Below the pieces are notes generated by a model. That model was not told the DNA's origin. It searched no databases and was given only the letters and a program-made list of their open reading frames with translations. From contig JACRFB010000010.1 in NCBI GenBank assembly GCA_016218045.1, positions 72,101 through 136,100 on the forward strand: a DNA stretch of 64,000 bases, read 5' to 3'. This DNA is from Ignavibacteriota bacterium (GTDB lineage: Bacteria; Bacteroidota; Ignavibacteria; SZUA-365). The translations under genes and the position numbers were made by a program. Below are positions 1 to 64,000 of the stretch, piece after piece (the first letter of the stretch is position 1; every line of letters begins with the position of its first letter).

Positions 1-134
1 TCACATGGAGTTCATCGGTGGAATTCATTCGCTGGTATTTTCCTGGCGGTCACATGTGATGGATTCGATGAGACAAACTGTTTGACGGAGCCCGTATCCC
101 CGACGCGACGTGAGCCGAACACCGGCCGCGGCAC

Positions 135-1544
135 CTACGAATCAGACGTATCTCTTACGCTGCCGCGCACGAGTGATGCAAGCATTCCGACCACTGACAG
201 AATGGCAAAAATACCGAACGCGATGCGCGCATCCCCGAGAAACCGCGGATACTGGTCGGGCGTGATGCGCACTTTGCCGAGAGAGGTGGCGAAAACGAGA
301 ATGACGATGCCCATGCTCAACATCTGTCCGCTGAGGCGCATAGTCGCGAGCACGGACGACGCGACGCCGTAGCTGCTCCGCGGGACGGAGCTCATCACCG
401 CGTTGGTGTTGGGCGATGAAAAGAGACCGAAGCCGATGCCGATAAAAGCCAGCAGCGCGACGATGAACCAGAGCGGCGTATGTGCGTCGATAAAGACGAG
501 CGCGCCGAGTCCCGCGGCGAGCATCGCCATGCCCGACGAAGCGAGCACGCGCGGTTCGATGCGATCCGACATCCGCCCGGCCAATGGTGAAACGACCGTC
601 ATCATCAGCGGTTGGCCGATGAGGGCGAGCCCGGTGCTGCGGGGATCGAGTCCGAAGCTGTATTGCAGGGCAAGACTCATGAGGAAGGTGACGGCGAAAG
701 TTGCGCTGTAATTGATGAGCGCCGCGGCGTTCGAAAGTGCGAACACCCTGTTGTTGCGGAACAGTCCGACATCGAGCAGCGGGCGTGTGCTGCGTGCCTG
801 CAACGAAACAAAAACGGCGAGGGCGGCGAATCCCGCGGCGAGGCAGCCGATGCCCGCCGCCGCGGGCAGGAACGAGAAGCCCAGCATCAGCGCGGTGAGG
901 GCCGAGCTGTACAGCACGGATGCGGCGAGACCGAAGGGTTCGCCCGCCGACTGCGGCTTCTCGGCGCGCAGGACGCGGGGAGCGACGACAAGTGTGATTA
1001 CACCGAGCGCGGCGACGGCAAGAAAAAGACTTCTCCATCCGAAAGTATGCGTCAGGAGTCCTCCCGCAAACGGTCCGACTGTAAGTCCGAGGTACACGGC
1101 CGCGACATTGATTCCGAGCAGGCGCCCGCGGTCCCGCGGCGGCGAGGCCGACACGAGCAGGGCGACACTGGTGGCGAACACCATGGCGCCGCCCGCGCCC
1201 TGCACCGCGCGCAGTGTTATGAGCACCGCGCCGGTCGGGGCAACAGCGATGAGCAACGAGGTGAGTGTGTGCACCACAAGGCCCCACAGGAAGACGCCGC
1301 GGCGGCCGCGGATGTCGGCCAGCCGCCCGAACGGCAGCAGCAGTGCCGCGGCCGCGAGCAGATAGGCCGTCGCGACCCAGCCGAGCGACACGGCGTCGAG
1401 GACGAATTCGTCGCCGATCATCGGCATCGCGATGTTCGCGGCGGAACTCATGAACGGGGTGGTAAACGCCGCCGACGAGGTGACGAGCAACACCCCGCGC
1501 GTGCCGCGTGGTATGGGAGTCACCTCACTCGTCGGCGTGTCCAT
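135..1544 (-). CDS. MFS drug-type efflux transporter, DHA2-like
   Basis: Predicted inner-membrane proton-coupled exporter of about 469 aa, probably for drugs or other small toxic compounds. Hydrophobic segments run the full length and fit the 14-helix EmrB/QacA layout. The loop after helix 2 carries the antiporter signature GRLADIRGRRG, and helix 5 carries a motif-C-like GPFAGG. I start at the ATG at 1544 (MDTPTSEV), which has an AGGGA-type ribosome site. The open frame extends further upstream only through the cupin gene. The start overlaps the cupin stop by 20 bases, so the two are translationally coupled. Substrate unknown; family call firm. Confidence 0.85.
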   Translation of the reverse strand: MDTPTSEVTPIPRGTRGVLLVTSSAAFTTPFMSSAANIAMPMIGDEFVLDAVSLGWVATAYLLAAAALLLPFGRLADIRGRRGVFLWGLVVHTLTSLLIAVAPTGAVLITLRAVQGAGGAMVFATSVALLVSASPPRDRGRLLGINVAAVYLGLTVGPFAGGLLTHTFGWRSLFLAVAALGVITLVVAPRVLRAEKPQSAGEPFGLAASVLYSSALTALMLGFSFLPAAAGIGCLAAGFAALAVFVSLQARSTRPLLDVGLFRNNRVFALSNAAALINYSATFAVTFLMSLALQYSFGLDPRSTGLALIGQPLMMTVVSPLAGRMSDRIEPRVLASSGMAMLAAGLGALVFIDAHTPLWFIVALLAFIGIGFGLFSSPNTNAVMSSVPRSSYGVASSVLATMRLSGQMLSMGIVILVFATSLGKVRITPDQYPRFLGDARIAFGIFAILSVVGMLASLVRGSVRDTSDS

Positions 1545-1905
1545 CGTCGTCCCTATGTACGGTCTCGAGAGCAAACGCGGGAAGACAGACCGCAATGTAC
1601 TCGGCTCCGCCGTCTTCGGGCGTGCTGTACCGCACCCACTCACCTGCCGAGGTCAGGATCGCCTGGCCCGCGCGCACTTCCAAACTCCCGTCCGCGTGCT
1701 CCACACGCAGCATGCCTGCAAGGACGATGGTGTACTCGTCGAACTCGGGTCTTTGTCCGGGCTCCACCCAGCCGCCCGGACTCGTCATCCGCGCGATGCT
1801 CAACGCCGCGGTTCCCGTATTCACGCGGCCGAAGTACTCCTCGATCCGTTTCGGAAGATTCCCCGCCGACTCAATGATGGTGGGTCCAGATACAAATGTT
1901 GGCAT
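1525..1905 (-). CDS. Small cupin-fold protein
   Basis: A 126-aa single-domain cupin. The barrel shows the two conserved stretches (around residues 46-65 and 78-95), but the histidines that usually bind metal are replaced: the first motif reads PGQRPEFDEYTIVLAG and the second lacks its His. It is therefore closer to EutQ-like or non-canonical cupins than to metal dioxygenases. It is the first gene of a pair with the MFS exporter and overlaps its start, suggesting that it senses, binds or modifies the exported compound. Function not known. Confidence 0.7.
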   Translation of the reverse strand: MPTFVSGPTIIESAGNLPKRIEEYFGRVNTGTAALSIARMTSPGGWVEPGQRPEFDEYTIVLAGMLRVEHADGSLEVRAGQAILTSAGEWVRYSTPEDGGAEYIAVCLPAFALETVHRDDDGHADE

Positions 1906-1934
1906 GGCCGTCTCGGAATGTGGCTACATGGAAA

Positions 1935-2098
1935 GTGAAAGGTGGAACGTAACACCGTGGGCAGGTACCAATGTAGCAAAGTAGCAAAGTAGAAAGTATG
2001 ACACTGCCCCAACAGACTGCAGTCTTTCAACCTTGCTACCTTGCTACCTTGCTACTTTGTTACGTGGAACGTGTCACGTGGACACGTGTTACGTGTTA
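1935..2098. repeat. Degenerate 7/8-bp tandem repeats, inverted pair
   Basis: The left half (1935-1999) reads as GT-led units of 7-8 bp such as GTAGCAAA repeated. The right half (2031-2062) has three copies of CCTTGCTA plus CTTTGTTA, followed by CGTGnnA heptads to 2098. The left GTAGCAAA units are the reverse complement of the right CTTGCTAC units, so the region can fold into a hairpin. The array touches the stop codon of the pyrophosphatase gene at 2096. Confidence 0.75.
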
Positions 2099-4654
2099 CG
2101 CTCCCGCGTCCTGCTCCGCGGGGGGCGCGCCTTCACGTTTACTCTGCCAAACGGCCCAGCCGATGGCCAGCGCGCAGATCACGGCGGCGAGACCGCCGAT
2201 GGTGCGTAATGCCCACATGTTTTCGGGTGTCCCGCTTGCGGGAGAAATGGTGTTGAACTGAAGGACAAGACCGAGTGTCAACAGACTCACCATGTTCATC
2301 ACTTTGATCAACGGATTGATCGCCGGACCCGCCGTGTCTTTTAGCGGATCACCGACTGTGTCGCCTGTCACGGCGGCTTTGTGCGCCTCAGAGCCCTTGC
2401 CTCCGTACACACCGTCCTCGATCATTTTTTTTGCGTTGTCCCATGCGCCGCCCGCGTTCGACATGAACACCGCGAGCAACTGTCCGACGAGAATCATACC
2501 CGCAAGGAAACCGCCGAGCGCGTACGGACCGAGAAGAAAACCGACGAACAATGGTGACGCGATCGCGAGGAATCCCGGACCGATCAGTTCCTTCTGCGCC
2601 GTGTTTGTGCAGATGTCGACTACGCGGCCGTAGTCCGGTTTTTTGGTTCCGGCCCAGATTTCGTTGTCCTGGAACTGTGCGCGGCATTCGCGCACGATCC
2701 ACGATGCCGCGCGTCCGACGGCGCGTATCAGCATGCTGCTGAAAAGGAACGGCACAGCTCCGCCGAGCAGGAAGCCGATGAACACCATCGGGTCCGCCAC
2801 CGTCAGCTTGCCCGCAATAGCGAGGTATTGCGCCACGGTCATGAGCCGGATGTTGTCTTCGCTTCCCACGGCAATCACGGCGATGAAGCTCGCGAACAGC
2901 GAGACTGCGGCGATCACCGCCGATCCGATCGCGATGCCCTTTGTCTCGGCCTTGGTGGTGTTGCCCACGGCGTCGAGGTCCGCCAGAATCTGCCGCGCGC
3001 GCTTGTAGCTGCCCGGCTCCTTTTCCTCCATGGCTTCCGGTTCGTAGCCCATCTCGCCGATGCCGTTGGCGTTGTCGGCGACAGGGCCGAACACGTCCAT
3101 CGAGATGGTGTTGCCCGTGAGCGTCAACATGCCGATGCCCGTCATGGCGATGCCGTACGCGATAAAGAGCGGCGGCGCGCCCGCGTAGAGCAGGGCCGAC
3201 AGCAGTATCGATATCGCGATGACAACGATCGTTGCCACGGTGCTTTCGTACCCGACGGCGAATCCCTGTATGATGTTGGTCGCATGCCCCGTCGTGCAGG
3301 CCTTGGCCATACTCTTCACGGGATCATGCCCGGTGTGTGTGAAATAGCTCGTGACCTTGTTGAGACAGATCGCGAGGAACACGCCCACGAGGCAGGTCAG
3401 CGCCGGCCGCATGTCGAGTCCGGGCACGCCGAAGTTGGCCCAGGCGGGAAGGCCCGAGGGAAGTCCGCCGGGGAATCCCGCAGCGGCCATCGGATTGGCG
3501 AGGAAATATGCGGCATCGAAGCGCAGATAGAACGCGCCGAGGATGAAGAATCCCACCACGCTCAATATGCTGCCGATCCAGAAGCCGCGGTGCACGCTGC
3601 GCAGCGCGGTGTCGGAGGTGTCCTTCGATCCGGCGCGCACGGTATAGGTGCTGATGATGGATCCGAGCACGCCGATGCCGCGGACGAGCAGCGGGAATAT
3701 CACACCCTTGTGTCCGAAACTCGCCATGCCGAGAATCATCGCCGCGACGATTGTCACCTCGTAGCTCTCGAAGATGTCGGCGGCCATGCCCGCACAGTCT
3801 CCCACGTTGTCGCCCACATTGTCGGCGATGGTCGCCGCGTTGCGCGGATCGTCCTCGGGGATATCCTGTTCGATCTTGCCCACAAGATCGGCGCCCACGT
3901 CGGCCGCCTTCGTGTAGATGCCGCCGCCGACGCGCATGAAGAGAGCCAGCAGCGTTCCGCCGAAGCCAAAGCCGAGCAGCGCTTCGTAGGCCTGTTCGCC
4001 GAAGGTGAGAAAGATCACGGTGCCGCCCAGCAGGCCGAGTCCGTCGGTGAGCATGCCGGTGACGGTGCCGGTCCGGTACCCGAGCTGCATGGCCTCGCCA
4101 TAGCTGCGTGTTGCCGCACTGGCAACGCGGAGGTTGCCGGTGGTCGCCAGGCGCATGCCGACAAAGCCGACGGTCCAACTGAACAGCGCGCCGACAAGAA
4201 ACGCGATGGCGCGTCCCCAGCGGTACGCTTCCTCGGCGCCCGTGTACGTGACGAAGAGCAGAATGGTAATGATGCCGATCAATGGTCCGATGCGCCGGAA
4301 CTGCGCTCGGAGGTAGGCGTCGCTGCCTTCGCGCACGGCGTCGGCTACGTCGCGCATCTTGCGTGTGCCCTGATCGGCGCGTTTGACCTGTCCGACAAGC
4401 AGCCAAGCGTACAGCAGGCCCACGATCGCTATTCCCAACACCGCGAGCAGGCTGATGACTTCCATCTCGTCGTACTTCGGATCGCCGAAAAGAGCAAACG
4501 GCATAAAACTCCCGGTGCCGTGCTGCACCGCCGGAGCCGCGGTTTGCCCGCTCCCCGGCTGCCAGAGAAACGCGCCCGCAAAAACGAGCATCATGATAAA
4601 AAGATACACGCGCCGCGTCTTTCGCGACGACATCAAGGTGCGGAGTGATTTCAT
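2096..4654 (-). CDS. hppA: Membrane-bound proton-translocating pyrophosphatase
   Basis: Integral membrane pyrophosphatase of about 852 aa that couples hydrolysis of PPi to ion pumping. The substrate loop is clear: DVGADLVGKIEQDIPEDDPRN followed by DNVGDNVGD, which bind Mg-PPi. The sequence GNTTKA carries Lys at the position that separates K+-independent enzymes (Lys) from K+-dependent ones (Ala); this predicts a K+-independent H+ pump. Length is slightly above the usual 670-800 because of an N-terminal extension that includes the first helix. I start at the ATG at 4654 (MKSLRTLM); the frame is open to 4708. Cytoplasmic PPi from biosynthesis would be recovered as proton motive force. Confidence 0.95.
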   Translation of the reverse strand: MKSLRTLMSSRKTRRVYLFIMMLVFAGAFLWQPGSGQTAAPAVQHGTGSFMPFALFGDPKYDEMEVISLLAVLGIAIVGLLYAWLLVGQVKRADQGTRKMRDVADAVREGSDAYLRAQFRRIGPLIGIITILLFVTYTGAEEAYRWGRAIAFLVGALFSWTVGFVGMRLATTGNLRVASAATRSYGEAMQLGYRTGTVTGMLTDGLGLLGGTVIFLTFGEQAYEALLGFGFGGTLLALFMRVGGGIYTKAADVGADLVGKIEQDIPEDDPRNAATIADNVGDNVGDCAGMAADIFESYEVTIVAAMILGMASFGHKGVIFPLLVRGIGVLGSIISTYTVRAGSKDTSDTALRSVHRGFWIGSILSVVGFFILGAFYLRFDAAYFLANPMAAAGFPGGLPSGLPAWANFGVPGLDMRPALTCLVGVFLAICLNKVTSYFTHTGHDPVKSMAKACTTGHATNIIQGFAVGYESTVATIVVIAISILLSALLYAGAPPLFIAYGIAMTGIGMLTLTGNTISMDVFGPVADNANGIGEMGYEPEAMEEKEPGSYKRARQILADLDAVGNTTKAETKGIAIGSAVIAAVSLFASFIAVIAVGSEDNIRLMTVAQYLAIAGKLTVADPMVFIGFLLGGAVPFLFSSMLIRAVGRAASWIVRECRAQFQDNEIWAGTKKPDYGRVVDICTNTAQKELIGPGFLAIASPLFVGFLLGPYALGGFLAGMILVGQLLAVFMSNAGGAWDNAKKMIEDGVYGGKGSEAHKAAVTGDTVGDPLKDTAGPAINPLIKVMNMVSLLTLGLVLQFNTISPASGTPENMWALRTIGGLAAVICALAIGWAVWQSKREGAPPAEQDAGA

Positions 4655-4710
4655 ATGTGCTTTCGTTAAAAGTTCTTCGATGATTGTATCCGTCCTATCC
4701 CTAACCACCT

Positions 4711-4774
4711 AATCGTCCGATCGTCTAATCGTCCGATCGTCTAATCGTCTGATCGTCTAATCGTCCGATCGTCT
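4711..4774. repeat. Four 16-bp tandem repeats (eight octamers)
   Basis: Exactly four copies of AATCGTCCGATCGTCT lie at 4711-4726, 4727-4742, 4743-4758 and 4759-4774, with one C-to-T change in the third. Each unit is two related octamers, so the period is 8. The array ends on the first base of the stop codon of the next minus-strand gene and fills most of the gap before hppA. No spacers, so not CRISPR. Confidence 0.95.
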
Positions 4775-5592
4775 CACGAGATAAGACTCTCCGACGCCGA
4801 GCGCCACCAGGACGAGTGTTTGACTTCGAGTTCGCGCCGATCGGGGAAGCGGTAGAAAAGCATGCCGTCGTGTCCACCGAGATAGAATCCCCGACGTATC
4901 GTCCGGAAAAATCCCCTGTGCCGTGGCGACCGGGAGACGGTCTTCGTTTTTTTCTCGGATCCGATTTCGAGATCGGTGATACAGTCGATAAGGTGCAGCG
5001 GATCCGGGTAGGGCAAATAGCCGGCCAGTGCTCCTGTCTCATCGCGGTCGAGAAGCATGTCCACAAAAAACAGCTTCGGGACGCTGATCGGGTGCTTGGG
5101 ATTTGTCATGAACTTCAGGAAGCCGGAGGGCGGCAGCGCCGACACCACCAGGGGTGATACCGGACACAGTTCGCCGTACAGATTCGGTCCGTAGCCGTCG
5201 TCGTCATCCGCGTACGGCGTGGGATCGAGAGAGAGGACGCGCCCATCGGCGGTGCAGAGCCAGAGCTTGCCGAACAACGACATGTCGACATGTTCGAGCA
5301 CGCGGTAGATCGAGATGTATTTGCTGCGCTTGGGACTCCCGTCCACGTGCGGAGCGCAGCGCTCCTCGATGTTGTGAAGCGGAAACCACTCGTGTTTCAA
5401 CGCGGGATCGATTTCCAGAAAGAGCACGTTCCCGCGCGTGTTTTTTTTGGTGCCAACCGCCATGTAGCGCCCGAACGCTTCAGGTTCCAGATGCGAGGCG
5501 ACAAGGGCCTCGGTGCGGTAGCAGAGGAGGTAGTAGTGGATGTTCATTGGAGGAGGTGCGTAGTGATGTGGAACAACGACTTCTCCATTCAT
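4774..5592 (-). CDS. Hypothetical protein, 272 aa
   Basis: I do not recognise this protein. It is soluble-looking, with no signal peptide or membrane helix, an acidic DDDD stretch near residue 126, and many aromatic residues. Two starts are possible: the ATG at 5592, or the ATG at 5547 (MNIHYYLLCYRTEALVA), which gives a more natural N-terminus; neither has a good Shine-Dalgarno. Coding is supported by length and by the absence of a competing frame. The stop codon abuts the 16-bp repeat array. No neighbour hints at function. Confidence 0.6.
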   Translation of the reverse strand: MNGEVVVPHHYAPPPMNIHYYLLCYRTEALVASHLEPEAFGRYMAVGTKKNTRGNVLFLEIDPALKHEWFPLHNIEERCAPHVDGSPKRSKYISIYRVLEHVDMSLFGKLWLCTADGRVLSLDPTPYADDDDGYGPNLYGELCPVSPLVVSALPPSGFLKFMTNPKHPISVPKLFFVDMLLDRDETGALAGYLPYPDPLHLIDCITDLEIGSEKKTKTVSRSPRHRGFFRTIRRGFYLGGHDGMLFYRFPDRRELEVKHSSWWRSASESLIS

Positions 5593-5615
5593 TGAAGAAG
5601 TTTATGATAAACTAT

Positions 5616-5990
5616 TCATTTTTTCTTTTTATACCGAACTCCTTGCAGTCCCTCGAAATCAGCGTCACAGGTCCATAGTGTCGCCTCGGCGGCGCGTGCA
5701 GTGGCGAGTATAATGCTGTCTGCCATCGGGAGATGTTTCTCCACTCCGAGCCGCGTGGCGGCGAGTGCAAGATCCGCGTCGAGGGGCACGACTGTCCCCT
5801 GCTGCATGGCCGCCACGGCCAGCAGAGCATCGTGTTCGTCCCGTTGTTGCAAGACACGCTTGAATACTTCGAAGAGCGAGATGGCCGGGATCACCAGGCG
5901 CTCGGGCTCCTCGATGACGGGTGCGGCCCATGCTGCCAACGGTCCGTTCGCGAAGTATTCAAGCCACAGGCTCGAATCCACAACATTCAT
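5616..5990 (-). CDS. VapC-like PIN-domain toxin ribonuclease
   Basis: A 124-aa PIN-domain protein, the usual size for VapC toxins that cut RNA with Mg2+. The acidic set is complete: Asp5 (VDSS), Glu41 (FEVFKR), Asp91 (MADSI) and Asp109/Asp111 (CDADF). Its ATG overlaps the stop of the upstream antitoxin gene by 4 bp, the classic toxin-antitoxin arrangement. The tail ends in four lysines. RNA target unknown. Confidence 0.88.
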   Translation of the reverse strand: MNVVDSSLWLEYFANGPLAAWAAPVIEEPERLVIPAISLFEVFKRVLQQRDEHDALLAVAAMQQGTVVPLDADLALAATRLGVEKHLPMADSIILATARAAEATLWTCDADFEGLQGVRYKKKK

Positions 5991-6193
5991 GGCCTGTCAT
6001 CCTCACGCGGTACATCCGTCGCAATACCATGCAGAAATCCACGTAATCGCTGCAGCGAATGGAGCGGTATCAGCTCGATGCGTCCTTCATACACCATCAC
6101 CCGGAACTTTTGTCCCGGTTCCAGGCCGAGTTTTTCACGCGCCTTGCGGGGAATGACCATCTGATACTTCGGCGATAATGTGACTGTGTCCAT
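5987..6193 (-). CDS. AbrB/MazE-type antitoxin
   Basis: A 68-aa protein with a swapped-hairpin AbrB-type DNA-binding domain: VTLSPKYQMVIPRKAREKLGLEPGQKF. Such antitoxins bind the operon promoter and neutralise the partner toxin with the C-terminal tail. The start at 6193 (MDTVTLSP) has GGAG nine bases upstream; the frame extends to 6247 without support. It overlaps the PIN toxin gene by 4 bp, so the pair is a VapBC-like module that should repress itself. Confidence 0.87.
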   Translation of the reverse strand: MDTVTLSPKYQMVIPRKAREKLGLEPGQKFRVMVYEGRIELIPLHSLQRLRGFLHGIATDVPREDDRP

Positions 6194-6297
6194 TGCATGC
6201 GCTCCAAGTTTACCACGGAAGATATCGATCGCATATACGTAAAGCAATATGGCGATCGATCGCCATGTCCGTCAACGCACCGCGCCTCATGGGCTGG

Positions 6298-6720
6298 TCA
6301 CTCGACCACTCGCGGCGACAGGAGCAGGTGGATTAGGCGTAACAGGCAATAGAGAAAGGCTGCACAGACGGCGATAAACACCATCTCTATGGTGATATAC
6401 GCGCGCAGGATGTGTGCGGGGATCAGCGCAACGAGGAAGATCAAATAGTCCAGGGACATCCAGCGTTTCAATCGCGAGACCTGGGTGGCGTCACGTTCTT
6501 GAAGCTCCACGCCGGCGTATCCCAGTAAAAAAGGCACCAGAATCAATCCGGCCACGAGCGTGAGCGGATAAAAGTACACGGGCACAGCCCGGGACACCGG
6601 ATTGTCCAGCGCCGGAAACATCTCGGGGAGTAGCTCAACGATATACAGGAACAAGAAAAAACAGAGGGTTCCCGTGATGATCAGGGCCCCCGACCTCTGC
6701 TGCAGCGGCGTATTCTCCAT
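6298..6720 (-). CDS. Small four-helix membrane protein
   Basis: A 140-aa integral membrane protein with about four hydrophobic segments and no recognisable family. The likely start is the ATG at 6720 (MENTPLQQ), 11 bases after an AGGAGG sequence; an in-frame GTG at 6729 is only 2 bases from that site and so unlikely. A single-gene unit between the toxin-antitoxin pair and the porin-like gene. Confidence 0.6.
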   Translation of the reverse strand: MENTPLQQRSGALIITGTLCFFLFLYIVELLPEMFPALDNPVSRAVPVYFYPLTLVAGLILVPFLLGYAGVELQERDATQVSRLKRWMSLDYLIFLVALIPAHILRAYITIEMVFIAVCAAFLYCLLRLIHLLLSPRVVE

Positions 6721-6855
6721 AACTCTCACTGCCTCCTTCTTGACGGGAAAACTCCTCGTGGTGAGTAATTCTGTTTTCCCGCCGCACTCAGATTGTCTCG
6801 TACCTTCCGCGCTTTGTGTTCTTCTTCCGTGTTGCGTTTTCCGCCTTCCTCGCCG

Positions 6856-8157
6856 TTAAAACCGCAGTGTCGCCGCGAACAGCACCCGCAGATTCGCGAC
6901 GTCTTTGCTCGCGGTCACCACACCCTTCTCGTCGCGCTGCAGCACACCCGCCGCATCGCGAGTGGCGTAGGCGGCAACGGTGTATTCTGTCTCGAGCGCA
7001 AAACTCATCTTGCCGGAGGTGTACACGATGCGCGGAGACAGGCGCCACATCGATGCGATGTCGGCGCCGCGCGTCGTGACGTCGGTGCCGCCGGATTTGT
7101 TCGAAAATGTGAGCACGCGATCGGCGGCTCCGAGATTCTGCGTGTACCCGCCCCACAGCGCAAGCTGCAACGATTCGAGGTACCATATACACTCCGACCA
7201 TGCCGACACCGTCGTGAGCGGCGTATAGACCACGCTGTTCCGCGCGCTGTCGGTGACAGATGCGACGCCGTAGCCGCCGAGCATGGTGAGGTCGAACGTG
7301 TTCTCGCCGTACAGTCCCTGGACCTTGAACGCGACGTCCTTGTTCCGCCAGAGAAAATACGCCGTCGCGCTCATCGCGCCGACAGTCTCGTCTGCGGCAA
7401 ATTTATTCGCCCCTTTCTCGGTGAACAGAAGGGGACGTATCGTGGTGTACCCGCCGCCGATACCCGCGAGCAGCGCGCGTTTGCTGGCCGCGTCGGCCTC
7501 CTCGAATTGCGCAAGCGCGTGCAGCGCGGGCAGGGCCGCATTCCGCTGCGCGGTCGAGCCGCCCGGACTGGTGAAGTCGCGCTGCGCCGAGGCCGCGAAG
7601 GTAAACAACATCGGAGCATGTGTGTGCGTGTAGCGGAGCTGCGGATTGCGCGAGAACGGCTGGAACGGCGCACCGGTGTTGAAGGATATGACATCCGAGA
7701 AACATTTGGGGATGAAGAGCGGATGCCAGTACTGCCCGACGAGCAATTCTTCGTTCTCCCAGCTCAGCTTCGCGTACGCGTGGCGCAACCGGAAGCCGTT
7801 CGCATCCACAAACGCTGCGTTTTCATTGCCGAAAAAGTCGGCCTCGATCACGCCGCTCGTCTTTGCGCCGAAGGCGTCGGGCGCGGTGATTGCACCCGTG
7901 AGCCGCGTCTGTATCGACAGGAAATTGAAACTCGGCGCGCCGTTGATGTCCTCGCCGCGTGCATCCATGTTCTCGGCCGCGGGCAGCAGCAGGAAATGTC
8001 CCTCCCTGCTGCTGACCGTCTGCCGCGTGTCCATGAAAAAGTCGGTCTTGACAAAACCGGAAAATCCGATCCCGAATGTCCGGGATGACTCCTGCGCATG
8101 TACCCACTGCGGGGTGAGGACGAGCCACAGAAACAGAACGAGAGTGTATCGTTTCAT
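6856..8157 (-). CDS. Outer-membrane porin-like beta-barrel protein
   Basis: About 433 aa, with a signal peptide (MKRYTLVLFLW to VHAQ) followed by alternating polar and hydrophobic strands and a C-terminal LRVLFAATLRF, ending in Phe as outer-membrane barrels do. The length fits a 16-strand porin or a DcaP-like channel. No substrate can be read from the sequence. Start at 8157 because the signal peptide begins there; upstream codons add only a charged stretch. It stands alone between unrelated genes. Confidence 0.72.
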   Translation of the reverse strand: MKRYTLVLFLWLVLTPQWVHAQESSRTFGIGFSGFVKTDFFMDTRQTVSSREGHFLLLPAAENMDARGEDINGAPSFNFLSIQTRLTGAITAPDAFGAKTSGVIEADFFGNENAAFVDANGFRLRHAYAKLSWENEELLVGQYWHPLFIPKCFSDVISFNTGAPFQPFSRNPQLRYTHTHAPMLFTFAASAQRDFTSPGGSTAQRNAALPALHALAQFEEADAASKRALLAGIGGGYTTIRPLLFTEKGANKFAADETVGAMSATAYFLWRNKDVAFKVQGLYGENTFDLTMLGGYGVASVTDSARNSVVYTPLTTVSAWSECIWYLESLQLALWGGYTQNLGAADRVLTFSNKSGGTDVTTRGADIASMWRLSPRIVYTSGKMSFALETEYTVAAYATRDAAGVLQRDEKGVVTASKDVANLRVLFAATLRF

Positions 8158-8243
8158 CGTAGGTGCTTTTTTTCGGACGCGCTTCAAAGATCGTCACGTG
8201 TTACTGAATGATATGTGCCGTATCAACCATCCTCTCGACACAT

Positions 8244-8275
8244 CTTTACGCCTTTACACCTTCGCGCCTTTACGT
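8244..8275. repeat. Four degenerate octamers CTTTACGC
   Basis: Consecutive 8-bp units CTTTACGC, CTTTACAC, CTTCGCGC and CTTTACGT, ending one base before the stop codon of the acetate transporter gene (stop at 8277-8279). Member of the same intergenic repeat class as 4711-4774. Confidence 0.75.
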
Positions 8276-8276
8276 C

Positions 8277-8843
8277 TTACGCTTTCCGTTCCCCGATCGG
8301 CAGCACTGTCCTTCCGCGGGCTTCGTTGATGACTTCCGCCATGGCGAGATAGATGGCCGATGAACCGCAGACGATGCCTTCCCAGCCGGCGATGGTTCCG
8401 ATCATCGTGTTGCCCGTCCAGTCGCGAATGGCAAGCAGCCAGAAGAGGATCGTGAGGGAGAGGAAAACGAACTGCACGGCGCGGTTTTTCCCGAACGTGC
8501 CGACCCACATGAAACAGGTGAACACGCCCCACATGAAGAGATACCAGCCCATGAAGGCGACGTCGGTCGGTTCCGTCCAGCCGAGTTTCGGGAGCACCCA
8601 CAGTGCGACGAGCGTGAGCCAGAAGAGTCCGTACGACGTGAAGGCCGTGGTGCCGAAGGTGTTGCCTTTGCGGAATTCCATCACCCCGGCGATGATCTGC
8701 GCGATGCCGCCGTAGAAGTGGCCCATGGCCAGAATCATCGCGCTGATCGGAAAGAATCCGGCGTTGTGAATGTTGAGGAGAACGGTGGTCATGCCGAAGC
8801 CCATGAGGCCCAGCGGTGCGGGATTTGCGAGTTTGTCGTTCAT
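8277..8843 (-). CDS. satP: Acetate/succinate uptake transporter (GPR1/FUN34/YaaH family)
   Basis: A 188-aa inner-membrane protein with six hydrophobic segments. The family signature NPAPLGL is at residues 7-13, followed by [10 protein letters not shown]. Characterised members (E. coli SatP, fungal Ady2) import acetate with protons and form hexameric channels. It lies three genes downstream of an AcsA-type acetyl-CoA synthetase on the same strand, which fits acetate uptake and activation. Family assignment is firm; substrate rests on family and context. Confidence 0.9.
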
Positions 8844-8880
8844 GGTGCTGTGGGGGTGTTTGGAAGTTTTGATCGGGATG

Positions 8881-8916
8881 AAAAGCGCCTGCCGGATCCG
8901 CGGATCCGGCAGGCGC
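8881..8916 (-). terminator. Perfect 32-bp palindrome, probable terminator after kbl
   Basis: Bases 8885-8916 are a perfect palindrome (16+16) built around GGATCCGCGGATCC. On the minus strand it follows the kbl-like stop at 8939 and is followed by TTTT. It lies between kbl and satP, so it may separate or attenuate them. Confidence 0.6.
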
Positions 8917-8938
8917 CATGGTCATGCACTGCGCGGGT

Positions 8939-10183
8939 TCATTCCCCGTACATCGCGATGATTTCCTGCTTCGTCTTGTGCAGGATGCCGTACTTCTCGC
9001 CCACCTTCGTGAACGCGGCGAGCGCCTTCTCGAGGTGATGCTGCTCGTGCGCGGCCGAGAGCTGCGTGCGGATGCGCGCCTGGCCCTTGGGCACGACGGG
9101 GAAGAAGAAACCGACCGCGTAAATGCCCTCGTCGTAGAGGTCGCGCGCGAAGTCCTGCGAAAGCTTCGCGTTGAAGAGCATCACGGGTACGATCGGCGTC
9201 TCGCCCGCCTTGATGATGAGGCCGGCCTTTGTCAGACCCTCGCGCCACCATGCGGTGTTCGCCTCGAGCTTGTCGCGGCGCTCGGTGGTCTTCGAAATGA
9301 TGTCGAGCACGGCGTTGGCGCCGCTCACCACCACCGGAGCCACGGTGTTCGAAAACAGATAGGGACGCGCCTTCTGACGGCACATCTCCACGATCTCGCG
9401 ACGGCCGGATACGCAACCGCCGGAGGCGCCGCCGAGCGCCTTGCCCAGCGTTGTGGTGATGATGTCGATGCGTCCGAGCACGCCGCAATGTTCCTGCGTG
9501 CCGCGTCCGGTCTTGCCGATAAAGCCGGTGGCGTGTGAATCGTCGAGGAAGACCATCGCATTGTACTTCTCGGCCAGCTCCACGATTTTGTCGAGCTTCG
9601 CGAGATCACCGTCCATCGAGAACGATCCGTCGGTGATGATGAGGCGGATGCGCTTGTCCTGATGAAGCTGCAGTTTGGACTCGAGGTGGTCCATGTCGCT
9701 GTGTTTGTAGGTGTCCTGCTGCGCCTTGGCCAGCCGCATGCCGTCGACGATCGACGCGTGCACGAGGCGGTCGGCGATCATGACGTCCTGCTCGGTCAGT
9801 ACGGCCTCAAACACGCCCGCGTTGGCGTCCATACACGAGGGGAAAAGAATCGTGTCTTCCGTGCCGAGGAAGGTCGTGAGCTTGTCCTCGAGTTCCTTGT
9901 GAATGTCCTGCGTGCCGCAGATGAAACGGACCGACGACATGCCGTAGCCGCGCACGTCGAGGCCCTCGTGCGCCGCCTTCACCACGTCGGGATGTGACGA
10001 CAGCCCGAGGTAGTTGTTGGCGCACATGTTGATCACATGTTTGCGTTCGGCGCCGATCGGAAATTCGGCTTCGATGTCGGCATCCTGCGGGGCCGCGATG
10101 ACGCGTTCCTGCTTGAAGATGCCCTGTGCCTGCATGTCGGCAAGCTGTTTCTGGTAGGCCTCGCGAATATCGGAGCTAAACAT
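8939..10183 (-). CDS. kbl: Glycine C-acetyltransferase-like alpha-oxoamine synthase
   Basis: A 414-aa PLP enzyme of the alpha-oxoamine synthase family. Kbl hallmarks are present: CANNYLGL (54-61), SVRFICGTQD (84-93), DDSHATGF (214-221), the PLP lysine in TTTLGKALGG (Lys248) and the C-terminal FFFPVVPKGQARIRTQ. These match E. coli Kbl (glycine + acetyl-CoA to 2-amino-3-ketobutyrate) rather than serine palmitoyltransferase, which usually has RFLNGT at the same site. An acyl carrier protein gene ends only 10 bases upstream, which is odd for Kbl and leaves open use of an acyl-ACP donor. No threonine dehydrogenase gene is nearby. Confidence 0.85.
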   Translation of the reverse strand: MFSSDIREAYQKQLADMQAQGIFKQERVIAAPQDADIEAEFPIGAERKHVINMCANNYLGLSSHPDVVKAAHEGLDVRGYGMSSVRFICGTQDIHKELEDKLTTFLGTEDTILFPSCMDANAGVFEAVLTEQDVMIADRLVHASIVDGMRLAKAQQDTYKHSDMDHLESKLQLHQDKRIRLIITDGSFSMDGDLAKLDKIVELAEKYNAMVFLDDSHATGFIGKTGRGTQEHCGVLGRIDIITTTLGKALGGASGGCVSGRREIVEMCRQKARPYLFSNTVAPVVVSGANAVLDIISKTTERRDKLEANTAWWREGLTKAGLIIKAGETPIVPVMLFNAKLSQDFARDLYDEGIYAVGFFFPVVPKGQARIRTQLSAAHEQHHLEKALAAFTKVGEKYGILHKTKQEIIAMYGE

Positions 10184-10193
10184 GGCGCCTCCC

Positions 10194-10445
10194 TTACTCG
10201 ATGCCGAATTCTTTCAGCAGGGCGGCGATGTTATTGACGCTGTCGAAGGCCTCGGGCGACGCCTTGGCATCGGGAATCGAAATGCTGTACGTGGTCTCGA
10301 GAAACACTTTCAGGGATACCATCGAGAACGAGTCCACGATGCCACTGGAAATGAGCGGTGTGTCGAAGGTGATTTCGCGGTCGTCATCGGCCTCGAGGTA
10401 TTCGTTCTTGACGTAGGTGAGGACGACGTCCTTAATTTGCGACAT
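10194..10445 (-). CDS. Acyl carrier protein
   Basis: An 83-aa acidic helical protein of the phosphopantetheine-binding family. Ser39 in GIVDSFSMVSL is the expected attachment site for 4-prime-phosphopantetheine. The start at 10445 is set by AGGAG six bases upstream. It sits between the acetyl-CoA synthetase gene and the Kbl-like synthase gene with short gaps, so all three probably form one operon. It is a specialised carrier rather than the housekeeping AcpP, whose usual neighbours (fabD, fabG, fabF) are absent. Confidence 0.88.
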   Translation of the reverse strand: MSQIKDVVLTYVKNEYLEADDDREITFDTPLISSGIVDSFSMVSLKVFLETTYSISIPDAKASPEAFDSVNNIAALLKEFGIE

Positions 10446-10486
10446 GGAAACTCCTGGAATGAGGTGTATGGTGTCTGTGTGTGGAA

Positions 10487-12190
10487 TCAGTCGTTTTCGA
10501 GCGTCGAGATGTCGCCGATTTCCTCGCCCCACTCCTTCGCGCGGAGCACGCGGCGCATGATTTTACCGGAGCGCGTGCGCGGCAGTGTCGGCACGAATTC
10601 GATCTCCTGCGGCATCGCGAGCGGCGAGAGTTTCTTGCGGATGAAATTCATGATGTCGAGTTCGAGCAGCTTGCCCGGCTCGTGGCCCGGCTTCAGGGCG
10701 ATGAAGGCCTTCACGACTTCCATGTTCACGGGATCGGGCTTGCCGACCGCGGCGGATTCGGCCACGGCGGGATGCTCGAGCAGGGCCGATTCGATTTCGA
10801 AGGGTCCGACCAGATGTCCCGCGGTGTTGATCACGTCGTCGTCGCGGCCCACGAACCAGTAGTACCCCTCCTCGTCGATGCTGGCGCGGTCGCCGCAGAG
10901 GTACCAGCCGTTGCGGAACTTGCTCTTGTACGTCTCGACGTTGTTCCAGTACGTGCGGAACATCGACGGCCAGCCCGGTTTGATGGCGATGAGGCCCACG
11001 ATACCCGGATCGGCAATCGGCTCGAAGGTGGTGAGATCCACCACGCATGCCTCGATGCCCGGGAAGGGTTTGCCCATGGACCCCGGCTTGATCGGCATGC
11101 CGGGATAATTCGTGATCATCATGCTGCCTGTTTCGGTCTGCCAGAACGTGTCGTGGAACATCTTGCCGAAGGCCTCCTGCGACCACAACACGGCCTCGGC
11201 GTTGAGCGGCTCGCCGACGCTGCAGAGATGGCGCAGCGACGAGAGGTCGAACTTCTTCACGACATCGATGCCTTCCTTCATCAGACTGCGGATCGCCGTC
11301 GGCGCGGAGTACCATACGGTGATCTTCATCTTCTCGATGAACGAATACCAGTTCTCGGCCTTGAAACCCGTGTCGGTGACACACTGCGTCACGCCGTTTG
11401 CCCAGGGACCGATGATGCCGTACGAGGTGCCGGTCACCCAACCCGGATCGGCGGTGCACCAGTAAATGTCGTCCTCATGAAGATCGAGCACGTACTTGGC
11501 GGTGATGTATTGCGACACGAGAGAGTAGTGCACATGCTGGGCGCCCTTGGGTTTGCCCGTGGTGCCCGACGTGTAGTGCAGCACCGACGGCGTCTCGGCC
11601 GTGCTCGGGAAAATGTCGAAGCTGTCCACCCGCGGAGCGTTGTCCATGTCGAACGCCACTTCGCGCTCGCGCAGCGGCTTCACACCGTCGTCGTCGACCA
11701 CGATGATGTGGCGCAGCGACGGAAGCTGCGCGACGAGATTACGCACCTTCGCGACGTGTTTCTTCTGCGTGAAAATCGCGGAGGTCTGCGCGTCCTCGAG
11801 ACGCGTGAGCAGCGACTCGCTGCCGAACGCCGAGAACAGGGGCTGCGCGATGGCGCCCAGTTTCAGAATGCCCAGGAAACCGAAATACAGCTCGGGCACC
11901 TTGTCCATGAACAGACACACGCGCTCGCCCGGCTCGATGCCCTTCTCCTTGAGGAATGCGGCGATCGTGTTCGTGAGCTGTCGCAAGTCGTTGTACGTGT
12001 AGCGCTTCTGGTGCCCGTCATGACCCTCCCACACGAGGGCGAGCTTCTCGCCCTTGCCCATGCGGCAGATCCGGTCGGTGCAGTATTCGCCGATATTGAT
12101 GACGGCGCCCGGTGTATAACCGAGTTCTTTCTCCGAAATTTCCCATGAGAAATTCTTGCGGGCTTCTTCGTAGTTGCCGATGTGACTCAT
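10487..12190 (-). CDS. acsA: Acetyl-CoA synthetase, AcsA type
   Basis: A 567-aa adenylate-forming enzyme. The P-loop-like motif reads TSGTTGKPKG and the region YWCTADPGWVTGTSYG is typical of acetyl-CoA synthetase (Bacillus AcsA type). FWQTETG, GWYLCGDRA and a C-terminal RTRSGKIMRR with the catalytic Lys (the usual acetylation site) are all present. It converts acetate + ATP + CoA to acetyl-CoA with release of PPi, which the nearby H+-pyrophosphatase could use. Start at 12190 (MSHIGNYEEA) with AGGAGG about 10 bases upstream. First gene of the group with acp, kbl and satP. Confidence 0.93.
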   Translation of the reverse strand: MSHIGNYEEARKNFSWEISEKELGYTPGAVINIGEYCTDRICRMGKGEKLALVWEGHDGHQKRYTYNDLRQLTNTIAAFLKEKGIEPGERVCLFMDKVPELYFGFLGILKLGAIAQPLFSAFGSESLLTRLEDAQTSAIFTQKKHVAKVRNLVAQLPSLRHIIVVDDDGVKPLREREVAFDMDNAPRVDSFDIFPSTAETPSVLHYTSGTTGKPKGAQHVHYSLVSQYITAKYVLDLHEDDIYWCTADPGWVTGTSYGIIGPWANGVTQCVTDTGFKAENWYSFIEKMKITVWYSAPTAIRSLMKEGIDVVKKFDLSSLRHLCSVGEPLNAEAVLWSQEAFGKMFHDTFWQTETGSMMITNYPGMPIKPGSMGKPFPGIEACVVDLTTFEPIADPGIVGLIAIKPGWPSMFRTYWNNVETYKSKFRNGWYLCGDRASIDEEGYYWFVGRDDDVINTAGHLVGPFEIESALLEHPAVAESAAVGKPDPVNMEVVKAFIALKPGHEPGKLLELDIMNFIRKKLSPLAMPQEIEFVPTLPRTRSGKIMRRVLRAKEWGEEIGDISTLEND

Positions 12191-12440
12191 CGAAATGTGT
12201 CCTCCTGGTCGAATGCGAGGGGTGTCTGAGAGGCGTGGATTTGTCGGAAGGAAAATCGAGGGGATATCGGCACTGTCGAGACTCGGCCAATATTTCACAA
12301 ATGTAACATCGCGGAGCCAACGAAGCTACTGTCACTTTTTCCTCCCCCGCCACATCCACAAAAACACCGGCCCGCCGCGCTAGTAACCGGCCAAATCTTA
12401 CCTCCTATCTCCCAGATCCTACATCCTCGCTCCTAGCTCC
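12191..12440. other. Leader of acsA; no gene seen
   Basis: About 250 bases between the acsA start and the terminator of the neighbouring barrel gene. It holds the presumed acsA promoter and ribosome site, plus the heptad array at 12399-12440. No open frame with coding character on either strand. Confidence 0.6.
12399..12440. repeat. Six perfect-period heptads ending in TCC
   Basis: Units TACCTCC, TATCTCC, CAGATCC, TACATCC, TCGCTCC and TAGCTCC follow one another without a slip. On the minus strand they read GGAGCTA, GGAGCGA and so on, just downstream of the terminator at 12441-12472. The same composite (terminator plus GGA heptads) occurs at 30999-31084. Confidence 0.85.
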
Positions 12441-12472
12441 AAAAAAAAAGGCCCCGCTTCCGCAGGGCCTTC
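12441..12472 (-). terminator. Rho-independent terminator
   Basis: Hairpin with arms AAGGCCCnGC around a 4-base loop, followed on the minus strand by nine T residues, 24 bases after the stop of the barrel gene at 12496. The stem is the same as that of the groEL terminator at 31051-31084. Confidence 0.92.
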
Positions 12473-12495
12473 GAAACATTATTGGAGCAACCGGT

Positions 12496-13077
12496 TCAGA
12501 GCGTAATCGGGTAAATGATGCCGATCATCAGCGTTAAGAAGCCCGGGTTGTCTTCGAGTTCTTCGGTCAGAAGAGTGTTGTACGACAAGGTCGCGTCGAG
12601 TGTCAGCGACTTCGAAATCGGGTAGAAAAATCCGCCGAGTAAACCCGCGCCAAAGGCGGTCTCGGTGCCGGACTGGGTAGTGATATCAACTTCATTTTTC
12701 TTGGTTTCAATTGTGCGTGAAACGAAATGCAGGCCGGCCTGTGCGCCGATGTAGAATCGGAAATTTCCCTTCGAAAGTTGATAACGAAGGCTGCCGAGCA
12801 ACGGCACCGTTGACCAGGAGCCAGTCCTGTCTGTTCGGGAATCGGAGCTATAGCCGAACCGTGTGTATCCGATATGCCCGTTGACCCAGATGTTCTCTTC
12901 AACCAGGTTGTACAGAAACTGTGCCGATCCCCCGTATCCCAATCCGTATGACTTGCCGAACTCGCCGCCGGGAATACCGATCCCGACTTGTCCGCCAACA
13001 TAGGTCTGCTGGGCGTGCATCGCGGGCAGGAACAGGACGAGTCCCGCAAAGAGGAAAATGGCCGTCAGTTTTTTCAT
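12496..13077 (-). CDS. Outer-membrane beta-barrel protein
   Basis: A 193-aa protein with a signal peptide (MKKLTAIFLFAGLVLFLPAMHAQ) and about eight amphipathic strands rich in Gly, Tyr and Phe, as in small OmpA/OmpX-type barrels (porin-family OMP_b-brl). The C-terminus FLTLMIGIIYPITL fits a last strand. The start has GGAGGC upstream. It has its own terminator. Role unknown; such proteins are abundant in FCB-group outer membranes. Confidence 0.75.
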   Translation of the reverse strand: MKKLTAIFLFAGLVLFLPAMHAQQTYVGGQVGIGIPGGEFGKSYGLGYGGSAQFLYNLVEENIWVNGHIGYTRFGYSSDSRTDRTGSWSTVPLLGSLRYQLSKGNFRFYIGAQAGLHFVSRTIETKKNEVDITTQSGTETAFGAGLLGGFFYPISKSLTLDATLSYNTLLTEELEDNPGFLTLMIGIIYPITL

Positions 13078-13214
13078 GCGTGCCTCCGGGATTGGGATGA
13101 AATCGGATGTGCGATTGAGGGGGATGGGGGCCGGGCGCCGGAACGGTGCCGCGGCAGTCCTGCAAAAGTAATGATCGCGAGGCGTAGTGTCAAACGCGAG
13201 AGTGAGGATAGCAC

Positions 13215-13320
13215 TGGCATCGTGCCCACCCGTGCCTCCTGTATCCTGTATCCTTACTCCTCACACGAGCGTGAGGATACAGGAGACCGGAGTCAGGAGA
13301 CGGGCACCGTGCCGATGCCA
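13215..13320. repeat. Inverted pair of heptad arrays, 106-bp imperfect hairpin
   Basis: Left arm heptads TGCCTCC, TGTATCC, TGTATCC, TTACTCC (13233-13260) face right arm heptads GGATACA, GGAGACC, GGAGTCA, GGAGACG (13275-13302). The outer ends TGGCATCG (13215-13222) and CGATGCCA (13313-13320) pair exactly, as do TGCCC/GGGCA and TCCTCAC/GTGAGGA. The element begins 3 bases past the stop of the gene at 13323. Confidence 0.8.
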
Positions 13321-13322
13321 TT

Positions 13323-13847
13323 TCAATCCCACGCGAATCCGACATGGATGCCGAAGACGGGCTCGAGCACCGTCCGCCCTTTGGGACTGTCGGCTGCGGT
13401 GAGAGGATAGAATTCGAGCGAGATGGAGGGTTCAAAAAAGAAATTCTCCCAGACCCATTTGTACGACGCATCGGCCCCTACAAGCAGGGCGAGTCGGCGT
13501 ATGTCGTACTCGCGGTCTTCGTCGTACAGCCAATATACAAAGTACGCGTGTGGTCCGATCGCAAAACCCGACAGTGCGCGAGCGCCGTCGTCGGGATACA
13601 GGTACCAGCGAAGGCCGCCGCCAAGGCCTGGCGCTGTCCAGTTTTTATTGAGCGCGTAATAGCGGAGTCCCGCGTGTGCGCTTGTACCGGGTCCGGTGCG
13701 CGACTCGTAGCGCAGCTCTATCGTGCCCGCCACGATACCGTAGGGATTGAGACTGACGCCCTTCCCGCGGGCATTCTCCTGCGCCCGGGCACTGAGACAT
13801 AACAGCGGTATCACGGCAAACAGACAGAGGGCGCGGTGCATCGACAT
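13323..13847 (-). CDS. Secreted or outer-membrane protein, unknown
   Basis: A 174-aa protein with a signal peptide (to SARAQ) and alternating strands rich in Tyr and Trp, ending GIHVGFAWD. The pattern fits an eight-strand outer-membrane barrel; the sequence FFEPSISLEFYP recalls DUF3575-like proteins. The ATG at 13847 or 13841 could serve; neither has a strong ribosome site. Neighbours are other small barrels on the same strand, each with its own spacing and terminator, so not clearly an operon. Confidence 0.62.
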   Translation of the reverse strand: MSMHRALCLFAVIPLLCLSARAQENARGKGVSLNPYGIVAGTIELRYESRTGPGTSAHAGLRYYALNKNWTAPGLGGGLRWYLYPDDGARALSGFAIGPHAYFVYWLYDEDREYDIRRLALLVGADASYKWVWENFFFEPSISLEFYPLTAADSPKGRTVLEPVFGIHVGFAWD

Positions 13848-13930
13848 AACTTTCGGGGAGAGGAAAGGCGCTGGTTGTCGTGGAAGCTAGGGAGCGGTGT
13901 GTTCATGTGCAAAGGCGTGGAGGCGCAGCC

Positions 13931-13959
13931 AAAAAAAAACGTCCCGCGAACGGGACGTT
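13931..13959 (-). terminator. Rho-independent terminator
   Basis: Stem ACGTCCCG/CGGGACGT with a CGAA loop, followed by nine T on the minus strand, about 20 bases past the stop of the barrel gene ending at 13981. Confidence 0.92.
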
Positions 13960-13980
13960 GAAATGCATGAGACGTGGTGT

Positions 13981-14514
13981 TCAAAGAGTGAAATCGAGAC
14001 CCACGAGAAAACCGAGATCGTTCACGTACTCCTCGCCCGCAATACGGAATTCGAGGCTGCCGTTCACCGCGATGGAGCGATTGAAGAAGTACCGCACACC
14101 GCCGGCTGCGTTGAGAAATATACCGCTTTTCCCAGAGAGGGAATACGTGTACCCGGGGATGTTGGAATCAAACGACGAATTGTAGATGCCGTATCCGAGC
14201 CGTGCGCCGGCGTATGGATCGAGCTGGTTGCCCGGCATGAAGTGATAATAGCCGACCACCTGCGGAATGATCACAGACCAGGACGATTCGCCGCCTGGGA
14301 CGGTCTCTGACTTCCCCCAGTAGCGGATAAGTCCGCCGATGCCGATGTTCGGACTGACACCAACTTCGAATTCCGCGCCGAAGCCGATCGGTGTGTTCAG
14401 ATCGAGCACGGGTCCGAGGAACATCTTGCCCTGATTGTACTGTGCCTGGGAAGTTTGCGGGGCGAACAGCGCCACGGCCAGAAAAAGAGCACTGATTCCG
14501 ATAAAGAATTTCAT
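13981..14514 (-). CDS. Outer-membrane beta-barrel protein
   Basis: A 177-aa protein with a signal peptide (MKFFIGISALFLAVALF to TSQAQ) and regular amphipathic strands; the C-terminus FLVGLDFTL ends in the aromatic-x-hydrophobic pattern of barrels. The start at 14514 is set by AGGAGG six bases upstream and by the signal peptide; the longer frame to 14556 is not supported. Ends in a clear terminator. Function unknown. Confidence 0.75.
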   Translation of the reverse strand: MKFFIGISALFLAVALFAPQTSQAQYNQGKMFLGPVLDLNTPIGFGAEFEVGVSPNIGIGGLIRYWGKSETVPGGESSWSVIIPQVVGYYHFMPGNQLDPYAGARLGYGIYNSSFDSNIPGYTYSLSGKSGIFLNAAGGVRYFFNRSIAVNGSLEFRIAGEEYVNDLGFLVGLDFTL

Positions 14515-14653
14515 CGATTCCTCCTGGGAAATGTTGTGTGGTAGACTCCCGCACAATGTAAATCACACGACCCTGTGACGCAAGATGTCGGCAATAAAAA
14601 GACTCGGGAGTCCGATATGTCCCCGCGCCTCATCGGGTGCGCCATACAGCACG

Positions 14654-14685
14654 ACGCCGTCCGGATCCAGAGACCCGGACGGCGT
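14654..14685. other. Inverted repeat downstream of acyl-CoA dehydrogenase gene
   Basis: An 11-bp arm ACGCCGTCCGG pairs with CCGGACGGCGT around a 10-base loop, 22 bases past the stop at 14708. It lacks a T tract, so it may be a Rho-assisted 3-prime end or an mRNA stabiliser. Confidence 0.5.
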
Positions 14686-14707
14686 GTGATCCCTGTTCAT
14701 GGGACTG

Positions 14708-15850
14708 TCAGTCTTTCAACAGCTCGCGCGCAATCACGATGTGCTGCACTTCGGATGTGCCTTCGTAAATCTCGGTGATCTTCGCGTCGCGCAGATAGCG
14801 CTCCACGAGATATTCGCGCACATAGCCGTAGCCGCCGTGTATCTGTATCGCCTCGAGTGCGTTTTCGACCGCCACCTTTGATGCGTACAGCTTCGCCATG
14901 GCGGCTTCCTTCACGTACTTCTGTCCTGCATCCTTCAGCGCGGCTGCGCGGTAGGTGAGAAGCCGTGCGCCCTCGAGCTTCATCGCCATGTCGGCGAGCT
15001 TGAACTGTATGGCCTGGAAGTCGCTGATCGGATGGCCGAAGGCCTTCCGCTGCTTGCTGTACGCGATCGACGCGTCAAGACTCGCGGCCGCGATGCCGAG
15101 CGCCTGCGCGGCAATGCCGATGCGTCCGCCGTTCAGCGTGTCCATCGCGAAGTTGAATCCCTTCCCCACCTCCCACACGATGTTCTCGGCGGCGACGGGT
15201 GTCTTCTCGAAATGCAGGCTCGCTGTGTCGGAACTGCGTATGCCCAGCTTGTCTTCCTTCACGCCGTGTGTGAAACCGGGCGCACCCTTCTCGACGAGAA
15301 AGGTCGTGATGCCGCGGTAGCCCTTCTCACGGTCGGTCTGCGCGACGACGAGGTAGTAGTCGGCATGGATGCCGTTGGTGATCCAGTTCTTGGTGCCCGT
15401 CAATTCCCAGTGCTCCCCGGCAAGCACGCCTTCCGTGCGCTGCGAGGTGGCGTCGGAACCGGCCTCGGGTTCACTGAGGCAGAACGCGCCGAGTTTCTCG
15501 CCGGTCGCGAGAGGCACGAGGTACTTCTGCTTGAGTTCCTCGGATGCGTACTTCTGTATGCCGTACGTGACGAGGGAGTTGTTGACCGACATGATGACGC
15601 CCACGGAGGCGTCGACCTTGGATATCTCCTCCATGGCGAGCACGTAGCTGAGCGTGTCGAGTCCGGCGCCGCCGTACTCGGGCTTTACCATCATGCCGAG
15701 GAAACCGAGTTCCCCGAGCTTCTTGACGATGTCGGTCGGGAACACGCCGTCCTTGTCTCGCTGCACCGCGCTCGGCGCGATTTCCTCCCGCGCGAACTCG
15801 CGCGCGGTCTGCTGAATCATTTTCTGGTCTTCGGTGAAATCAAAGTGCAT
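14708..15850 (-). CDS. Short-chain acyl-CoA dehydrogenase
   Basis: A 380-aa FAD enzyme that makes the 2,3-double bond in acyl-CoA (or, as butyryl-CoA dehydrogenase, the reverse reaction). Signatures: GAFCLSEPEAGSD, WITNG, and the catalytic Glu363 in KITEIYEGTSEVQ. Length and motifs match the SCAD/Bcd group. It is the third gene of a thiolase, hydroxybutyryl-CoA dehydrogenase, acyl-CoA dehydrogenase series. No etfAB is nearby, so the electron partner lies elsewhere. Confidence 0.93.
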   Translation of the reverse strand: MHFDFTEDQKMIQQTAREFAREEIAPSAVQRDKDGVFPTDIVKKLGELGFLGMMVKPEYGGAGLDTLSYVLAMEEISKVDASVGVIMSVNNSLVTYGIQKYASEELKQKYLVPLATGEKLGAFCLSEPEAGSDATSQRTEGVLAGEHWELTGTKNWITNGIHADYYLVVAQTDREKGYRGITTFLVEKGAPGFTHGVKEDKLGIRSSDTASLHFEKTPVAAENIVWEVGKGFNFAMDTLNGGRIGIAAQALGIAAASLDASIAYSKQRKAFGHPISDFQAIQFKLADMAMKLEGARLLTYRAAALKDAGQKYVKEAAMAKLYASKVAVENALEAIQIHGGYGYVREYLVERYLRDAKITEIYEGTSEVQHIVIARELLKD

Positions 15851-15867
15851 TGTCGTGTGCTCCGTGC

Positions 15868-16719
15868 TTATGTCGCGTACGAGTAAAAGCCCTTTCCGGA
15901 CTTGCGGCCGAGATGCCCGGCGGCCACCATTTTCTTAAGGAGCGGGCAGGGTCGGTATTTCGGATCTCCCAGTCCTTTGTACAGGACGTTCATGATGTCG
16001 AGGCACACGTCGAGGCCGATAAAATCCGCCAGCGTGAGCGGACCCATGGGGTGCGCCATGCCCAGCTTCATCACGGTGTCGATCGATTCTGCCGTGGCCA
16101 CGCCTTCCATGAGGCAGTACACAGCCTCGTTGATCATCGGCATGAGCACACGGTTCGACACGAAGCCGGGGTAGTCGTTCACTTCCACGGGGGTCTTCGA
16201 CAGTTTCTCCGACAGGTCGCGTATCGCGGCGTAGGTCTCGTCGGACGTGGAGATGCCGCGTATGATCTCGACGAGTTTCATCACGGGCACGGGATTAAAG
16301 AAGTGCATGCCGATCACCTTGTCGGGACGGCCGGTGACGGCCGCGATTTCGGTGAGGGAGATCGACGACGTGTTGGAGGCGAGGATGCACTCGGGACGCG
16401 TGTGTGCGTCGAAGGTGCGGAAAAGCTGCTTCTTGATCTCGGAATTTTCCGACGCCGCCTCGATCACGAGATCGACGTCGGCGATGTATTCCTCGAGATC
16501 CACCGTCGGCAGAATGCGTCCGAGTATCTCGGCCTTCTGCATTTCGGTGATGGCTTCCTTTTTGACCTGGCGGTCGAGGTTCGCGTTGATGGTGATGAGG
16601 GCGCGATCGAGGAATTCGGTCTTTGTGTCGATCAGCACAACCTTGTAGCCGTGCTGCGCGCACACGTGCGCGATGCCGTTGCCCATCGTTCCCGCGCCGA
16701 TGACTGCGATTTTCTGCAT
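15868..16719 (-). CDS. 3-hydroxybutyryl-CoA dehydrogenase
   Basis: A 283-aa NAD(P)-dependent enzyme that interconverts acetoacetyl-CoA and 3-hydroxybutyryl-CoA. The Rossmann motif GAGTMGNG is at residues 8-15, the catalytic His in [15 protein letters not shown] at 139, and the C-terminal domain holds GFVSNR and [15 protein letters not shown]. The start at 16719 has GGAG seven bases upstream; the longer open frame to 17070 is only the antisense-like shadow of the thiolase gene. Spacings of 17 and 29 bases tie it to both neighbours. PaaH/Hbd family. Confidence 0.94.
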
Positions 16720-16748
16720 GGAGTGCTCCGCGGTATATGTTGGATATG

Positions 16749-17927
16749 TCAGACGCGTTCGACGATGAGTGCGCTCGCCTCGCCGCCGCCGATGCACAGC
16801 GTGGCGAGTCCGCGGCGCTTGTTCTCGCGGCGCAGCGCGTAGAGCAGGGTGACGAGCACGCGTGTGCCCGACGCGCCGATGGGATGACCCATTGCGACGG
16901 CGCCGCCGTAAATGTTGACCTTCGAGGGATCGAGTCCGGCCACCTGGTTCACGGCCAGCGACACGACCGAGAAGGCCTCGTTGATCTCGAAGAGGTCGAT
17001 GTCGTCTTTGTTCAGTCCGGCCTTGGCGAGCACCTTCGCGATCGCGTCGGCGGGCGCGGTGGTGAACCACTCGGGCGCCTTGGCGGCCGAAGCCTGCGCG
17101 ACGATGGTCGCGAGCGGTGTCAGACCGAGCGACGCCGCCTTCGAGGCCGACATCAGGACCACCGCCGCGGCGCCGTCGTTGAGCGACGAGGCGTTGGCCG
17201 CGGTCACGGTGCCGTCTTTCTGGAACGCGGGCTTCAACGATCCGACCTTATCGAAGTTCACTTTTCGGATATCTTCATCCTCTTTGAAGAAAACGGGGTC
17301 GCCCTTCCTCTGCGGGATGGGAACGGGCACCATTTCCTCGTCGAAAATGCCCGCGTCGGCCGACGCGATGGCGCGCCGGTAGCTCTCGATGGCGTAGGCG
17401 TCCTGCGCGTCGCGCGGGATCGCGCACTCACGCGCGCAGAGCTCGGCGGCGCTGCCCATGTGATAGTCGTTGTAGACGTCCCACAGCCCGTCCTTGATCA
17501 TCGAGTCGAGCAACTGCCCGTGGCCGAAGTTGTAGCCGCTGCGCGCGCGGTCCAGCATGTACGGCGCGTTGGTCATGCTCTCCTGCCCGCCCGCAACAAC
17601 GACGTCGGCGTCGCCGGCCATGATGGCCTGGGCTCCGAGCATGACGGACTTCAATCCCGAGCCGCAGACCTTGTTGATGGTCATACACGGCACCGAGTTC
17701 GGCAGGCCCGCAAACAGCGCCGCCTGGCGCGCGGGCGCCTGTCCCACACCGGCAGTGAGCACGTTACCCATGATCACTTCGCTGACGTCGCCCGGCGTGA
17801 TACCCGCGCGCGTGATGGCTTCCTTGATGGCGATGGCGCCGAGCTGCGGCGCGGTGAAAGACTTGAGCGATCCGTTGAATGCACCGATCGGGGTGCGGGC
17901 CGCGCTGACGATGACGACATCATTCAT
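16749..17927 (-). CDS. Acetyl-CoA acetyltransferase (thiolase)
   Basis: A 392-aa thiolase that condenses two acetyl-CoA, or cleaves acetoacetyl-CoA. The active-site residues are in place: Cys88 in NKVCGSG, His348 in [10 protein letters not shown] and Cys378 in CIGGGEAS. The start at 17927 ([12 protein letters not shown]) is the standard thiolase N-terminus; the 35 residues before it are translated repeat sequence. First gene of the three-gene beta-oxidation-like operon. With the AcsA gene nearby it could route acetyl units toward C4 acyl-CoA, or serve fatty acid breakdown. Confidence 0.95.
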
Positions 17928-17987
17928 GGGTCTGTAACTCTGCGTGTGGTGAAGTGAATGGAATATCCGCTGAAGGGGGGTGAAAAT

Positions 17988-18022
17988 GGGAATCGGGATG
18001 TAAGATATAGGATTTGGGAATG
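17988..18022. repeat. Five heptads of the GGGAATC type
   Basis: Units GGGAATC, GGGATGT, AAGATAT, AGGATTT and GGGAATG keep a period of 7. Located between the thiolase start and the rho stop, purine-rich on the plus strand (opposite to most loci). Confidence 0.65.
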
Positions 18023-18090
18023 GCGTCCACATGCGGCCCCGCCTGAAGCCGGGCCCCTCTCCCTCCGCGCGTGTCCCGTCTCCCGGGCCG

Positions 18091-19344
18091 CTAACTGTTC
18101 ATGTACTTCAGGAATTCCTTGTTGCTCTTCGTGCCGCGGATCTTTTCGATCAGGAACTCCATCGCCTCGACGGTGGTGTACTCGCTGAGAACCTTGCGGA
18201 GCACCCAGACACGGCTGAGTTCTTCCGGTGTCAGCAGCAGATCCTCCTTGCGCGTACCCGAGCGGTTCACGTCCATCGCGGGGAAGACGCGGCGGTCCGA
18301 CAGCTTGCGGTCGAGCACGATTTCCATGTTGCCCGTGCCCTTGAATTCCTCGAAGATCACCTCGTCCATGCGGCTGCCCGTCTCGATCAATGCCGTTGCG
18401 ATGATCGTGAGCGATCCGCCTTCCTCGATGTTGCGCGCAGCGCCGAAAAATCGTTTCGGCCTGTGCAGCGCGTTCGCGTCGACACCGCCCGACAGGATCT
18501 TGCCGGAATGCGGCACCACGGTGTTGTGCGCGCGCGCCAGTCGTGTGATCGAATCGAGCAGGATCACGACGTCCTTCTTGCATTCGGTGAGACGCTTGGC
18601 CTTCTCGAGCACCATGTCCGACACCTGCACATGCCGTTCGGGCGGCTCGTCGAAGGTGGAGCTTATCACCTCGGCCTTCACCGAACGCTCCATGTCGGTC
18701 ACTTCCTCGGGGCGCTCGTCGATCAGCAGCACGATGAGTATCACGTCGGGATGATTCGCGCTGATGCTGTTTGCGATCTTCTGCAGCAGTATCGTCTTGC
18801 CGCTCTTGGGAGGCGACACGATGAGACCGCGGTTTCCCTTCCCGATCGGCGTGAGCAGATCCATGATGCGCATCGACAGCTCGTTGGGAAGCACCTCGAG
18901 CTTGAAGCGGTCGTTCGGATACAGGGGTGTGAGATTGTCGAACAGCGGACGGTCGCGGATGTTCTCCGGATCCTCGTAGTTGACGGACTCGACCTTGAGC
19001 AGGGCGAAGAATCGCTCGCCCTCCTTGGGCGGCCGCACCTGCCCGCTGATGGTGTCGCCCGTGCGCAAACCGAATTTTTTAATCTGACTCGGCGACACGT
19101 AGATGTCGTCGGGCGAGGGCAGGTAATTGTAGTCGGCTGAGCGCAGGAATCCGTAGCCGTCGGGCAGCACTTCCAGCACGCCCTTGCTGAATGCCAAGCC
19201 GTCTTTCTGTGTCTGTGCTTCGAGGATCTTGAAAATCAGCTCCTGCTTCTTGAGGTCGCTGTGGCCGCTGATGTTCAGGTCTTTCGCAATCTGCGAAAGC
19301 TCGGCGATGCGTTTGGACTTCAGTTCAGCGATGTCCATGCTCAT
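18091..19344 (-). CDS. rho: Transcription termination factor Rho
   Basis: A 417-aa RNA-dependent ATPase/helicase. In order: N-terminal Rho_N helices ([17 protein letters not shown]), the OSB RNA-binding domain ([23 protein letters not shown]), Walker A PPKSGKT, Walker B VILLDS and the Q-loop region. Length is close to E. coli Rho (419). The start at 19344 (MSMDIAEL) has GGGGAT upstream and excludes 34 unconserved residues. The 313-base leader upstream may carry autoregulation, which is common for rho. Confidence 0.96.
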
Positions 19345-19657
19345 GGTGATCCCCGTGGATGTTGGGTAGAGGACGTATTGTCGGATGAAAGTGTCGGGAG
19401 AAGGAATCGTACGGCGCGTGGTGGGGGCGCCGAATACCCGCGGCAACGGGGGGCCGGAGCCGCAGGTGGTCCGTCAGGAACGACGGACACTGAAGGCGAA
19501 TGGCTTTTGCTGCTTCGTCCCGACTGTCAGAAATCGGGGCGCGAAACGATGGGAGAAATAGAAACGGTACGGCTTGGAAAAGCGAAGGATGAGTGCGAGA
19601 GAGAGAAAGCCTGTTGGAAGGACGTCTAGTGCAAAAATAGGGCTTTCCCGCGATATG
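19345..19657 (-). promoter_or_regulatory. Leader region of rho with a hairpin
   Basis: No gene is seen in these 313 bases. They hold a 7-bp hairpin GTCCGTC/GACGGAC at 19469-19488 and G-rich segments on the plus strand (C-rich in the minus transcript), consistent with a leader that Rho itself could bind. Autoregulation is inferred from rho genes in other bacteria. Confidence 0.4.
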
Positions 19658-20965
19658 TCAAGATCGTTCTCCGTCGCTCCCCGATTTTTTTCCGGAGGCG
19701 AGAATCGCGCCCACAAGATAATGTGATCCGAAAACAAGAATGGATTCGTCGGATCGGGCGCTGTGCACGTGATCCACGACCGCAGTAACGGCGTCCGTTG
19801 CGACGCGCGGAGCCGGCTCGAGTCCCTGCGCTGCTGCCGCGATTTCGGACGCGGGCCGGCCGTCGGGATGAGGAATGTCGACAATGGTGACCGATGCCCA
19901 GCGGTGCGTTGCAAGCAACGCCAAAACTTCGGCGCTGTTTTTTGTGCGAAGCAGGCCGAACACGAGATGTGTGCGCGCGGTCTCGCGCACGGCGCGCCAT
20001 GCGCAGAGAAGTGCTGCAACACCGTCGGGATTGTGCGCCACGTCGACGACACACTCGGGCGTGGCGGCGATGCGGTCGAGGCGCCCCGCGATGCCGGTGC
20101 GGCGTTTTACGTCGCCTATGCCCTGAATGATCACGGGTGTGCCGACACGCCAACCTGCCGCGGCGAGCAGCTCGGCCGCCCGTATCGCGAGTCGCGCGTT
20201 GGCCGCCTGATGGTCGCCGACGAGCGGCGAGACGAATCGCTCGATCGAGCGCAACACCGCGGCGTCGAATTCCATGTGGTCGATGTCGATGATCTGTTCA
20301 ATGCCCGCGGCCGTGGGCACAACGTGCAGCGCCGCGCCGCGTTCGCGCGCGACCTCCACCACGACGTCCATCGCATCGGGCTGGAGATCGGCCGACACCA
20401 CCGGCACGCCATTCTTGATGATGCCCGCCTTCTCGGCGGCTATGGCGGCAAGGGTCGTGCCGAGGTACTCCGTGTGATCGAAGGCGATGCCTGTGATGAC
20501 ACTGAGCGCCGGCTCCACGATGTTGGTGGAATCGAGGCGGCCGCCGAGACCTGTCTCGATCACGGCAGCTCCCGCGCGCCGCTCTGCGAAATAGCGGAAG
20601 GCCATCGCGGTTGTCGCCTCGAAGAACGTGGCCTTGAGTTCGTCGATGCGCGGAGCCATCTCGATCGTCATGCGCAGCACGTCGGCCTCCGGGATGGGCA
20701 CGCCATCCACTCGGATCCGTTCGCGGAAATCCACAAGATGCGGCGAGGTGTACAGTCCGGTGCGGTAGCGGGCGGACGAGAGAATGGATGCGATGTAGGC
20801 CGATGTCGAACCTTTGCCGTTTGTTCCCGCGACGTGTATCACGGGATAGGCGCGGTGCGGATTGCTATAATCGGACAAAAGGGTCCGGATATTGTCGAGT
20901 CCGAGTTTGATGCCGAATGTCTGCAGGCCGTAGAGGTAGGCGACTGCCTCGGCGTAGGATGTCAT
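19658..20965 (-). CDS. folC: Folylpolyglutamate synthase / dihydrofolate synthase
   Basis: A 435-aa Mur-ligase-family enzyme that adds glutamate to dihydropteroate or folates. ATP loop VAGTNGKGSTSAYI near the N-terminus, SPHLVDFRERIR, the ETGLGGRLDSTN motif, and the C-terminal DVAHNPDG are all present. Start at 20965 (MTSYAEAVAYLYGL) with GGAGAG upstream. It begins 23 bases after the PEGA-like gene, so it is probably the last gene of the envelope operon that starts near 28250, although its role is housekeeping. Confidence 0.94.
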   Translation of the reverse strand: MTSYAEAVAYLYGLQTFGIKLGLDNIRTLLSDYSNPHRAYPVIHVAGTNGKGSTSAYIASILSSARYRTGLYTSPHLVDFRERIRVDGVPIPEADVLRMTIEMAPRIDELKATFFEATTAMAFRYFAERRAGAAVIETGLGGRLDSTNIVEPALSVITGIAFDHTEYLGTTLAAIAAEKAGIIKNGVPVVSADLQPDAMDVVVEVARERGAALHVVPTAAGIEQIIDIDHMEFDAAVLRSIERFVSPLVGDHQAANARLAIRAAELLAAAGWRVGTPVIIQGIGDVKRRTGIAGRLDRIAATPECVVDVAHNPDGVAALLCAWRAVRETARTHLVFGLLRTKNSAEVLALLATHRWASVTIVDIPHPDGRPASEIAAAAQGLEPAPRVATDAVTAVVDHVHSARSDESILVFGSHYLVGAILASGKKSGSDGERS

Positions 20966-20988
20966 GCGGGAAAGCTCTCCTTGCACAT

Positions 20989-21648
20989 TCAGGGTTTGAT
21001 GGTCCACGTGAACGTGTCTTCCTGCTTCACGTCCACAACCTCGCCCGCGGTGTTGCCGAAGGCGTCGGTCACGCGCACGTGTGTCGTGCCGTTTCCGGTG
21101 GAAAAGGTCTGCTCCTCCGCGTCATGCAGGAAGCCCATGTATTTCCCGTCTATGTACACATCGAGCAGACGGCCGGCCTGATTCACGACGCGGACGTAGC
21201 CGATGAATGTCCCCTCTCCCCGTGTACGCGGCGCCATGGCGAGCGTCTGCCGCAGGCGCGAGAGAGGTTCGTTGCCTCCGGGTATACGTGTCGCCGCGAG
21301 TGCGAGCGCCTTCTCGAGGACGGGATCCTGGCGGTCTTCCGCGATGCGCACCGCCTCATTGAGTATCGCGAGGGCCGTGACGGACGCGGCGCGTTTCCCG
21401 GCCAACTCCTCGACATACGCGAGCAGCACGGCCTCGGCGGCAAGGGCCTGCGCATCGGCAAAACGGCGCGCATTGTCAACACGCACGCCGAAGCCCGGCA
21501 ACGGATCGGACGCGAGTCCGAATTCGCCCCCGACATCGGTATACGCGAGGCGCGGGAACGCGGCCTTGACAAGACTGCTGTTTTTTTGCGCCAGCGCGGG
21601 CGCGGACAACGTGAGAAGTACAAGGATGGAAAGAGCGAAGCGTGTCAT
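20989..21648 (-). CDS. Secreted protein with C-terminal PEGA-like domain
   Basis: A 219-aa protein with a signal peptide (to PALAQ), an alpha-helical middle rich in Ala and Glu (about 60-130), and a C-terminal 70-residue beta domain (VVNQAGRLLDVYIDGKYMGF through FTWTIKP). The C-terminal part resembles PEGA/surface-binding domains in which a short Gly-Lys turn follows a strand. No catalytic motif. It lies 67 bases downstream of the CHAT gene and 23 bases before folC, and belongs by position to the exported peptidase module. Confidence 0.65.
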   Translation of the reverse strand: MTRFALSILVLLTLSAPALAQKNSSLVKAAFPRLAYTDVGGEFGLASDPLPGFGVRVDNARRFADAQALAAEAVLLAYVEELAGKRAASVTALAILNEAVRIAEDRQDPVLEKALALAATRIPGGNEPLSRLRQTLAMAPRTRGEGTFIGYVRVVNQAGRLLDVYIDGKYMGFLHDAEEQTFSTGNGTTHVRVTDAFGNTAGEVVDVKQEDTFTWTIKP

Positions 21649-21715
21649 GTCGGTATCCTCCGGAAATCGTGGTGCACTGTTCTTGTTCGCTCGAAGCGGA
21701 GTTGCAGTGGCGTGC

Positions 21716-24136
21716 TCATCGGGTGTCCCCGAAGAAAATAAAGGCGGACCAATAATACGGGAAAACCCAATCGGGATCTTTTGGTGTATTCAACAGTGAG
21801 AGTGCGGCCAGCCGCGCGGCCTGCGCCTTGGCCATGCCGTCGCGCCGCCATGCGCGATAAAACTCGATCATCCACGCGAGTGTGGCGGCATCGTCCACCA
21901 CCCACAACGACGCAATAACGGATGGTGTTCCAGCATAAACGAAGGATCGGGTCAGGCCCACAAGTTCGTCGCCCTGCGTGAAGCCGCCTTCCTCGCCCGC
22001 GACCTGCGCCGTCTGGCATGCGCTCAAGGCGACGAGCGCGGCATGCAGGTCGAGGTTGAACACTTCGCCGACCGTGAGATTGCCGTCGTCATCACCTTCG
22101 GGTTTTGCCGCGGCCAGCAGGATGCGCGAGCGCAGTGGTTCACGCTTGTTGAGTTCACCGTGCGTGGCGAAGTGCAGAACGTCGGCGCGCACGGCCTCAC
22201 GTTTCACGCGCGCCTCTTCGGCGGCGGCACCGGTCAGGACAACGGCGCCATCGATGTATCGCGCGACGGAATCGGCCTCGACCAGAGCGCCCGCGAGAGG
22301 ACGCGCGCGATAGACGGGGTCGGCGTAGGCGGGATCACCCACGACGAGGCTCGTGGCGCCGTCCGCAGGGGCCTTCGAACGTACAAAGGCCAGCACGCTT
22401 GCCGAAGGAAGATAGGCGATGGCCATGTCCTCGATCAGGAAACGCGGCCGCGCGACGTGGACATCGCGACGTTTGTCGAAATTGCCTATGCGCACGAGCG
22501 CTTGAAAAGGCAGATGATGCAGCGGTCCGTGCGGGACGACATAGGCCTGCCGCACACCACGCAACAATGCATCGACGGGAGCGAGCAACACACTGTACAT
22601 CTCCATCAGCTCGAACTGCCAGCGGCTGTCCGTTGCGCCCGCCCGCCATTCAGCGAGGGCTTGGTCCATTGTCAGACCCTTCTGCAGGCGAGCCGCGCGC
22701 AGCGCCGCGGCGCGGGCATTCGGGAAATCGGCGTACAACCGCCGTCGCAGCGTCTCGATGCGGCGCTCGAGTCCGTACTCGGCGCGTATGGTGAGACGTT
22801 TGGCGACGAGTGTGTCGCGGCGCAGAAGAAAGACGAAGGCGGCGCGTTCGCCGTCGTCCACAGTCTCACCGATGAAGTACTCGACGAGTGCGGTCGAATC
22901 GTCGAGCAGCGCGCGCAGATCGCGCGCCGGGGCGGGCTCGATGCTCTTCACAGACGCGTATTCGGGATCGACATCGCGCAGCGTGTCGAGAACGGATCTG
23001 TGCCGCTGCAGCAGGATGGCTACTTGTGCGCTGCTGTCGGGAGTGTCGATGAGCCGGGCTATCTGCTCGTGCAGCGCGCGCTCCTCCGCCACCAACGCGG
23101 CGCCGCGCGCGGTACGCTGTTTTTTTTCGCCGATGGTCTTGTTGCCGAGCATGTCGAGGAACGAGCGCGCCTTCGCTCGTTCCGCATACTCGAAAGCCTC
23201 GTCGAACTTTCCGAGGCGCACGAGTATCGAGATGAGGCGCTCGTAGAGATGGTACTTGTTCGAGACAAAACTCGAACGCACGTCGATGGACGTGAGTCCG
23301 CCGCGCAATTCCTCGATGATCGAGATTCCCCGTCGCAACGCCTCCGCGGCCTCCTCGCCTCGACCGTCCTCGTCGAGCATCAGACCGATATTGCCGAGGC
23401 ACATCGCCTCGTGCACGCGGAATCCGGAGACGCGGTATTCGTCGTTGGCGCGGCGGAACGCGGTGACCGCGCTGTCGCGCCGACCCTCGTGTGCAAACGT
23501 GTTGCCGAGATTCAGCCATGCGTCGGCGGTGGGAAACACGGCGAGCGACTCGCGAAAGTACGCGCGGGCCGTGTCGAGGTTCGCGCGGAAGCGAGCGGTG
23601 TCGGCCCCGCGACGCGCCGCGTCAGCACGCAGATAGTACACGGTTCCGATGTTGTACAGTGAGACCGCGACAGGAAGCGGCTCTCCGCGCAGCCGGTCGT
23701 CCGCAAGCACGAGCCGGTGCATCACCTCGGCCTCGTTGTATCGTCCCGCGTTTTTTTCCACCACTGCAATGTTGTTGAGCACGTTCGCCCGTTCCTGACG
23801 CGCGAGGCGCGGCGTCCTTGCTCCCGCGGCGGAAAGCAGACTGTCGAGCTGCGCGCGGGCCTGTTGATACAGCACAAGAGCGTCGGCATCACGTCTGTAG
23901 GCAAGGCGCACATTGCCGAGCCACTTTCTGCACTGCGCCTGCAGCAGGCCGTCCCGGTCACGCTCCGCCTCACGAAGCAGTTCCTTGAACAGGGTTTCGG
24001 CCGCTTCGTACTGTCCCCTGTCCACCATCGCGCGTCCCTGACTGATACGCGGATCTTCATTCACCACCACATCCGGCGCGGAACACGATGCGACACACGC
24101 AAGCAGCACTATCGATATAAGGAGGCGTCGGGTCAT
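21716..24136 (-). CDS. TPR-CHAT peptidase lipoprotein
   Basis: An 806-aa predicted lipoprotein: lipobox VASC gives Cys18 as the acylated residue. Residues about 30-330 form tetratricopeptide repeats (pairs such as YNEAEVMHRLVL and AWLNLGNTFAHEGRRDSAV), a helical linker follows, and the C-terminal third is a CHAT domain, a caspase relative of clan CD. The catalytic pair is intact: His659 in LHFATHGE and Cys707 in ALSACQTAQ. CHAT enzymes cut protein targets, often after activation; here the enzyme would act outside the inner membrane. It lies in one strand-run with a FecR-like and a WD40-caspase gene. Confidence 0.9.
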   Translation of the reverse strand: MTRRLLISIVLLACVASCSAPDVVVNEDPRISQGRAMVDRGQYEAAETLFKELLREAERDRDGLLQAQCRKWLGNVRLAYRRDADALVLYQQARAQLDSLLSAAGARTPRLARQERANVLNNIAVVEKNAGRYNEAEVMHRLVLADDRLRGEPLPVAVSLYNIGTVYYLRADAARRGADTARFRANLDTARAYFRESLAVFPTADAWLNLGNTFAHEGRRDSAVTAFRRANDEYRVSGFRVHEAMCLGNIGLMLDEDGRGEEAAEALRRGISIIEELRGGLTSIDVRSSFVSNKYHLYERLISILVRLGKFDEAFEYAERAKARSFLDMLGNKTIGEKKQRTARGAALVAEERALHEQIARLIDTPDSSAQVAILLQRHRSVLDTLRDVDPEYASVKSIEPAPARDLRALLDDSTALVEYFIGETVDDGERAAFVFLLRRDTLVAKRLTIRAEYGLERRIETLRRRLYADFPNARAAALRAARLQKGLTMDQALAEWRAGATDSRWQFELMEMYSVLLAPVDALLRGVRQAYVVPHGPLHHLPFQALVRIGNFDKRRDVHVARPRFLIEDMAIAYLPSASVLAFVRSKAPADGATSLVVGDPAYADPVYRARPLAGALVEADSVARYIDGAVVLTGAAAEEARVKREAVRADVLHFATHGELNKREPLRSRILLAAAKPEGDDDGNLTVGEVFNLDLHAALVALSACQTAQVAGEEGGFTQGDELVGLTRSFVYAGTPSVIASLWVVDDAATLAWMIEFYRAWRRDGMAKAQAARLAALSLLNTPKDPDWVFPYYWSAFIFFGDTR

Positions 24137-24153
24137 CGTTTTAGCAGGCACAG

Positions 24154-24362
24154 GGAACGGCAGACGGCAAACGGGAAATGGTGAAGGACGAAACGCGAGT
24201 GGAAAATGACGAACAAGGATCGGGGTCCGATATTGCTAGTATTAGCTGAGGTTGTCTCCTGTATCCTCAATCCTGTCTCCTCACACCGCTCTGAAAAGAC
24301 CCCACCCCTACCATCTACCAACTACCACCAGCCACTACCAACTACCAACTACCACCTACTAT
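24154..24362. repeat. Cluster of three heptad arrays between two module genes
   Basis: 24154-24223 reads as ten 7-bp units (GGAACGG, CAGACGG, CAAACGG and onward). 24253-24280 is TGTCTCC, TGTATCC, TCAATCC, TGTCTCC, nearly the same as 13233-13260. 24308-24362 has CTACCAA-type heptads with one 6-bp unit. The last array runs across the stop codon of the FecR-like gene (24359-24361). The first array is purine-rich on the plus strand, the other two pyrimidine-rich. Confidence 0.8.
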
Positions 24363-25357
24363 CTCCTCCCACCAAGTATCGCCGCAACCACGGTCGTCTG
24401 ATTTCCGAAACGCGGAAGAATTCTCGCGAACTGCTCGACCGCAAAGCGTGACGAAGTGGGGGATGCGGCTAAAACGAGGAGATGTTGGAATGCGTCCGCA
24501 AAGAGCCGCTCCCTGTCGTCACTGTACGCCAGGACGCTGAGCGTGTGATAGGACTGTTCGTCGATTTTTTTTCCTGAGAACAAGGCCTGCAACTCCTCAC
24601 GTTTCTGCGCTGCCTTCTCGAGTCCGCCCTTGTCTGCGAACATAAAGAACGCGTCAAAAGCAGGGAGGGGATTCGGCACCTTGCCTTGTTCGTACACGGC
24701 CCAGGTATAACGCTTTTCGGGAACGGGCTTGAGGCCCGCGCTCAATTTATCGGCGCGCATGCTGTTCATGCGATATACGGCTCCTTCCACGTCCTTCTGC
24801 GCGACCACGGCATTCTCGGCATCGCGTATGATGATCGTGTAGGTCCGTGTTTTCCCGGATGCGGAGGAGTCGGTATCGAACCAGCAAAACAGCGGATTCG
24901 GATCCGAAAGTACGAGACGCGGCGACACGGCGACGGGCATGGCGTCGCCGCGAATTCCGGATGCGATGGAGAGCTGCGACAGCGCATCTTTGCCCTGCTG
25001 GCGTGCGATGCCTCCGCCGGGCACGGCCACCGTTTCATCACGCGTGACACCGCGGGTGCCGCCCGCATCGGCCAGCTTGCTTGCGGATGCGGTGGCGCCC
25101 ACTGTCAGTTGCTCACCGGCCTGCACTTCGAGAAAATCTCCGGCCATAAAAACAATTGAAGTAGTTCCAGTACGGACGGTCAGCACGTCGCCGGGACGCA
25201 ATTCCGCGCCCACGGACGCATCCGTCACCGCGCCTCCGGCAGGGGCTTTAATGTCGGACTTTCCGCCGTTGCTTGTGACCAGCGCGACGGGCTGCTCCTG
25301 CGCAGTGGCCCGCACAGCGGTGATCAGGAAAACAGTCAGTAGTAGTATGAATCGCAT
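24359..25357 (-). CDS. Exported FecR-domain-like protein
   Basis: A 332-aa protein with a signal peptide (MRFILLLTVFLITAVRATAQ). Residues about 40-90 resemble the FecR fold (GAELRPGDVLTVRTGTTSIVFMAGDFLEVQAGEQ). A beta-rich middle includes FCWFDTDSS and a helical C-terminus follows. FecR-like domains occur next to CHAT and caspase genes in other bacteria, usually as surface or periplasmic binding parts. The start at 25357 follows AAGGA; the 36 residues before it in the open frame are translated repeat (VESGRWK twice) and not real. Between the WD40-caspase and CHAT genes. Confidence 0.72.
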   Translation of the reverse strand: MRFILLLTVFLITAVRATAQEQPVALVTSNGGKSDIKAPAGGAVTDASVGAELRPGDVLTVRTGTTSIVFMAGDFLEVQAGEQLTVGATASASKLADAGGTRGVTRDETVAVPGGGIARQQGKDALSQLSIASGIRGDAMPVAVSPRLVLSDPNPLFCWFDTDSSASGKTRTYTIIIRDAENAVVAQKDVEGAVYRMNSMRADKLSAGLKPVPEKRYTWAVYEQGKVPNPLPAFDAFFMFADKGGLEKAAQKREELQALFSGKKIDEQSYHTLSVLAYSDDRERLFADAFQHLLVLAASPTSSRFAVEQFARILPRFGNQTTVVAAILGGRR

Positions 25358-25400
25358 GTCAATGTCCTTCTTCGTGTAATGACACCCTTCTCTCTCTCTC

Positions 25401-25470
25401 TCTTCACTCTTCACTTTCCACCTTCCACTTTCAACCTTCCACCTTCCACTTTCCACATTCCACATTCCAC
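25401..25470. repeat. Ten heptads of the TTTCCAC type, abutting a stop codon
   Basis: Units TCTTCAC (x2), TTTCCAC, CTTCCAC, TTTCAAC, CTTCCAC (x2), TTTCCAC and ATTCCAC (x2) run without a slip and end at the base next to the stop codon of the WD40-caspase gene (25471-25473). A CT dinucleotide run (25388-25400) precedes the array. Confidence 0.92.
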
Positions 25471-27711
25471 CTACCTGACTCGCGCCACGTTGAAATTTGC
25501 GAACTCCTCGAGCCGTGGAATCATCGGCGTCTGCGCACCGCGGGTGAGTTCCTTCACCGTTGTTGTGACGTAGAGCTGCAGTTCGCTCCAGTCGATGATA
25601 TTGTTCTTTGTGAAATCAGCATTGCCGCTGAGTCCGTCGATCAGGGCTTTGGTGAACGCGCCATGGCCCCACTCGCGGTTCTCGAACGAGTACTCGTTAC
25701 CGGAGCTTGATGCAAGGATGATGCCGACTTTGTTTGCAAGGGCTCCCGCGACCTTGTCGTTCGACGCGCCCGATGAGACTTCGCCCGAATGGCAGGCGTC
25801 GAGCAGCATCACCACACGGCCTGCGCGCAGTCGCATAATCTGCCGTGCCACATCCTCCCATGACAGACCGTCCCGCGCGACGGTTTTACGCGCGGCGCCG
25901 GCGGTCACAAAGAAGTACTCGGTCCCGCCCTTTGTATTGCGCGCGCGAACGCCGTGCCCGCTGAAAAACAGCACCAGCATGTCGTTTGATCGCATCGGCG
26001 GGAATTGGGCGATGGCATCCAGCACGCCCTTCCGCGAGGCATCCTTGTTCAGGAGCACCTTGCTGTAGACACGCGTGTATTCCTTGCCCTCCTGCGCGGC
26101 GAGTTTTTGGGCGAACATGTTGGCGTCGAGCGCCGCGTACGTCAGATCGGGGAAGGCGCCGCCGTACTGGTCCACCCCCACGCTCAATACAAAGAGATTG
26201 GCGCGCTGCTGGTCGGCGGTCTCGACCTTGATCACTGCCTGTGCCGGTTTACTGTGTACGCGGGCCGCGTTGTATGCGACCGCCTCGATCACGTTGATGC
26301 CGGGCAGCACCTCGAGGCGCACGCGGCGGACGAGTTCTGTCTCGCTCCGCGTGAGTGTTTCGGAGGACACGAGATTTTCATCCGCAACGGGACGGCCGTT
26401 GAGACGCAGTTGCGCGGATTCAATTTTTTTCTTGTCCCGCGCGCGGAACTCCACAACGATTTCCATTTTCTCGCTGCCGAAGGCAAAGAGCTGCTGATGC
26501 CGTGGTGACAGCAATTCAAGCGTGGGCGGATCGATCACGCGCGCAAGCCGCGCCTCGGGCGCGTAGGTGCCGGCCAGCGCATCCTCTATTACCGAAGGCT
26601 TTTTGTAGAGCGCCTCGTAGCGCTCGAGGGGGAAAAGCTCTTCTCCGCGCCGCCATTGCACATACCGGTCGCCGAACACCGAGCAGTCGTAGTACCCGTC
26701 CGGCGTGAAGCTCAGCCATTGTCCGTCGCTGAATCCCACCATGCTCACGAGCTGCGCGGCATCCTTCACCCGCCAGGTTTTCACCGCGCCGTCAATATGT
26801 GCGGTGGTGAGGCGTTCGCCCTTTTTGGGTTCGAACACCGACGCCATTGCGCCATACGACTCGGGCACCGCGCGTACACGCAGCGACTTCTGCCAGTCCC
26901 ATACTTCGACGAGTCCGTCCATCATGCTCACCGCAACGGTCTTGCCGCTCCGGTCGAAGGACAGATGATGCGGAAAACCGATGCCCGTTTCAAAATACTG
27001 CATAGGCGCGCGTTTGCGCACGTCCCAGGCGCGGACGATGCGGTCACGTCCTCCGCTCAGCAGCGTGGTGTTGTCGGGTGTGAATTCCACACATCGCGCG
27101 AAGCGACTGTGCCTGCCGAGCAGCGCCACCGCCGCACCCGACTGCGCATTCCACAGGCGTACGGTGCCATCCTGCCCGGCGGACGCGAGCAGTGCCCCGT
27201 CGCGCGATACGGCAATGCCTGTCACCCACACCGATCCCGCTGCGGACGCGAAACGCCTCCGGCCATCAGTGTCGTAGACCGCGATGCTGTCGTTTCTGCC
27301 TGACACCGCTATGCCTCGCCCATCGGGCATAAAACACAGGTCGGTGACATAGGAATACCCCGCATGGAATTCGACGCGCCTGTTTCCCGAGACGGCGTCG
27401 TACACGGTGATACGACCGTTCATGTCGCCAACGGCAAGAACCGATCCGTCCGTACTGAGCGCGAGCGCAGTGTTCAGTGTCGCGCGCTCGGCGCGCATCG
27501 TCCGCAAGCATTCGCCGTTGACCGTGCTCCACATTTTCACCGTGGAATCGCGGCCGCAGGAGTAAATCACTTTCCCGTCGGGGCTCATGGCCACATCCCA
27601 CACGGCGCCCGATTTCCCTTCTTCGAGGTACATCGAAACACGGTCGTCCTGCGCCGCTGAGAAGGTTGACAGCAATACAAAAAGGCCGATAATTCGCAAG
27701 AATCGTCTCAT
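25471..27711 (-). CDS. Exported WD40-repeat caspase-family peptidase
   Basis: A 746-aa protein with a signal peptide (MRRFLRIIGLFVLLSTFSAAQ). Residues about 30-330 form a WD40 propeller (repeats end in VKMW, ITVYD, IAVYD, VRLWN, VRAWD, VEVWD, VKTWR). Residues about 395-495 are an Ig-like beta domain (PPTLELLSP to AVIKVET), and 500-746 a peptidase C14 domain. The catalytic dyad is intact: His586 in LFFSGHGVR and Cys640 in MLLDACHSG. The substrate pocket sequence ILASSSGNEYSFE is also conserved. Bacterial caspase homologues are usually cytoplasmic; this one is predicted to be exported. Start at the ATG at 27711 because the signal peptide begins there. Confidence 0.92.
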   Translation of the reverse strand: MRRFLRIIGLFVLLSTFSAAQDDRVSMYLEEGKSGAVWDVAMSPDGKVIYSCGRDSTVKMWSTVNGECLRTMRAERATLNTALALSTDGSVLAVGDMNGRITVYDAVSGNRRVEFHAGYSYVTDLCFMPDGRGIAVSGRNDSIAVYDTDGRRRFASAAGSVWVTGIAVSRDGALLASAGQDGTVRLWNAQSGAAVALLGRHSRFARCVEFTPDNTTLLSGGRDRIVRAWDVRKRAPMQYFETGIGFPHHLSFDRSGKTVAVSMMDGLVEVWDWQKSLRVRAVPESYGAMASVFEPKKGERLTTAHIDGAVKTWRVKDAAQLVSMVGFSDGQWLSFTPDGYYDCSVFGDRYVQWRRGEELFPLERYEALYKKPSVIEDALAGTYAPEARLARVIDPPTLELLSPRHQQLFAFGSEKMEIVVEFRARDKKKIESAQLRLNGRPVADENLVSSETLTRSETELVRRVRLEVLPGINVIEAVAYNAARVHSKPAQAVIKVETADQQRANLFVLSVGVDQYGGAFPDLTYAALDANMFAQKLAAQEGKEYTRVYSKVLLNKDASRKGVLDAIAQFPPMRSNDMLVLFFSGHGVRARNTKGGTEYFFVTAGAARKTVARDGLSWEDVARQIMRLRAGRVVMLLDACHSGEVSSGASNDKVAGALANKVGIILASSSGNEYSFENREWGHGAFTKALIDGLSGNADFTKNNIIDWSELQLYVTTTVKELTRGAQTPMIPRLEEFANFNVARVR

Positions 27712-27772
27712 GTGCTCAAGTCGCTGATGGTAGAACAACAATGTAGCGATTCGACCCGTGTTTCGGAAGGCA

Positions 27773-28252
27773 CTACTTGGCCTTCCACATCAGCCCGCCC
27801 TTGCGGTCATAGAGTTCAAGATGGGATTCCCCGGCGCCGTCCACTCCGAGACTCACACGCACCTGTCCCGCACGATCGAAGATCGTGAGATAGGGTTCAC
27901 CGTTGTCCTTTCTGTAGCCGATGTTGATGTGCGGCTGTGTGGCGATTTTTGTGGTGACTGTGACGTTGTCCTGCGATGTGGACTTTTCCGCGGTGGATGT
28001 TCCGATGAAGAATCCTCCGAGTCCGGTCTGGGGATCCGTGAGCATCGCGCCTTTCAGTGTACCGTTCTGGTCCTTGAGCAGAAAGCGCCCTTCGTAGGTC
28101 TGCTGTTCGTATGCGCTCATCCAGCCGACGAGCATCAGCGCGACGACACACAGCAGCGCCGCAGCCCCGCCACGCTTGATCCGGCGGTTCTGGCGTTCCA
28201 GCGTCTCGACGCGACGCAGAAGAATATCAACGTGTACGAGTTCCGGCGACAT
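27773..28252 (-). CDS. Coiled-coil membrane-anchored beta-repeat protein
   Basis: A 159-aa protein: a short helical, heptad-like N-terminus (LVHVDILLRRVETLERQNRRIKR), one transmembrane helix at about 30-47, then an outside domain of short beta repeats (RFLLKDQNG, YLTIFDRAGQVRVSLG, HLELYDRKGGLMW). The repeated LxxxDxxG pattern suggests a small beta-roll. The start at 28252 has AGAGG upstream; earlier codons are not conserved-looking. It ends 61 bases before the WD40-caspase gene and may be the first gene of that operon, a candidate anchor for the exported peptidases. Confidence 0.65.
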   Translation of the reverse strand: MSPELVHVDILLRRVETLERQNRRIKRGGAAALLCVVALMLVGWMSAYEQQTYEGRFLLKDQNGTLKGAMLTDPQTGLGGFFIGTSTAEKSTSQDNVTVTTKIATQPHINIGYRKDNGEPYLTIFDRAGQVRVSLGVDGAGESHLELYDRKGGLMWKAK

Positions 28253-28540
28253 GACTGCCTCTCGATTGTGTGGGAAGTGAGTGGGGGATGTTGTGCCGGA
28301 AAATATCGATAATCGCGGAGTGTCGCCACAGAATTCGACGTTCACGACGACCACTCGTTACAACCGTACACACAGGCGGACTCCGCACCTCCCGTTCGTT
28401 GGGCACTGGGGTGCATTCGGATGCGCGCTATCACACATCGGCACCGGTGTCTGCACCGGCGGCATACCCGACAACACTGCCCGTCTCTTGCCACCCAGCA
28501 TGTGACAGTATAACTTGCATGAAACGACTAAAGGACACCC

Positions 28541-29200
28541 ATGAGCAATCCAGCAACATTGCTGACACAGGATGATCAAAAACGCATCGCCGAGGCGGTG
28601 AAGGCAGCGGAGAGCCGAACCTCCGGCGAAATCGTACCGTACATCGTAGGCCGGAGCGATCCCTATCCCGAGGCCCCATGGCGCGCGGGCACACTCGTCT
28701 CATTGCTGGTGCTGGGGGTGCTCGCAGGACTGTGGATGGGCACAAACCTGTGGCTGCCCTATGGTGTGGCCGAGGTCGCGCTGCTCACCATCGCGGGCTT
28801 CATACTCGGAGCCGGCCTCACGCTGCTCTTTCCCTCGCTCAAACTGCTTTTTGTGTCGTCGGCGGTCGTGAAACAGCGTGTGGATGAACGCGCCGGACTC
28901 GCCTTCCTCGACGAAGAGGTGTTCGCCACGCGCGACCGCACGGGAATCCTGATTTTCCTGTCGCTGCTCGAACACCGCGTGCGCATACTCGGCGACAGCG
29001 GCATCAATGCGAAAGTCAAGCAGGAGGAATGGGATGGCATAGTGGCCGACATGGTGGCGGGCATGAAGCGCGGCGCACCTGGCGAGGCGCTTGTCGGCGC
29101 GATCGGACGCTGCGGCGAACTGCTCGCGCGCATGGGGGTCGAGATCAGGCCCGACGACACAAACGAACTTGACAACGCCGTCCGTCTGCACACAAAATGA
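28541..29200 (+). CDS. TPM-domain membrane protein
   Basis: A 219-aa protein of the TPM (YgcG/MOLO1) superfamily: the N-terminal ITTSGEIVPYIV-like segment SRTSGEIVPYIVGRSD, two transmembrane helices at about 48-100, and a C-terminal part with RTGILIFLSLLEHRVRILGDSGI and VGAIGRCGELL. It matches the short TPM proteins that stand beside YgcG-type genes. Start ATG at 28541 with AAGGA upstream. It overlaps the next gene by 4 bp (ATGA). Confidence 0.82.
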   Translation: MSNPATLLTQDDQKRIAEAVKAAESRTSGEIVPYIVGRSDPYPEAPWRAGTLVSLLVLGVLAGLWMGTNLWLPYGVAEVALLTIAGFILGAGLTLLFPSLKLLFVSSAVVKQRVDERAGLAFLDEEVFATRDRTGILIFLSLLEHRVRILGDSGINAKVKQEEWDGIVADMVAGMKRGAPGEALVGAIGRCGELLARMGVEIRPDDTNELDNAVRLHTK

Positions 29201-30117
29201 GACGCGCGCATCTTTTTTTCTCGCTGACGGTCGCATGTCTGCTGATCGCCCTTGCGGCCGCGCGTGCACTCGACGTGCCGTACCTGGGCGGTCGCATCAA
29301 TGATCTGGCGCACATCCTGTCGACAGGCACCATCGAGGAAATCGAACGCCTGCTGAAGGCGCATGAGGACAGCACGGGGAATCAGTTCGCCGTGTTGACC
29401 ATCACAACCCTCGAGGGAGAATCTCTCGAGGAGTATGCCCTCCGCGTCGCCGAGACATGGAAACTCGGCAAAAAAGGCTCGGACAACGGCGCCCTGCTTC
29501 TCATCGCAAAGGACGACCGAAAGCTGCGCATCGAAGTGGGCTACGGCCTCGAGGCCTCGCTCACGGATGCCGTCTGTTCTTTCATCATAAACGAGAAAAT
29601 CACGCCGGAATTCAAGAACGGGAATTTCGACGCGGGCGTGCTTGAAGGCGTGCGCGCGATGATCGCCGCAGCCGACGGCACACTCGACACAAGCACGGCT
29701 TCTTCGTCCGCCGATGGTTTCGACACGACAGGCATGATCTTCTTCCTCGTGTTTTGGATGGGCATCGTCGGCGTCTTCACCTTCCTCGGCATTTTCTCGA
29801 AGGGCTGCACGTCGTGGTTCATGTACGCGTTTCTGATTCCGTTCTGGGCAGCTCCCGCGCTCATCCTCCTCGACTCGCCCGTATCGTTCCTCGGACCGGT
29901 CTTCTTCCTTGTATACATCATCGGCTTCCCGCTTTTAAAGCTGCTCGCGCCAAAAACCGAGTGGGGCAGATACCTTACAACCAAGGTCACGACCTCACGC
30001 AGCAGCGGCGGGTGGATGAGTTCCTCCTCCTCCGGAGGCGGCTGGTCCAGCGGCGGCAGTTCGTTCTCAGGCGGCGGTGGATCTTTCGGCGGCGGCGGCT
30101 CGTCGGGAAGCTGGTAA
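29197..30117 (+). CDS. YgcG-type TPM-domain protein with Gly/Ser-rich tail
   Basis: A 306-aa protein with a signal peptide, a periplasmic TPM domain (about 25-160; YLGGRINDLAHILS, FAVLTITTLEGESLEEYALRVAETWKLG, DNGALLLIAKDDRKLRIEVGYGLE), transmembrane helices between about 185 and 255, and a C-terminal tail of Ser and Gly (WMSSSSSGGGWSSGG and onward). These proteins usually pair with LemA; no lemA gene is in the window. Some TPM domains have phosphatase activity, and roles in membrane protein repair have been proposed. Confidence 0.88.
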   Translation: MRRAHLFFSLTVACLLIALAAARALDVPYLGGRINDLAHILSTGTIEEIERLLKAHEDSTGNQFAVLTITTLEGESLEEYALRVAETWKLGKKGSDNGALLLIAKDDRKLRIEVGYGLEASLTDAVCSFIINEKITPEFKNGNFDAGVLEGVRAMIAAADGTLDTSTASSSADGFDTTGMIFFLVFWMGIVGVFTFLGIFSKGCTSWFMYAFLIPFWAAPALILLDSPVSFLGPVFFLVYIIGFPLLKLLAPKTEWGRYLTTKVTTSRSSGGWMSSSSSGGGWSSGGSSFSGGGGSFGGGGSSGSW

Positions 30118-30120
30118 ATG

Positions 30121-30213
30121 GACGTTTCCACGTTACACGTGTCCACGTTTCACGTTTCCGCGATACACGTTTCCGCGTAGCACGTTCCCACATAGCACGT
30201 TTCCACGTTTCAC
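30121..30213. repeat. CACGTTT repeats alternating 7 and 8 bp
   Basis: Units CACGTTA, CACGTGTC, CACGTTT, CACGTTTC, CGCGATA, CACGTTTC, CGCGTAG, CACGTTCC, CACATAG, CACGTTTC and CACGTTT alternate 7 and 8 bases (15-bp superperiod). The array starts four bases after the stop of the TPM gene. The string ACACGTGTCCACGT is shared, in inverse orientation, with the array near 2065-2090. Confidence 0.88.
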
Positions 30214-30262
30214 CTAACGACGTGACTGTGGACCATCTGCTTGGACGTGAAGGAACACAACC

Positions 30263-30339
30263 ACCACAAAGCTCACGGCAATAACTCAAGGCACATCGTC
30301 GGATGTTCCTCTTTGTTATTGCCGTGATATTCGTGTGGT
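30263..30339. other. Long near-perfect hairpin between convergent genes
   Basis: Three stacked arms: ACCACA (30263) with TGTGGT (30334), CACGGCAATAAC (30274-30285) with GTTATTGCCGTG (30315-30326), and AGGCACATC with GATGTTCCT inside. On the plus strand it is followed by AGTTTTT, so it can end the TPM transcript; its length is unusual for a simple terminator. Confidence 0.75.
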
Positions 30340-30387
30340 AGTTTTTACGCGTGGAAGCGGGCTTGTGCCTCTACGTGTGAATTCGAA

Positions 30388-30894
30388 CTACCGCGCTATC
30401 GGCAGATAGATATGTGTGACGAGTTCCGCTTCGGGTGTGGTGGCGGGATCGTTGAGGTATTCCTCCCACATCGGCATGTACTTCATCCAGTCGGCCTCGG
30501 ACTCCATCAGCCCCTTGCCCCGCATATAGTCGGTGATCAGATGATAGGTCGCGCCGATCTGAGGGTAGGGTCCGGTATGTGTAAAACGAAACGCCTCGCC
30601 CGAGGGTAAAGGACCGACGGACACAGGTCCGGTGCCCGCATCAAGGGGAGGCGCGGCAACAGGCATGGCTGTGAGGAAGGTTGTTCCGTCGGGACCGTAT
30701 TCAAGGTACACGCAACGCGGTGCACCGACACATTGCAGACCATGTTGTCCGATATAACCCATCAGTGTGCCCATGGCCGCTCCCATCGCGGGACCGATTT
30801 CCTCGGGGTTGCTGCCCACCGTGCTTCTCACCTGCACGCCGATGGCCTCCGGCACGGTCACTTCCAACGCGTGAAGCTGCTCGAAAGAATTCAT
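30388..30894 (-). CDS. GyrI-like / effector-binding-domain protein
   Basis: A 168-aa cytoplasmic protein resembling the stand-alone AraC effector-binding (GyrI-like) fold: an N-terminal strand VTVPEAIGVQVRSTVG, a central helix GPAMGAAMGTLMGYIGQHG, and the C-terminal GEAFRFTHTGPYPQIGATYHLI with the acidic ELVTHIYLPI end typical of the family. Such domains bind small hydrophobic or cationic ligands. Start at 30894 with TAGGAG upstream. It has no DNA-binding domain. Single gene. Confidence 0.7.
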   Translation of the reverse strand: MNSFEQLHALEVTVPEAIGVQVRSTVGSNPEEIGPAMGAAMGTLMGYIGQHGLQCVGAPRCVYLEYGPDGTTFLTAMPVAAPPLDAGTGPVSVGPLPSGEAFRFTHTGPYPQIGATYHLITDYMRGKGLMESEADWMKYMPMWEEYLNDPATTPEAELVTHIYLPIAR

Positions 30895-30998
30895 ACTCAA
30901 CTCTCCTAAATGGTTAGACATAAAACTAACCACCAAATCTGAAAAAAGCAAGCATCGGAGCGTGATATCTGGAAATATTTCCCGTCTTCAGCCCCGCA

Positions 30999-31047
30999 CA
31001 CCTCCCCACTCACCACTCCTAGATCCTAGATCCTCCCTCCAACCTCC
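30999..31047. repeat. Seven heptads ending in TCC, next to groEL terminator
   Basis: Units CACCTCC, CCACTCA, CCACTCC, TAGATCC, TAGATCC, TCCCTCC and AACCTCC. Like the array at 12399-12440 it lies directly beyond a T tract and an AAGGCCC-stem terminator. Confidence 0.82.
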
Positions 31048-31050
31048 TTC

Positions 31051-31084
31051 AAAAAAAAAAAAGGCCCCGCTTTCGCAGGGCCTT
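31051..31084 (-). terminator. Rho-independent terminator of groEL
   Basis: Stem AAGGCCC-GC with loop TTTC, twelve T on the minus strand, 23 bases past the groEL stop. Almost identical to the terminator at 12441-12472. Confidence 0.94.
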
Positions 31085-31106
31085 GCAAGCATACAGCAGG
31101 GAGAGA

Positions 31107-32786
<1,680 letters not shown>

Positions 32787-33077
32787 TTAGATGATCGCGA
32801 AAATGTCGCTCTCGCGCATGATGAGGTAGTCCTCACTGTCGATGCGGACTTCGGTGCCCGAGTACTTGCCGTACAGCACCTTGTCACCGACTTTCACTTC
32901 CATCGCGATGTTCTTGCCATCGTCTCCGACCTTACCCGGTCCGACCGCCATGATTTCGCCCTGCATAGGCTTCTCTTTTGCGGTGTCGGGGATGTACAGC
33001 CCGCCGGCGGTCTTTTCCTCCGCCTCGAGCGGACGAACCACAACGCGGTCAGCAAGCGGCTTAAGCTTCAGTGCCAT
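32787..33077 (-). CDS. groES: Co-chaperonin GroES
   Basis: The 96-aa co-chaperonin: [33 protein letters not shown], with the mobile loop in [12 protein letters not shown], then [12 protein letters not shown] and [11 protein letters not shown]. The start at 33077 has GGAGG nine bases upstream; the open frame further upstream (to 33215) runs through the promoter and CIRCE and is not coding. First gene of groESL. Confidence 0.98.
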
Positions 33078-33139
33078 GATGTTCCTCCATGAATTGAATG
33101 GGTGTTGGGGATTGCTTCTATCTACTGCTATATCGTGTG

Positions 33140-33193
33140 GTAGCACTCGTATTATGCGAGTGCTAATATACAATTTCTCCCTGGCACTGTCAA
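33140..33193 (-). promoter_or_regulatory. groESL promoter with CIRCE operator
   Basis: On the minus strand TTGACA (33188-33193), a 17-bp spacer and TATATT (33165-33170) form a near-consensus housekeeping promoter. A CIRCE element lies at 33141-33166: GAGTGCTAA and TAGCACTC arms around 9 bases. It overlaps the end of the -10 box and the start point, so HrcA binding would block transcription until heat stress. Confidence 0.96.
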
Positions 33194-33213
33194 GACCAGA
33201 GTGCCAAATCTCC

Positions 33214-33248
33214 AAAAACCCTTAATTATCGATCAATTTAAGGGTTTT
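33214..33248 (-). terminator. Terminator of the thiamine-salvage operon
   Basis: Inverted repeat AAACCCTTAA/TTAAGGGTTT with a 12-base loop, followed on the minus strand by TTTTT. It lies 53 bases past the pyrophosphokinase stop and just before the groESL promoter, insulating the two operons. Confidence 0.85.
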
Positions 33249-33301
33249 GCCAAAACAACGGTTCTTCCGGAGTGAGCCGGTCGGTTTTTGAACGAGAATT
33301 A

Positions 33302-33952
33302 TTATTCACGCCCATGTGAAGGAACATTCTTCCTGTCCCGCATAACCATAAGTACTCCCGAGCTGCAGGAAACGGAGATGGACTGACCCGTCGCCTGGTT
33401 GCAGGTGCCCTCGTTCTCACCGAAAATGAGCCGGCCGCCGGGGGGTGTGTATTTGAGTCCTTTGAATTGTATCCCCTCTGCACTCGGCAGAGGCACAATG
33501 GAAACACGCTGTCCGGCAAAGGCCGGAAAGCGACGCGCACGAGTCAGTATGTCGATGAAGTAGTCGGCATCCTCGAGGGTGATTTCGAGCGCACGGGCAT
33601 ATCTACTCAGTATCGCGAGATTCCCGAGACTGTGGTCCAGCAGGCGTCCCGTCGCACCGGTAATGGTCACATATCGCGCTCCTCGTTCCACTACCAGACG
33701 CAACGCCTTTTCCAGATCCGTGTCGTCCTGTCCCGATTCGTGCCTGATCTCGACTCCGTGTTTTGTGAAATGCGCGATGACGGTCGGATGCACGGAGTCA
33801 AAATCGCCGACGAGCACATCGGGCAGAAGCCCTGCCCTTCGTGCCGCATTGGCTCCGCCATCGGCGCAGACGACATAGCCCGCCTCCGCGGACAAAATGC
33901 GCAATCGCTCGCTCGTCGGTTGTGTGCCGTTCGCGATTATCAATGCCTTCAT
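33302..33952 (-). CDS. thiN: Thiamine pyrophosphokinase
   Basis: A 216-aa enzyme that makes thiamine diphosphate from thiamine and ATP. Motifs in order: CADGGANAA (about 27-35), LVGDFDSV (about 48-55), SGQDDTDLEKAL (about 75-86) and GATGRLLDHSLGN (about 98-110), the substrate and ATP sites of the family. ATG at 33952 with GAGAAG upstream. It follows the TPP-riboswitch-controlled TonB receptor gene by 56 bases on the same strand, so it should be repressed by the product TPP through that switch. Confidence 0.93.
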   Translation of the reverse strand: MKALIIANGTQPTSERLRILSAEAGYVVCADGGANAARRAGLLPDVLVGDFDSVHPTVIAHFTKHGVEIRHESGQDDTDLEKALRLVVERGARYVTITGATGRLLDHSLGNLAILSRYARALEITLEDADYFIDILTRARRFPAFAGQRVSIVPLPSAEGIQFKGLKYTPPGGRLIFGENEGTCNQATGQSISVSCSSGVLMVMRDRKNVPSHGRE

Positions 33953-34008
33953 ATTCTTCTCAGTTCGTAATCCGTCGCACAGTTGCCGTGACACCCCTAC
34001 CGCACCAT

Positions 34009-36456
34009 CTACCAATCGATCGCAATATCGAAAAAGACGCTGCGTTCCGCTCCTACAAAAAACTGATCCGCTTCCCCGCTCTGAGCATACAGTGCGTCAA
34101 ACAGGTTCTCGACGGACACACGCAGATCGATGCCGCGCACGCCGAGCAGCGCGGGGGTGCGGTATGCGGCGGTGAGATTGAAGACGGAGAACGGATCCAC
34201 TTTGTTTTCCTCGTTCTGAAAGTTGTCCGTGTACTGGTCGCCCACATACTTCCATCCGCAGCCCACTGTCAGGCCGCTTCCGCGCCATGTCAGCCGGACG
34301 TTTGCAATGCGCTCGGGGAAACCGGCGATGCGGTTGCCGTCCAATTCCAGAGCACGTGCGGCGCCGCTCACCGGATCACTTTCCCACACGGTATGCCGCG
34401 CCAGACGACTGCGACTCAGGAGAGCGTTTACGTCGAGATCGAGGCCCGGGAGCAATGTCGCTGTTCCGGAGAACTCCAGGCCCAGATGCAGCGTGCGTTC
34501 TGCGTTTCCGGTGATGGGTTGGCCGAATCGGTCGAGTCCGCCGCTTTTTACGATCTCGTCGCTGAAGTCCATCATGTACCCGTTTACAAGTGCGCGAACG
34601 GAGCCTTCAGAATACCGCGCGCCCAATTCCAGATTTGCGAGTTTTTCCGGCTTCACCAACGGTGCGCTGAAGTCGTAACCGCCCGCGTCCGTCCGCTCGA
34701 ACTGCGGCACGGCGCCACCGCTGGATTCCGCCGCGTCGTACAGGTTCTTGAGGCGCGGTTCCCGCTGCGTGTAGGATATGTTCCCGTAAAAATTCCACAC
34801 GGCGTCGAGATTGTAGTTGAGGCCGAGACGCGGATTAAAAAACAGATACGGCACTCCGAAATCCGTACCCACAAAGGCCTCGTCGCCGAGGCGGTACCGG
34901 TTGTACACGGCCTGGAGACTGCCCATGAGGTTCAGCCGCTCCGAGAGTCCGTACAGCTCCTGCGCATAGACCGAGACGATGGTCTTGCCGCCGCGGTACT
35001 CGTAGTACTTCCTGCCGGGATCGAGACCCGCGGGGAGCCCCTCGGCCCATTGAATGCGTCCCCAGTGCAGCGACCCGTGTGTGCGCAGTTCGAGACCCGC
35101 GGTCAGCGTTCCGCCCGCATGCCTTACGGTGAGCCGCGGCATCCAGCCCCATTGGCGGTTGTCAACGTAGGCGCGGATGATGGGATTTATCGGATTACCC
35201 GCTCCGGCATATCCGTATTTTTCGGTAAGCCGGTAGTAGGAGGTGTCCGTCCACCCCGTGCCGTCGTAATCGAAGTAGCCCTGGCCCGCGACATGGAAGA
35301 AGGTGTTGTTGAGAGTGACGTCGTCGGAGATGGTCCACTCGTGCAGCAACTCGTAATGCGGCTGCGAGAATTCCTCCACTTCCTGAGCGCGGCGCTGTTG
35401 CGACCAAGTGTAGACGCCGTTTTCCGCCGACCAGTAGTTGTAATTCTTCCTGCGCTCCTGCCTGTCCTTCACCGCAAATTTCGGAAGTCCGTAATACACA
35501 AGCCCGTCGCTGATCGGCCCGCCGTACACGTTGACACGCGTGGTCATGTTCCGGTCGTAGCGCGTCGCCGCAAAATAATAGCTGTTGGTTTTCACCCACG
35601 AGCGGTCGCGGTAGCCGTCGGTGACCGCGCGCGAGAGTCGGCCGTAGAGCGTGTACGTCTGATCGAGCAAACCCGATCCGAACGACAGGGCGTAGCGCTG
35701 TGTATTCCACGAACCCGCGCCCGCGGCCACACGCACGCCTTTGCGATCGGCAAAATCGCCCGTCACCAGATTCACCGATCCGCCGATCGCGGGCGGACCG
35801 TAAAACGCGCTGCCCGCGCCGCGCTGCACCTGAATCTGTTCCGTGCTGCCGAGCAGATCGGCAAAATCGACCCAGTACACGTTGTGATCCTCCGGATCGT
35901 TCTGCGGCACGCCGTTGATCATCACCGCAAGACGCCGCTGATCGAAGCCGCGTATGCGCAGGTAATTATACCCGATCCCGCTTCCGCCTTCGGAATAAAA
36001 TGTCGACGATGGTAGGTCGCTCAGGAGCACGGGCACATCCTGCACGAAGTACGAGTCGCGCAGATCGCTCCCGCGCAACTCGGAAAAGGTGACGGGTGAA
36101 AAACGCTCCGTGGCACGAAAGGCCGACACTTCGATTTCCGGACCTGGCATCGGCACGGGATCCAGCCGTATCGGTTGAAAGACGCCCGCCTGCGAACGCG
36201 GTATCATGATAGAGATCGACGTATAACCGACGTGTGTTACACGCAGGACGGATACGGGACCGGAAGCGGCTTCGAGTGTGAATCGTCCCGAGCGGTCGGC
36301 GGCCGTGCCCCCGGGTCCCGGGACCAGCACAATGTTGGCTCCTTCGAGTGGGAGTCCGCTGCGTGCGTCCACCACGCTTCCGGTTATTGTTTGTGAAACA
36401 AGTGGGCCCTGCGCGAACAGAAACAGTGCGAGGGCGAGTATCCATGTGTGTCTCAT
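34009..36456 (-). CDS. TonB-dependent receptor, probable thiamine uptake
   Basis: An 815-aa outer-membrane receptor: signal peptide, a carboxypeptidase-regulatory-like domain (about 22-105, GSVVDARSGLPLEGANIVLV), a plug (about 125-235, with the SGIGYNYLRIRGFDQRRLAVMINGVP stretch split across the usual plug motif), then a 22-strand barrel ending in FFDIAIDW. The start has GGAG eight bases upstream. The leader carries a TPP riboswitch and the next gene is thiamine pyrophosphokinase, so the substrate is very probably thiamine or its phosphates. No inner-membrane thiamine permease (such as PnuT) follows. Confidence 0.92.
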   Translation of the reverse strand: MRHTWILALALFLFAQGPLVSQTITGSVVDARSGLPLEGANIVLVPGPGGTAADRSGRFTLEAASGPVSVLRVTHVGYTSISIMIPRSQAGVFQPIRLDPVPMPGPEIEVSAFRATERFSPVTFSELRGSDLRDSYFVQDVPVLLSDLPSSTFYSEGGSGIGYNYLRIRGFDQRRLAVMINGVPQNDPEDHNVYWVDFADLLGSTEQIQVQRGAGSAFYGPPAIGGSVNLVTGDFADRKGVRVAAGAGSWNTQRYALSFGSGLLDQTYTLYGRLSRAVTDGYRDRSWVKTNSYYFAATRYDRNMTTRVNVYGGPISDGLVYYGLPKFAVKDRQERRKNYNYWSAENGVYTWSQQRRAQEVEEFSQPHYELLHEWTISDDVTLNNTFFHVAGQGYFDYDGTGWTDTSYYRLTEKYGYAGAGNPINPIIRAYVDNRQWGWMPRLTVRHAGGTLTAGLELRTHGSLHWGRIQWAEGLPAGLDPGRKYYEYRGGKTIVSVYAQELYGLSERLNLMGSLQAVYNRYRLGDEAFVGTDFGVPYLFFNPRLGLNYNLDAVWNFYGNISYTQREPRLKNLYDAAESSGGAVPQFERTDAGGYDFSAPLVKPEKLANLELGARYSEGSVRALVNGYMMDFSDEIVKSGGLDRFGQPITGNAERTLHLGLEFSGTATLLPGLDLDVNALLSRSRLARHTVWESDPVSGAARALELDGNRIAGFPERIANVRLTWRGSGLTVGCGWKYVGDQYTDNFQNEENKVDPFSVFNLTAAYRTPALLGVRGIDLRVSVENLFDALYAQSGEADQFFVGAERSVFFDIAIDW

Positions 36457-36518
36457 GAGCGATGCTCCAATCGAGAGGTATCAGGAAACTCGACCCTGAC
36501 GCGGAGAGGTGTGGAAAC

Positions 36519-36552
36519 GAAAAACCGCGTGCCGGGAAAAAGGCAGCGCGGT
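36519..36552 (-). terminator. Attenuator hairpin of the TPP riboswitch
   Basis: Stem ACCGCG-TGCC with GGCA-CGCGGT (one bulged base), then TTTTT on the minus strand, directly downstream of the aptamer and about 63 bases before the receptor start. It is the expected off-state platform: TPP binding would let it form and end transcription. Confidence 0.85.
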
Positions 36553-36559
36553 GTGGAGT

Positions 36560-36648
36560 TCATTCCTACGCCGGCATTATCCGGGTCAGGTTCGACGGGT
36601 GTGTTCTCAGCCGTCCCTTTTTTTGGTGCGGGACAGCACCCCGAGTGA
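36560..36648 (-). promoter_or_regulatory. TPP riboswitch aptamer (THI element)
   Basis: On the minus strand the conserved pieces appear in order: GGGGTGC, a variable stem, CTGAGA, CCCGTCGAACCTGA, then GGATAATGCCGGCGTAGGAA. These are the pyrimidine- and pyrophosphate-sensing helices of the TPP riboswitch. It precedes the TonB receptor and thiamine pyrophosphokinase genes. Confidence 0.97.
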
Positions 36649-36801
36649 CACACCAATCTACGCGTTGCCATGCACTCTGTCAAGGCCCGGAGCACATCTC
36701 ACCGCGGATGGCCACCGGTAGCGGGGGAACGGCCTTCATTCCGCACACCCGGCGGGCGTATCCCCTTGCACGTCGCGGTTCTCCGTGGGTATTTTGTAAG
36801 G

Positions 36802-38163
36802 ATGAATACTCGACACACTCTCGCCCTGATCCTCGCCATGCTGCCAGCGACACTTCTTCTGCATGCGCAGACCTACAAACCAGCTTTCGAAAAAATCACC
36901 CTGTCCAACGGTATGGATGTGGTATTCCACCGGGATACGACGCTGCCCGCCGTGTCCATCCATATCGCCTTCCGTGCCGGTTCCAGTTGGGATCCGAGCG
37001 GACTCCGCGGCATCGCCACAGTGTCAGGCAATCTGCTGCTTGCCTCGCTTCCAGCGCATGCGGCAAGCGAACTCGGGAAAATTCAGACCGAGGCGACTGC
37101 CGCATACGCGTCTTTAACCAGTGTTGATTGGACCAACATCACCCTCACGTATCCGGGCAAATATCTCGACGCGGGGCTTTGGATAGAATCTGAACGCCTG
37201 AAAGCCGCGGGCGATGCAGTCACAGAGATCATGCTGAAACAGACTGTTGAGTATATGATTGCACAGCGGCGCGAAACGGCAAAGGATCCATCGGCCGACA
37301 TGCAGGAAGCGCTCTACAGGGAAATGTATCCCGAGGGTCATCCCTACGCGCATTTGAGCACGGGCGACACAACCGAACTGCGAAAGATCACGCTCGCCGA
37401 AGTACGGAAGTTTATGAAACTCTTCCATACGGCGGGCAATGCGAGCATGACAATATCAGGCGACTTCCGAATCGATGATGCAAAAAAACTCGTGAGGAAA
37501 TATTTTGCGGGACTTCCCGCGAGCAAACGCTTCGTCTGGAAAACCGAGGCGCGAAAGTTTGATCCGGCAGGACCCGTCGCGCTGATCAAACAGGCACCCG
37601 TCGATTTTTCGACGTTGCAGATCGTCTTTCCCACCGTGCCCCTGGGCGATCCCGACGAGGCGGCCCTGCAGTTGCTCGCCAAACTGCTCGCGGGCGCGGG
37701 GGATGCGCGGCTCAAGAAATTGTTCCTCGACAACAATCCCAACGTGCTCGATGTAACGGCACGGCAGACCAGCCAGGATCTGCACGGGATGTTCGCCATC
37801 ACCATCACATGCAGGGCCGAGACGCAGTTGCGTACGGTGTTCGAGCAGGCGTTGACCCTTCTGCAAACCATCCCGCGGACTCCGGTGTCGGAGGATGAGA
37901 TGTCGATGTCGCGGTCGCTCAACGAAATGGAATTTCTTCTGCCGATGGAATCGGTGCACGGTTTTGGCGGCCGGGGTGACGCGTTGAACCTCGGCAATCT
38001 CTACACCTCAAATCCCGCGTCACAATTTACCGGCATCGAGGCGCAGGCGCGTGTCTCACCATTTGCGCTCCGCGAGGCGGCACGGCGTTACCTCTCCGGC
38101 GCGTCTGTGGTAGTGCTGAGCATCGTTCCAGCGGGACGACAGGAACTGGGCGTCACGTTGTAA
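36802..38163 (+). CDS. M16 peptidase-family protein lacking the zinc motif
   Basis: A 453-aa protein with a signal peptide (to LLLHAQ) and the two-domain M16 fold: KITLSNGMDVVFHRDTTLPAVSIHIAFRAGSSWDP, then WESERLK-like ESERLKAAG, and LASKLLAG-like LLAKLLAGAGDARLKK. The catalytic HxxEH is absent: the aligned site reads GIATVSGNLLLA. M16 members often occur as an active and an inactive subunit pair; here no active partner is adjacent. Start ATG at 36802 at the signal peptide. It is divergent from the thiamine operon. Probably a non-catalytic, exported subunit or chaperone-like protein. Confidence 0.82.
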   Translation: MNTRHTLALILAMLPATLLLHAQTYKPAFEKITLSNGMDVVFHRDTTLPAVSIHIAFRAGSSWDPSGLRGIATVSGNLLLASLPAHAASELGKIQTEATAAYASLTSVDWTNITLTYPGKYLDAGLWIESERLKAAGDAVTEIMLKQTVEYMIAQRRETAKDPSADMQEALYREMYPEGHPYAHLSTGDTTELRKITLAEVRKFMKLFHTAGNASMTISGDFRIDDAKKLVRKYFAGLPASKRFVWKTEARKFDPAGPVALIKQAPVDFSTLQIVFPTVPLGDPDEAALQLLAKLLAGAGDARLKKLFLDNNPNVLDVTARQTSQDLHGMFAITITCRAETQLRTVFEQALTLLQTIPRTPVSEDEMSMSRSLNEMEFLLPMESVHGFGGRGDALNLGNLYTSNPASQFTGIEAQARVSPFALREAARRYLSGASVVVLSIVPAGRQELGVTL

Positions 38164-38408
38164 ACCCATATCCGCCCCGCCTCGCGAGAGTGCGGCGCGG
38201 AATCGCTGCAAAAGAAAGGGCCCGCGTATAAAAGACGAGCGCCCGGCTCCTCTGGCTCCCCAGGATCCGGGCGTCGATGTGACAGGCGGTGCCGTCTGCT
38301 ACGGCGGTGGGTAATGTGCGGGTGAGCCGTTCGGCTCGCGGTTCATTCGGTGTGTGGTGGGGGGTGAAACATTCCGTCCATTCTCATCATCGTGTGCCGT
38401 CGCAACCC
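38164..38408. other. Convergent intergenic region with short hairpins
   Basis: 245 bases between the M16-like gene and the minus-strand gene ending at 38409. Stem-loops can be drawn at about 38248-38276 (CGCCCGG/CCGGGCG) and 38299-38314, but there is no T tract and no match to a known RNA class that I can recognise. Confidence 0.35.
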
Positions 38409-38834
38409 CTAGCGGGATGCAGCGATCGGCGCGCCTTGCACGAATGAGATGAGATCGGCTGCGGAAATTCCTGATGCGACGTCGTGTGCCGCTGTATCGC
38501 TGCTGCGCAGTGTAATGTTTGTGCGCGGTATGGCGAGCTGCATGGTGAGGCTGCCCTCGGTGATCGTGACGTAGAGCCCGTCCTCGTCACGCACATCGAC
38601 CACCGCGGTTGCGCCGCTGTGGGCATCGCGCATGCGGATGACACCGGCCTTTACATGGGTGTCGAATTCGAAAGCGTAGTCGCGCACACTGATCGTGTTC
38701 TGGGTAATAACCACGATGCCGTCGTTGCTGCGGCACAAAAGCGCGGCTGCGCGTTCGTCGTGCTGCGCGGTTGCAGTGATGGAAACGAATGCCATAGCGG
38801 CTGCGAGTATGGGAAGAAATCCTTTGAGGGCCAT
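38409..38834 (-). CDS. Small secreted protein, unknown
   Basis: A 141-aa protein with a signal peptide (MALKGFLPILAAAMAFVSITATAQ) and a mostly beta mature part (VVITQNTISVRDYAFEFDTHV, GLYVTITEGSLTMQLAIP). No family recognised. Start at 38834 with GGAGG eight bases upstream. The leader contains a tandem pair of palindromes at 38970-39001, so expression may be controlled by a dimeric regulator. Single gene. Confidence 0.65.
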   Translation of the reverse strand: MALKGFLPILAAAMAFVSITATAQHDERAAALLCRSNDGIVVITQNTISVRDYAFEFDTHVKAGVIRMRDAHSGATAVVDVRDEDGLYVTITEGSLTMQLAIPRTNITLRSSDTAAHDVASGISAADLISFVQGAPIAASR

Positions 38835-39234
38835 TGTATCCTCCATGTCTGAGGTTGTGTAACGTGTCTGCATGGAGCAATAACAAAACCGTGCCATGTG
38901 AAATTCTTGTGAATTTCAGCCGCATTGTATGGGGATCTTTTTTTCCCTGTGAATGCAAGTCCCACGCCTGTGAAGTCGCTTCACGTGTGAAGCGGCTTCA
39001 CACATGGCACATTTTCTTGCTCGCGAAACAATGTATATGTGTCCTGACCGCGGCATCACGGCTGTGCACTGTTGATGTCTGCTTTTAGTGTACAGTGGTA
39101 TCTCGGGGGGCCCAGCGCGCCCCCACCCTGCGGCCCTATCCAGCGCCTCTGCGGACACTGCACGGCCTGTCTCTGCAGGCACGTGACGGTACAGGTCCAC
39201 ATTGTGTCAGTCCTCCCTGGTCCGGTACAGCCCA
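38835..39234. other. Long intergenic region upstream of small secreted gene
   Basis: 400 bases without a supportable gene. It holds the leader of the gene at 38409-38834, including two 15-bp palindromes, and a GC-rich stretch (39105-39235) with small hairpins before the terminator of the T9SS substrate gene. A short structured RNA cannot be excluded. Confidence 0.45.
38970..39001. promoter_or_regulatory. Tandem 15-bp palindromes GTGAAGnnnCTTCAC
   Basis: Two dyads, GTGAAG-TCG-CTTCAC at 38970-38984 and GTGAAG-CGG-CTTCAC at 38987-39001, have centres 17 bp apart. This is the layout of two operator sites bound by dimers on nearly the same DNA face. They lie about 136 bp upstream of the small secreted gene. 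The regulator is unknown. Confidence 0.7.
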
Positions 39235-39267
39235 TAAAAAAAGCGGCCCGCGAATCGCGGGCCGCTT
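39235..39267 (-). terminator. Rho-independent terminator of the T9SS substrate gene
   Basis: Stem GCGGCCCGCG/CGCGGGCCGC with an AAT loop and seven or more T on the minus strand, 22 bases past the stop at 39289. Confidence 0.95.
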
Positions 39268-39288
39268 GAATCGGAAAAACTGATCCGT

Positions 39289-42057
39289 TTATTTCGAAAG
39301 GATCATCTTCTTGGTCTGGACGACCGGCGCCGTGCCGTTGAGCGGCGTGGCTTCCATGCGGTACACGTAGATGCCGCTGGGCATGACTTCGCGCGCATCG
39401 TTCGTCGAATTCCAACTGACGATGTGTTTGCCTGCGCTGAGCGTGGCATTCACGAGCGTGGAGAGATGGCGGCCGAGCATGTCGTACACGCGGATCGAAA
39501 CCTGCGCATCGCTCGGAAGATTAAACGCGATGTTTGTCGTCGGATTGAACGGGTTCGGGTAGTTCTGCGCGATCTGGAATTCGGTCGGATCCGAGATGGC
39601 TTCCACAACCTGACGCGGTGCGGCTGATACGACCGGCACGAGCTTGGCAACGGAGAGGTCACCGACGCGGAGCCCTTCCACGCGGATGTCCTGCGAATTC
39701 GAGATGCTCACATTGCGGCCGCTCATGTCGAGCTGCGGCATGCGGTTGATGAGGTCGATACGCTGTTCGAACTGCGCGATCGCACCGGCGATCTTCGCAC
39801 CCACCGCCTCACGCTCGGAGATGTCTTTCGACATCACCATTGCGGCGGCGTTGTCCTTCATCGCGGCGATCTGCGGGTTGATAACGATCTCGGGACGGGT
39901 TGCCAGACGCACTGCGAGAGTGGATGCGAGAATGGACTTCTGCTCGTCGGCGGTTGCCACGGTCGAAAACACGTTCGAAAGCACGTCACCCGCGTATTCC
40001 GCGGTCGGAAGAACCATGAAGTCGTTACCTGCCTTGGCAAACGCGCGGGCGGAGGCGGCTTCGTCGGTGTTCATCGTGCCGATCCACAGCACGCGGCCTT
40101 CGGTCGGCAGCGAGGTGTTGAGTGCGCGATCGCTGAATTCGACATTGCCGAACGCAGCTTCGATGTTTGCGCGAAGCGCCTGCGCAACCGGTCCGCGGTG
40201 GCTCACCACGACGGGCGCGAAGGTCTTCACATAATTGCGGCTGTAGCTGTTGTTGATAAAGTTCTCTTCATCGGCACGCTCGATTGTCGCCTTGATCGTG
40301 TACGATCCGGAGGCGAGGCCGCTCACGGCGTCGAAGGTCACGTCCGCAATGTACGGCGCCGCGGAAAGGGTCACGCGACGCTCGCTGTAATACACCTGCT
40401 GACCGGCGCTGTTGGTGATGTACACCTTGCCGAAGGTCACGGCGTTCGGGAGCTGCGGGTGGTTCGCGAAGGAACCGAAACGCACGACCGGCGAGAACGA
40501 ACCGGGCAGGTTCGTGCCGGAGGGATTCAGGATCGCGATGACGCCGACATCGGCGCCGGTCACGAAGTTCGGACGAATCATCTTGCCACCGAACTGGCGG
40601 AGCATGTCGTTGTTCCAGGTTGTGCCACCGTTCGGCGACCAGAACTGGATGCCGTGGTTGCCGTAACGGCTGATGTTCCCATTGATGTCGAAGGGGCTGC
40701 CGAGCTGGTCCATACCCATGCCCACGCCGCCTGTTGTCGGAGCAACGTCGGTGCAGATACCGAATGCGTACCGGCCTGCCGGGAGATAGATGGGCGGGGT
40801 GAAATCGTAGGACACCCACTTCGCGCCCTGGATCGGGAGCTGGCGGTTGCCCGTGGTTGCGATCTGTGTGCCGGGCACTCCGCTCGCAGCGTCAAAGACG
40901 CGCACGGAAATACGCGCTGCGGAATTCGTCGGCTCGAGCTCGACGTTGCTTCCCTGCCAGATGTCGACGCTGGTCAGAGTCTGATCCTGCTCGATTTCAA
41001 ACACGTTGGCTTCGCAATCGTTTGCGCCGCCATTGTACGTCTGCTGCGATACGCCATTGTCGTATGCGAGCGAGCCGGGGGTCAACGTGTACTGAATCAT
41101 CTTGGAATTGTCGCCGCGCGAGGCGAAGAGATCGCCGCGCTGGAAGAGGTTCATCGACACTCTGTACGTGCCCTGCTCTGCGGGAAGGTTCGCGACATTA
41201 CCAAACGCATAGAAACCCAGAGGCATGTTCAGATTGAATTCCTTCTGAACCATCGAACCGGTCGGCGAGGTCTCGTAGAAGTTCATACGGGTTTCGCTGG
41301 CGGTCTTGCTGTTCTGAATCAGCGGCACAAACAGTGACTGACCGTTCTGCGGACGACGGCCGAGCACGGTGTACGGATACAGGCTTGTCATCGAATGCGC
41401 AGCCATGTCATCCACAAACGGAACCGGGAGGCGCGGACCGATGGCCGAACCGCAGGTGTTCCAGTAGTTGATGTCCCAACCGATGCGCACATCCTTATAC
41501 GCGCCGTAACGGTTGAAGATCAACGCCCAGCGGCGCAGGGTGCCGACGTCGCCGGACGCGCGATCGTAGACGTTGATCGTCCACAGGCCAACAGGACTGC
41601 CAGAGGTCGGGAACACTGTTCCCGGCTGCGGCTTGTACACACCGCGGAAGAACGCGGTCACATTGGAGGCGTCCGCAATTCCGACGCCGGGAATAGCCGC
41701 GCCGGCAGGCACGATGCCGCTGCAGGGCATCTGAGCCACGGCGGGATCAAAAATGGTGTTTTCGAAATTGTCGTACACACTACCGTTGTAAAGCGAGAGA
41801 ATGTAATTGCCGCCGGGGCCGCTCATCGTGATCATGAGGTCGTTGGCCGAGGTGTGATCGATGTCCACCATGACCTGCAAACTGCTGATCGTGAACACGT
41901 CGGTGATCTCAATAGTGCTCGACGTGGTGTTGTAATCCGTGATGGGCGCTTCGACATCCCTCCAGTACTCCCACGGCGGCGTTCCCTGCGAAAACGCAGG
42001 ACTGGCGCCGACGAGGACAAGCACAAAGAGTGCGAAAAACAGTCGAGCTGTTTTCAT
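39289..42057 (-). CDS. Large secreted protein with P domain and T9SS sorting signal
   Basis: A 922-aa exported protein. Signal peptide to FSQG; a proprotein-convertase-like P domain at about 25-180 (TDVFTISSLQVMVDIDHTSANDLMITMSGP through GLWTINVYDRASGDVGTLRRW, split here by a Pro/Gly insert); several beta-sandwich segments; and a C-terminal type A T9SS sorting domain (QNYPNPFNPTTNIAF, VYDMLGRHLSTLVN, MPSGIYVYRMEA, KKMILSK). The sorting domain directs outer-membrane secretion and surface attachment. Start at 42057 with AGGAGG upstream. No peptidase domain, so probably an adhesin or surface-layer-like protein. Confidence 0.9.
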   Translation of the reverse strand: MKTARLFFALFVLVLVGASPAFSQGTPPWEYWRDVEAPITDYNTTSSTIEITDVFTISSLQVMVDIDHTSANDLMITMSGPGGNYILSLYNGSVYDNFENTIFDPAVAQMPCSGIVPAGAAIPGVGIADASNVTAFFRGVYKPQPGTVFPTSGSPVGLWTINVYDRASGDVGTLRRWALIFNRYGAYKDVRIGWDINYWNTCGSAIGPRLPVPFVDDMAAHSMTSLYPYTVLGRRPQNGQSLFVPLIQNSKTASETRMNFYETSPTGSMVQKEFNLNMPLGFYAFGNVANLPAEQGTYRVSMNLFQRGDLFASRGDNSKMIQYTLTPGSLAYDNGVSQQTYNGGANDCEANVFEIEQDQTLTSVDIWQGSNVELEPTNSAARISVRVFDAASGVPGTQIATTGNRQLPIQGAKWVSYDFTPPIYLPAGRYAFGICTDVAPTTGGVGMGMDQLGSPFDINGNISRYGNHGIQFWSPNGGTTWNNDMLRQFGGKMIRPNFVTGADVGVIAILNPSGTNLPGSFSPVVRFGSFANHPQLPNAVTFGKVYITNSAGQQVYYSERRVTLSAAPYIADVTFDAVSGLASGSYTIKATIERADEENFINNSYSRNYVKTFAPVVVSHRGPVAQALRANIEAAFGNVEFSDRALNTSLPTEGRVLWIGTMNTDEAASARAFAKAGNDFMVLPTAEYAGDVLSNVFSTVATADEQKSILASTLAVRLATRPEIVINPQIAAMKDNAAAMVMSKDISEREAVGAKIAGAIAQFEQRIDLINRMPQLDMSGRNVSISNSQDIRVEGLRVGDLSVAKLVPVVSAAPRQVVEAISDPTEFQIAQNYPNPFNPTTNIAFNLPSDAQVSIRVYDMLGRHLSTLVNATLSAGKHIVSWNSTNDAREVMPSGIYVYRMEATPLNGTAPVVQTKKMILSK

Positions 42058-42307
42058 TGAAACCTCCTGACGAAAGTGAAAATTGCTATGTGGCTGATTT
42101 ATCGGACGAGAATATCGAATTGGACCTAAACTACCATTTCGCACCCGTAAAGTCAAGCCGGGGAAAATGAAAAGATCTGCCCGTAAAATGGGCATTTTCG
42201 ACATACTAAGCTCGCCTCGACATGTATCAGGGTCATGATCACCCGGCGGACGAGAACCACAGCGTGCCTGCCTTGGAATTCAGGCCGGTCTTCTCCATTT
42301 TTCAGCG
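42058..42307. other. Divergent promoter region
   Basis: 250 bases between the T9SS substrate gene (leftward) and lpxH (rightward). AT-richer than its surroundings and presumably holding both promoters. A 5-bp hairpin TGCCC/GGGCA followed by TTTT at 42178-42198 is the only structure seen. Confidence 0.4.
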
Positions 42308-43153
42308 ATGTCTCCAGTTTCGCATATAGGGATGACTCCCGATTCGCCTCCTACTCAGAGGAGTGCCCCTGCCCGGGGGAAAATCCTGTATTTCATTTCC
42401 GATGTACATCTTGGCTTGAGTGCGCCGGGAGTTGAACGAATAAAACGCGCCCGCCTGCTTGAGGTTCTGAAAGAGGTTCAGGATCATCGTGGGGATCTCT
42501 ATATCGTGGGCGACCTTTTCGATTTCTGGTTCGAATACCGGTCCGTAGTCCCTCGCGGACACCATGCAGTGCTGTCGGCGCTTGAGAATCTGGCGCAATC
42601 CGGCGCACGTATCACCTATCTTGCGGGGAATCACGATTTCGCTATCGGCCAGGTGTTGCGTGACGACCTTGGTGTGGACATCATTCGCGACGACGTGACT
42701 TTTTCGATCGATGGCCGGAGCTTCTATGTCTATCACGGTGACGGTCTCGCTGATAAGGATGCCGGCTACAGAGCCATAAAGGCGATCCTCCGAAATCCGC
42801 TCGCCCAATGGCTGTTCCGCTGGCTTCACCCGGATATCGGTTTTGCTCTCGCCCGTATGTCTTCCCATTCCAGCAGAAAATACACGGGTACGAAAAAGTA
42901 CGGCGAGACGGATGGTATGCACCGTGAGGCCATGCGCCGCATCGACGCGGGAGCGTCGTGCGTCGTAATGGGTCACAGGCACCAGGCCACCCTTCAACGA
43001 ATGGGTCAGGGACTCTACGTGAATTTGGGCGACTGGATAACGTCCTATACATACGCAGTGTATCACGACGGCTTCATGCGCCTGTATTCGCGCAAGGACG
43101 ACCGGGAAGTACTTATCGCACAGGAAGCATGCAACCCAAACGTTTCTGGTTGA
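42308..43153 (+). CDS. lpxH: UDP-2,3-diacylglucosamine diphosphatase-type phosphoesterase
   Basis: A 281-aa calcineurin-like metallophosphoesterase. Metal ligands are visible: ISDVH (Asp32, His34), GDLFDFWFEY, AGNHDF, YHGDGL and VMGHRHQ. The GDLFDFWFEY block is typical of LpxH, which cuts UDP-diacylglucosamine to lipid X in lipid A synthesis. The start may be 42308 or 42332 (MTPDSPP); both lack a strong ribosome site. The stop lies inside the first codons of the PBP1A gene, so the two are coupled, a common pairing of envelope functions. Confidence 0.87.
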   Translation: MSPVSHIGMTPDSPPTQRSAPARGKILYFISDVHLGLSAPGVERIKRARLLEVLKEVQDHRGDLYIVGDLFDFWFEYRSVVPRGHHAVLSALENLAQSGARITYLAGNHDFAIGQVLRDDLGVDIIRDDVTFSIDGRSFYVYHGDGLADKDAGYRAIKAILRNPLAQWLFRWLHPDIGFALARMSSHSSRKYTGTKKYGETDGMHREAMRRIDAGASCVVMGHRHQATLQRMGQGLYVNLGDWITSYTYAVYHDGFMRLYSRKDDREVLIAQEACNPNVSG

Positions 43154-45315
43154 CCGTTGCCGCGATCGCGGCCCTTGTCGGCGGATACTTCTTTTTTGAC
43201 GGAGTGTTCACCGGACTTCCCTCGCTGGAAGAACTCGAGAATCCCCGGCCTCCGTTGGCGACCCGTGTGTATTCCGCCGACGGAGAGCTGATCGACAAGT
43301 TCTTCGAGGAGAACCGCTCGCGCATCTCCACACTCGACAGCGTCCCGAAAGCGTTCCTTGACGCCCTTCTGGCAACGGAGGACACGCGGTTCTACGAGCA
43401 TTGGGGAGTAGACCTGCGCGCCGTGGCCCGTGTCATACTTCTGAATCTCTCCAAATTCACACTCCGCGGACCGGGCGGCTCCACACTGACCCAGCAGCTT
43501 GCACGGAAGCTCTATCTCTCCGATGAAGTCACTATCATGCGCAAACTACGCGAGATGGTGACCGCGGTTCAGATCGAACGCAGATACACCAAGGACGAAA
43601 TTCTCCTGATGTACGTCAACGTCGTGCCTTTCGGACGCGGGGCGTACGGGCTGCAGGCCGCGGCACAAGAGTACTTTGCGAAAGCTCCGTCACAACTCAC
43701 TCTGGGCGAATGCGCATTTCTTGTCGGACTCCTCCAGAATCCGACCCGGTACGACCCGCGGCGGCACTATGACCGGGCTGTCACGCGAAGAAATGTCGTG
43801 CTCCTGCGAATGGAGGACGAGGGATTTATTCCGCGCGGCATGTTTGAGGCGCGTAGATACGATTCCATCGTCACGCGTTCACGCGTGCGCTCCGCAGGCA
43901 TTGCACCGCATTTTGTCGAATACGTGCGCCAGCAGCTTCGCGAGAAGGCCGAAAAACACGGATTCAACCTCTACCGGGACGGGCTCACGGTCTATTCCAC
44001 GCTCGACAGCAGGATGCAGGAGAGTGCGAACCGCGCGGTGCGCGAACATCTCTCGACCTTTCAGACAACGTTTTCGGCGCACTGGAATTGGGAAACCCCG
44101 CAGCGTCGCGCGTTGCTCGCGGGTGCCATCACCATCGCCGCCCGGCAGACGCCTGAATACCAGTCCGCGCGCACAGCGGATGCGCGGGAACTGGCTTTGA
44201 TCCGATGCAGAAGGAATCCGTATTTCGTGGATTCAGTAAAGGCGGCCTTGACCAGAATCCAGGTTGGCTTTGCGGCGATCGATCCCGCGACGGGACAAAT
44301 CCGTGCGATGGTCGGGAATTCGGAGATGGATTTCCGCTACGGACTGAATCACTGTACACAAATCGAGCGGCAGCCGGGATCGACATTCAAACCGTTTGTT
44401 TACACGGTCGCCATCGATAATGGCTACACGCCTGCCTTCCAGCTTCCGAATGAACCCATCGGTATCTCCGACGGCAGCGGACGACGCTGGTCACCGAAAA
44501 ACTTCGGAGGAGAAACGGGGGGCATGTACACGCTGCGTCGCGGTCTTATGCTGTCGGTAAATCTCGTCGCGATTCGCGCCATGCTCGAGATCGCTCCAGC
44601 CGAGGAAGTGGTCCGTTACGCGCATCGCATGGGCCTCACGAGCAATCTCCGCCCGTATCCCTCGCTTGCAATCGGCACATCCGAAGTGGTTCCTCTCGAA
44701 ATGATATCCGCCTACGGCGCCTATGCCAACGAGGGCATCCTTGCCAAACCACGTGCGATTCTGCGCATCGAAGACCGTGACGGTCGCGTCATCGAGGAAG
44801 ATCCCGGCGAATACCGCGAAGTCTTGAGCAAAGAGACGGCGTTTATCATGACGTCGATGATGCGGTCCGTCGTCGCGAGCGGGACCGGTGCGGCCACACG
44901 CGCGTGGTACGCAGGTCCGGCCGCGGGAAAAACCGGGACGACACAGGATTATGCGGACGCCTGGTTCATCGGATTTACACCGAATCTTGTCGCCGGAGCA
45001 TGGACAGGCTTCGACGACCGCCGGATTACCTTCACCGGCTCGTATGGTCAAGGCAGTGTCGCGGCCGCTCCCATCTGGGCGCGGTTCATGAAGTACGTGT
45101 ACGGCGACAGGAGAATCAAGCTGCCTGTCGCGGACTTCACTCTCCCACCCGGCGTGGTGCAGGAGCACATCTGCCTGGATTCACAGAGCATCGCCACATC
45201 GTTCTGTCCCGCCACCGTAACGGAATTTGTGAACAAGAAATACATGCCCGGGGTTTGCACCGTGCACACGTCGGGCGGCGCTTCGCGCAAACGCGAGTCT
45301 GTCATCGAGTACTGA
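43129..45315 (+). CDS. Bifunctional penicillin-binding protein 1A
   Basis: A 728-aa class A PBP anchored by one N-terminal helix (about 8-25). The transglycosylase (GT51) domain has the catalytic Glu84 in LATEDTRFYEHWG, GGSTLTQQLARK and ERRYTKDEILLMYVN. The transpeptidase has STFK (Ser418), SVN in LMLSVNLVA and KTGTT (Lys601). It polymerises and cross-links peptidoglycan. The start at 43129 has AGGA upstream and overlaps lpxH by 25 bp; the earlier 57 residues of open frame belong to the lpxH strand. Confidence 0.95.
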   Translation: MQPKRFWLTVAAIAALVGGYFFFDGVFTGLPSLEELENPRPPLATRVYSADGELIDKFFEENRSRISTLDSVPKAFLDALLATEDTRFYEHWGVDLRAVARVILLNLSKFTLRGPGGSTLTQQLARKLYLSDEVTIMRKLREMVTAVQIERRYTKDEILLMYVNVVPFGRGAYGLQAAAQEYFAKAPSQLTLGECAFLVGLLQNPTRYDPRRHYDRAVTRRNVVLLRMEDEGFIPRGMFEARRYDSIVTRSRVRSAGIAPHFVEYVRQQLREKAEKHGFNLYRDGLTVYSTLDSRMQESANRAVREHLSTFQTTFSAHWNWETPQRRALLAGAITIAARQTPEYQSARTADARELALIRCRRNPYFVDSVKAALTRIQVGFAAIDPATGQIRAMVGNSEMDFRYGLNHCTQIERQPGSTFKPFVYTVAIDNGYTPAFQLPNEPIGISDGSGRRWSPKNFGGETGGMYTLRRGLMLSVNLVAIRAMLEIAPAEEVVRYAHRMGLTSNLRPYPSLAIGTSEVVPLEMISAYGAYANEGILAKPRAILRIEDRDGRVIEEDPGEYREVLSKETAFIMTSMMRSVVASGTGAATRAWYAGPAAGKTGTTQDYADAWFIGFTPNLVAGAWTGFDDRRITFTGSYGQGSVAAAPIWARFMKYVYGDRRIKLPVADFTLPPGVVQEHICLDSQSIATSFCPATVTEFVNKKYMPGVCTVHTSGGASRKRESVIEY

Positions 45316-45424
45316 CGGTTCTTCAAATGTCTGCTGCGGTTTGAACTCAACCCCGTAATGCCAATATTGATCCGGCATCATCCCCTGCTTCCCCAAAATC
45401 AAACACACGATACAGGAGTAACGT

Positions 45425-46063
45425 ATGAGATTCCCCGTCTCTTTGAACATTCTCGCCCTGTGCCTCGTCATTGTGACGGGCTGCGGAAACAAGGAAGAGC
45501 AGGCGGCTCAGGACGAAGGCAGTGCCTTAGACCAGCTCACCAAGTCCGCCGAGCAGATGCAAAAATCCATGGAGCAGATGCAGGGCGGCGAGCAGGGCGA
45601 CAGGACGCCCGTACCACCCGTATCCTTCAAAGTTCTGATGACCTTCCTGCCGGCAGAGGTCGCGGGCATGAAAGCGCAGAATCCCGACGGTGAAACAGGG
45701 ACGATGGGTAAGTGGTCGTTCTCAAAAGCGAGCACGAGTTACAGCACCGACGACGGCACGAAAAATGCCCGAGTCGAAATTTCCGATCTGGCATTCATCT
45801 CCGGTCTCTATGCGACATACAACATTCTGTTTAACATGAAATTCTCGCGCGAGACGACGGAGGGCTTTGAAAGAAGCAGCAAGCTGGGTGAGTATCCGGC
45901 TTTTGAAAAATGGACAACCGAATCCAAAACGGCTGAATTTACAGTCCTCGTCGCCGACCGTTTCATCGTGGTGGTAAATACGGAAGGTCTGGACGAGACC
46001 GCGGCCCGCAAGGTGGCGGAGGGCATCGACCTGAAAAAGCTCGCAACAACAACGGCAAGCTGA
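45425..46063 (+). CDS. Lipoprotein, unknown
   Basis: A 212-aa lipoprotein with lipobox VTGC (Cys20), a Gln/Glu-rich helical stretch (about 24-60, AEQMQKSMEQMQ), and a beta-rich domain (SFKVLMTFLPAEVAGM to DLKKLATTTAS). Sequence features recall periplasmic binding or stability proteins but no family is recognised. AGGAG lies six bases before the ATG at 45425. It has a strong terminator downstream. Confidence 0.72.
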   Translation: MRFPVSLNILALCLVIVTGCGNKEEQAAQDEGSALDQLTKSAEQMQKSMEQMQGGEQGDRTPVPPVSFKVLMTFLPAEVAGMKAQNPDGETGTMGKWSFSKASTSYSTDDGTKNARVEISDLAFISGLYATYNILFNMKFSRETTEGFERSSKLGEYPAFEKWTTESKTAEFTVLVADRFIVVVNTEGLDETAARKVAEGIDLKKLATTTAS

Positions 46064-46081
46064 GGGACCCGGCGAACTTTC

Positions 46082-46107
46082 AAGCGGCCCATGGGCCGCT
46101 TTTTTTA
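46082..46107 (+). terminator. Rho-independent terminator
   Basis: Stem AAGCGGCCC/GGGCCGCTT with a two-base centre, then seven T on the plus strand, 19 bases past the lipoprotein stop. It overlaps the stop codon of the convergent binding-protein gene. Confidence 0.94.
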
Positions 46108-47055
46108 TCGGGCGGACGAGGCGGTGATGTCGTCCAGAAGGTCGCGCATAACACGCAACCCCGAGAATACGCGCGGCCCCGGCCGCAGAAACACGTCGGC
46201 GTCTATGACCCGGATGTTCCGTGTGCGCGCTGCACGAAGTTTTTTCCATTCGGGAAAATGATCCAGTACGCCGGCCGCATCGACGGCCACATCGTTTGAA
46301 AGCAGAATGCAGTCGGGATTCGCGCGCAGCACCTCCTCGCGGCCGACCACGGGGTAGCGTCCGACCGCGGCAGCGCCGGCGTTCCTGGCTCCGGCGATTG
46401 TCATCATCTCATCGATGAAGCTGCCGCGTCCCGCGACAATTAGCGGGTCCAGAGACACGATAAGCAGCACCGACGGTGCCTCTCCGCCTGCGTGTTCTCG
46501 GGCACGGTCGGCGACTGCGCGCCGTATTGCCCCGAGCGAATCCACGAGCCGCGCCGCCCGGGCCTCACGATGAAGTATTTCTCCCGCATCACTCAGAGTC
46601 TTGAGTATCCCATCGAACGAGTGCGGATTCGAGACGAAGGTTCGAAGCCCGAGGCGCGTCATCTGATCATGCGCATCCCTCGTATTCCCCTCCACCGTGA
46701 CAAAGACGATATCCGGCGCCAGGCCGACGATCGCCTCGATGCTCGGGGCAATCATATCACCCACACGAGGGATATGTGCGACCGACGGGGGATAATCACA
46801 GTACGAGGTCACACCGACCAGGTCTGGTTCCGCTCCGAGCGCGCAGATTATTTCCGTGAGGTTCGGTGCAAGAGTCACAATGCGGCGAACGTGTTCCGGA
46901 ATTCTCACCGCTCTGCCGAGATCGTCGCGCACGATGCGGGAATTCGCCCTGTCGCCCGGTGCGCGACGGGAACCGCATCCCCCGGAACTTCCGATCAGCA
47001 GAGCGAGCGCGATGATTGCCGCTGTGTGCGCGGCGCCCGGAGTATCGACTCGCAT
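46105..47055 (-). CDS. BtuF/FepB-type substrate-binding lipoprotein
   Basis: A 316-aa class III periplasmic binding lipoprotein (lipobox SSGGC). The cobalamin/iron-chelate family pattern is present: RIVTLAPNLTEIICALGAEPDLVGVTSYCDYPP, IPRVGDMIAPSIEAIVGLAPDIVF and a C-terminal SGLRVMRDLL. The block CDYPPSVAHIPRVG is typical of BtuF. No BtuCD or FepCD genes are adjacent; the gene starts 7 bases after the proline dehydrogenase stop, so it is translated from that operon. Substrate unproven. Confidence 0.85.
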   Translation of the reverse strand: MRVDTPGAAHTAAIIALALLIGSSGGCGSRRAPGDRANSRIVRDDLGRAVRIPEHVRRIVTLAPNLTEIICALGAEPDLVGVTSYCDYPPSVAHIPRVGDMIAPSIEAIVGLAPDIVFVTVEGNTRDAHDQMTRLGLRTFVSNPHSFDGILKTLSDAGEILHREARAARLVDSLGAIRRAVADRAREHAGGEAPSVLLIVSLDPLIVAGRGSFIDEMMTIAGARNAGAAAVGRYPVVGREEVLRANPDCILLSNDVAVDAAGVLDHFPEWKKLRAARTRNIRVIDADVFLRPGPRVFSGLRVMRDLLDDITASSAR

Positions 47056-47062
47056 CCGCGTC

Positions 47063-47971
47063 CTACTTGTTCAGACCCAGGATGGCTTTGACGATGTGCA
47101 TCGCCACGTTCGGATTCTCTTTCAAACGCCTCGTGGAATACGCGTACCACTGTTTGCCGAACGGCACATATACACGCATGCGATGCCCCGCCGCCACGAT
47201 CGCGTCGCGAGTCTGCGGCCTCACGCCAAGCAGCATCTGGAATTCGTAGGCCGACGCGGGAAGACCGAGTTCTTTCACCAGTGCAAGAGCATCCTGCAGG
47301 AGGGGATCGTCATGCGTCGCGATGCCCGGATACCCGCCGCGGCGCAGGATAAGACGGAGAAGCGCCTTGTAGTTCTCGCGCACTTCCTCGCGGCCCTTGA
47401 ACGCCACGGATTCCGGCTCCACATAAATACCCTTGCAGAGCCGCAGGTTGGTCTCGTCTTCATCAAGCAGCGTGGTGATATCGTTCTCGCTCCTGCGCAT
47501 GTAGGATTGAATCACGGTTCCCACATGTCCGCGGAAGTCGCGTCGAAGATTCCGGTACATCCGCAGCGTTGCATCGGTAGTCGGATGATCCTCCATGTCG
47601 ATGCGCACGAAGTTGCCGTACCCTTTCGCTATCTCGCAGAGCACGCGGACGTTTTCCTCGCAGAAATCCGTATCGAGAGTCAATCCCATCTGCGTGGGCT
47701 TGATGGAGAGGTTCGAATCGAGTTTTTCGCGATGAATGGTGTGCAACACCTCCTCGCACTGCCGGCGCATGTCCAGGGATTCCTCGCGCGTTGATACGCT
47801 CTCGCCCAGCACGTCCATGGTGGCCATGATACCGCGCGCATTCAGATCCTTCACCACGCGCACGCCGTCTGCGAGCGACTCCCCGGCGATGTAGGGCTTG
47901 GCGAAATACCCGACGACCGGCTTCGGGATGAATGGGATGCTGCGTGCGATAACGGTGCTCAGGAAAGCCAT
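47063..47971 (-). CDS. Proline dehydrogenase, monofunctional
   Basis: A 302-aa FAD-dependent PRODH, the size of the bacterial monofunctional form. Family blocks: ATMDVLGES, LSIKPTQMGLTLD, FVRIDMEDHPTTDATL, QSYMRRSENDI, LCKGIYVEP, GIATHDDPLL, YEFQMLLGVR and VYVPFGKQWYAYSTRRLKENPNV. It oxidises proline to pyrroline-5-carboxylate. Start at 47971 (MAFLSTVIARS). Only 7 bases separate it from the binding-lipoprotein gene, an unusual partner; no P5C dehydrogenase is nearby. Confidence 0.94.
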   Translation of the reverse strand: MAFLSTVIARSIPFIPKPVVGYFAKPYIAGESLADGVRVVKDLNARGIMATMDVLGESVSTREESLDMRRQCEEVLHTIHREKLDSNLSIKPTQMGLTLDTDFCEENVRVLCEIAKGYGNFVRIDMEDHPTTDATLRMYRNLRRDFRGHVGTVIQSYMRRSENDITTLLDEDETNLRLCKGIYVEPESVAFKGREEVRENYKALLRLILRRGGYPGIATHDDPLLQDALALVKELGLPASAYEFQMLLGVRPQTRDAIVAAGHRMRVYVPFGKQWYAYSTRRLKENPNVAMHIVKAILGLNK

Positions 47972-48162
47972 GGGAGACTCAGGTGCGGGAAGTGGGAGGG
48001 ATGTGACGCGGAAGAAGGAAGCTGCTGCGCGGCCGGAGTTCGAGGCCCGTACGTGATGCGTATTCGCACGGATCGGCACTCGTTGCGGGGGCCGGGGCTC
48101 TGCAGATCAGCATCAAAAGTACCGCCGGCCCTGAGCAAATGCAAGACCGGCAGGACCCCCAT

Positions 48163-48201
48163 AAAAAGTGAAGATCGGAAAACGAGGGTGTTTTCCGATC
48201 T
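48163..48201 (-). terminator. Hairpin after HEAT-repeat gene
   Basis: Perfect 12-bp inverted repeat AGATCGGAAAAC/GTTTTCCGATCT (48172-48183, 48190-48201) with a 6-base loop; TTTTT follows four bases later on the minus strand. Probable terminator. Confidence 0.7.
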
Positions 48202-48212
48202 CCGTGCCCGTA

Positions 48213-48247
48213 AGGAGGGAGGAATAGGGGGGGGGAAGGGGGAGGGA
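48213..48247 (+). repeat. G-rich tract with possible G-quadruplex
   Basis: Several G runs including nine and five in a row (GGAGGGAGGAATAG then G9, AAGGGGGAGGG) within 35 bases, just beyond the stop of the HEAT-repeat gene (48250) and opposite to its transcript. Confidence 0.7.
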
Positions 48248-48249
48248 TA

Positions 48250-49035
48250 TTATGAAGTGGTGGTGGAGGCTGTGTCTTTACCGCGGAAGAGCCACTTTTC
48301 GTATTCTTCGAGAAGGCCTTCCTCGGTCTCATTTTGAAATGCGCGTCGAAGAGTGCTTAACGCCACCGCTCCGCCTGCGGCGCCGAGGGCCGCGATGGCC
48401 GATTTGCGGACTCCCATGTCCTCGGATTCGATACCGCAAAGAATCACCGAAAGGAGGAGCTGATGGGAAAACTGCGGGCAGAGGGAAACGACTTTCTTTT
48501 TCTCCGAGGGATCGCCCGTGTCGTACAGATACTGCAGCGCACGTACGACCTCGTCCGATATCTCCTGCGGTCCGACACGGTGTACGATGTCTTCAAACGC
48601 CATCAGAATTTCAGCGCGATACAATCCCCAGAACGTGTTCGCAAGCCGGGCGAGAAGCTCGATCTCGTTCCGGCCGCCGAGAAACTGGAGAACGCGGATG
48701 TAATACGGCAGCAGGGAGATGCTGATTGTTTCCGGCGTCGGGTATTTTTTGTGTAACAACTCGAGCGAGTGATCGTCACCCAGTTTCGAGAAGATGTTCA
48801 AGCACACTTTATCGAGTACATGCGAGGTGCTTGACATGAACAATGTGTTGAGCAGGCCGACCGCATTCTTGTCATGCGTGTCTTCCAGCTCCTTCAAAGT
48901 GTTCGAGAGCAGCATTTTCTCCTGTTCCCAGGGGGTGTCGGAGGAGCGCTCGTGCGGCCGGATATTGCCTGAATACTGCATGACTTTGATGAATGTTTGC
49001 TTGTTTGCCGAATTCTTTTCGTCGAACCTGATCAT
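48250..49035 (-). CDS. HEAT-repeat-like protein
   Basis: A 261-aa alpha-helical cytoplasmic protein. The C-terminal part has a clear HEAT-type repeat (GVRKSAIAALGAAGGAVALSTLRRAFQNE), and earlier segments (LLNTLFMSSTSHVLDKVCLNIFSKLGDDHSLELLHKK) fit degenerate repeats. Such solenoids serve as protein-binding scaffolds or small-molecule lyases. Start at 49035. The 370 bases upstream hold no other gene, so it is a single-gene unit. Partner unknown. Confidence 0.68.
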   Translation of the reverse strand: MIRFDEKNSANKQTFIKVMQYSGNIRPHERSSDTPWEQEKMLLSNTLKELEDTHDKNAVGLLNTLFMSSTSHVLDKVCLNIFSKLGDDHSLELLHKKYPTPETISISLLPYYIRVLQFLGGRNEIELLARLANTFWGLYRAEILMAFEDIVHRVGPQEISDEVVRALQYLYDTGDPSEKKKVVSLCPQFSHQLLLSVILCGIESEDMGVRKSAIAALGAAGGAVALSTLRRAFQNETEEGLLEEYEKWLFRGKDTASTTTS

Positions 49036-49403
49036 TGCAGGACTTCTCGATATTGTGTCTGTTGTGCGATAGAAACCTGATTTTTGGAACCATCAACCAA
49101 CCTTTCGATATGATTACAATGCACATGCCAGTTGTTGAAGCATGGGATCGAAAACGCGTCGAATGGACAAAATGGTTGGGTGATTCTCGATGCAAGCTGT
49201 TGTTTTAATAGACATAACCCGTTTTCATGAAACAGATCTCCGTTTGTCTCCCGACACTCCAGTGCGTACACATTCGTGTACTTTTTTCAAGTAGATGAAA
49301 TAACGACAAACGGCGATCCGCCTCTAATCATTGTTTTTTTTGAATTTGGCATAGCTCACGCAAGGATATCGAAATATCCCGGCAAACCATCCCGCACAAT
49401 CAG
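49036..49403. other. AT-rich intergenic region; no gene supported
   Basis: 368 bases, clearly more AT-rich than the neighbourhood, between the HEAT-repeat gene and the last gene of the glycan operon. A 79-codon frame on the minus strand (49032-49271) overlaps the HEAT start by 4 bp but has no ribosome site or recognisable domain. Probably holds the HEAT promoter and the glycan operon end. Confidence 0.5.
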
Positions 49404-50534
49404 TCAACGCGTGCCGTGGAGCAGGCCGTTGTAGATTTTGTAGGTCGCTTCTGCTATTTTTTCGTTTGTGTAATGATCGAGCACCCTGCGTCTCCCTTTT
49501 TCCCCGTATTCACGCCGCAGTGCCGGATCGTCGAGATACCGGGCAAGTTGCGCCCGTAGCCCATCCACATTCTGCTCCTCAAACGTGAGGCCGGCATCGG
49601 CAATCACATGCGGAATCTCCGCATGGGTTGATCCGAGGACCGGCACCTCGCTGCACATCGCCTGCACCAACACTTGACCGAACTGCTCCTTCCAGTGCGG
49701 CACGGTGTACGAGGGAAGGACCAGTACATCCATGGTGTTGATATACCGTGGGATGTCCGCGTGCGGCACGGGTGGAACAAAGCGAACCTTCGCGGAAATG
49801 CCATGTTCCTCGACACGGTTGCGCATGTCCTGCTCGAGCGCTCCGCCCCCGATAAACAGCAGCGTGTAGGGTTGTGCAAGCGGGGCCGCGGCGTCGATCA
49901 GGTCGAGAACACCCTTCTCTGGGACGAATCGCCCGATGAAGCCGACGACCGTTCCAACAAGGCCAAGTTCCGCGCGTAACGCCTCATTGCGCGAGGGTTG
50001 AAAGAGCTGCGGATCGATGCCCAGAAGGGGAAGGACAAAAATCGGATTCGTGAATCCTTTTTTCCGAAGTATGTCCGCCGCATCGCGGTTCCCGCATATG
50101 GCTGCGTCCGAACGACGGAGGTTGGCGCGCTCAATGGCGCCGAAGGGAAAGCGCAGGTGTTTTTCAAAGTTCATCCAGGTGAAAAACACGGTCTTTGCGC
50201 GGGGCGCGAAGATTCGTTTTGCACACAGGGCTTGACGGTACGACAGCGCGTCGGTGCCCTCCTCCACATGCAGTATGTCGGGCTTGAACTCCCGCATGTG
50301 CAGGGAGAGCGAGCGGTAGAAATGCGCCGCCTCCTTCCCGCTGAAGAACACCGGCATGGGCACAACATCCAACTCGTCGTCCGGATGATCGGCGGCATTG
50401 ATGGTAAACAGGTAATCACGCCATTCCGTCGGGACGATGATCCTCAGTTCCACACCGAAGTTCCGCGCGAGCGATCTCCACTTTTCCCTGCCTACGCGGG
50501 TGATGTAGGTATGGCTGATAACCAGAACCCTCAT
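49404..50534 (-). CDS. GT4-family glycosyltransferase
   Basis: A 376-aa GT-B fold enzyme, last gene of the surface-glycan operon. The C-terminal nucleotide-sugar domain has VVGFIGRFVPEKGVLDLI, FIGGGALEQDMR, and the E-x7-E region FGQVLVQAMCSEVPVLGSTHAEIPHVI. The N-terminal domain begins MRVLVISHTYITRVGREKW. Its ATG overlaps the upstream glycosyltransferase stop by 4 bp. Donor and acceptor sugars unknown. Confidence 0.9.
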   Translation of the reverse strand: MRVLVISHTYITRVGREKWRSLARNFGVELRIIVPTEWRDYLFTINAADHPDDELDVVPMPVFFSGKEAAHFYRSLSLHMREFKPDILHVEEGTDALSYRQALCAKRIFAPRAKTVFFTWMNFEKHLRFPFGAIERANLRRSDAAICGNRDAADILRKKGFTNPIFVLPLLGIDPQLFQPSRNEALRAELGLVGTVVGFIGRFVPEKGVLDLIDAAAPLAQPYTLLFIGGGALEQDMRNRVEEHGISAKVRFVPPVPHADIPRYINTMDVLVLPSYTVPHWKEQFGQVLVQAMCSEVPVLGSTHAEIPHVIADAGLTFEEQNVDGLRAQLARYLDDPALRREYGEKGRRRVLDHYTNEKIAEATYKIYNGLLHGTR

Positions 50535-51706
50535 CCGGCGCTCCCGCCATGGTTGCTGTGCCAGTCGGACTGCGCCGTGAGATACACATCGGCGGTACGC
50601 CTCGCGATCTCGGGCCAGGCAAACACTTGCTCCACGCGTGCACGGGCTCCGCGTCCGAGACTCTCGCGCAGGGAAGGTTCAGTGAGCACACGGATCAAGG
50701 CGTCGGCAAGCGCGCGTGGATCCCTCGCTTCGACGAGCAATCCGCTTTCGCCGGGTATTATCAGCTCGGGGATGCCTCCGACATTCGTCCCCACAAGAGG
50801 CAGTCCGCTCGCCATCGACTCGAGCCCTGATATGCTGGTTGCTTCCATGAGCGATGGAAGCACGGCCACGGTTGACAGTGCGTAGAAACCCGGCATGGAT
50901 TGATTCGGCACGTTCCCTGTGAAGAACACTCCCTCGCGATGGCCGGCATCGGAGAGCATTACCTCAAAGCGCTCGCGTTCCTCGGGAAATCCTCCGCCCA
51001 CGATCAGAATCTGCGCACCGGGAACCCGCTCGCGTATCAAGGGCACGGCGCGAATAAGATATTCCACGCCGTTTTTCGGTTCGAGGCGGCGGGGACAGAC
51101 AATGACGGGCCGTGTCAGATCTATGCCGAAATCTTTGTCCAGAACTCCGAACGAGAGACCCGGCTTGAATTTCGCCGCATCGACGCCGTTGGGAATGTAA
51201 TAGAGTCGGTCCGAGCGGACGCCGGTGCGCGCGGACTTCTCGTGCAGTTCCCTGCTCGGGCTGATGATCGCCTGCGGATGATGCAGATACGCCCGGATCT
51301 TCGCCCTGCCACGGGGTGTTTCGCAATACTCGAGATAATTCGAGGTATGATTGGTCCACACGAGCGGAAGGCGGCTGCGCAAGGTCCAGGTCGACCAGCA
51401 GTTGGGTGTGAGGTCGTGCCAGTGAAGCACGTCCACCTTCATCTGCGACATCAGGGCAAGAATGTAGGAACGCACCATGCGGATATAGATGACGTGTTTC
51501 ACGCGCGGCGTGGTGTTGGTGATAAAGAGCCGATGCACCGTGAAACCGTCCATCTCCTCCCGGTGGTTCTCGCCCGTTCCGTACACGGGTACGACAAGAT
51601 TGACAGTGTGCCCATTCGCCGCATGCGCGCGCGCGAGTTCATAGGCATGGGTGGCCATGCCGCCCACGTTCGGAAAAAAGTCGGATGTAAGGAGTATGAT
51701 ATTCAT
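50531..51706 (-). CDS. GT4-family glycosyltransferase
   Basis: A 391-aa GT-B glycosyltransferase with N-terminal SDFFPNVGGMATHAYELARAHAANGH, a classic acceptor-side loop, and C-terminal VIVCPRRLEPKNGVEYLIRA, LIVGGGFPEERE, and EATSISGLESMASGLPLVGTNVGGIPELI. Start at 51706 (MNIILLTSDFFP), 7 bases after the CgeB-like stop. It overlaps the next gene by 4 bp. Part of a tightly packed operon for a cell-surface polysaccharide. Confidence 0.92.
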   Translation of the reverse strand: MNIILLTSDFFPNVGGMATHAYELARAHAANGHTVNLVVPVYGTGENHREEMDGFTVHRLFITNTTPRVKHVIYIRMVRSYILALMSQMKVDVLHWHDLTPNCWSTWTLRSRLPLVWTNHTSNYLEYCETPRGRAKIRAYLHHPQAIISPSRELHEKSARTGVRSDRLYYIPNGVDAAKFKPGLSFGVLDKDFGIDLTRPVIVCPRRLEPKNGVEYLIRAVPLIRERVPGAQILIVGGGFPEERERFEVMLSDAGHREGVFFTGNVPNQSMPGFYALSTVAVLPSLMEATSISGLESMASGLPLVGTNVGGIPELIIPGESGLLVEARDPRALADALIRVLTEPSLRESLGRGARARVEQVFAWPEIARRTADVYLTAQSDWHSNHGGSAG

Positions 51707-51713
51707 GAGCGCA

Positions 51714-52745
51714 TCAGATTCCGAGCAAAGCGCGGGCGTCTTCCACCACGCGCTGAAGACGATGGATGGCCTGGTGTTCGCGGACGGCGCGTGCGTGTCC
51801 CCGCTCCGCGATTTCGAGGCGCTCGCGGTCATGCTCCAGGTAGTACACGATTTTTTCCCGCAGTTCCGCTTCGTTCTCGAAGCACGCTATCTCGCTGCCT
51901 TCCACGAACAGTTCCTCCGCCTGCTCGCGCGATCGCTGCGTGAGGAGGAAGCCGCCGAAGCCGGGTATTTCAAAGGTGCGGACGTTGTTCGAATCGCGGT
52001 TCTGTTCCCGTAAAAAATTGAGGTGAATTTTCGAGACGGCGAACAGTTTCGAAATCTCCTCACCGTACACCGCATTCCCCTTCCATCGCGCACGCACCGG
52101 CGTCCCTTCGGACACACGCTCCCACATGTTTCCCCAGATGGCGAGATGTTCATCGGCGACGGCCGAGAGCCACTTCTCGCGGTCCGGCTCCCATGTCCCT
52201 GCAAAAACCACGTCGGTGGCAAAACGCCTCACATCGTCCGGATCGACGGAGTCGGGCCGTTTCAGCATCTCGGGATCGTAACAGAACGGAAGATATTCCA
52301 CCCGCCGTCCTCCCGCATCGCGCAGCGGCTGAACAAGAGAGCGCGCGTAGATGTAGTAGATGTCGAAGAGCGGTATGCTCGCGATGCTCTCGCGTGTGGC
52401 GTTTTTCACGGCGACATTGAAGGGGCCGTCGGGGTACCACTGAACCAGCAGGGGTTTGTACCGCTCCTTGACCTCGCGGAGAGACGCCGCTGAGATCGTT
52501 TCCCCCTTGAGAAAAAATACCAGGTCGGGGCGCTGCTCGGCAACGGTGCGCACAAAGGCGGCGTTCATCAGGCGCCGGTTGATGCGGCGTGTCGCGGCGG
52601 AAATAAGCGGCACGGTGGCGCCCACGGAAAAGTACGATCCGCGGTAATCAAACACTTCCACCTCGCAGCCGAGTCCTTCGAGGTGTTTTTTATACGACCA
52701 TCCCCCAGTGCCGTACCAGTATTCGCAGACGAGGAGGACTTTCAT
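51714..52745 (-). CDS. CgeB-like glycosyltransferase
   Basis: A 343-aa protein of the CgeB/Glyco_trans_1_2 type: MKVLLVCEYWYGTGGWSYKK, RPDLVFFLKGETI, WYPDGPFN, YLPFCYDPEM, DVVFAGTWEPDREKWL, and a C-terminal NSNNVRTFEIPGFGGFLL-like block RDSNNVRTFEIPGFGGFLL with LREKIVYYLEHD. These enzymes modify spore coats or surface glycans. The start at 52745 overlaps the methyltransferase stop by 4 bp; the upstream open frame to 53081 is antisense noise. Confidence 0.87.
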   Translation of the reverse strand: MKVLLVCEYWYGTGGWSYKKHLEGLGCEVEVFDYRGSYFSVGATVPLISAATRRINRRLMNAAFVRTVAEQRPDLVFFLKGETISAASLREVKERYKPLLVQWYPDGPFNVAVKNATRESIASIPLFDIYYIYARSLVQPLRDAGGRRVEYLPFCYDPEMLKRPDSVDPDDVRRFATDVVFAGTWEPDREKWLSAVADEHLAIWGNMWERVSEGTPVRARWKGNAVYGEEISKLFAVSKIHLNFLREQNRDSNNVRTFEIPGFGGFLLTQRSREQAEELFVEGSEIACFENEAELREKIVYYLEHDRERLEIAERGHARAVREHQAIHRLQRVVEDARALLGI

Positions 52746-53503
52746 CCGTGCCCATTCCCCTGCTTCCTCGCGTGAAGTACTAGCCCCGCCGATGTGACTG
52801 AGAGAAGTACATTGTTCTTCGCAAGAAAGCCCAATCCACGTGTGATTGTGCTGAGTCCGTTTAGGAGTGCCGCCAACGGGCTTGGTGCGTATTCGGCAAG
52901 TGCGCCGGGGAATCCTGTGTAGGTGCCCTGCCTCCGTAGGATTTCGAACCCCATCTTCTCCAAAAAACGAGTAAGCGTCTTCATGGAGAAATGCCGGATG
53001 TGCATGTTCACTTCGGTCGGATACGCAGGGCTGTGTCCAAAACTCGGGACGCCAAAAGCCATGAGCGTGCGATGCGCCCACCAGACTGCATTTGGCGTTG
53101 AGATAAAGAGTTCACCTCCCGGACGCAACACCCGATGAATCTCGCGCAGCGTTGTGACGGGATCCATAAGGTGTTCAATGACTTCGATACACTGGACGCG
53201 ATCGAACGTCGCATCAGGGAACGGGAAAAGATTCTCGGAGTCGACCACGACAACGTCGAGACCACGCGCCCGCGCGCCTCGTGCCGCGTTGAACACAAGC
53301 TCTATTCCCACGACCTCGTTTCCTGCCTGCTGCGTGTGGATGGTGTACCTCCCCGTGCCGCAACCCACATCGAGAACGCGATGTCCCGTTCCGGCGACGG
53401 AGAGAAGAAAACGGCCGAATCGCGGTTCGATAGTGGACGCTTCGCGTTGGTCCGCAGAGGCATCATACACATATGATTCGTTGTACTGCGATTTACTCTT
53501 CAC
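52742..53503 (-). CDS. SAM-dependent methyltransferase
   Basis: A 253-aa class I methyltransferase with the SAM motif VLDVGCGTGRYT (about 43-54), the acidic motif VVGIEL, DRVQCIEVIEHLMDP and a C-terminal hydrophobic part (APSPLAALLNGLSTITRGLGFLAKNNVLL) that may touch the membrane. In glycan operons such enzymes cap or decorate the sugar chain. It overlaps the flippase stop by 11 bp and the CgeB-like start by 4 bp. Confidence 0.9.
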   Translation of the reverse strand: MKSKSQYNESYVYDASADQREASTIEPRFGRFLLSVAGTGHRVLDVGCGTGRYTIHTQQAGNEVVGIELVFNAARGARARGLDVVVVDSENLFPFPDATFDRVQCIEVIEHLMDPVTTLREIHRVLRPGGELFISTPNAVWWAHRTLMAFGVPSFGHSPAYPTEVNMHIRHFSMKTLTRFLEKMGFEILRRQGTYTGFPGALAEYAPSPLAALLNGLSTITRGLGFLAKNNVLLSVTSAGLVLHARKQGNGHG

Positions 53504-54968
53504 AGGATATTGCCTTCAGTTCTTCAGAAGATGGTTGTTTGAGTGTGGAGGTGAGAAATCTGAGATGCCGCCTGATGAGCCGGCCTTCCAGCAGAAGCTC
53601 GCCTGCAATAAAAATGATGAAAATTACCGCCGATGAAAATACCAGCGATAGGAGGCGGTTCTGAATATCGGGATGAGGGATGATGACGTACAGGCCCCAC
53701 GTTATTGCGGCGACGAGAACCGGAATCATCACAGTTTTATACAGCGTATATGTAATTTCCTTGCGCAGCCACACGAGAAACGCTACGTAGGTCACGACCA
53801 GACTCACGAGCACAGCCCAAGCCGCACCGAGAATTCCCATGGACGTCACGAGGAAAACGAGCATCGGAATGTACACGACAAGCTGCACGATGCGCACCTT
53901 CGCCACAACTTCCGGACGACCGACGGAATAGAACAGTACCCGTATGTTTTCGACCACTGGAAACAACACCGCGTAAAGCGCGAGCACCCGCAGGACGGGA
54001 CCTGAAGGTGCCCAACTTTCTCCCAGGAGCGCGGTCATAAACGTCTCGGAGGCGAGAAGGAACACCAGCCCGAAAGGTAAAAGTACGCGGATCAGGAAAA
54101 AGTTCACAAGGCCGTACGCTTCTGACAGCCGAGCCGTATCGGTGTTCATTCGTGCATACACCGGTAGCGCGACGTTGGTGATTGCAGGGCTCACGATTCT
54201 TGTGGGATACCGGGCAATGTTGTTCGCGCGCGAATAAATTCCCACCTGTTCGTAACTGTTCATCGACTTGATGACGATTCGATCCAGACTGTCATACACA
54301 ACTTCGAGCGAACGCGACCAGAGAAATTTAACGCCCTGTGTGAGGAACCAACGCGCTGTCTCCGCTGAATATTCCAGACTGATACTCCAGCGTGCAAATT
54401 TCCAGCTCCCTATGAGAAATATCGCACTTGCCACAACCTGACCCGTTACGATACTCCACACGCCTCCCCCGACAAGCGCAAGGGATACGGCTGTGACAGG
54501 ATTCGCGAGATTGCTCAGGAAGGAAATGATGGAGATTCGCTTGAACTCGAGATTCCTCTGGAGGATTGCGTCAAAATGCTGGCCAAAGAGGTTCGCTATG
54601 TTCACCGCTGCCAGGACCGAGATGACGGAAATTTCCAGAGTGGTCAGTTCGCGGAAGAATGAGTAACCGGCAATTGTCAGAATGGTTAACACAACAGACA
54701 CGGCACTCAGAAAAATGTTGAGGACAAACGCCGTGGAATAAAAATGCGGGCGGTCCTCCTGCGTCTGTATGATGGAGATATTGAACGAAAACGCGGTGAG
54801 AATGAAGATAAATTTGATGATGCTGTCCGCGGTGTCGAACAGACCGAAATGTGTCGTCAGCACGAGGCGGCCGAGAGCCGCTTGCGAAAAGAAACCAACA
54901 CCCTGGCTCAGATAATTTGCACCGCTCGTCCACAGTGCACCGACAAGTGCGCGTTTGGCGATGCTCAT
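53493..54968 (-). CDS. Wzx-like polysaccharide flippase
   Basis: A 491-aa membrane protein of the MATE/MOP superfamily with 12-14 hydrophobic segments (SGANYLSQGVGFFSQAALGRLV at the N-terminus; YEQVGIYSRANNIARYPTRIVSPAITNVALPVYARM in the middle). It would flip lipid-linked oligosaccharide across the inner membrane. Start at 54968 (MSIAKRALVGALWT) overlaps the GT stop by 4 bp. No Wzy polymerase is recognised in the operon, although the YfhO-like protein is at its head. Confidence 0.92.
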   Translation of the reverse strand: MSIAKRALVGALWTSGANYLSQGVGFFSQAALGRLVLTTHFGLFDTADSIIKFIFILTAFSFNISIIQTQEDRPHFYSTAFVLNIFLSAVSVVLTILTIAGYSFFRELTTLEISVISVLAAVNIANLFGQHFDAILQRNLEFKRISIISFLSNLANPVTAVSLALVGGGVWSIVTGQVVASAIFLIGSWKFARWSISLEYSAETARWFLTQGVKFLWSRSLEVVYDSLDRIVIKSMNSYEQVGIYSRANNIARYPTRIVSPAITNVALPVYARMNTDTARLSEAYGLVNFFLIRVLLPFGLVFLLASETFMTALLGESWAPSGPVLRVLALYAVLFPVVENIRVLFYSVGRPEVVAKVRIVQLVVYIPMLVFLVTSMGILGAAWAVLVSLVVTYVAFLVWLRKEITYTLYKTVMIPVLVAAITWGLYVIIPHPDIQNRLLSLVFSSAVIFIIFIAGELLLEGRLIRRHLRFLTSTLKQPSSEELKAISCEE

Positions 54969-56107
54969 TTTACCGCTCCAGCTCCGCGCCGCAGAGTGTG
55001 ATACACGTCGATCACGCTCTCCGCATAGCGATCCCATGTGAACGCCGCAACGTGCCGGGCGCCCTGCGAGCCCATGCTCACGGCCTTGTCAGGGTGTTCA
55101 TGGAAGTCCAGAATCGCCTCCTTCAGCGCCTCGACGCTGCGGATGGGTACGACGGCACCGTCGATGCCGTCGCGAACCACGCTTCCCGTGTTCTCCGACA
55201 CGATCAACGGGAGACCGCATGCCATGGCTTCGTAGGTGACAAGCGCGCTTCCCTCCTGCAGGGAGGGAAGTACAAACACGGACGCGTTTGTGTACTCCGC
55301 GGGAAGATCCTCATGACGCACATGCCCGCGCAGCGTGAACAATCCCGCGTATTTCTCCAGCACAGGACGGGCATCGGCCTCCACGCGGCCGATCAGCACG
55401 AGTTCCGAATCCCGGAGCGCAAGCTGCTTCCATGCCTCCAGGAGATAGTGCACGCCTTTTTGAATGCCGATATTTCCGACAAACAGGACACGAAATACTG
55501 AATCCTTCTTCGGGGCCGCCGCGAATCTGGAAAGATCGGTGCCGTAGGGGATGACGGTCAGCTTTTCATCGGGTATTCCATTGGCAACAAAGGTGCGCCG
55601 CACGAATTCCGACGGAATGATCACCCTGTCTGCGAGCTCGATTTCGCGCAGGCCTTTCTCGATGATCTGCGGGTGCGCTCGTTCGGTGGCCACGCCATAG
55701 CGGGCAAATTCTTCGCGGAGTATTTCGTCCTGATACTTCGGGTGCGTGGAGCCGCGCTCGATCACCACCGAGGCTCCGTGCGCCCGCGCGTACGGCATCG
55801 CTATCAGACCATAATTTCCCCAGGCATGAAACACATCGCATGGAGGAATATAGCGGCGCGACATCGCGTCAAAGAGATTGTCCTTCACGTATGAATAATA
55901 CCCGCGCCGTCTGAACGGTCCCATAGCGCGGACGATCATGCCCGCGTATTCTGCAGCGGGCAGGGCGCGCCAGCGCGCCGCTGGGAGCACGTCCCTGACA
56001 TACCACGCCTTCGTGGTGATGATGCGCTCGAGCAGCCCGCGTTTTTCGAGCTGTTCCGCGAGCGCCACCGCGTGGAAGCGCCCGCCGACGGAGATGACGA
56101 CTTTCAC
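54965..56107 (-). CDS. GT4-family glycosyltransferase
   Basis: A 380-aa GT-B enzyme. I start at a GTG at 56107 (read as Met: VKVVISVGGRFHAVALAEQLEKRG), preceded by GGGCAGG; the longer frame to 56209 lies inside the upstream gene. C-terminal motifs: VLFVGNIGIQKGVHYLLEAW, LIGRVEADARPVL and QEGSALVTYEAMACGLPLIVSENTGS. It begins 26 bases past the YfhO-like stop. Likely adds an early sugar in the surface glycan. Confidence 0.9.
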   Translation of the reverse strand: MKVVISVGGRFHAVALAEQLEKRGLLERIITTKAWYVRDVLPAARWRALPAAEYAGMIVRAMGPFRRRGYYSYVKDNLFDAMSRRYIPPCDVFHAWGNYGLIAMPYARAHGASVVIERGSTHPKYQDEILREEFARYGVATERAHPQIIEKGLREIELADRVIIPSEFVRRTFVANGIPDEKLTVIPYGTDLSRFAAAPKKDSVFRVLFVGNIGIQKGVHYLLEAWKQLALRDSELVLIGRVEADARPVLEKYAGLFTLRGHVRHEDLPAEYTNASVFVLPSLQEGSALVTYEAMACGLPLIVSENTGSVVRDGIDGAVVPIRSVEALKEAILDFHEHPDKAVSMGSQGARHVAAFTWDRYAESVIDVYHTLRRGAGAVK

Positions 56108-56132
56108 GCCTGCCCGCGCCGCGCTGAACGCG

Positions 56133-58781
56133 TCAGGAGACCTGCTCGTCCGACGCGGGAGCGGCCGCTTGCCGCGCGCGAAGCCGCGCACGTAGCCACA
56201 GGCCCGCATAAAAGAGCAGGACCGCGATCAGCAGGTAGTTGGTGATGGTTGTGAGCAACAGGCCCGCCGTATATGTGCGCGGCTCGAAGTCGAGCGTCAC
56301 CGTGTGCGAACCCGCCGGAACGACAATAGCACGGAACGCGTAATCCGTGCGCAGTATTTCCGCGGGGGCGCCGTCAATCGTTGCAGTCCAGCCGCTCGGG
56401 TAGTAGGACTCGCTGAGCTTCAGGATGGCGTCGGCCGGTGACTCGGTCTTGATGGTCATACCGTTGATTCCGCGCGCGGTGATCGAGGCCGTTGCCTGGG
56501 CAATCACCGAATCGGGGACGGGCGCCGGCGCCTTGTCCGGCTGCGCACTCAGATATGCCACCCTATCGGGCTGATAACCGGGCACGGTGCCTATGCGCGA
56601 GAAAAGGACGGAGTCATCCGGAATAACTTCGTACGAGCCGACAAAAAACGCGCGCGGCAACAGGGCAGTGTTCTCGAACACATCCTCGTTCTGGCCCTGG
56701 AACGTCGGCCGCAGCCACGGCGCCGACAAAGCGAGACCGCGCGGACCAACCACGTACTTGGTGTTGAGCATGCTGAGCAACGGCCAGTTCATTCTGTCGA
56801 TCTGCTCCGCGCTCTCGAAACGGAATTCTGCGAAAATGCGGTTCCTGATGTCATCGTAGAACTTCATCTTCGCGGGGTGGTAGCCAGCGATACTTTCGAT
56901 GCCGAAGGCCACGTAGTAATTGTCGCTGCCGTGCGCGGACACGGGCAGGATGCGGAATGGCCCCGTGTCACGCTGGAGGAAATCCACCACGTCGGTTTTC
57001 TGCAATGTCGCCTGCTGCACCTGCGCGGGTGCCATGTTCATGGGCTTGTAATCGACGATCCACCAGTCCGTGACCAGCAACACCAACAGGCCTGCGTACA
57101 GAGCACCTGCGGGTACCTTGCCCCTGCTGAAGCCCCATAAGAGCGCCCCGCAGAGCACCATGAACACCAGCGCAACAAGCGCGTCGTTCATGGCCATTTT
57201 GTAGATCCCGTCGCGCGTAAGCGACCGGTATTCTGCAGGTACCTGCGAGAGTTGTCCCTGCGCCGCGGCCTGTTCCACCTGCTGCATATAATTCCACGAC
57301 TGCGGCTGATGGGTCTGCATACCTTCGGCGATGGCGGATTTCACCTCGCCGCTGAGGACAATCAGTCCGAGGAAAAGGACGAGCGCTCCCGCGACCGGCA
57401 ACCAGACTGCTTTCGTCAGACTCCGCTGCACCGTCGCTTCGGTGTTTTTATTCTTCGACTTCACGCGCCGCACAAGTTCCGACAAGCCGATGCCCGCAAG
57501 CATGCCCATACACAGTGCCATCAGGTACAGGACCATCGACGGGATGCGGAAGTTGTTGAAGAAAGGCACGTGATTAAAAAAGAGGTCGTACAGCACGCCG
57601 AAATTGCGGCCGAACGACAGGAGAAGCGCGATCAAACCAAGCGCCATCCAGAAATGCACGAAACGATTCTTCGGCTGGAGAATGATCCCGAGCAGCGCGA
57701 GGAATGAAATTACGACACCGAGGTAAATGGGTGATTCCGTGAATGGCATGGTGCCCCAGTACGTCGGTGTTCCAAATCCGACAAACGATGGAACAAAGAA
57801 CGTCACCACTTCGGGCAGACTGAAAGACCAATTGGTGGCGTAATTGTAGTCGAGTCCGCCGCCCGCCGGTCCGTGCCCTGATCCGCCTGACCCCGCGCCG
57901 CGGATCGAGAAATCCTTGTACTCCCACGTTGCGAAGTACGGACCCGAAAGCATCAGGAACGCAAACGCCGCGGCTCCGATCGTGATACCAGCAACCAGCA
58001 TCGTGTTGACCGCTTTTTCGCCCTCGTACAGTTTGTACAGGAAATACAGCGCAACCGCCATCAGGTTGTAGAAGATCATCTGCACGTGGCCGGAATTAAA
58101 CGTGAAGTGGAGGACGGCCACAAGCAGCGCGATTCGCAAGACGGTCTTTTTCTCGAACAGAAGATCGATGAGCAGTAGAATCGCGGGCAGCCAGGCGAAC
58201 ACCGTAATCTTGGTGTTATGCCCGCCCATGATCCAGTTCAGAGAATACAGGGAGAACACAACCGAGACCGATACGAGAAAGGCGGTGACGGGTTCGAATT
58301 TTTTTCGTAATCCAAACAGATACGTGAATAGACCCAGCAGGAAGAAGTTGAAAATATCCCAGAACATCGGAGGCAGCGGCAGCACGTTGATCACGGCCTG
58401 CGCCCATCCGTAGATCTGAAGCAGGATCATCGGCTTCAACGGATCGAGAAAGGTGTGCAGGTACATGCCGTGCCCGGGCGATGATGACCCCCATGTGGGC
58501 ATGCCGGCGAAGATATATGGATTCCAAAAGGCGTTGACACCTTCCTGACGCGCCTTTTCGAGATACCCCTGCTCGTACTGAATCGGGGTCACGGAATCGG
58601 GCACGTTGAACACCTTCCCGGAGAAAAAGGCCTCATGGAAGAAGATGATCAATAGAAGACCCAGCAATCCCATAAAAATGGCATGAGGGTGCTGCTGAAA
58701 TAGAAGTCCGAGGGAACCGGTTGACGCTGCTGGTTTGCGCACTGCGGACTTGACGGTCTTGGGCGGTGTTTTGGACATCAT
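56133..58781 (-). CDS. YfhO-family multispanning membrane protein
   Basis: An 882-aa polytopic protein with about 13-14 helices (GT-C-like fold), a large periplasmic C-terminal loop (YYPSGWTATIDGAPAEILRTDYAFRAIVVPAGSHTVTLDFEP, the standard YfhO signature), and a last helix. In Gram-positive bacteria YfhO adds sugars to teichoic acid from lipid-linked donors; homologues head glycan operons in FCB bacteria. The start at 58781 (MMSKTPPK) has GGTGAG upstream. First gene of the seven-gene surface-glycan operon. Confidence 0.87.
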   Translation of the reverse strand: MMSKTPPKTVKSAVRKPAASTGSLGLLFQQHPHAIFMGLLGLLLIIFFHEAFFSGKVFNVPDSVTPIQYEQGYLEKARQEGVNAFWNPYIFAGMPTWGSSSPGHGMYLHTFLDPLKPMILLQIYGWAQAVINVLPLPPMFWDIFNFFLLGLFTYLFGLRKKFEPVTAFLVSVSVVFSLYSLNWIMGGHNTKITVFAWLPAILLLIDLLFEKKTVLRIALLVAVLHFTFNSGHVQMIFYNLMAVALYFLYKLYEGEKAVNTMLVAGITIGAAAFAFLMLSGPYFATWEYKDFSIRGAGSGGSGHGPAGGGLDYNYATNWSFSLPEVVTFFVPSFVGFGTPTYWGTMPFTESPIYLGVVISFLALLGIILQPKNRFVHFWMALGLIALLLSFGRNFGVLYDLFFNHVPFFNNFRIPSMVLYLMALCMGMLAGIGLSELVRRVKSKNKNTEATVQRSLTKAVWLPVAGALVLFLGLIVLSGEVKSAIAEGMQTHQPQSWNYMQQVEQAAAQGQLSQVPAEYRSLTRDGIYKMAMNDALVALVFMVLCGALLWGFSRGKVPAGALYAGLLVLLVTDWWIVDYKPMNMAPAQVQQATLQKTDVVDFLQRDTGPFRILPVSAHGSDNYYVAFGIESIAGYHPAKMKFYDDIRNRIFAEFRFESAEQIDRMNWPLLSMLNTKYVVGPRGLALSAPWLRPTFQGQNEDVFENTALLPRAFFVGSYEVIPDDSVLFSRIGTVPGYQPDRVAYLSAQPDKAPAPVPDSVIAQATASITARGINGMTIKTESPADAILKLSESYYPSGWTATIDGAPAEILRTDYAFRAIVVPAGSHTVTLDFEPRTYTAGLLLTTITNYLLIAVLLFYAGLWLRARLRARQAAAPASDEQVS

Positions 58782-58948
58782 CTCACCGAGGGAGTGGGAA
58801 TCGAAATTTTTGCGTGAAACATCGCGAAAAATAGAGAAGCGGCGGCCAACTTCCAATGCATGCCGATATGAGCGCATTCATCGGTGCCCTTGACCCGCCC
58901 TCCCGTGACCGGTACGGCGCACTCGCGGATGCCGCATCCGGAGCCCGC

Positions 58949-58976
58949 AAAAAAAAACCCCGGCAAAACCGGGGTT
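58949..58976 (-). terminator. Rho-independent terminator of zinc ribbon gene
   Basis: Stem AACCCCGG/CCGGGGTT with a CAAAA loop and nine T on the minus strand, 26 bases past the stop at 59002. Confidence 0.94.
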
Positions 58977-59001
58977 GATAGTCACTACGTCTCACTGTCG
59001 A

Positions 59002-59241
59002 TCAGGCGACGCGTTTCTGGCCGCCTTTGGCGGGCTGCGTGCGCGACGCGCGCACCGTCACTTCCACGCGGTCCAGATCCACATACACTTCGGCATTGCA
59101 ATACGGGCAGAATTTCGCGGTCTGCACATCAAAACTGATAGTGTTCTGGCACATGGGACAATCCGTGATCACCATACCGATAACCTTGCCGGTCTGTTTG
59201 ACCTTGACGGGTTTTGTAAGGGGCTTATCGACTGTTTTCAT
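59002..59241 (-). CDS. Small zinc-ribbon protein
   Basis: A 79-aa basic protein with two Cys pairs, CPMC and CPYC, about 17 residues apart, a zinc ribbon. The rest is strand-rich with Lys/Arg tail (TVRASRTQPAKGGQKRVA). No family name can be assigned; similar small ribbons bind RNA or act in ribosome or transcription complexes. Start at 59241 with GGTGA upstream. It follows lon by 70 bases on the same strand, ends in a terminator. Confidence 0.75.
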   Translation of the reverse strand: MKTVDKPLTKPVKVKQTGKVIGMVITDCPMCQNTISFDVQTAKFCPYCNAEVYVDLDRVEVTVRASRTQPAKGGQKRVA

Positions 59242-59311
59242 TCGTCACCGTATGATGAAAAATTTGTAATCAGTAAGATACTATTTTTTTCATCAAAATC
59301 AATATAAATCG

Positions 59312-61705
59312 TCACGCATCATCCGATTTTTCGTTTATTAACGCAATTTCGAGCACTTCTTTCATCTCAGAGACGAGTGAAAACGTCATCTCCTGGCGTA
59401 TTTTCTCTGGAATTTCCTTTACGTCCTCCTCGTTCTTTTTCGGCAGCAGCACGTGGCGGATACCCGCGCGGTGCGCCGCAAGGACCTTTTCCTTGACGCC
59501 GCCGATCGGGAGAACCGCGCCTCGGAGAGTGATCTCGCCTGTCATCGCAAGGTCGTTCCGGACGAGGCGGTTCGTAAGAAGGGACGAAAGCGCGGCCAGC
59601 ATCGTGACCCCTGCTGAAGGACCATCTTTCGGGACACCGCCGGCGGGAACATGCACATGGATATCGATCTTATGGCGGAACGAGGGATCGAGGCCCAGAT
59701 CCGAAGCATGGGAGGCGATATAGCTGAGCGCGGCCTGCACACTTTCCTTCATCACGTCGCGCACCTGTCCGGTAACCTGTAATTGCCCCTTGCCGGGCAT
59801 CTTGGTTGCCTCGATAAAGAGGATGTCGCCGCCGACGGGAGTCCATGCAAGCCCCGTGGCGATTCCCGGCCGTGTGAGCCGCTCCGACACCTCGGGGTAG
59901 AACCGGTGCGAACTGATGTAATCGGGGAGATCGGTCTCGGTGATTGTGACCCGTTCGATCTCGCCTTCCGCCACCCGGCGTGCCACCCCGCGGCACACAT
60001 CCGCGATTTTCCGTTCGAGATTACGCACACCGGATTCGCGCGTGTACCGGTCGACGAGTATTGACAGCACGTCGTCACCGATCTCGATCTGTGTCGGATC
60101 CAGTCCATGTTCGGCAATCTGTTTCGGCAGCAGATGCCGCCGCGCGATATGCACCTTTTCTTCGAGGATGTAACTCGGGATCTCGATGATCTCCATGCGG
60201 TCCTTGAGAGCGGCCTGGATAGGTTCGATCATGTTGGCGGTCGCGATGAAGAGGACCTTCGAGAGATCAAACGGGACCTCCAGATAATGATCGCTGAAAT
60301 TCACGTTCTGTTCCGGGTCGAGCACCTCGAGCAGCGCCGATGTTGGGTCGCCCCGAAAATCCATGCCCACCTTGTCGATCTCATCCAGAACGAGAACGGG
60401 ATTGTTGGATCCGGCTTTCTTGATACTCTGGATGATACGACCCGGGAGGGCGCCGATGTAGGTGCGCCGATGGCCGCGTATCTCGGCTTCGTCACGTATC
60501 CCGCCGAGTGAAAAGCGCACGTATTTCCTTCCCATCGCCTCTGCTATCGAGCGGCCGAGCGACGTCTTTCCGACGCCCGGAGGCCCGACAAAACACAAAA
60601 TGGGACCGCGCATGTCGTTTTTTAACTTCCGGACGGCGAGGTATTCGAGGATACGTTTCTTCACCTTCTCGAGTCCGAAGTGATCTTCGTCGAGTTTTTC
60701 CCTGACGTGTTTGATGTCGAGACTGTCATCGGTCGAGATGCTCCAGGGCATTTCGAGGAGCCAGTCGAGGTACGTCCGGGCGACAGTGTATTCCGCGGAT
60801 GCGGGATTCATCATCTGCAGTCTGCTGAGTTCCTTTTCCACCACGCCCTTCACGTCCTCGGGCATGACAGTTTCCTCGAGTTTCTTTTTCAGCTCGTCGA
60901 CCTCGAGCCGGTCCTGATCCTCGCCGAGTTCCTTCTTGATCGCTCGGAGCTGTTCACGGAGGAAGTACTCGCGCTGTGTTTTATTGATCGTGTCCTGCAC
61001 ATCGTTTTGGATCTTCTGGCTCAGTTCGAGCCGCTGTATGTTCCCTGCGAGTGCAATGGTCACCTGATTGAGGCGTTCCCTCACGCTCAGGGTCTCGAGC
61101 AACGCCTGTTTCTCCGGCACGGGAAGATTGGCGAGGGAGGAGACCAGATATCCGAAGGTTGCGGTATCCTCGGTGTTCATGATGAGACTGAGTTGCTCCG
61201 GATTAAAGTCCTGCACCAGCTCCGAGAGCCGTTTGAAAAGTGTGCGGATGTTTTGGACCATGGCCGCGAGTTCATCCGACTCCACCGGGACCGCAAGGAG
61301 GTCTTCCACCCGCTCGACGTGCGCGTTGAGGTACGGCTCCTCCGACACAAGGGAAACGTACCTGGCCTTGTGAACACCCTGCACGACAACACTTTTTGAA
61401 CCGTCGGGCATAGGGTAGATCTTGACCACACGCACGACGGTGCCGATGGTATAGAGGTCGTCGATGTGCGGCAGGTCGATCGACGAATCGCGCTGCGTAA
61501 GAACGATGACGGAGGATTGGGCGCGATACGCGTCCTCGATCAGGCGTATCGAACTCGGCCGTCCGACAAAGAGGGGCATGATTTGCCCGGGAAAAAACAC
61601 GACGTTGCGCAGAGGCAGCACCGGCATGGTTTCAAAACGTGCGTCCATGTGCGTTGTGTCGCCGATATCGTAGGATGAGGTGGGTTCTGCTGAAGTGTCC
61701 GACAT
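59312..61705 (-). CDS. lon: ATP-dependent protease Lon
   Basis: A 797-aa LonA: N-terminal substrate domain (PVLPLRNVVFFPGQIMPLFVGR), a coiled-coil (TQREYFLREQLRAIKKELGE), the AAA+ module with Walker A GPPGVGKTSLG and GGIRDEAEIRGHRRTY, and the peptidase with catalytic Ser in KDGPSAGVTM and the conserved Lys in PIGGVKEKVLAAHRAG. It degrades misfolded and regulatory proteins. Start at 61705 with AGGAC upstream. No CIRCE in its leader, unlike groESL and hrcA. Confidence 0.97.
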   Translation of the reverse strand: MSDTSAEPTSSYDIGDTTHMDARFETMPVLPLRNVVFFPGQIMPLFVGRPSSIRLIEDAYRAQSSVIVLTQRDSSIDLPHIDDLYTIGTVVRVVKIYPMPDGSKSVVVQGVHKARYVSLVSEEPYLNAHVERVEDLLAVPVESDELAAMVQNIRTLFKRLSELVQDFNPEQLSLIMNTEDTATFGYLVSSLANLPVPEKQALLETLSVRERLNQVTIALAGNIQRLELSQKIQNDVQDTINKTQREYFLREQLRAIKKELGEDQDRLEVDELKKKLEETVMPEDVKGVVEKELSRLQMMNPASAEYTVARTYLDWLLEMPWSISTDDSLDIKHVREKLDEDHFGLEKVKKRILEYLAVRKLKNDMRGPILCFVGPPGVGKTSLGRSIAEAMGRKYVRFSLGGIRDEAEIRGHRRTYIGALPGRIIQSIKKAGSNNPVLVLDEIDKVGMDFRGDPTSALLEVLDPEQNVNFSDHYLEVPFDLSKVLFIATANMIEPIQAALKDRMEIIEIPSYILEEKVHIARRHLLPKQIAEHGLDPTQIEIGDDVLSILVDRYTRESGVRNLERKIADVCRGVARRVAEGEIERVTITETDLPDYISSHRFYPEVSERLTRPGIATGLAWTPVGGDILFIEATKMPGKGQLQVTGQVRDVMKESVQAALSYIASHASDLGLDPSFRHKIDIHVHVPAGGVPKDGPSAGVTMLAALSSLLTNRLVRNDLAMTGEITLRGAVLPIGGVKEKVLAAHRAGIRHVLLPKKNEEDVKEIPEKIRQEMTFSLVSEMKEVLEIALINEKSDDA

Positions 61706-62047
61706 GAGCTGTCCTGTGCCAGTGAATGTGCGACGCCAAAAGAAACGAAAGTATCTGATTCCGATGTGATTGTCCACATCGTGTGATCAATCTTGCCGTG
61801 ATCGGACGCTTCGTTCTGAAGGAGCAGCAGGGTGATGCAATTTCCAGGCCAGCATTCCTCCTTGATAATCCGTTCAGTTTCCGACATCCCGCGACACGAC
61901 CGGTGATCCGTCTGACGGATAGGCAAGCCGGATGCGACAAAACTGACAAACGGATGTCCCAATTCCGAATAGCTGTCGTAACCCGCGCCGACGAATCAAC
62001 GGGACGAATTCGTGACGATCCGCGCATTTTGACATTGGGAGGGCAGG
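61706..62047. other. Divergent promoter region between lon and the Nudix gene
   Basis: 342 bases with no gene. On the minus strand TGGACA and GATACT, 15 bases apart at about 61752-61777, are a weak promoter candidate for lon. No CIRCE, riboswitch or repeat array is seen here. Confidence 0.35.
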
Positions 62048-62581
62048 ATGTACATTCAGTGCCTCACCACACACAATAATGGGCGCGCCATGCCTGAGCT
62101 TCGCAGCGACATGATACAGTGCCATGTCTGCCGTCCTTCCCCGGATGGTTCGTATGAGCATTTGGTTTTGCAGCGCTCGAGTGATGAGGAAGTGTATCCT
62201 GATGTCTGGCAGGTTGTCACCGGAACGATCGATTCCGGTGAATCGGCAGTTGACACCGCCCGCCGGGAATTGATGGAAGAAACAGGACTGGTGCCGCTAT
62301 CGCTCCATGTAGCACCTACAACCGCCACGTTTTACTCGATGCGAACAGACACCGTGCACATCATTCCCGTCTTCGCGGCAATTGTCACCCGCGACGCGCG
62401 CATCCGTCTTTCATCGGAACATCAGGCGGGCGAGTGGCTCGCAGCGGATGACGCGGCCTCCCGCCTGTTGATCCCGTCACATCGAGAGTCGCTGCGCATT
62501 GTTCGCGAACACATACTCGGCAACCCCGTACTTGCTGATCTACTCACCATCCCCGTCGTGATACCACCGGTCACACCTTAG
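62048..62581 (+). CDS. Nudix hydrolase
   Basis: A 177-aa Nudix enzyme. The box is complete: GTIDSGESAVDTARRELMEETGL at about 59-81, fitting Gx5Ex7REUxEExGU, so Mg-dependent diphosphate cleavage is expected. The block YEHLVLQRSSDEEVYPDVWQVVTG resembles dihydroneopterin triphosphate or nucleotide pyrophosphatases (NudB-like). Start at 62048 because of a strong GGGAGG ribosome site, although 62090 (MPELRSD) is possible. A lipoprotein gene follows by 9 bases. Confidence 0.85.
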   Translation: MYIQCLTTHNNGRAMPELRSDMIQCHVCRPSPDGSYEHLVLQRSSDEEVYPDVWQVVTGTIDSGESAVDTARRELMEETGLVPLSLHVAPTTATFYSMRTDTVHIIPVFAAIVTRDARIRLSSEHQAGEWLAADDAASRLLIPSHRESLRIVREHILGNPVLADLLTIPVVIPPVTP

Positions 62582-62590
62582 GAGGAAACC

Positions 62591-63361
62591 ATGCGCTTGC
62601 GCCAGCATTACTTCTCATTCATCGCCGCACTCATCGTTTTGGTCAGCGGTATTTCAGGTTGTTCATTTACCACCGCTCATTTCGAGGAGGCCACGCTCGC
62701 CCGCAGCATCGGCGAGAACAAGGAGCCGATCGAACGGGTTCAGAGCTTTCATCGTTGCGACCGTACGATGTATTGCACCGTGAAAATGGCAAACACGCCG
62801 CAGGACACCAAGGTCAAGGCCGTCTGGCGCCATTTACCCGAGGGCGGCTCAGCGGAAATCCTCGACTCGTCCGAGGTCACAGTGGCGTCCGATGTATGGA
62901 TCGCTTTCCATCTCGCGATTTCCCGCGACGGCTGGGTGTACGGCAAGTACAGCGTCGAACTTTTCATTGATGGGAAATCCGCGCAGACCCTGTCCTTCAA
63001 TGTCGAACCCATGTTCAAGGACGGCCTGATCCGCGAGGCAACCATCGCATCTGCTGTTGGCGAGGACCAGTATCCGCAGGACCGCACGGCGACATTCGCG
63101 ACAACACCCGCGGTGGTGTATGCCGTGATCAATACGGCGGATGCTCCCGAAGGCAGTGTCTTTTCCGCGCGCTGGTATGCAAAGGATGCCGCGGGAACAC
63201 AGCAGGACATTGTATCGACGGACTTCCCTTTCGCGGGTTCGGGATGGATCGCCTTTTCGCTGCGGCCCTCGGGCAATTTTCCACCCGGCACGTATTATTG
63301 CGATATTGCGGTGAACGGCACGACCGCTAACACACAATCTTTCACCATCGGCACACCATGA
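62591..63361 (+). CDS. Lipoprotein with two copies of one domain
   Basis: A 256-aa lipoprotein: lipobox SGISGC (Cys24). Two similar beta domains follow: about 34-135 (ATLARSIGENKEPIERVQSFHRCDRTMYCTVKM) and about 147-256 (ATIASAVGEDQYPQDRTATFATTPAVVYAVINT), a clear internal duplication, each with the FxxxxxxSARW/KAVWRHL strand. No named family. AGGAGG precedes the ATG. It is translationally coupled to the next gene by a 4-bp overlap. Confidence 0.75.
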   Translation: MRLRQHYFSFIAALIVLVSGISGCSFTTAHFEEATLARSIGENKEPIERVQSFHRCDRTMYCTVKMANTPQDTKVKAVWRHLPEGGSAEILDSSEVTVASDVWIAFHLAISRDGWVYGKYSVELFIDGKSAQTLSFNVEPMFKDGLIREATIASAVGEDQYPQDRTATFATTPAVVYAVINTADAPEGSVFSARWYAKDAAGTQQDIVSTDFPFAGSGWIAFSLRPSGNFPPGTYYCDIAVNGTTANTQSFTIGTP

Positions 63362-63729
63362 GCACCTCCGTATTAATCGGTATTCCGGATCTTCTCTTCA
63401 GTTCCAAAGTAAACGCGGTGGCGCGGCAACAGGGCATCCCTGTTGTCGCCACCTTTACAAAGCATGATCTCCTCTCGAAGGCGCACGGCGAAACTCCGTC
63501 GATGTTGATTCTGGATCTTAATGCCGACGCCCTCGCACCGCTGGAATCCGTCGCCGCGATGAAGAGTGATCCGCATACCCGCGGTATCGCAGTGGTCGGC
63601 TTCCAAACCCGCATTGACGAAACCCTGCGCACGTCGGCTGAAGAAGCGGGTTGTGATCTCGTACTCAGCCGGAGCCAATTCATTGAAGCGCTGCCCGATA
63701 TATTGAGCGGGAAACTGCTCAAACGCTGA
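63358..63729 (+). CDS. Degenerate response-regulator receiver protein
   Basis: A 123-aa single-domain receiver fold: a first strand VLIGIPD, the phospho-acceptor candidate Asp53 in MLILDLN, and helix AAMKSDPHTRGIAVVGF. The conserved Lys of strand 5 is replaced (LSRSQF), and only one acidic residue remains at the Mg site, so phosphorylation may be lost. No output domain and no histidine kinase in the window. It overlaps the lipoprotein gene by 4 bp, and a gap of 188 bases leads to hrcA. Confidence 0.72.
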   Translation: MSTSVLIGIPDLLFSSKVNAVARQQGIPVVATFTKHDLLSKAHGETPSMLILDLNADALAPLESVAAMKSDPHTRGIAVVGFQTRIDETLRTSAEEAGCDLVLSRSQFIEALPDILSGKLLKR

Positions 63730-63792
63730 TCGCGTTTCACCCACACCATCCGGGAACCGAAGGTTGCCCGTATCTTGTTGCCCATCAGAGTG

Positions 63793-63849
63793 TTAGCACT
63801 CGATGCCGACGAGTGCCATCTTGACGCACTTTGTGTATTTCCCTATTTT
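63793..63849 (+). promoter_or_regulatory. hrcA promoter with CIRCE operator
   Basis: CIRCE at 63793-63819: TTAGCACTC, 9 bases, GAGTGCCAT (right arm two mismatches from the consensus). One base later TTGACG (63821-63826), a 17-bp spacer and TATTTT (63844-63849) make a promoter. HrcA therefore should control its own gene. Confidence 0.9.
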
Positions 63850-63857
63850 GCCCCGTG

Positions 63858-63876
63858 CTGTGTGTACGTCACACAG
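63858..63876 (+). repeat. Inverted repeat in hrcA leader
   Basis: CTGTGTG and CACACAG with a 5-base spacer, 42 bases upstream of the hrcA start, in the untranslated leader. A second operator or an mRNA hairpin; nothing more can be said. Confidence 0.55.
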
Positions 63877-63917
63877 TGCGCAATGATGAATGAGAGAGCG
63901 GAACGAATCGCAATACC

Positions 63918-64000
63918 ATGACTGAGCAGGACCAGAGAGATCACTACGGATTGAACTCGCGCGAGCGTCTCGTGCTGCAGCATATTATCCGTCAGTACAT
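63918..64000 (+). CDS. hrcA: Heat-inducible transcription repressor HrcA (partial)
   Basis: Only the first 27 codons are in the window: MTEQDQRDHYGLNSRERLVLQHIIRQY, the start of the HrcA winged-helix domain (compare LNERERxVLxxIIxxYI). The CIRCE upstream and the groESL CIRCE at 33140 support the name. The protein binds CIRCE and is released by heat through GroEL. The downstream gene set (often grpE, dnaK) lies outside the window. Confidence 0.85.
   Translation, partial: MTEQDQRDHYGLNSRERLVLQHIIRQY

Follow-up and report, generated by a model that had tools for sequence, protein, structure and literature searches.

The conserved unit of the locus analysed here is a triad of genes encoding a WD40-caspase, an MtxA-like protein and a TPR-CHAT lipoprotein, which we read, with a probability of roughly 0.45, as a proteolytic module of the core genome that is located in the envelope and serves signalling or maintenance. 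According to the best-supported reading, the module is built like an exported Craspase joined to a caspase, being probably tethered to the outer membrane and equipped with a sensing adaptor. The locus lies in a stretch of 64,000 nucleotides from an Ignavibacteriota genome, referred to as the window.

A conserved three-gene unit

A check of open reading frames and translations found all predicted genes on the minus strand of the window (Table 1), five genes and folC having the positions and lengths which an earlier note, made from this DNA alone, had claimed for them. For the TPR-CHAT gene an alternative upstream start is a GTG at 24151.

Table 1. Features of the locus, with positions in the window.
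Feature	Position	Strand	Description
P0001	27773..28252	(-)	159 aa; short coiled coil, one TM helix, C-terminal domain
WD40-caspase gene	25471..27711	(-)	746 aa; predicted signal peptide, WD40 propeller ~33-330, C14 domain ~508-732
MtxA-like gene	24359..25357	(-)	332 aa; predicted signal peptide, beta-rich N-terminal, Ig-like and helical TPR-like C-terminal domain
TPR-CHAT lipoprotein gene	21716..24136	(-)	806 aa; lipobox Cys18, TPR superhelix, linker, CHAT peptidase domain
P0005	20989..21648	(-)	219 aa, predicted secreted; beta-rich C-terminus
folC	19658..21007	(-)	housekeeping neighbour; TIGR01499 364.6 bits, 8e-109
Caspase catalytic His586 codon CAC	25954..25956	(-)	invariant in 12 aligned sequences
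Caspase catalytic Cys640 codon TGC, in DACHSG	25792..25794	(-)	invariant in 12 aligned sequences
CHAT His659 codon	22160..22162	(-)	invariant in alignment; matches Csx29 H615
CHAT Cys707 codon	22016..22018	(-)	invariant in alignment; matches Csx29 C658
Candidate cleavage site K339-x-R341	23114..23122	(-)	invariant in order; in the TPR-to-CHAT linker, modelled with low confidence
Heptanucleotide array (GTGGAAR)n	25405..25472	(-)	intergenic, caspase / MtxA-like junction
Second 7-bp array (TTGGTAG)n	24308..24359	(-)	between MtxA-like and CHAT genes

We compared the 16 genomes of the order, mostly from uncultured Bacteroidota-group bacteria, within a search that took in 60 relatives. CHAT orthologs are present in all 15 other genomes of the order, G009 holding a contig-end fragment alone, and WD40-caspase orthologs likewise in 15 of 15; outside the order no comparable CHAT or WD40-caspase match was obtained among the 60 relatives. 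Identities amount to 50-63% for the CHAT orthologs where these are of full length and to 40-57% for the caspases, some of which are cut by contig ends. The MtxA-like gene occurs in 15/16 genomes and was not seen in G003, in which it could lie in a gap, because the caspase and the CHAT gene are each found at a contig end there. In 13 of the 16 genomes the triad is contiguous on one contig with unchanged gene order and strand (the third gene being in some of these represented by its start only); in G003, G013 and G014 it is split by contig ends, and none of the 16 genomes provides a counterexample to the gene order. The arrangement is thus not confined to the genome of the window, and an adjacency arising by chance in a single genome, to which we attribute practically no weight, is refuted by this synteny.

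The genes of the triad are tightly packed. At the caspase / MtxA-like junction there is an overlap of 4 or 1 bp in nine genomes, a distance of at most 11 bp in three more and one of 44 bp in G009, resulting in a spacing of -4 to +11 bp in 12/13 relatives; the spacing between the MtxA-like and CHAT genes is -4 to +4 bp in 11/14. In the window's own genome each of these two junctions, so tight in most relatives, is occupied by a heptanucleotide array. Further intergenic gaps of the window, at 30122-30213, 1928-2100 and 4709-4774, are filled by degenerate tandem arrays of this kind with units of 7-8 bp, and (GTGGAAR)n has 166 pattern matches on at least 17 contigs of the genome, the counts being about twice those of the reversed-pattern control (87/79 vs 43/34). 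A scan of the region for promoters and terminators returned matches at chance level. Divergent from the operon, two neighbouring genes with a TPM_phosphatase domain are located at 28541-30117, and a TPP riboswitch scoring above the Rfam gathering score lies at 36548-36653 (-).

The five-gene set proposed in the earlier note is conserved as to its triad core, P0001 and P0005 standing outside it. P0001 has no Pfam match and is restricted within the order to the window's own genome and to G003 (36%), where it is found on another contig; it is accessory. P0005, present in 15/16 genomes of the order, overlaps folC by 19 bp in most of them and follows the CHAT gene after a gap of about 50-240 bp, and in the complete genome G004 it is positioned at 2.117 Mb, i.e. 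214 kb apart from the triad at 2.33 Mb. Because of this distance, the wider gap to the CHAT gene and the overlap with folC instead, we limit the core to three genes; P0005 goes with folC as a separable unit, by which, together with the lack of conservation of P0001, a five-gene unit is ruled out. Relatives of P0005 lie directly after TPR-CHAT genes in G340, a genome of another family, and P0005 is a probable auxiliary partner. Membership of P0005 in the PEGA family was not supported, Pfam returning a weak BiPBP_C match alone (16.7 bits vs 26.8), and its profile retrieved nothing useful from the PDB sequences.

Vertical inheritance beside housekeeping genes

Pairwise distances of the triad proteins track those of Rho, with r = 0.97 for the caspase, 0.92 for the MtxA-like protein and 0.93 for the CHAT protein as plain pairwise correlations ignoring kinship, which is the pattern expected from vertical descent. 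Defence genes that are mobile tend to have a patchy distribution. The vertical and near-universal inheritance of the triad beside housekeeping genes therefore argues against a defence island, and the sensing of phage contact or damage suggested by the earlier note gained no positive evidence. An anti-phage or regulated-death system, with the WD40-caspase as the sensor of phage contact or damage and death executed by the CHAT protein, agrees with the match of the caspase to the PADLOC 'caspase' model (6e-12, 43 bits) and with CHAT and caspase domains being effectors of many conflict systems (PMC10907252). We nevertheless consider it improbable: besides the order-wide presence, the divergence tracking Rho and the housekeeping neighbours, the apparent export signals speak against it, no NTPase switch domain was found in the triad, and PADLOC gave for the CHAT and MtxA-like proteins a weak TPR model and no other match.

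The presence throughout the order, the divergence tracking Rho and the housekeeping neighbours folC-rho would also be expected if two exported, co-expressed proteases performed routine envelope work with no cascade, such as maturing or turning over surface proteins or enzymes of the cell wall, the MtxA-like protein and P0005 being their substrates or scaffold. In several relatives the upstream genes of the same strand are ManC-like (by sequence), of the RlpA type (DPBB lytic transglycosylase) and polysaccharide-deacetylase-like, a hint at envelope work that fits this explanation as well. We regard it as possible while rather unlikely, since so close a linkage of just these three genes suggests that their products form a stoichiometric complex.

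Two clan CD peptidases with intact dyads and apparent export signals

The domain assignments of the earlier note were reproduced by Pfam and TIGR models for WD40, C14, TPR, CHAT and FolC, FecR and PEGA being without Pfam support. For the WD40-caspase, Pfam reports WD40 at 8.5e-35 and Peptidase_C14 at 9.3e-14 (52.1 bits vs a cut-off of 21.4), and an alignment with PDB 3bij, the caspase-like protein GSU0716, runs through SGHG and D-x-CHSG, which together with the His/Cys dyad places the protein among the C14 peptidases. The dyad residues, embedded in SG-H586-G and DA-C640-HSG, are as invariant in the 12 aligned sequences as D529 and D638, and the latter two are consistent with an acidic S1 pocket. 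The caspase shares the H/C dyad and the D-x-CHSG motif with WD40 orthocaspases of cyanobacteria and other bacteria, WD40 being the accessory domain most often found in orthocaspases (PMC8283722, PMC3501461); unlike these, it is predicted to be exported, has no NACHT/AAA domain and is firmly joined to a CHAT peptidase in one operon. Elsewhere in the window's own genome (contig C45, L087:8279-11952), two more caspase genes (367 and 485 aa) lie less than 3 kb apart; the first of these looks exported, and G003 has a similar pair on contig C1 (L089).

The TPR-CHAT protein matches Pfam CHAT at 6.8e-61 (206.7 bits vs a cut-off of 24) and TPR_12 at 2.7e-20. Its dyad motifs AT-H659-GE and SA-C707-QT are invariant in 14 aligned CHAT sequences, and H659 and C707 fall in a phmmer alignment (positions counted from the printed alignment) on H615 and C658 of Csx29, the activity of which is abolished by H615A/C658A (PMC10028731), supporting its assignment to the CHAT peptidases. 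The residue numbers of both dyads agree with the earlier note, which also rightly saw two clan CD peptidases side by side, with intact dyads and, as read by eye, export signals in both. Foldseek with the predicted model returned the TPR-CHAT chains of Craspase as best matches, separases ranking lower; the catalytic region of the CHAT domain has low confidence in this model, and the VIA list, filled by TPR proteins, bears on the TPR part and not on the CHAT part. The protein resembles Csx29 of the type III-E CRISPR system Craspase/DiCASP in its TPR superhelix preceding a CHAT peptidase, in the aligned dyad and in fold, and it differs in being a predicted exported lipoprotein having no Cas7-11 or Csx30 nearby. 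No gene for either of these was found among the neighbours, which are the caspase, the MtxA-like protein, P0005, folC and rho, and the NCBIfam Csx29 model NF041237 scored 28.2 bits on the TPR-CHAT protein, far below its cut-off of 300.

The dyads and the motifs around them stay invariant though the proteins diverge to about 50% identity, which argues against both proteins being non-proteolytic binding scaffolds despite their intact dyads. Such a role would accord with our search of the open-licence literature, which turned up no exported CHAT protein whose activity had been measured; we judge it very improbable.

Export signals were read by eye from the sequences of the orthologs, the N-termini of which are hydrophobic, many with ends of the A-x-A-Q type. 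The signals are conserved, and the caspase, the MtxA-like protein and the TPR-CHAT lipoprotein are apparently exported. Every aligned CHAT ortholog has the invariant lipobox Cys18 and no Asp at +2. E. coli lipoproteins without Asp at +2 are sorted to the outer membrane, and by this rule the CHAT lipobox points to the outer membrane.

An MtxA-like protein between the two peptidases

For the middle protein, the label 'FecR-like' was rejected: Pfam FecR (PF04773) matched 0/13 orthologs, the Pfam matches obtained being scattered and weak, and the profile of the family weakly meets a true FecR protein at 17 bits. 'MtxA-like' is the better description. In the AlphaFold model (pLDDT 75.6) a beta-rich N-terminal part is followed by an Ig-like domain and by a C-terminal domain made of helices, and VIA matched its residues 140-332 to the C-terminal domain of MtxA from Magnetospirillum (4z29_B) with a Z-score of 11.8 and an rmsd of 3.8 over 158/169 residues, the runner-up reaching Z 8.4. 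MtxA was found by VIA alone, Foldseek with the same model giving no convincing global match (TM <= 0.26). MtxA has a signal peptide, as the middle protein is predicted to have, and the two share a Big domain and a TPR-like C-terminal fold, the likeness being one of fold only: the MtxA-like profile retrieved no 4z29 chain at E <= 1 and nothing else useful from the PDB sequences, and sequence similarity to MtxA is not detectable. MtxA, itself encoded next to a CHASE2-cyclase gene, has been proposed to act in periplasmic interactions, its deletion being without clear phenotype (PMC4439547). A paralog of the MtxA-like gene in the window's own genome follows directly after a CHASE2-domain gene (contig C39, L084:7357-10328), and we base the name on this neighbourhood and on the fold match. 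The partners differ, being two peptidases here, and we infer that the MtxA-like protein is a periplasmic sensor or adaptor.

Related arrangements in the phylum

Of 395 genomes sampled from the phylum, 187 contain CHAT and 128 contain C14. The loci that we read were picked from the best hits, so that the pairings described here are not frequencies. Five loci of one family (L085, L086, L100, L101 and L102) show a FecR/Ig-TPR gene, related to the MtxA-like gene, directly upstream of an exported-looking TPR-CHAT gene; unlike the triad, they have no adjoining caspase gene, and their CHAT proteins are longer (about 1000 aa). Reading of loci also brought up one more CHAT-caspase pair outside the order, in G282 (L115), with adjacent genes overlapping by 4 bp and an apparently exported caspase; it differs in that this caspase has a DUF4384 domain and no WD40, the CHAT protein comprises 1623 aa and no MtxA-like gene was detected. 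Further CHAT-C14 adjacencies were not seen by eye among the matches listed for the 395 genomes. Exported-looking WD40-caspases with no CHAT gene nearby occur in the same class (L112-L114), therefore such a caspase can work without a CHAT partner. At L097:7458-17446, two TPR-CHAT genes (820 and 1843 aa) are each followed by a P0005-like gene that has no Pfam match. The open-licence literature yielded no paper pairing 'CHAT domain' with 'FecR' and none on an exported caspase-CHAT operon; the parts are of known kinds and their combination appears to be undescribed in that literature.

Discussion

Comparison of these data suggests a model in which the three triad proteins would form a periplasmic complex, probably tethered to the outer membrane. 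Sensing and binding would fall to the MtxA-like protein and the WD40 propeller, and the CHAT domain, architecturally like Csx29, would be a peptidase held off until the TPR part is rearranged. More tentatively, the caspase with its putative acidic S1 pocket might cut after Lys or Arg, thereby activating or releasing the CHAT or the MtxA-like protein. P0005 is probably an auxiliary partner of the module or one of its substrates.

Cleavage of the CHAT protein by the caspase, a possibility raised in the earlier note, is plausible from the sequence. The linker at about residues 328-342 is flexible in the predicted model (pLDDT < 50 at 328-335, coil at 331-342), and K339-x-R341 within it is invariant in the order. 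As orthocaspases favour basic P1 residues (PMC8283722) and D529 and D638 are invariant, K339-x-R341 would be the strongest candidate for the site of such a cleavage by the caspase, should it occur. The nearest CHAT relative outside the order (L097), which has no caspase neighbour, keeps the K and not the R; this single close outside contrast suggests a candidate cleavage site for a Lys/Arg-specific caspase, and the motif may be structural instead. A full periplasmic cascade of two proteases, in which an initiator WD40-caspase would activate the executioner TPR-CHAT protein by a cut after Lys/Arg, gated by an MtxA-like sensor, is in our estimation unlikely as a whole. If true, it would be an extracytoplasmic caspase cascade in a core genome, serving envelope physiology and not immunity.

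Work on bacterial caspase and CHAT peptidases has mostly dealt with effectors of immunity or death in the cytoplasm, and an exported caspase-CHAT pair which belongs to the core genome and is vertically inherited would show that this clan has a role in the envelope too. With its three proteins, the triad is a small system well suited to a direct test of whether one clan CD peptidase activates another. For MtxA-like proteins, of which one structure is known and the function is not, it becomes plausible that they act in the periplasm as partners of signalling enzymes and peptidases. Bacterial relatives of our own cell-death proteases seem to act here in the cell envelope.

Follow-up and report, generated by a model that had tools for sequence, protein, structure and literature searches.

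A riboswitch-controlled locus predicted to import and activate thiamine in a Bacteroidota-type bacterium, with an unlinked candidate permease

By what route could vitamin B1 reach the cytoplasm of a bacterium whose TPP-controlled genes encode an outer-membrane receptor and a kinase and no inner-membrane transporter? The window (the whole 64,000-nt stretch of DNA that was analysed) raises this question through a single minus-strand locus, in which a promoter-like site, a TPP aptamer, a hairpin with a T-run, a TonB-dependent receptor gene and a thiamine pyrophosphokinase gene follow one another. Our reading, to which we give a probability of about 0.83, is that the locus forms an operon, controlled by TPP, for the import and activation of thiamine in a thiamine-auxotrophic Bacteroidota-type bacterium, with an unlinked permease. 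On this reading, the receptor, the kinase and the unlinked transporter gene of an uncultured lineage gain a specific and testable role, and a whole order is predicted to be unable to make vitamin B1. The locus also bears on the substrate, thiamine or HMP, of sodium:solute symporters (SSF) under TPP riboswitches; both appear in the available texts of PMC4260697 and PMC11452348.

The operon and its conservation

The receptor gene (34009..36456, minus strand) encodes an 815-aa predicted thiamine receptor with Plug, TonB barrel and N-terminal CarbopepD_reg_2 domains, all above Pfam cut-offs. Its NCBIfam matches are to TonB families only, all below cut-offs, so that the ligand is unreadable from sequence alone. 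The kinase gene, thiN (33302..33952, minus strand; 216 aa), scores 153.3 bits against the equivalog model TIGR01378 (cut-off 76.4; with a query extended by 3 bases at the 5' end). By eye, the ORFs downstream of it look like groES and groEL, which leaves neither a permease nor a synthesis gene there. The initial annotation had described a riboswitch ahead of a TonB receptor and thiN with neither a permease nor a synthesis gene after the operon; the Rfam, Pfam and TIGR01378 matches above cut-offs and the identity of the downstream genes confirm its observation, and sequence comparison supports its interpretation as thiamine uptake.

The arrangement is conserved within the window's order. A receptor with 57-68% identity lies behind a riboswitch in all 13 relatives whose contigs are long enough, and ThiN follows the receptor in all 10 whose contigs extend that far; with the genome scan included, receptors behind this riboswitch are 57-69% identical. 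A genome scan with a receptor alignment covered 346 relatives, the best 80 of which were kept as loci; a simple TPP pattern is present in 60 of these 80 and ThiN in 74, while the six others end within ~400 bases of the receptor. Record titles among the best 80 of 346 include Ignavibacteria, Kryptonia, Calditrichota, KSB1, Bacteroidetes and similar names. In one locus (L136), receptor and kinase are separated by an additional ORF.

Several neighbouring features were recorded. A divergent M16-type peptidase gene (Peptidase_M16_C; 36802-38163, plus strand) adjoins the riboswitch, with a long match at this place in 10 of 15 order loci and one further short match at a contig end. The same divergent neighbour accompanies a second TPP riboswitch on another contig of one relative (L016/L031, G014:C360), which perhaps reflects a second strain in that assembly (G014). 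Farther away, the gene at 39289-42204 (minus strand) specifies a large secreted protein that carries a P-domain, FlgD_ig and a sorting domain for type IX secretion.

Predicted auxotrophy and a displaced candidate permease

Neither ThiC, nor ThiE, nor a member of the PnuC/PnuT family (PF04973) was found in the organism's own genome, an assembly of 72 contigs that is 99% complete and in which absences could reflect gaps. Its only TPP riboswitch is that of the window. The same searches were positive in 13 (ThiC), 11 (ThiE), 5 (PnuC/PnuT) and 10 (TPP riboswitch) of 14 control genomes. ThiC is likewise missing from all 16 genomes of the window's order, as is ThiE above cut-off, with two weak matches of ~21 bits in other genomes. 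The organism is predicted to be a thiamine auxotroph because ThiC, ThiE and PnuT were not found and a single TPP riboswitch was, at 99% completeness. A genome search for thiC, thiE and PnuT had been proposed in the initial annotation, which suspected salvage with a permease elsewhere; it found none of the three, as anticipated, and a candidate permease was located at G000:C16:72467-73849. PnuT itself was considered as the missing permease and rejected for this genome, given the lack of a PF04973 match.

The candidate emerges from relatives. ThiN is followed there, outside the order, in most cases by the gene for an SSF of ~465 residues with ~10 hydrophobic helices, which scores below the cut-offs of NCBIfam sss and panF. 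An SSF-type ORF with a WYGG motif lies downstream in 57 of the 80 loci (best 80 of 346) and is absent from the 11 closest loci among them (L059-L069), with 10 of these identical to order genomes. A search with a 25-row alignment, built from 25 of 51 symporter ORFs, recovered a single strong orthologue (412-620 bits) in all 16 order genomes, split across two contigs in G011. The organism's own copy scores 573 bits, against 75 bits for the next-best SSF of the genome; it belongs to PF00474, the family of ThiV. It is on a different contig from the operon, and the two are ~182 kb apart in the single-contig genome G010. Class I fumarase (PF05681, PF05683) follows the symporter in 14 of 16 order genomes; the G003 contig stops too early, and the stretches covered for G011 contain no fumarase. 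Around 15 relocated SSF loci, Rfam searches up to E of 5, which may miss degenerate riboswitches, found neither a TPP riboswitch nor a credible RNA family. Only 36 nt separate a hairpin from the symporter start in the organism's own genome, which is too short for an aptamer right there. A comparison of the receptor leader (GGGTCGAG) with the symporter leaders found no element common to both.

Across 119 genomes drawn from the window's class, ThiC, SSF and PnuT show an almost perfect pattern of mutual replacement, which supports the relocated SSF as candidate inner-membrane thiamine permease. TPP riboswitches occur in 115 of these genomes, ThiC in 21, SSF in 88 and PF04973 in five, none of the last within the window's order and all of them without ThiC and SSF. 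Thus, 20 genomes have ThiC only, 87 SSF only, five the PnuT family only, one both ThiC and SSF (G073), and six none of the three. Fisher's test gives p 6e-14 for this pattern, a value that overstates independence and is not a true probability because the counts follow families. In all 21 genomes with ThiC, the gene has a TPP riboswitch ahead of it. For the symporter this holds in 46 of 88 genomes, at a distance of 3.0-4.3 kb, which leaves room for receptor and kinase; 42 copies have no such link, some of them near contig ends. In the window's order, the TPP riboswitch upstream of ThiV has no recognisable counterpart. SSF scores are low (329-425 bits) in family f16. In two f19 genomes, a PF04973 (PnuT) protein occupies the third slot of the operon. 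ThiN and the SSF form a pair at a separate site in families f7 and f13, where the receptor alone retains the riboswitch (L202, L203, L206, L207; two SSF loci per family). Judged by gene order, the third-slot PnuT and the ThiN-SSF pairs are separate ties between symporter and thiamine. If it is true, this class-wide exchange would be a clean natural experiment on whether a ThiV-like symporter carries thiamine or a precursor.

The six genomes without ThiC, SSF and PnuT all belong to genus g10 of family f6. A g10 locus (L191, G028:C223) combines a riboswitch with a TenA-family protein and a second TenA-like ORF recognised by eye (3258-3908, 3999-4724), a pair that suggests salvage of thiamine breakdown products.

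A tree of 24 operonic, 15 relocated and seven other SSF rows, with 10 of the 14 loci L155-L168, places operonic, kinase-paired and relocated copies together and apart from eight of the 10 other SSF rows (support 95/94). The remaining two 'paralog' rows (L156, L159), for which the longest frame was taken, sit within the orthologue group at the end of a very long branch; they were kept in the tree and are probably in the wrong frame. The tree does not support a single clade for the order's copies, which need two changes, with one change in 56% of bootstraps; the kinase-pair layout likewise needs two. The motif W55-Y56-G57-G58 is invariant across the 25 operonic copies and is kept in the organism's own. 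An operonic symporter (L074) was modelled with pLDDT 90.9, and its best solved match is the human choline transporter CHT1 (Foldseek E 1.4e-14; Z 37.3, 3.2 A over 453 residues), followed by other SSF proteins; the SSF fold of ThiV is thus found in this operonic homologue, in a comparison that reports fold and not substrate. W55 aligns with the tryptophan of the CHT1 motif TWVGG, which we take to contact choline. Thiamine, like choline, is a cation, so the modelled resemblance fits a thiamine substrate and proves nothing.

The alternative that survives best is that the relocated SSF has another substrate in the window's order and that an unrecognised transporter imports thiamine. SSF members transport many substrates, and this copy sits apart from the operon, beside fumarase and without a riboswitch; yet each of the 16 order genomes, all ThiC-negative and without PnuT, retains one strong copy of it, it groups with operonic copies on the tree and it preserves their invariant motif, which leaves this alternative unlikely. 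Thiamine transport by the relocated symporter remains our preferred reading. With ThiE also missing, the symporter should carry thiamine rather than the pyrimidine precursor, and its presence without ThiC and ThiE argues for thiamine as the substrate in this order. With somewhat less assurance, we favour the view that the order's SSF is a thiamine symporter that escaped from TPP control and resettled beside fumarase, leaving TPP feedback to act on the outer-membrane step and on phosphorylation alone.

The leader RNA

The aptamer is the sole Rfam match in the window (RF00059; 36548..36653, minus strand). It scores 58.6 bits, above the gathering score of 54.3 (E 6.5e-9), and its match is full length (1-105), which places its conserved core and structure in the family; the interval first annotated as aptamer, 36560-36648, is contained within this match. 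Of the 16 order genomes, 15 contain a match to RF00059. A terminator-like hairpin (36519..36552, minus strand) follows, with a G+C-rich stem and then UUUUU, at the position initially described as an attenuator. RNA of 36556-36514 (minus strand) folds at -16.9 kcal/mol, and none of 200 shuffles was equally stable (z -3.8).

Leaders were compared for the window and 13 relatives; the riboswitch loci L025 and L031, which end at contig edges, were left out. In 10 of the 13 relatives (11 of 14 leaders including the window), a hairpin and T-run recur at constant distance from the aptamer with different stem sequences, which provides the downstream expression platform of a riboswitch. Three relatives, all of family f3, have the aptamer without a terminator.

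It is also conceivable that the riboswitch acts on translation or no longer functions and that the hairpin is incidental. A simple terminator scan did not report the hairpin at 36519-36552 and listed one site on that stretch against a shuffle mean of 4.6, leader folds at different lengths gave no convincing antiterminator, and the f3 leaders have no terminator. Against this stand the z of -3.8 and the recurrence at fixed distance with differing stems in 11 of 14 leaders, so that such a switch appears quite improbable and transcription termination is the preferred reading. Pairing of the P1 3' strand with UUUCC behind the terminator, seen by eye in several relatives, was considered as an antiterminator and is not claimed because UUUCC is transcribed after the termination decision.

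Two further elements flank these structures. A promoter-like site, TTGACA-17-TAGATT (36655..36683, minus strand; 10 of 12 consensus positions), abuts the aptamer; its support is weak because a similar site, in roughly the same register, occurs in only some of 15 relatives. Between the terminator and the receptor start codon, the leader comparison reveals a conserved block, CAGGGTCGAGTTTC (36485..36498, minus strand), of which AGG[G/A]T[C/T]GAG is found by eye in 14 of 14 leaders, including those without terminators. The block has no other copy anywhere in the window, and no pairing with the aptamer or terminator was found by eye.

Predicted mechanism and known systems

The proposed pathway would operate with parts that are present in the DNA (aptamer, terminator-like platform, TonB receptor and kinase) in a genome without detectable ThiC, ThiE or PnuT. 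When TPP is plentiful, the aptamer would be bound and transcription would stop at the hairpin; when TPP is scarce, receptor and kinase would be produced. The receptor would then bring thiamine into the periplasm via TonB, the Na+-coupled SSF symporter (G000:C16:72467-73849) would move it across the inner membrane, and ThiN would convert the imported thiamine to TPP. The symporter gene is apart and has no recognisable TPP riboswitch, and TPP therefore appears to control the outer-membrane and kinase steps only. A receptor ligand other than thiamine, for instance a phosphate of thiamine or one of its precursors (HMP, thiazole), is very unlikely: a ThiV-type SSF is implicated in HMP uptake in SAR11 in the available text of PMC11452348, and specificity of TonB-dependent receptors is unreadable from sequence, with the nearest solved ones distant, but without ThiE, which was not found, the cell could make no use of HMP or thiazole alone, the substrate of the partner enzyme ThiN is thiamine (TIGR01378), and import of ready-made TPP would give no reason for a ThiN gene in the operon.

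With thiamine as the preferred ligand, the operon core is of a known kind, in that a receptor-kinase-SSF locus under a TPP riboswitch has already been published. The Caldithrix abyssi locus combines a TPP riboswitch, a TonB receptor, an SSF and thiamin pyrophosphokinase, with predicted thiamine transport (PMC5317091, available text). The window shares its riboswitch, receptor and kinase, and auxotrophy was inferred there too. In contrast to C. abyssi, as described in that text, the window's order has its SSF away from the locus and without a recognisable TPP riboswitch: an orthologue is present elsewhere in the genome, and none occurs at the locus in the window or, where contigs are long enough to tell, in its order relatives. 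Neither the displaced symporter of this order nor the three-way replacement of ThiC, SSF and PnuT was found in the open-access literature; the likely additions made here are the probable identity of the permease, its displacement and the resulting support for a thiamine substrate.

Gut Bacteroidetes use OMthi, PnuT and Tnr3 (OMthi - pnuT - tnr3), with known deletion phenotypes (PMC5613172, here and below from its available text). The window has the same TPP-linked TonB receptor and thiamine kinase, but PnuT is missing and an SSF apparently takes its role. Unlike the window's organism, B. thetaiotaomicron also synthesises thiamine (PMC5613172). Its OMthi and pnuT transcripts, beside TPP riboswitches, respond little to thiamine (PMC5613172), which by analogy would count against the TPP-control model.

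ThiV/SSSP symporters are tied to TPP riboswitches, with SAR11 ThiV implicated in HMP uptake (PMC11452348) and thiamine or HMP proposed elsewhere, algae included (PMC4260697); thiV and omr have been described behind TPP riboswitches (PMC2211319). As far as the available parts of PMC11452348 and PMC4260697 allow comparison, the likeness to ThiV/SSSP consists of the SSF family and of TPP control in relatives of the window genome. It is a likeness at family level, and unlike for SAR11 ThiV (PMC11452348), thiamine would be the expected substrate here, where ThiE is missing.
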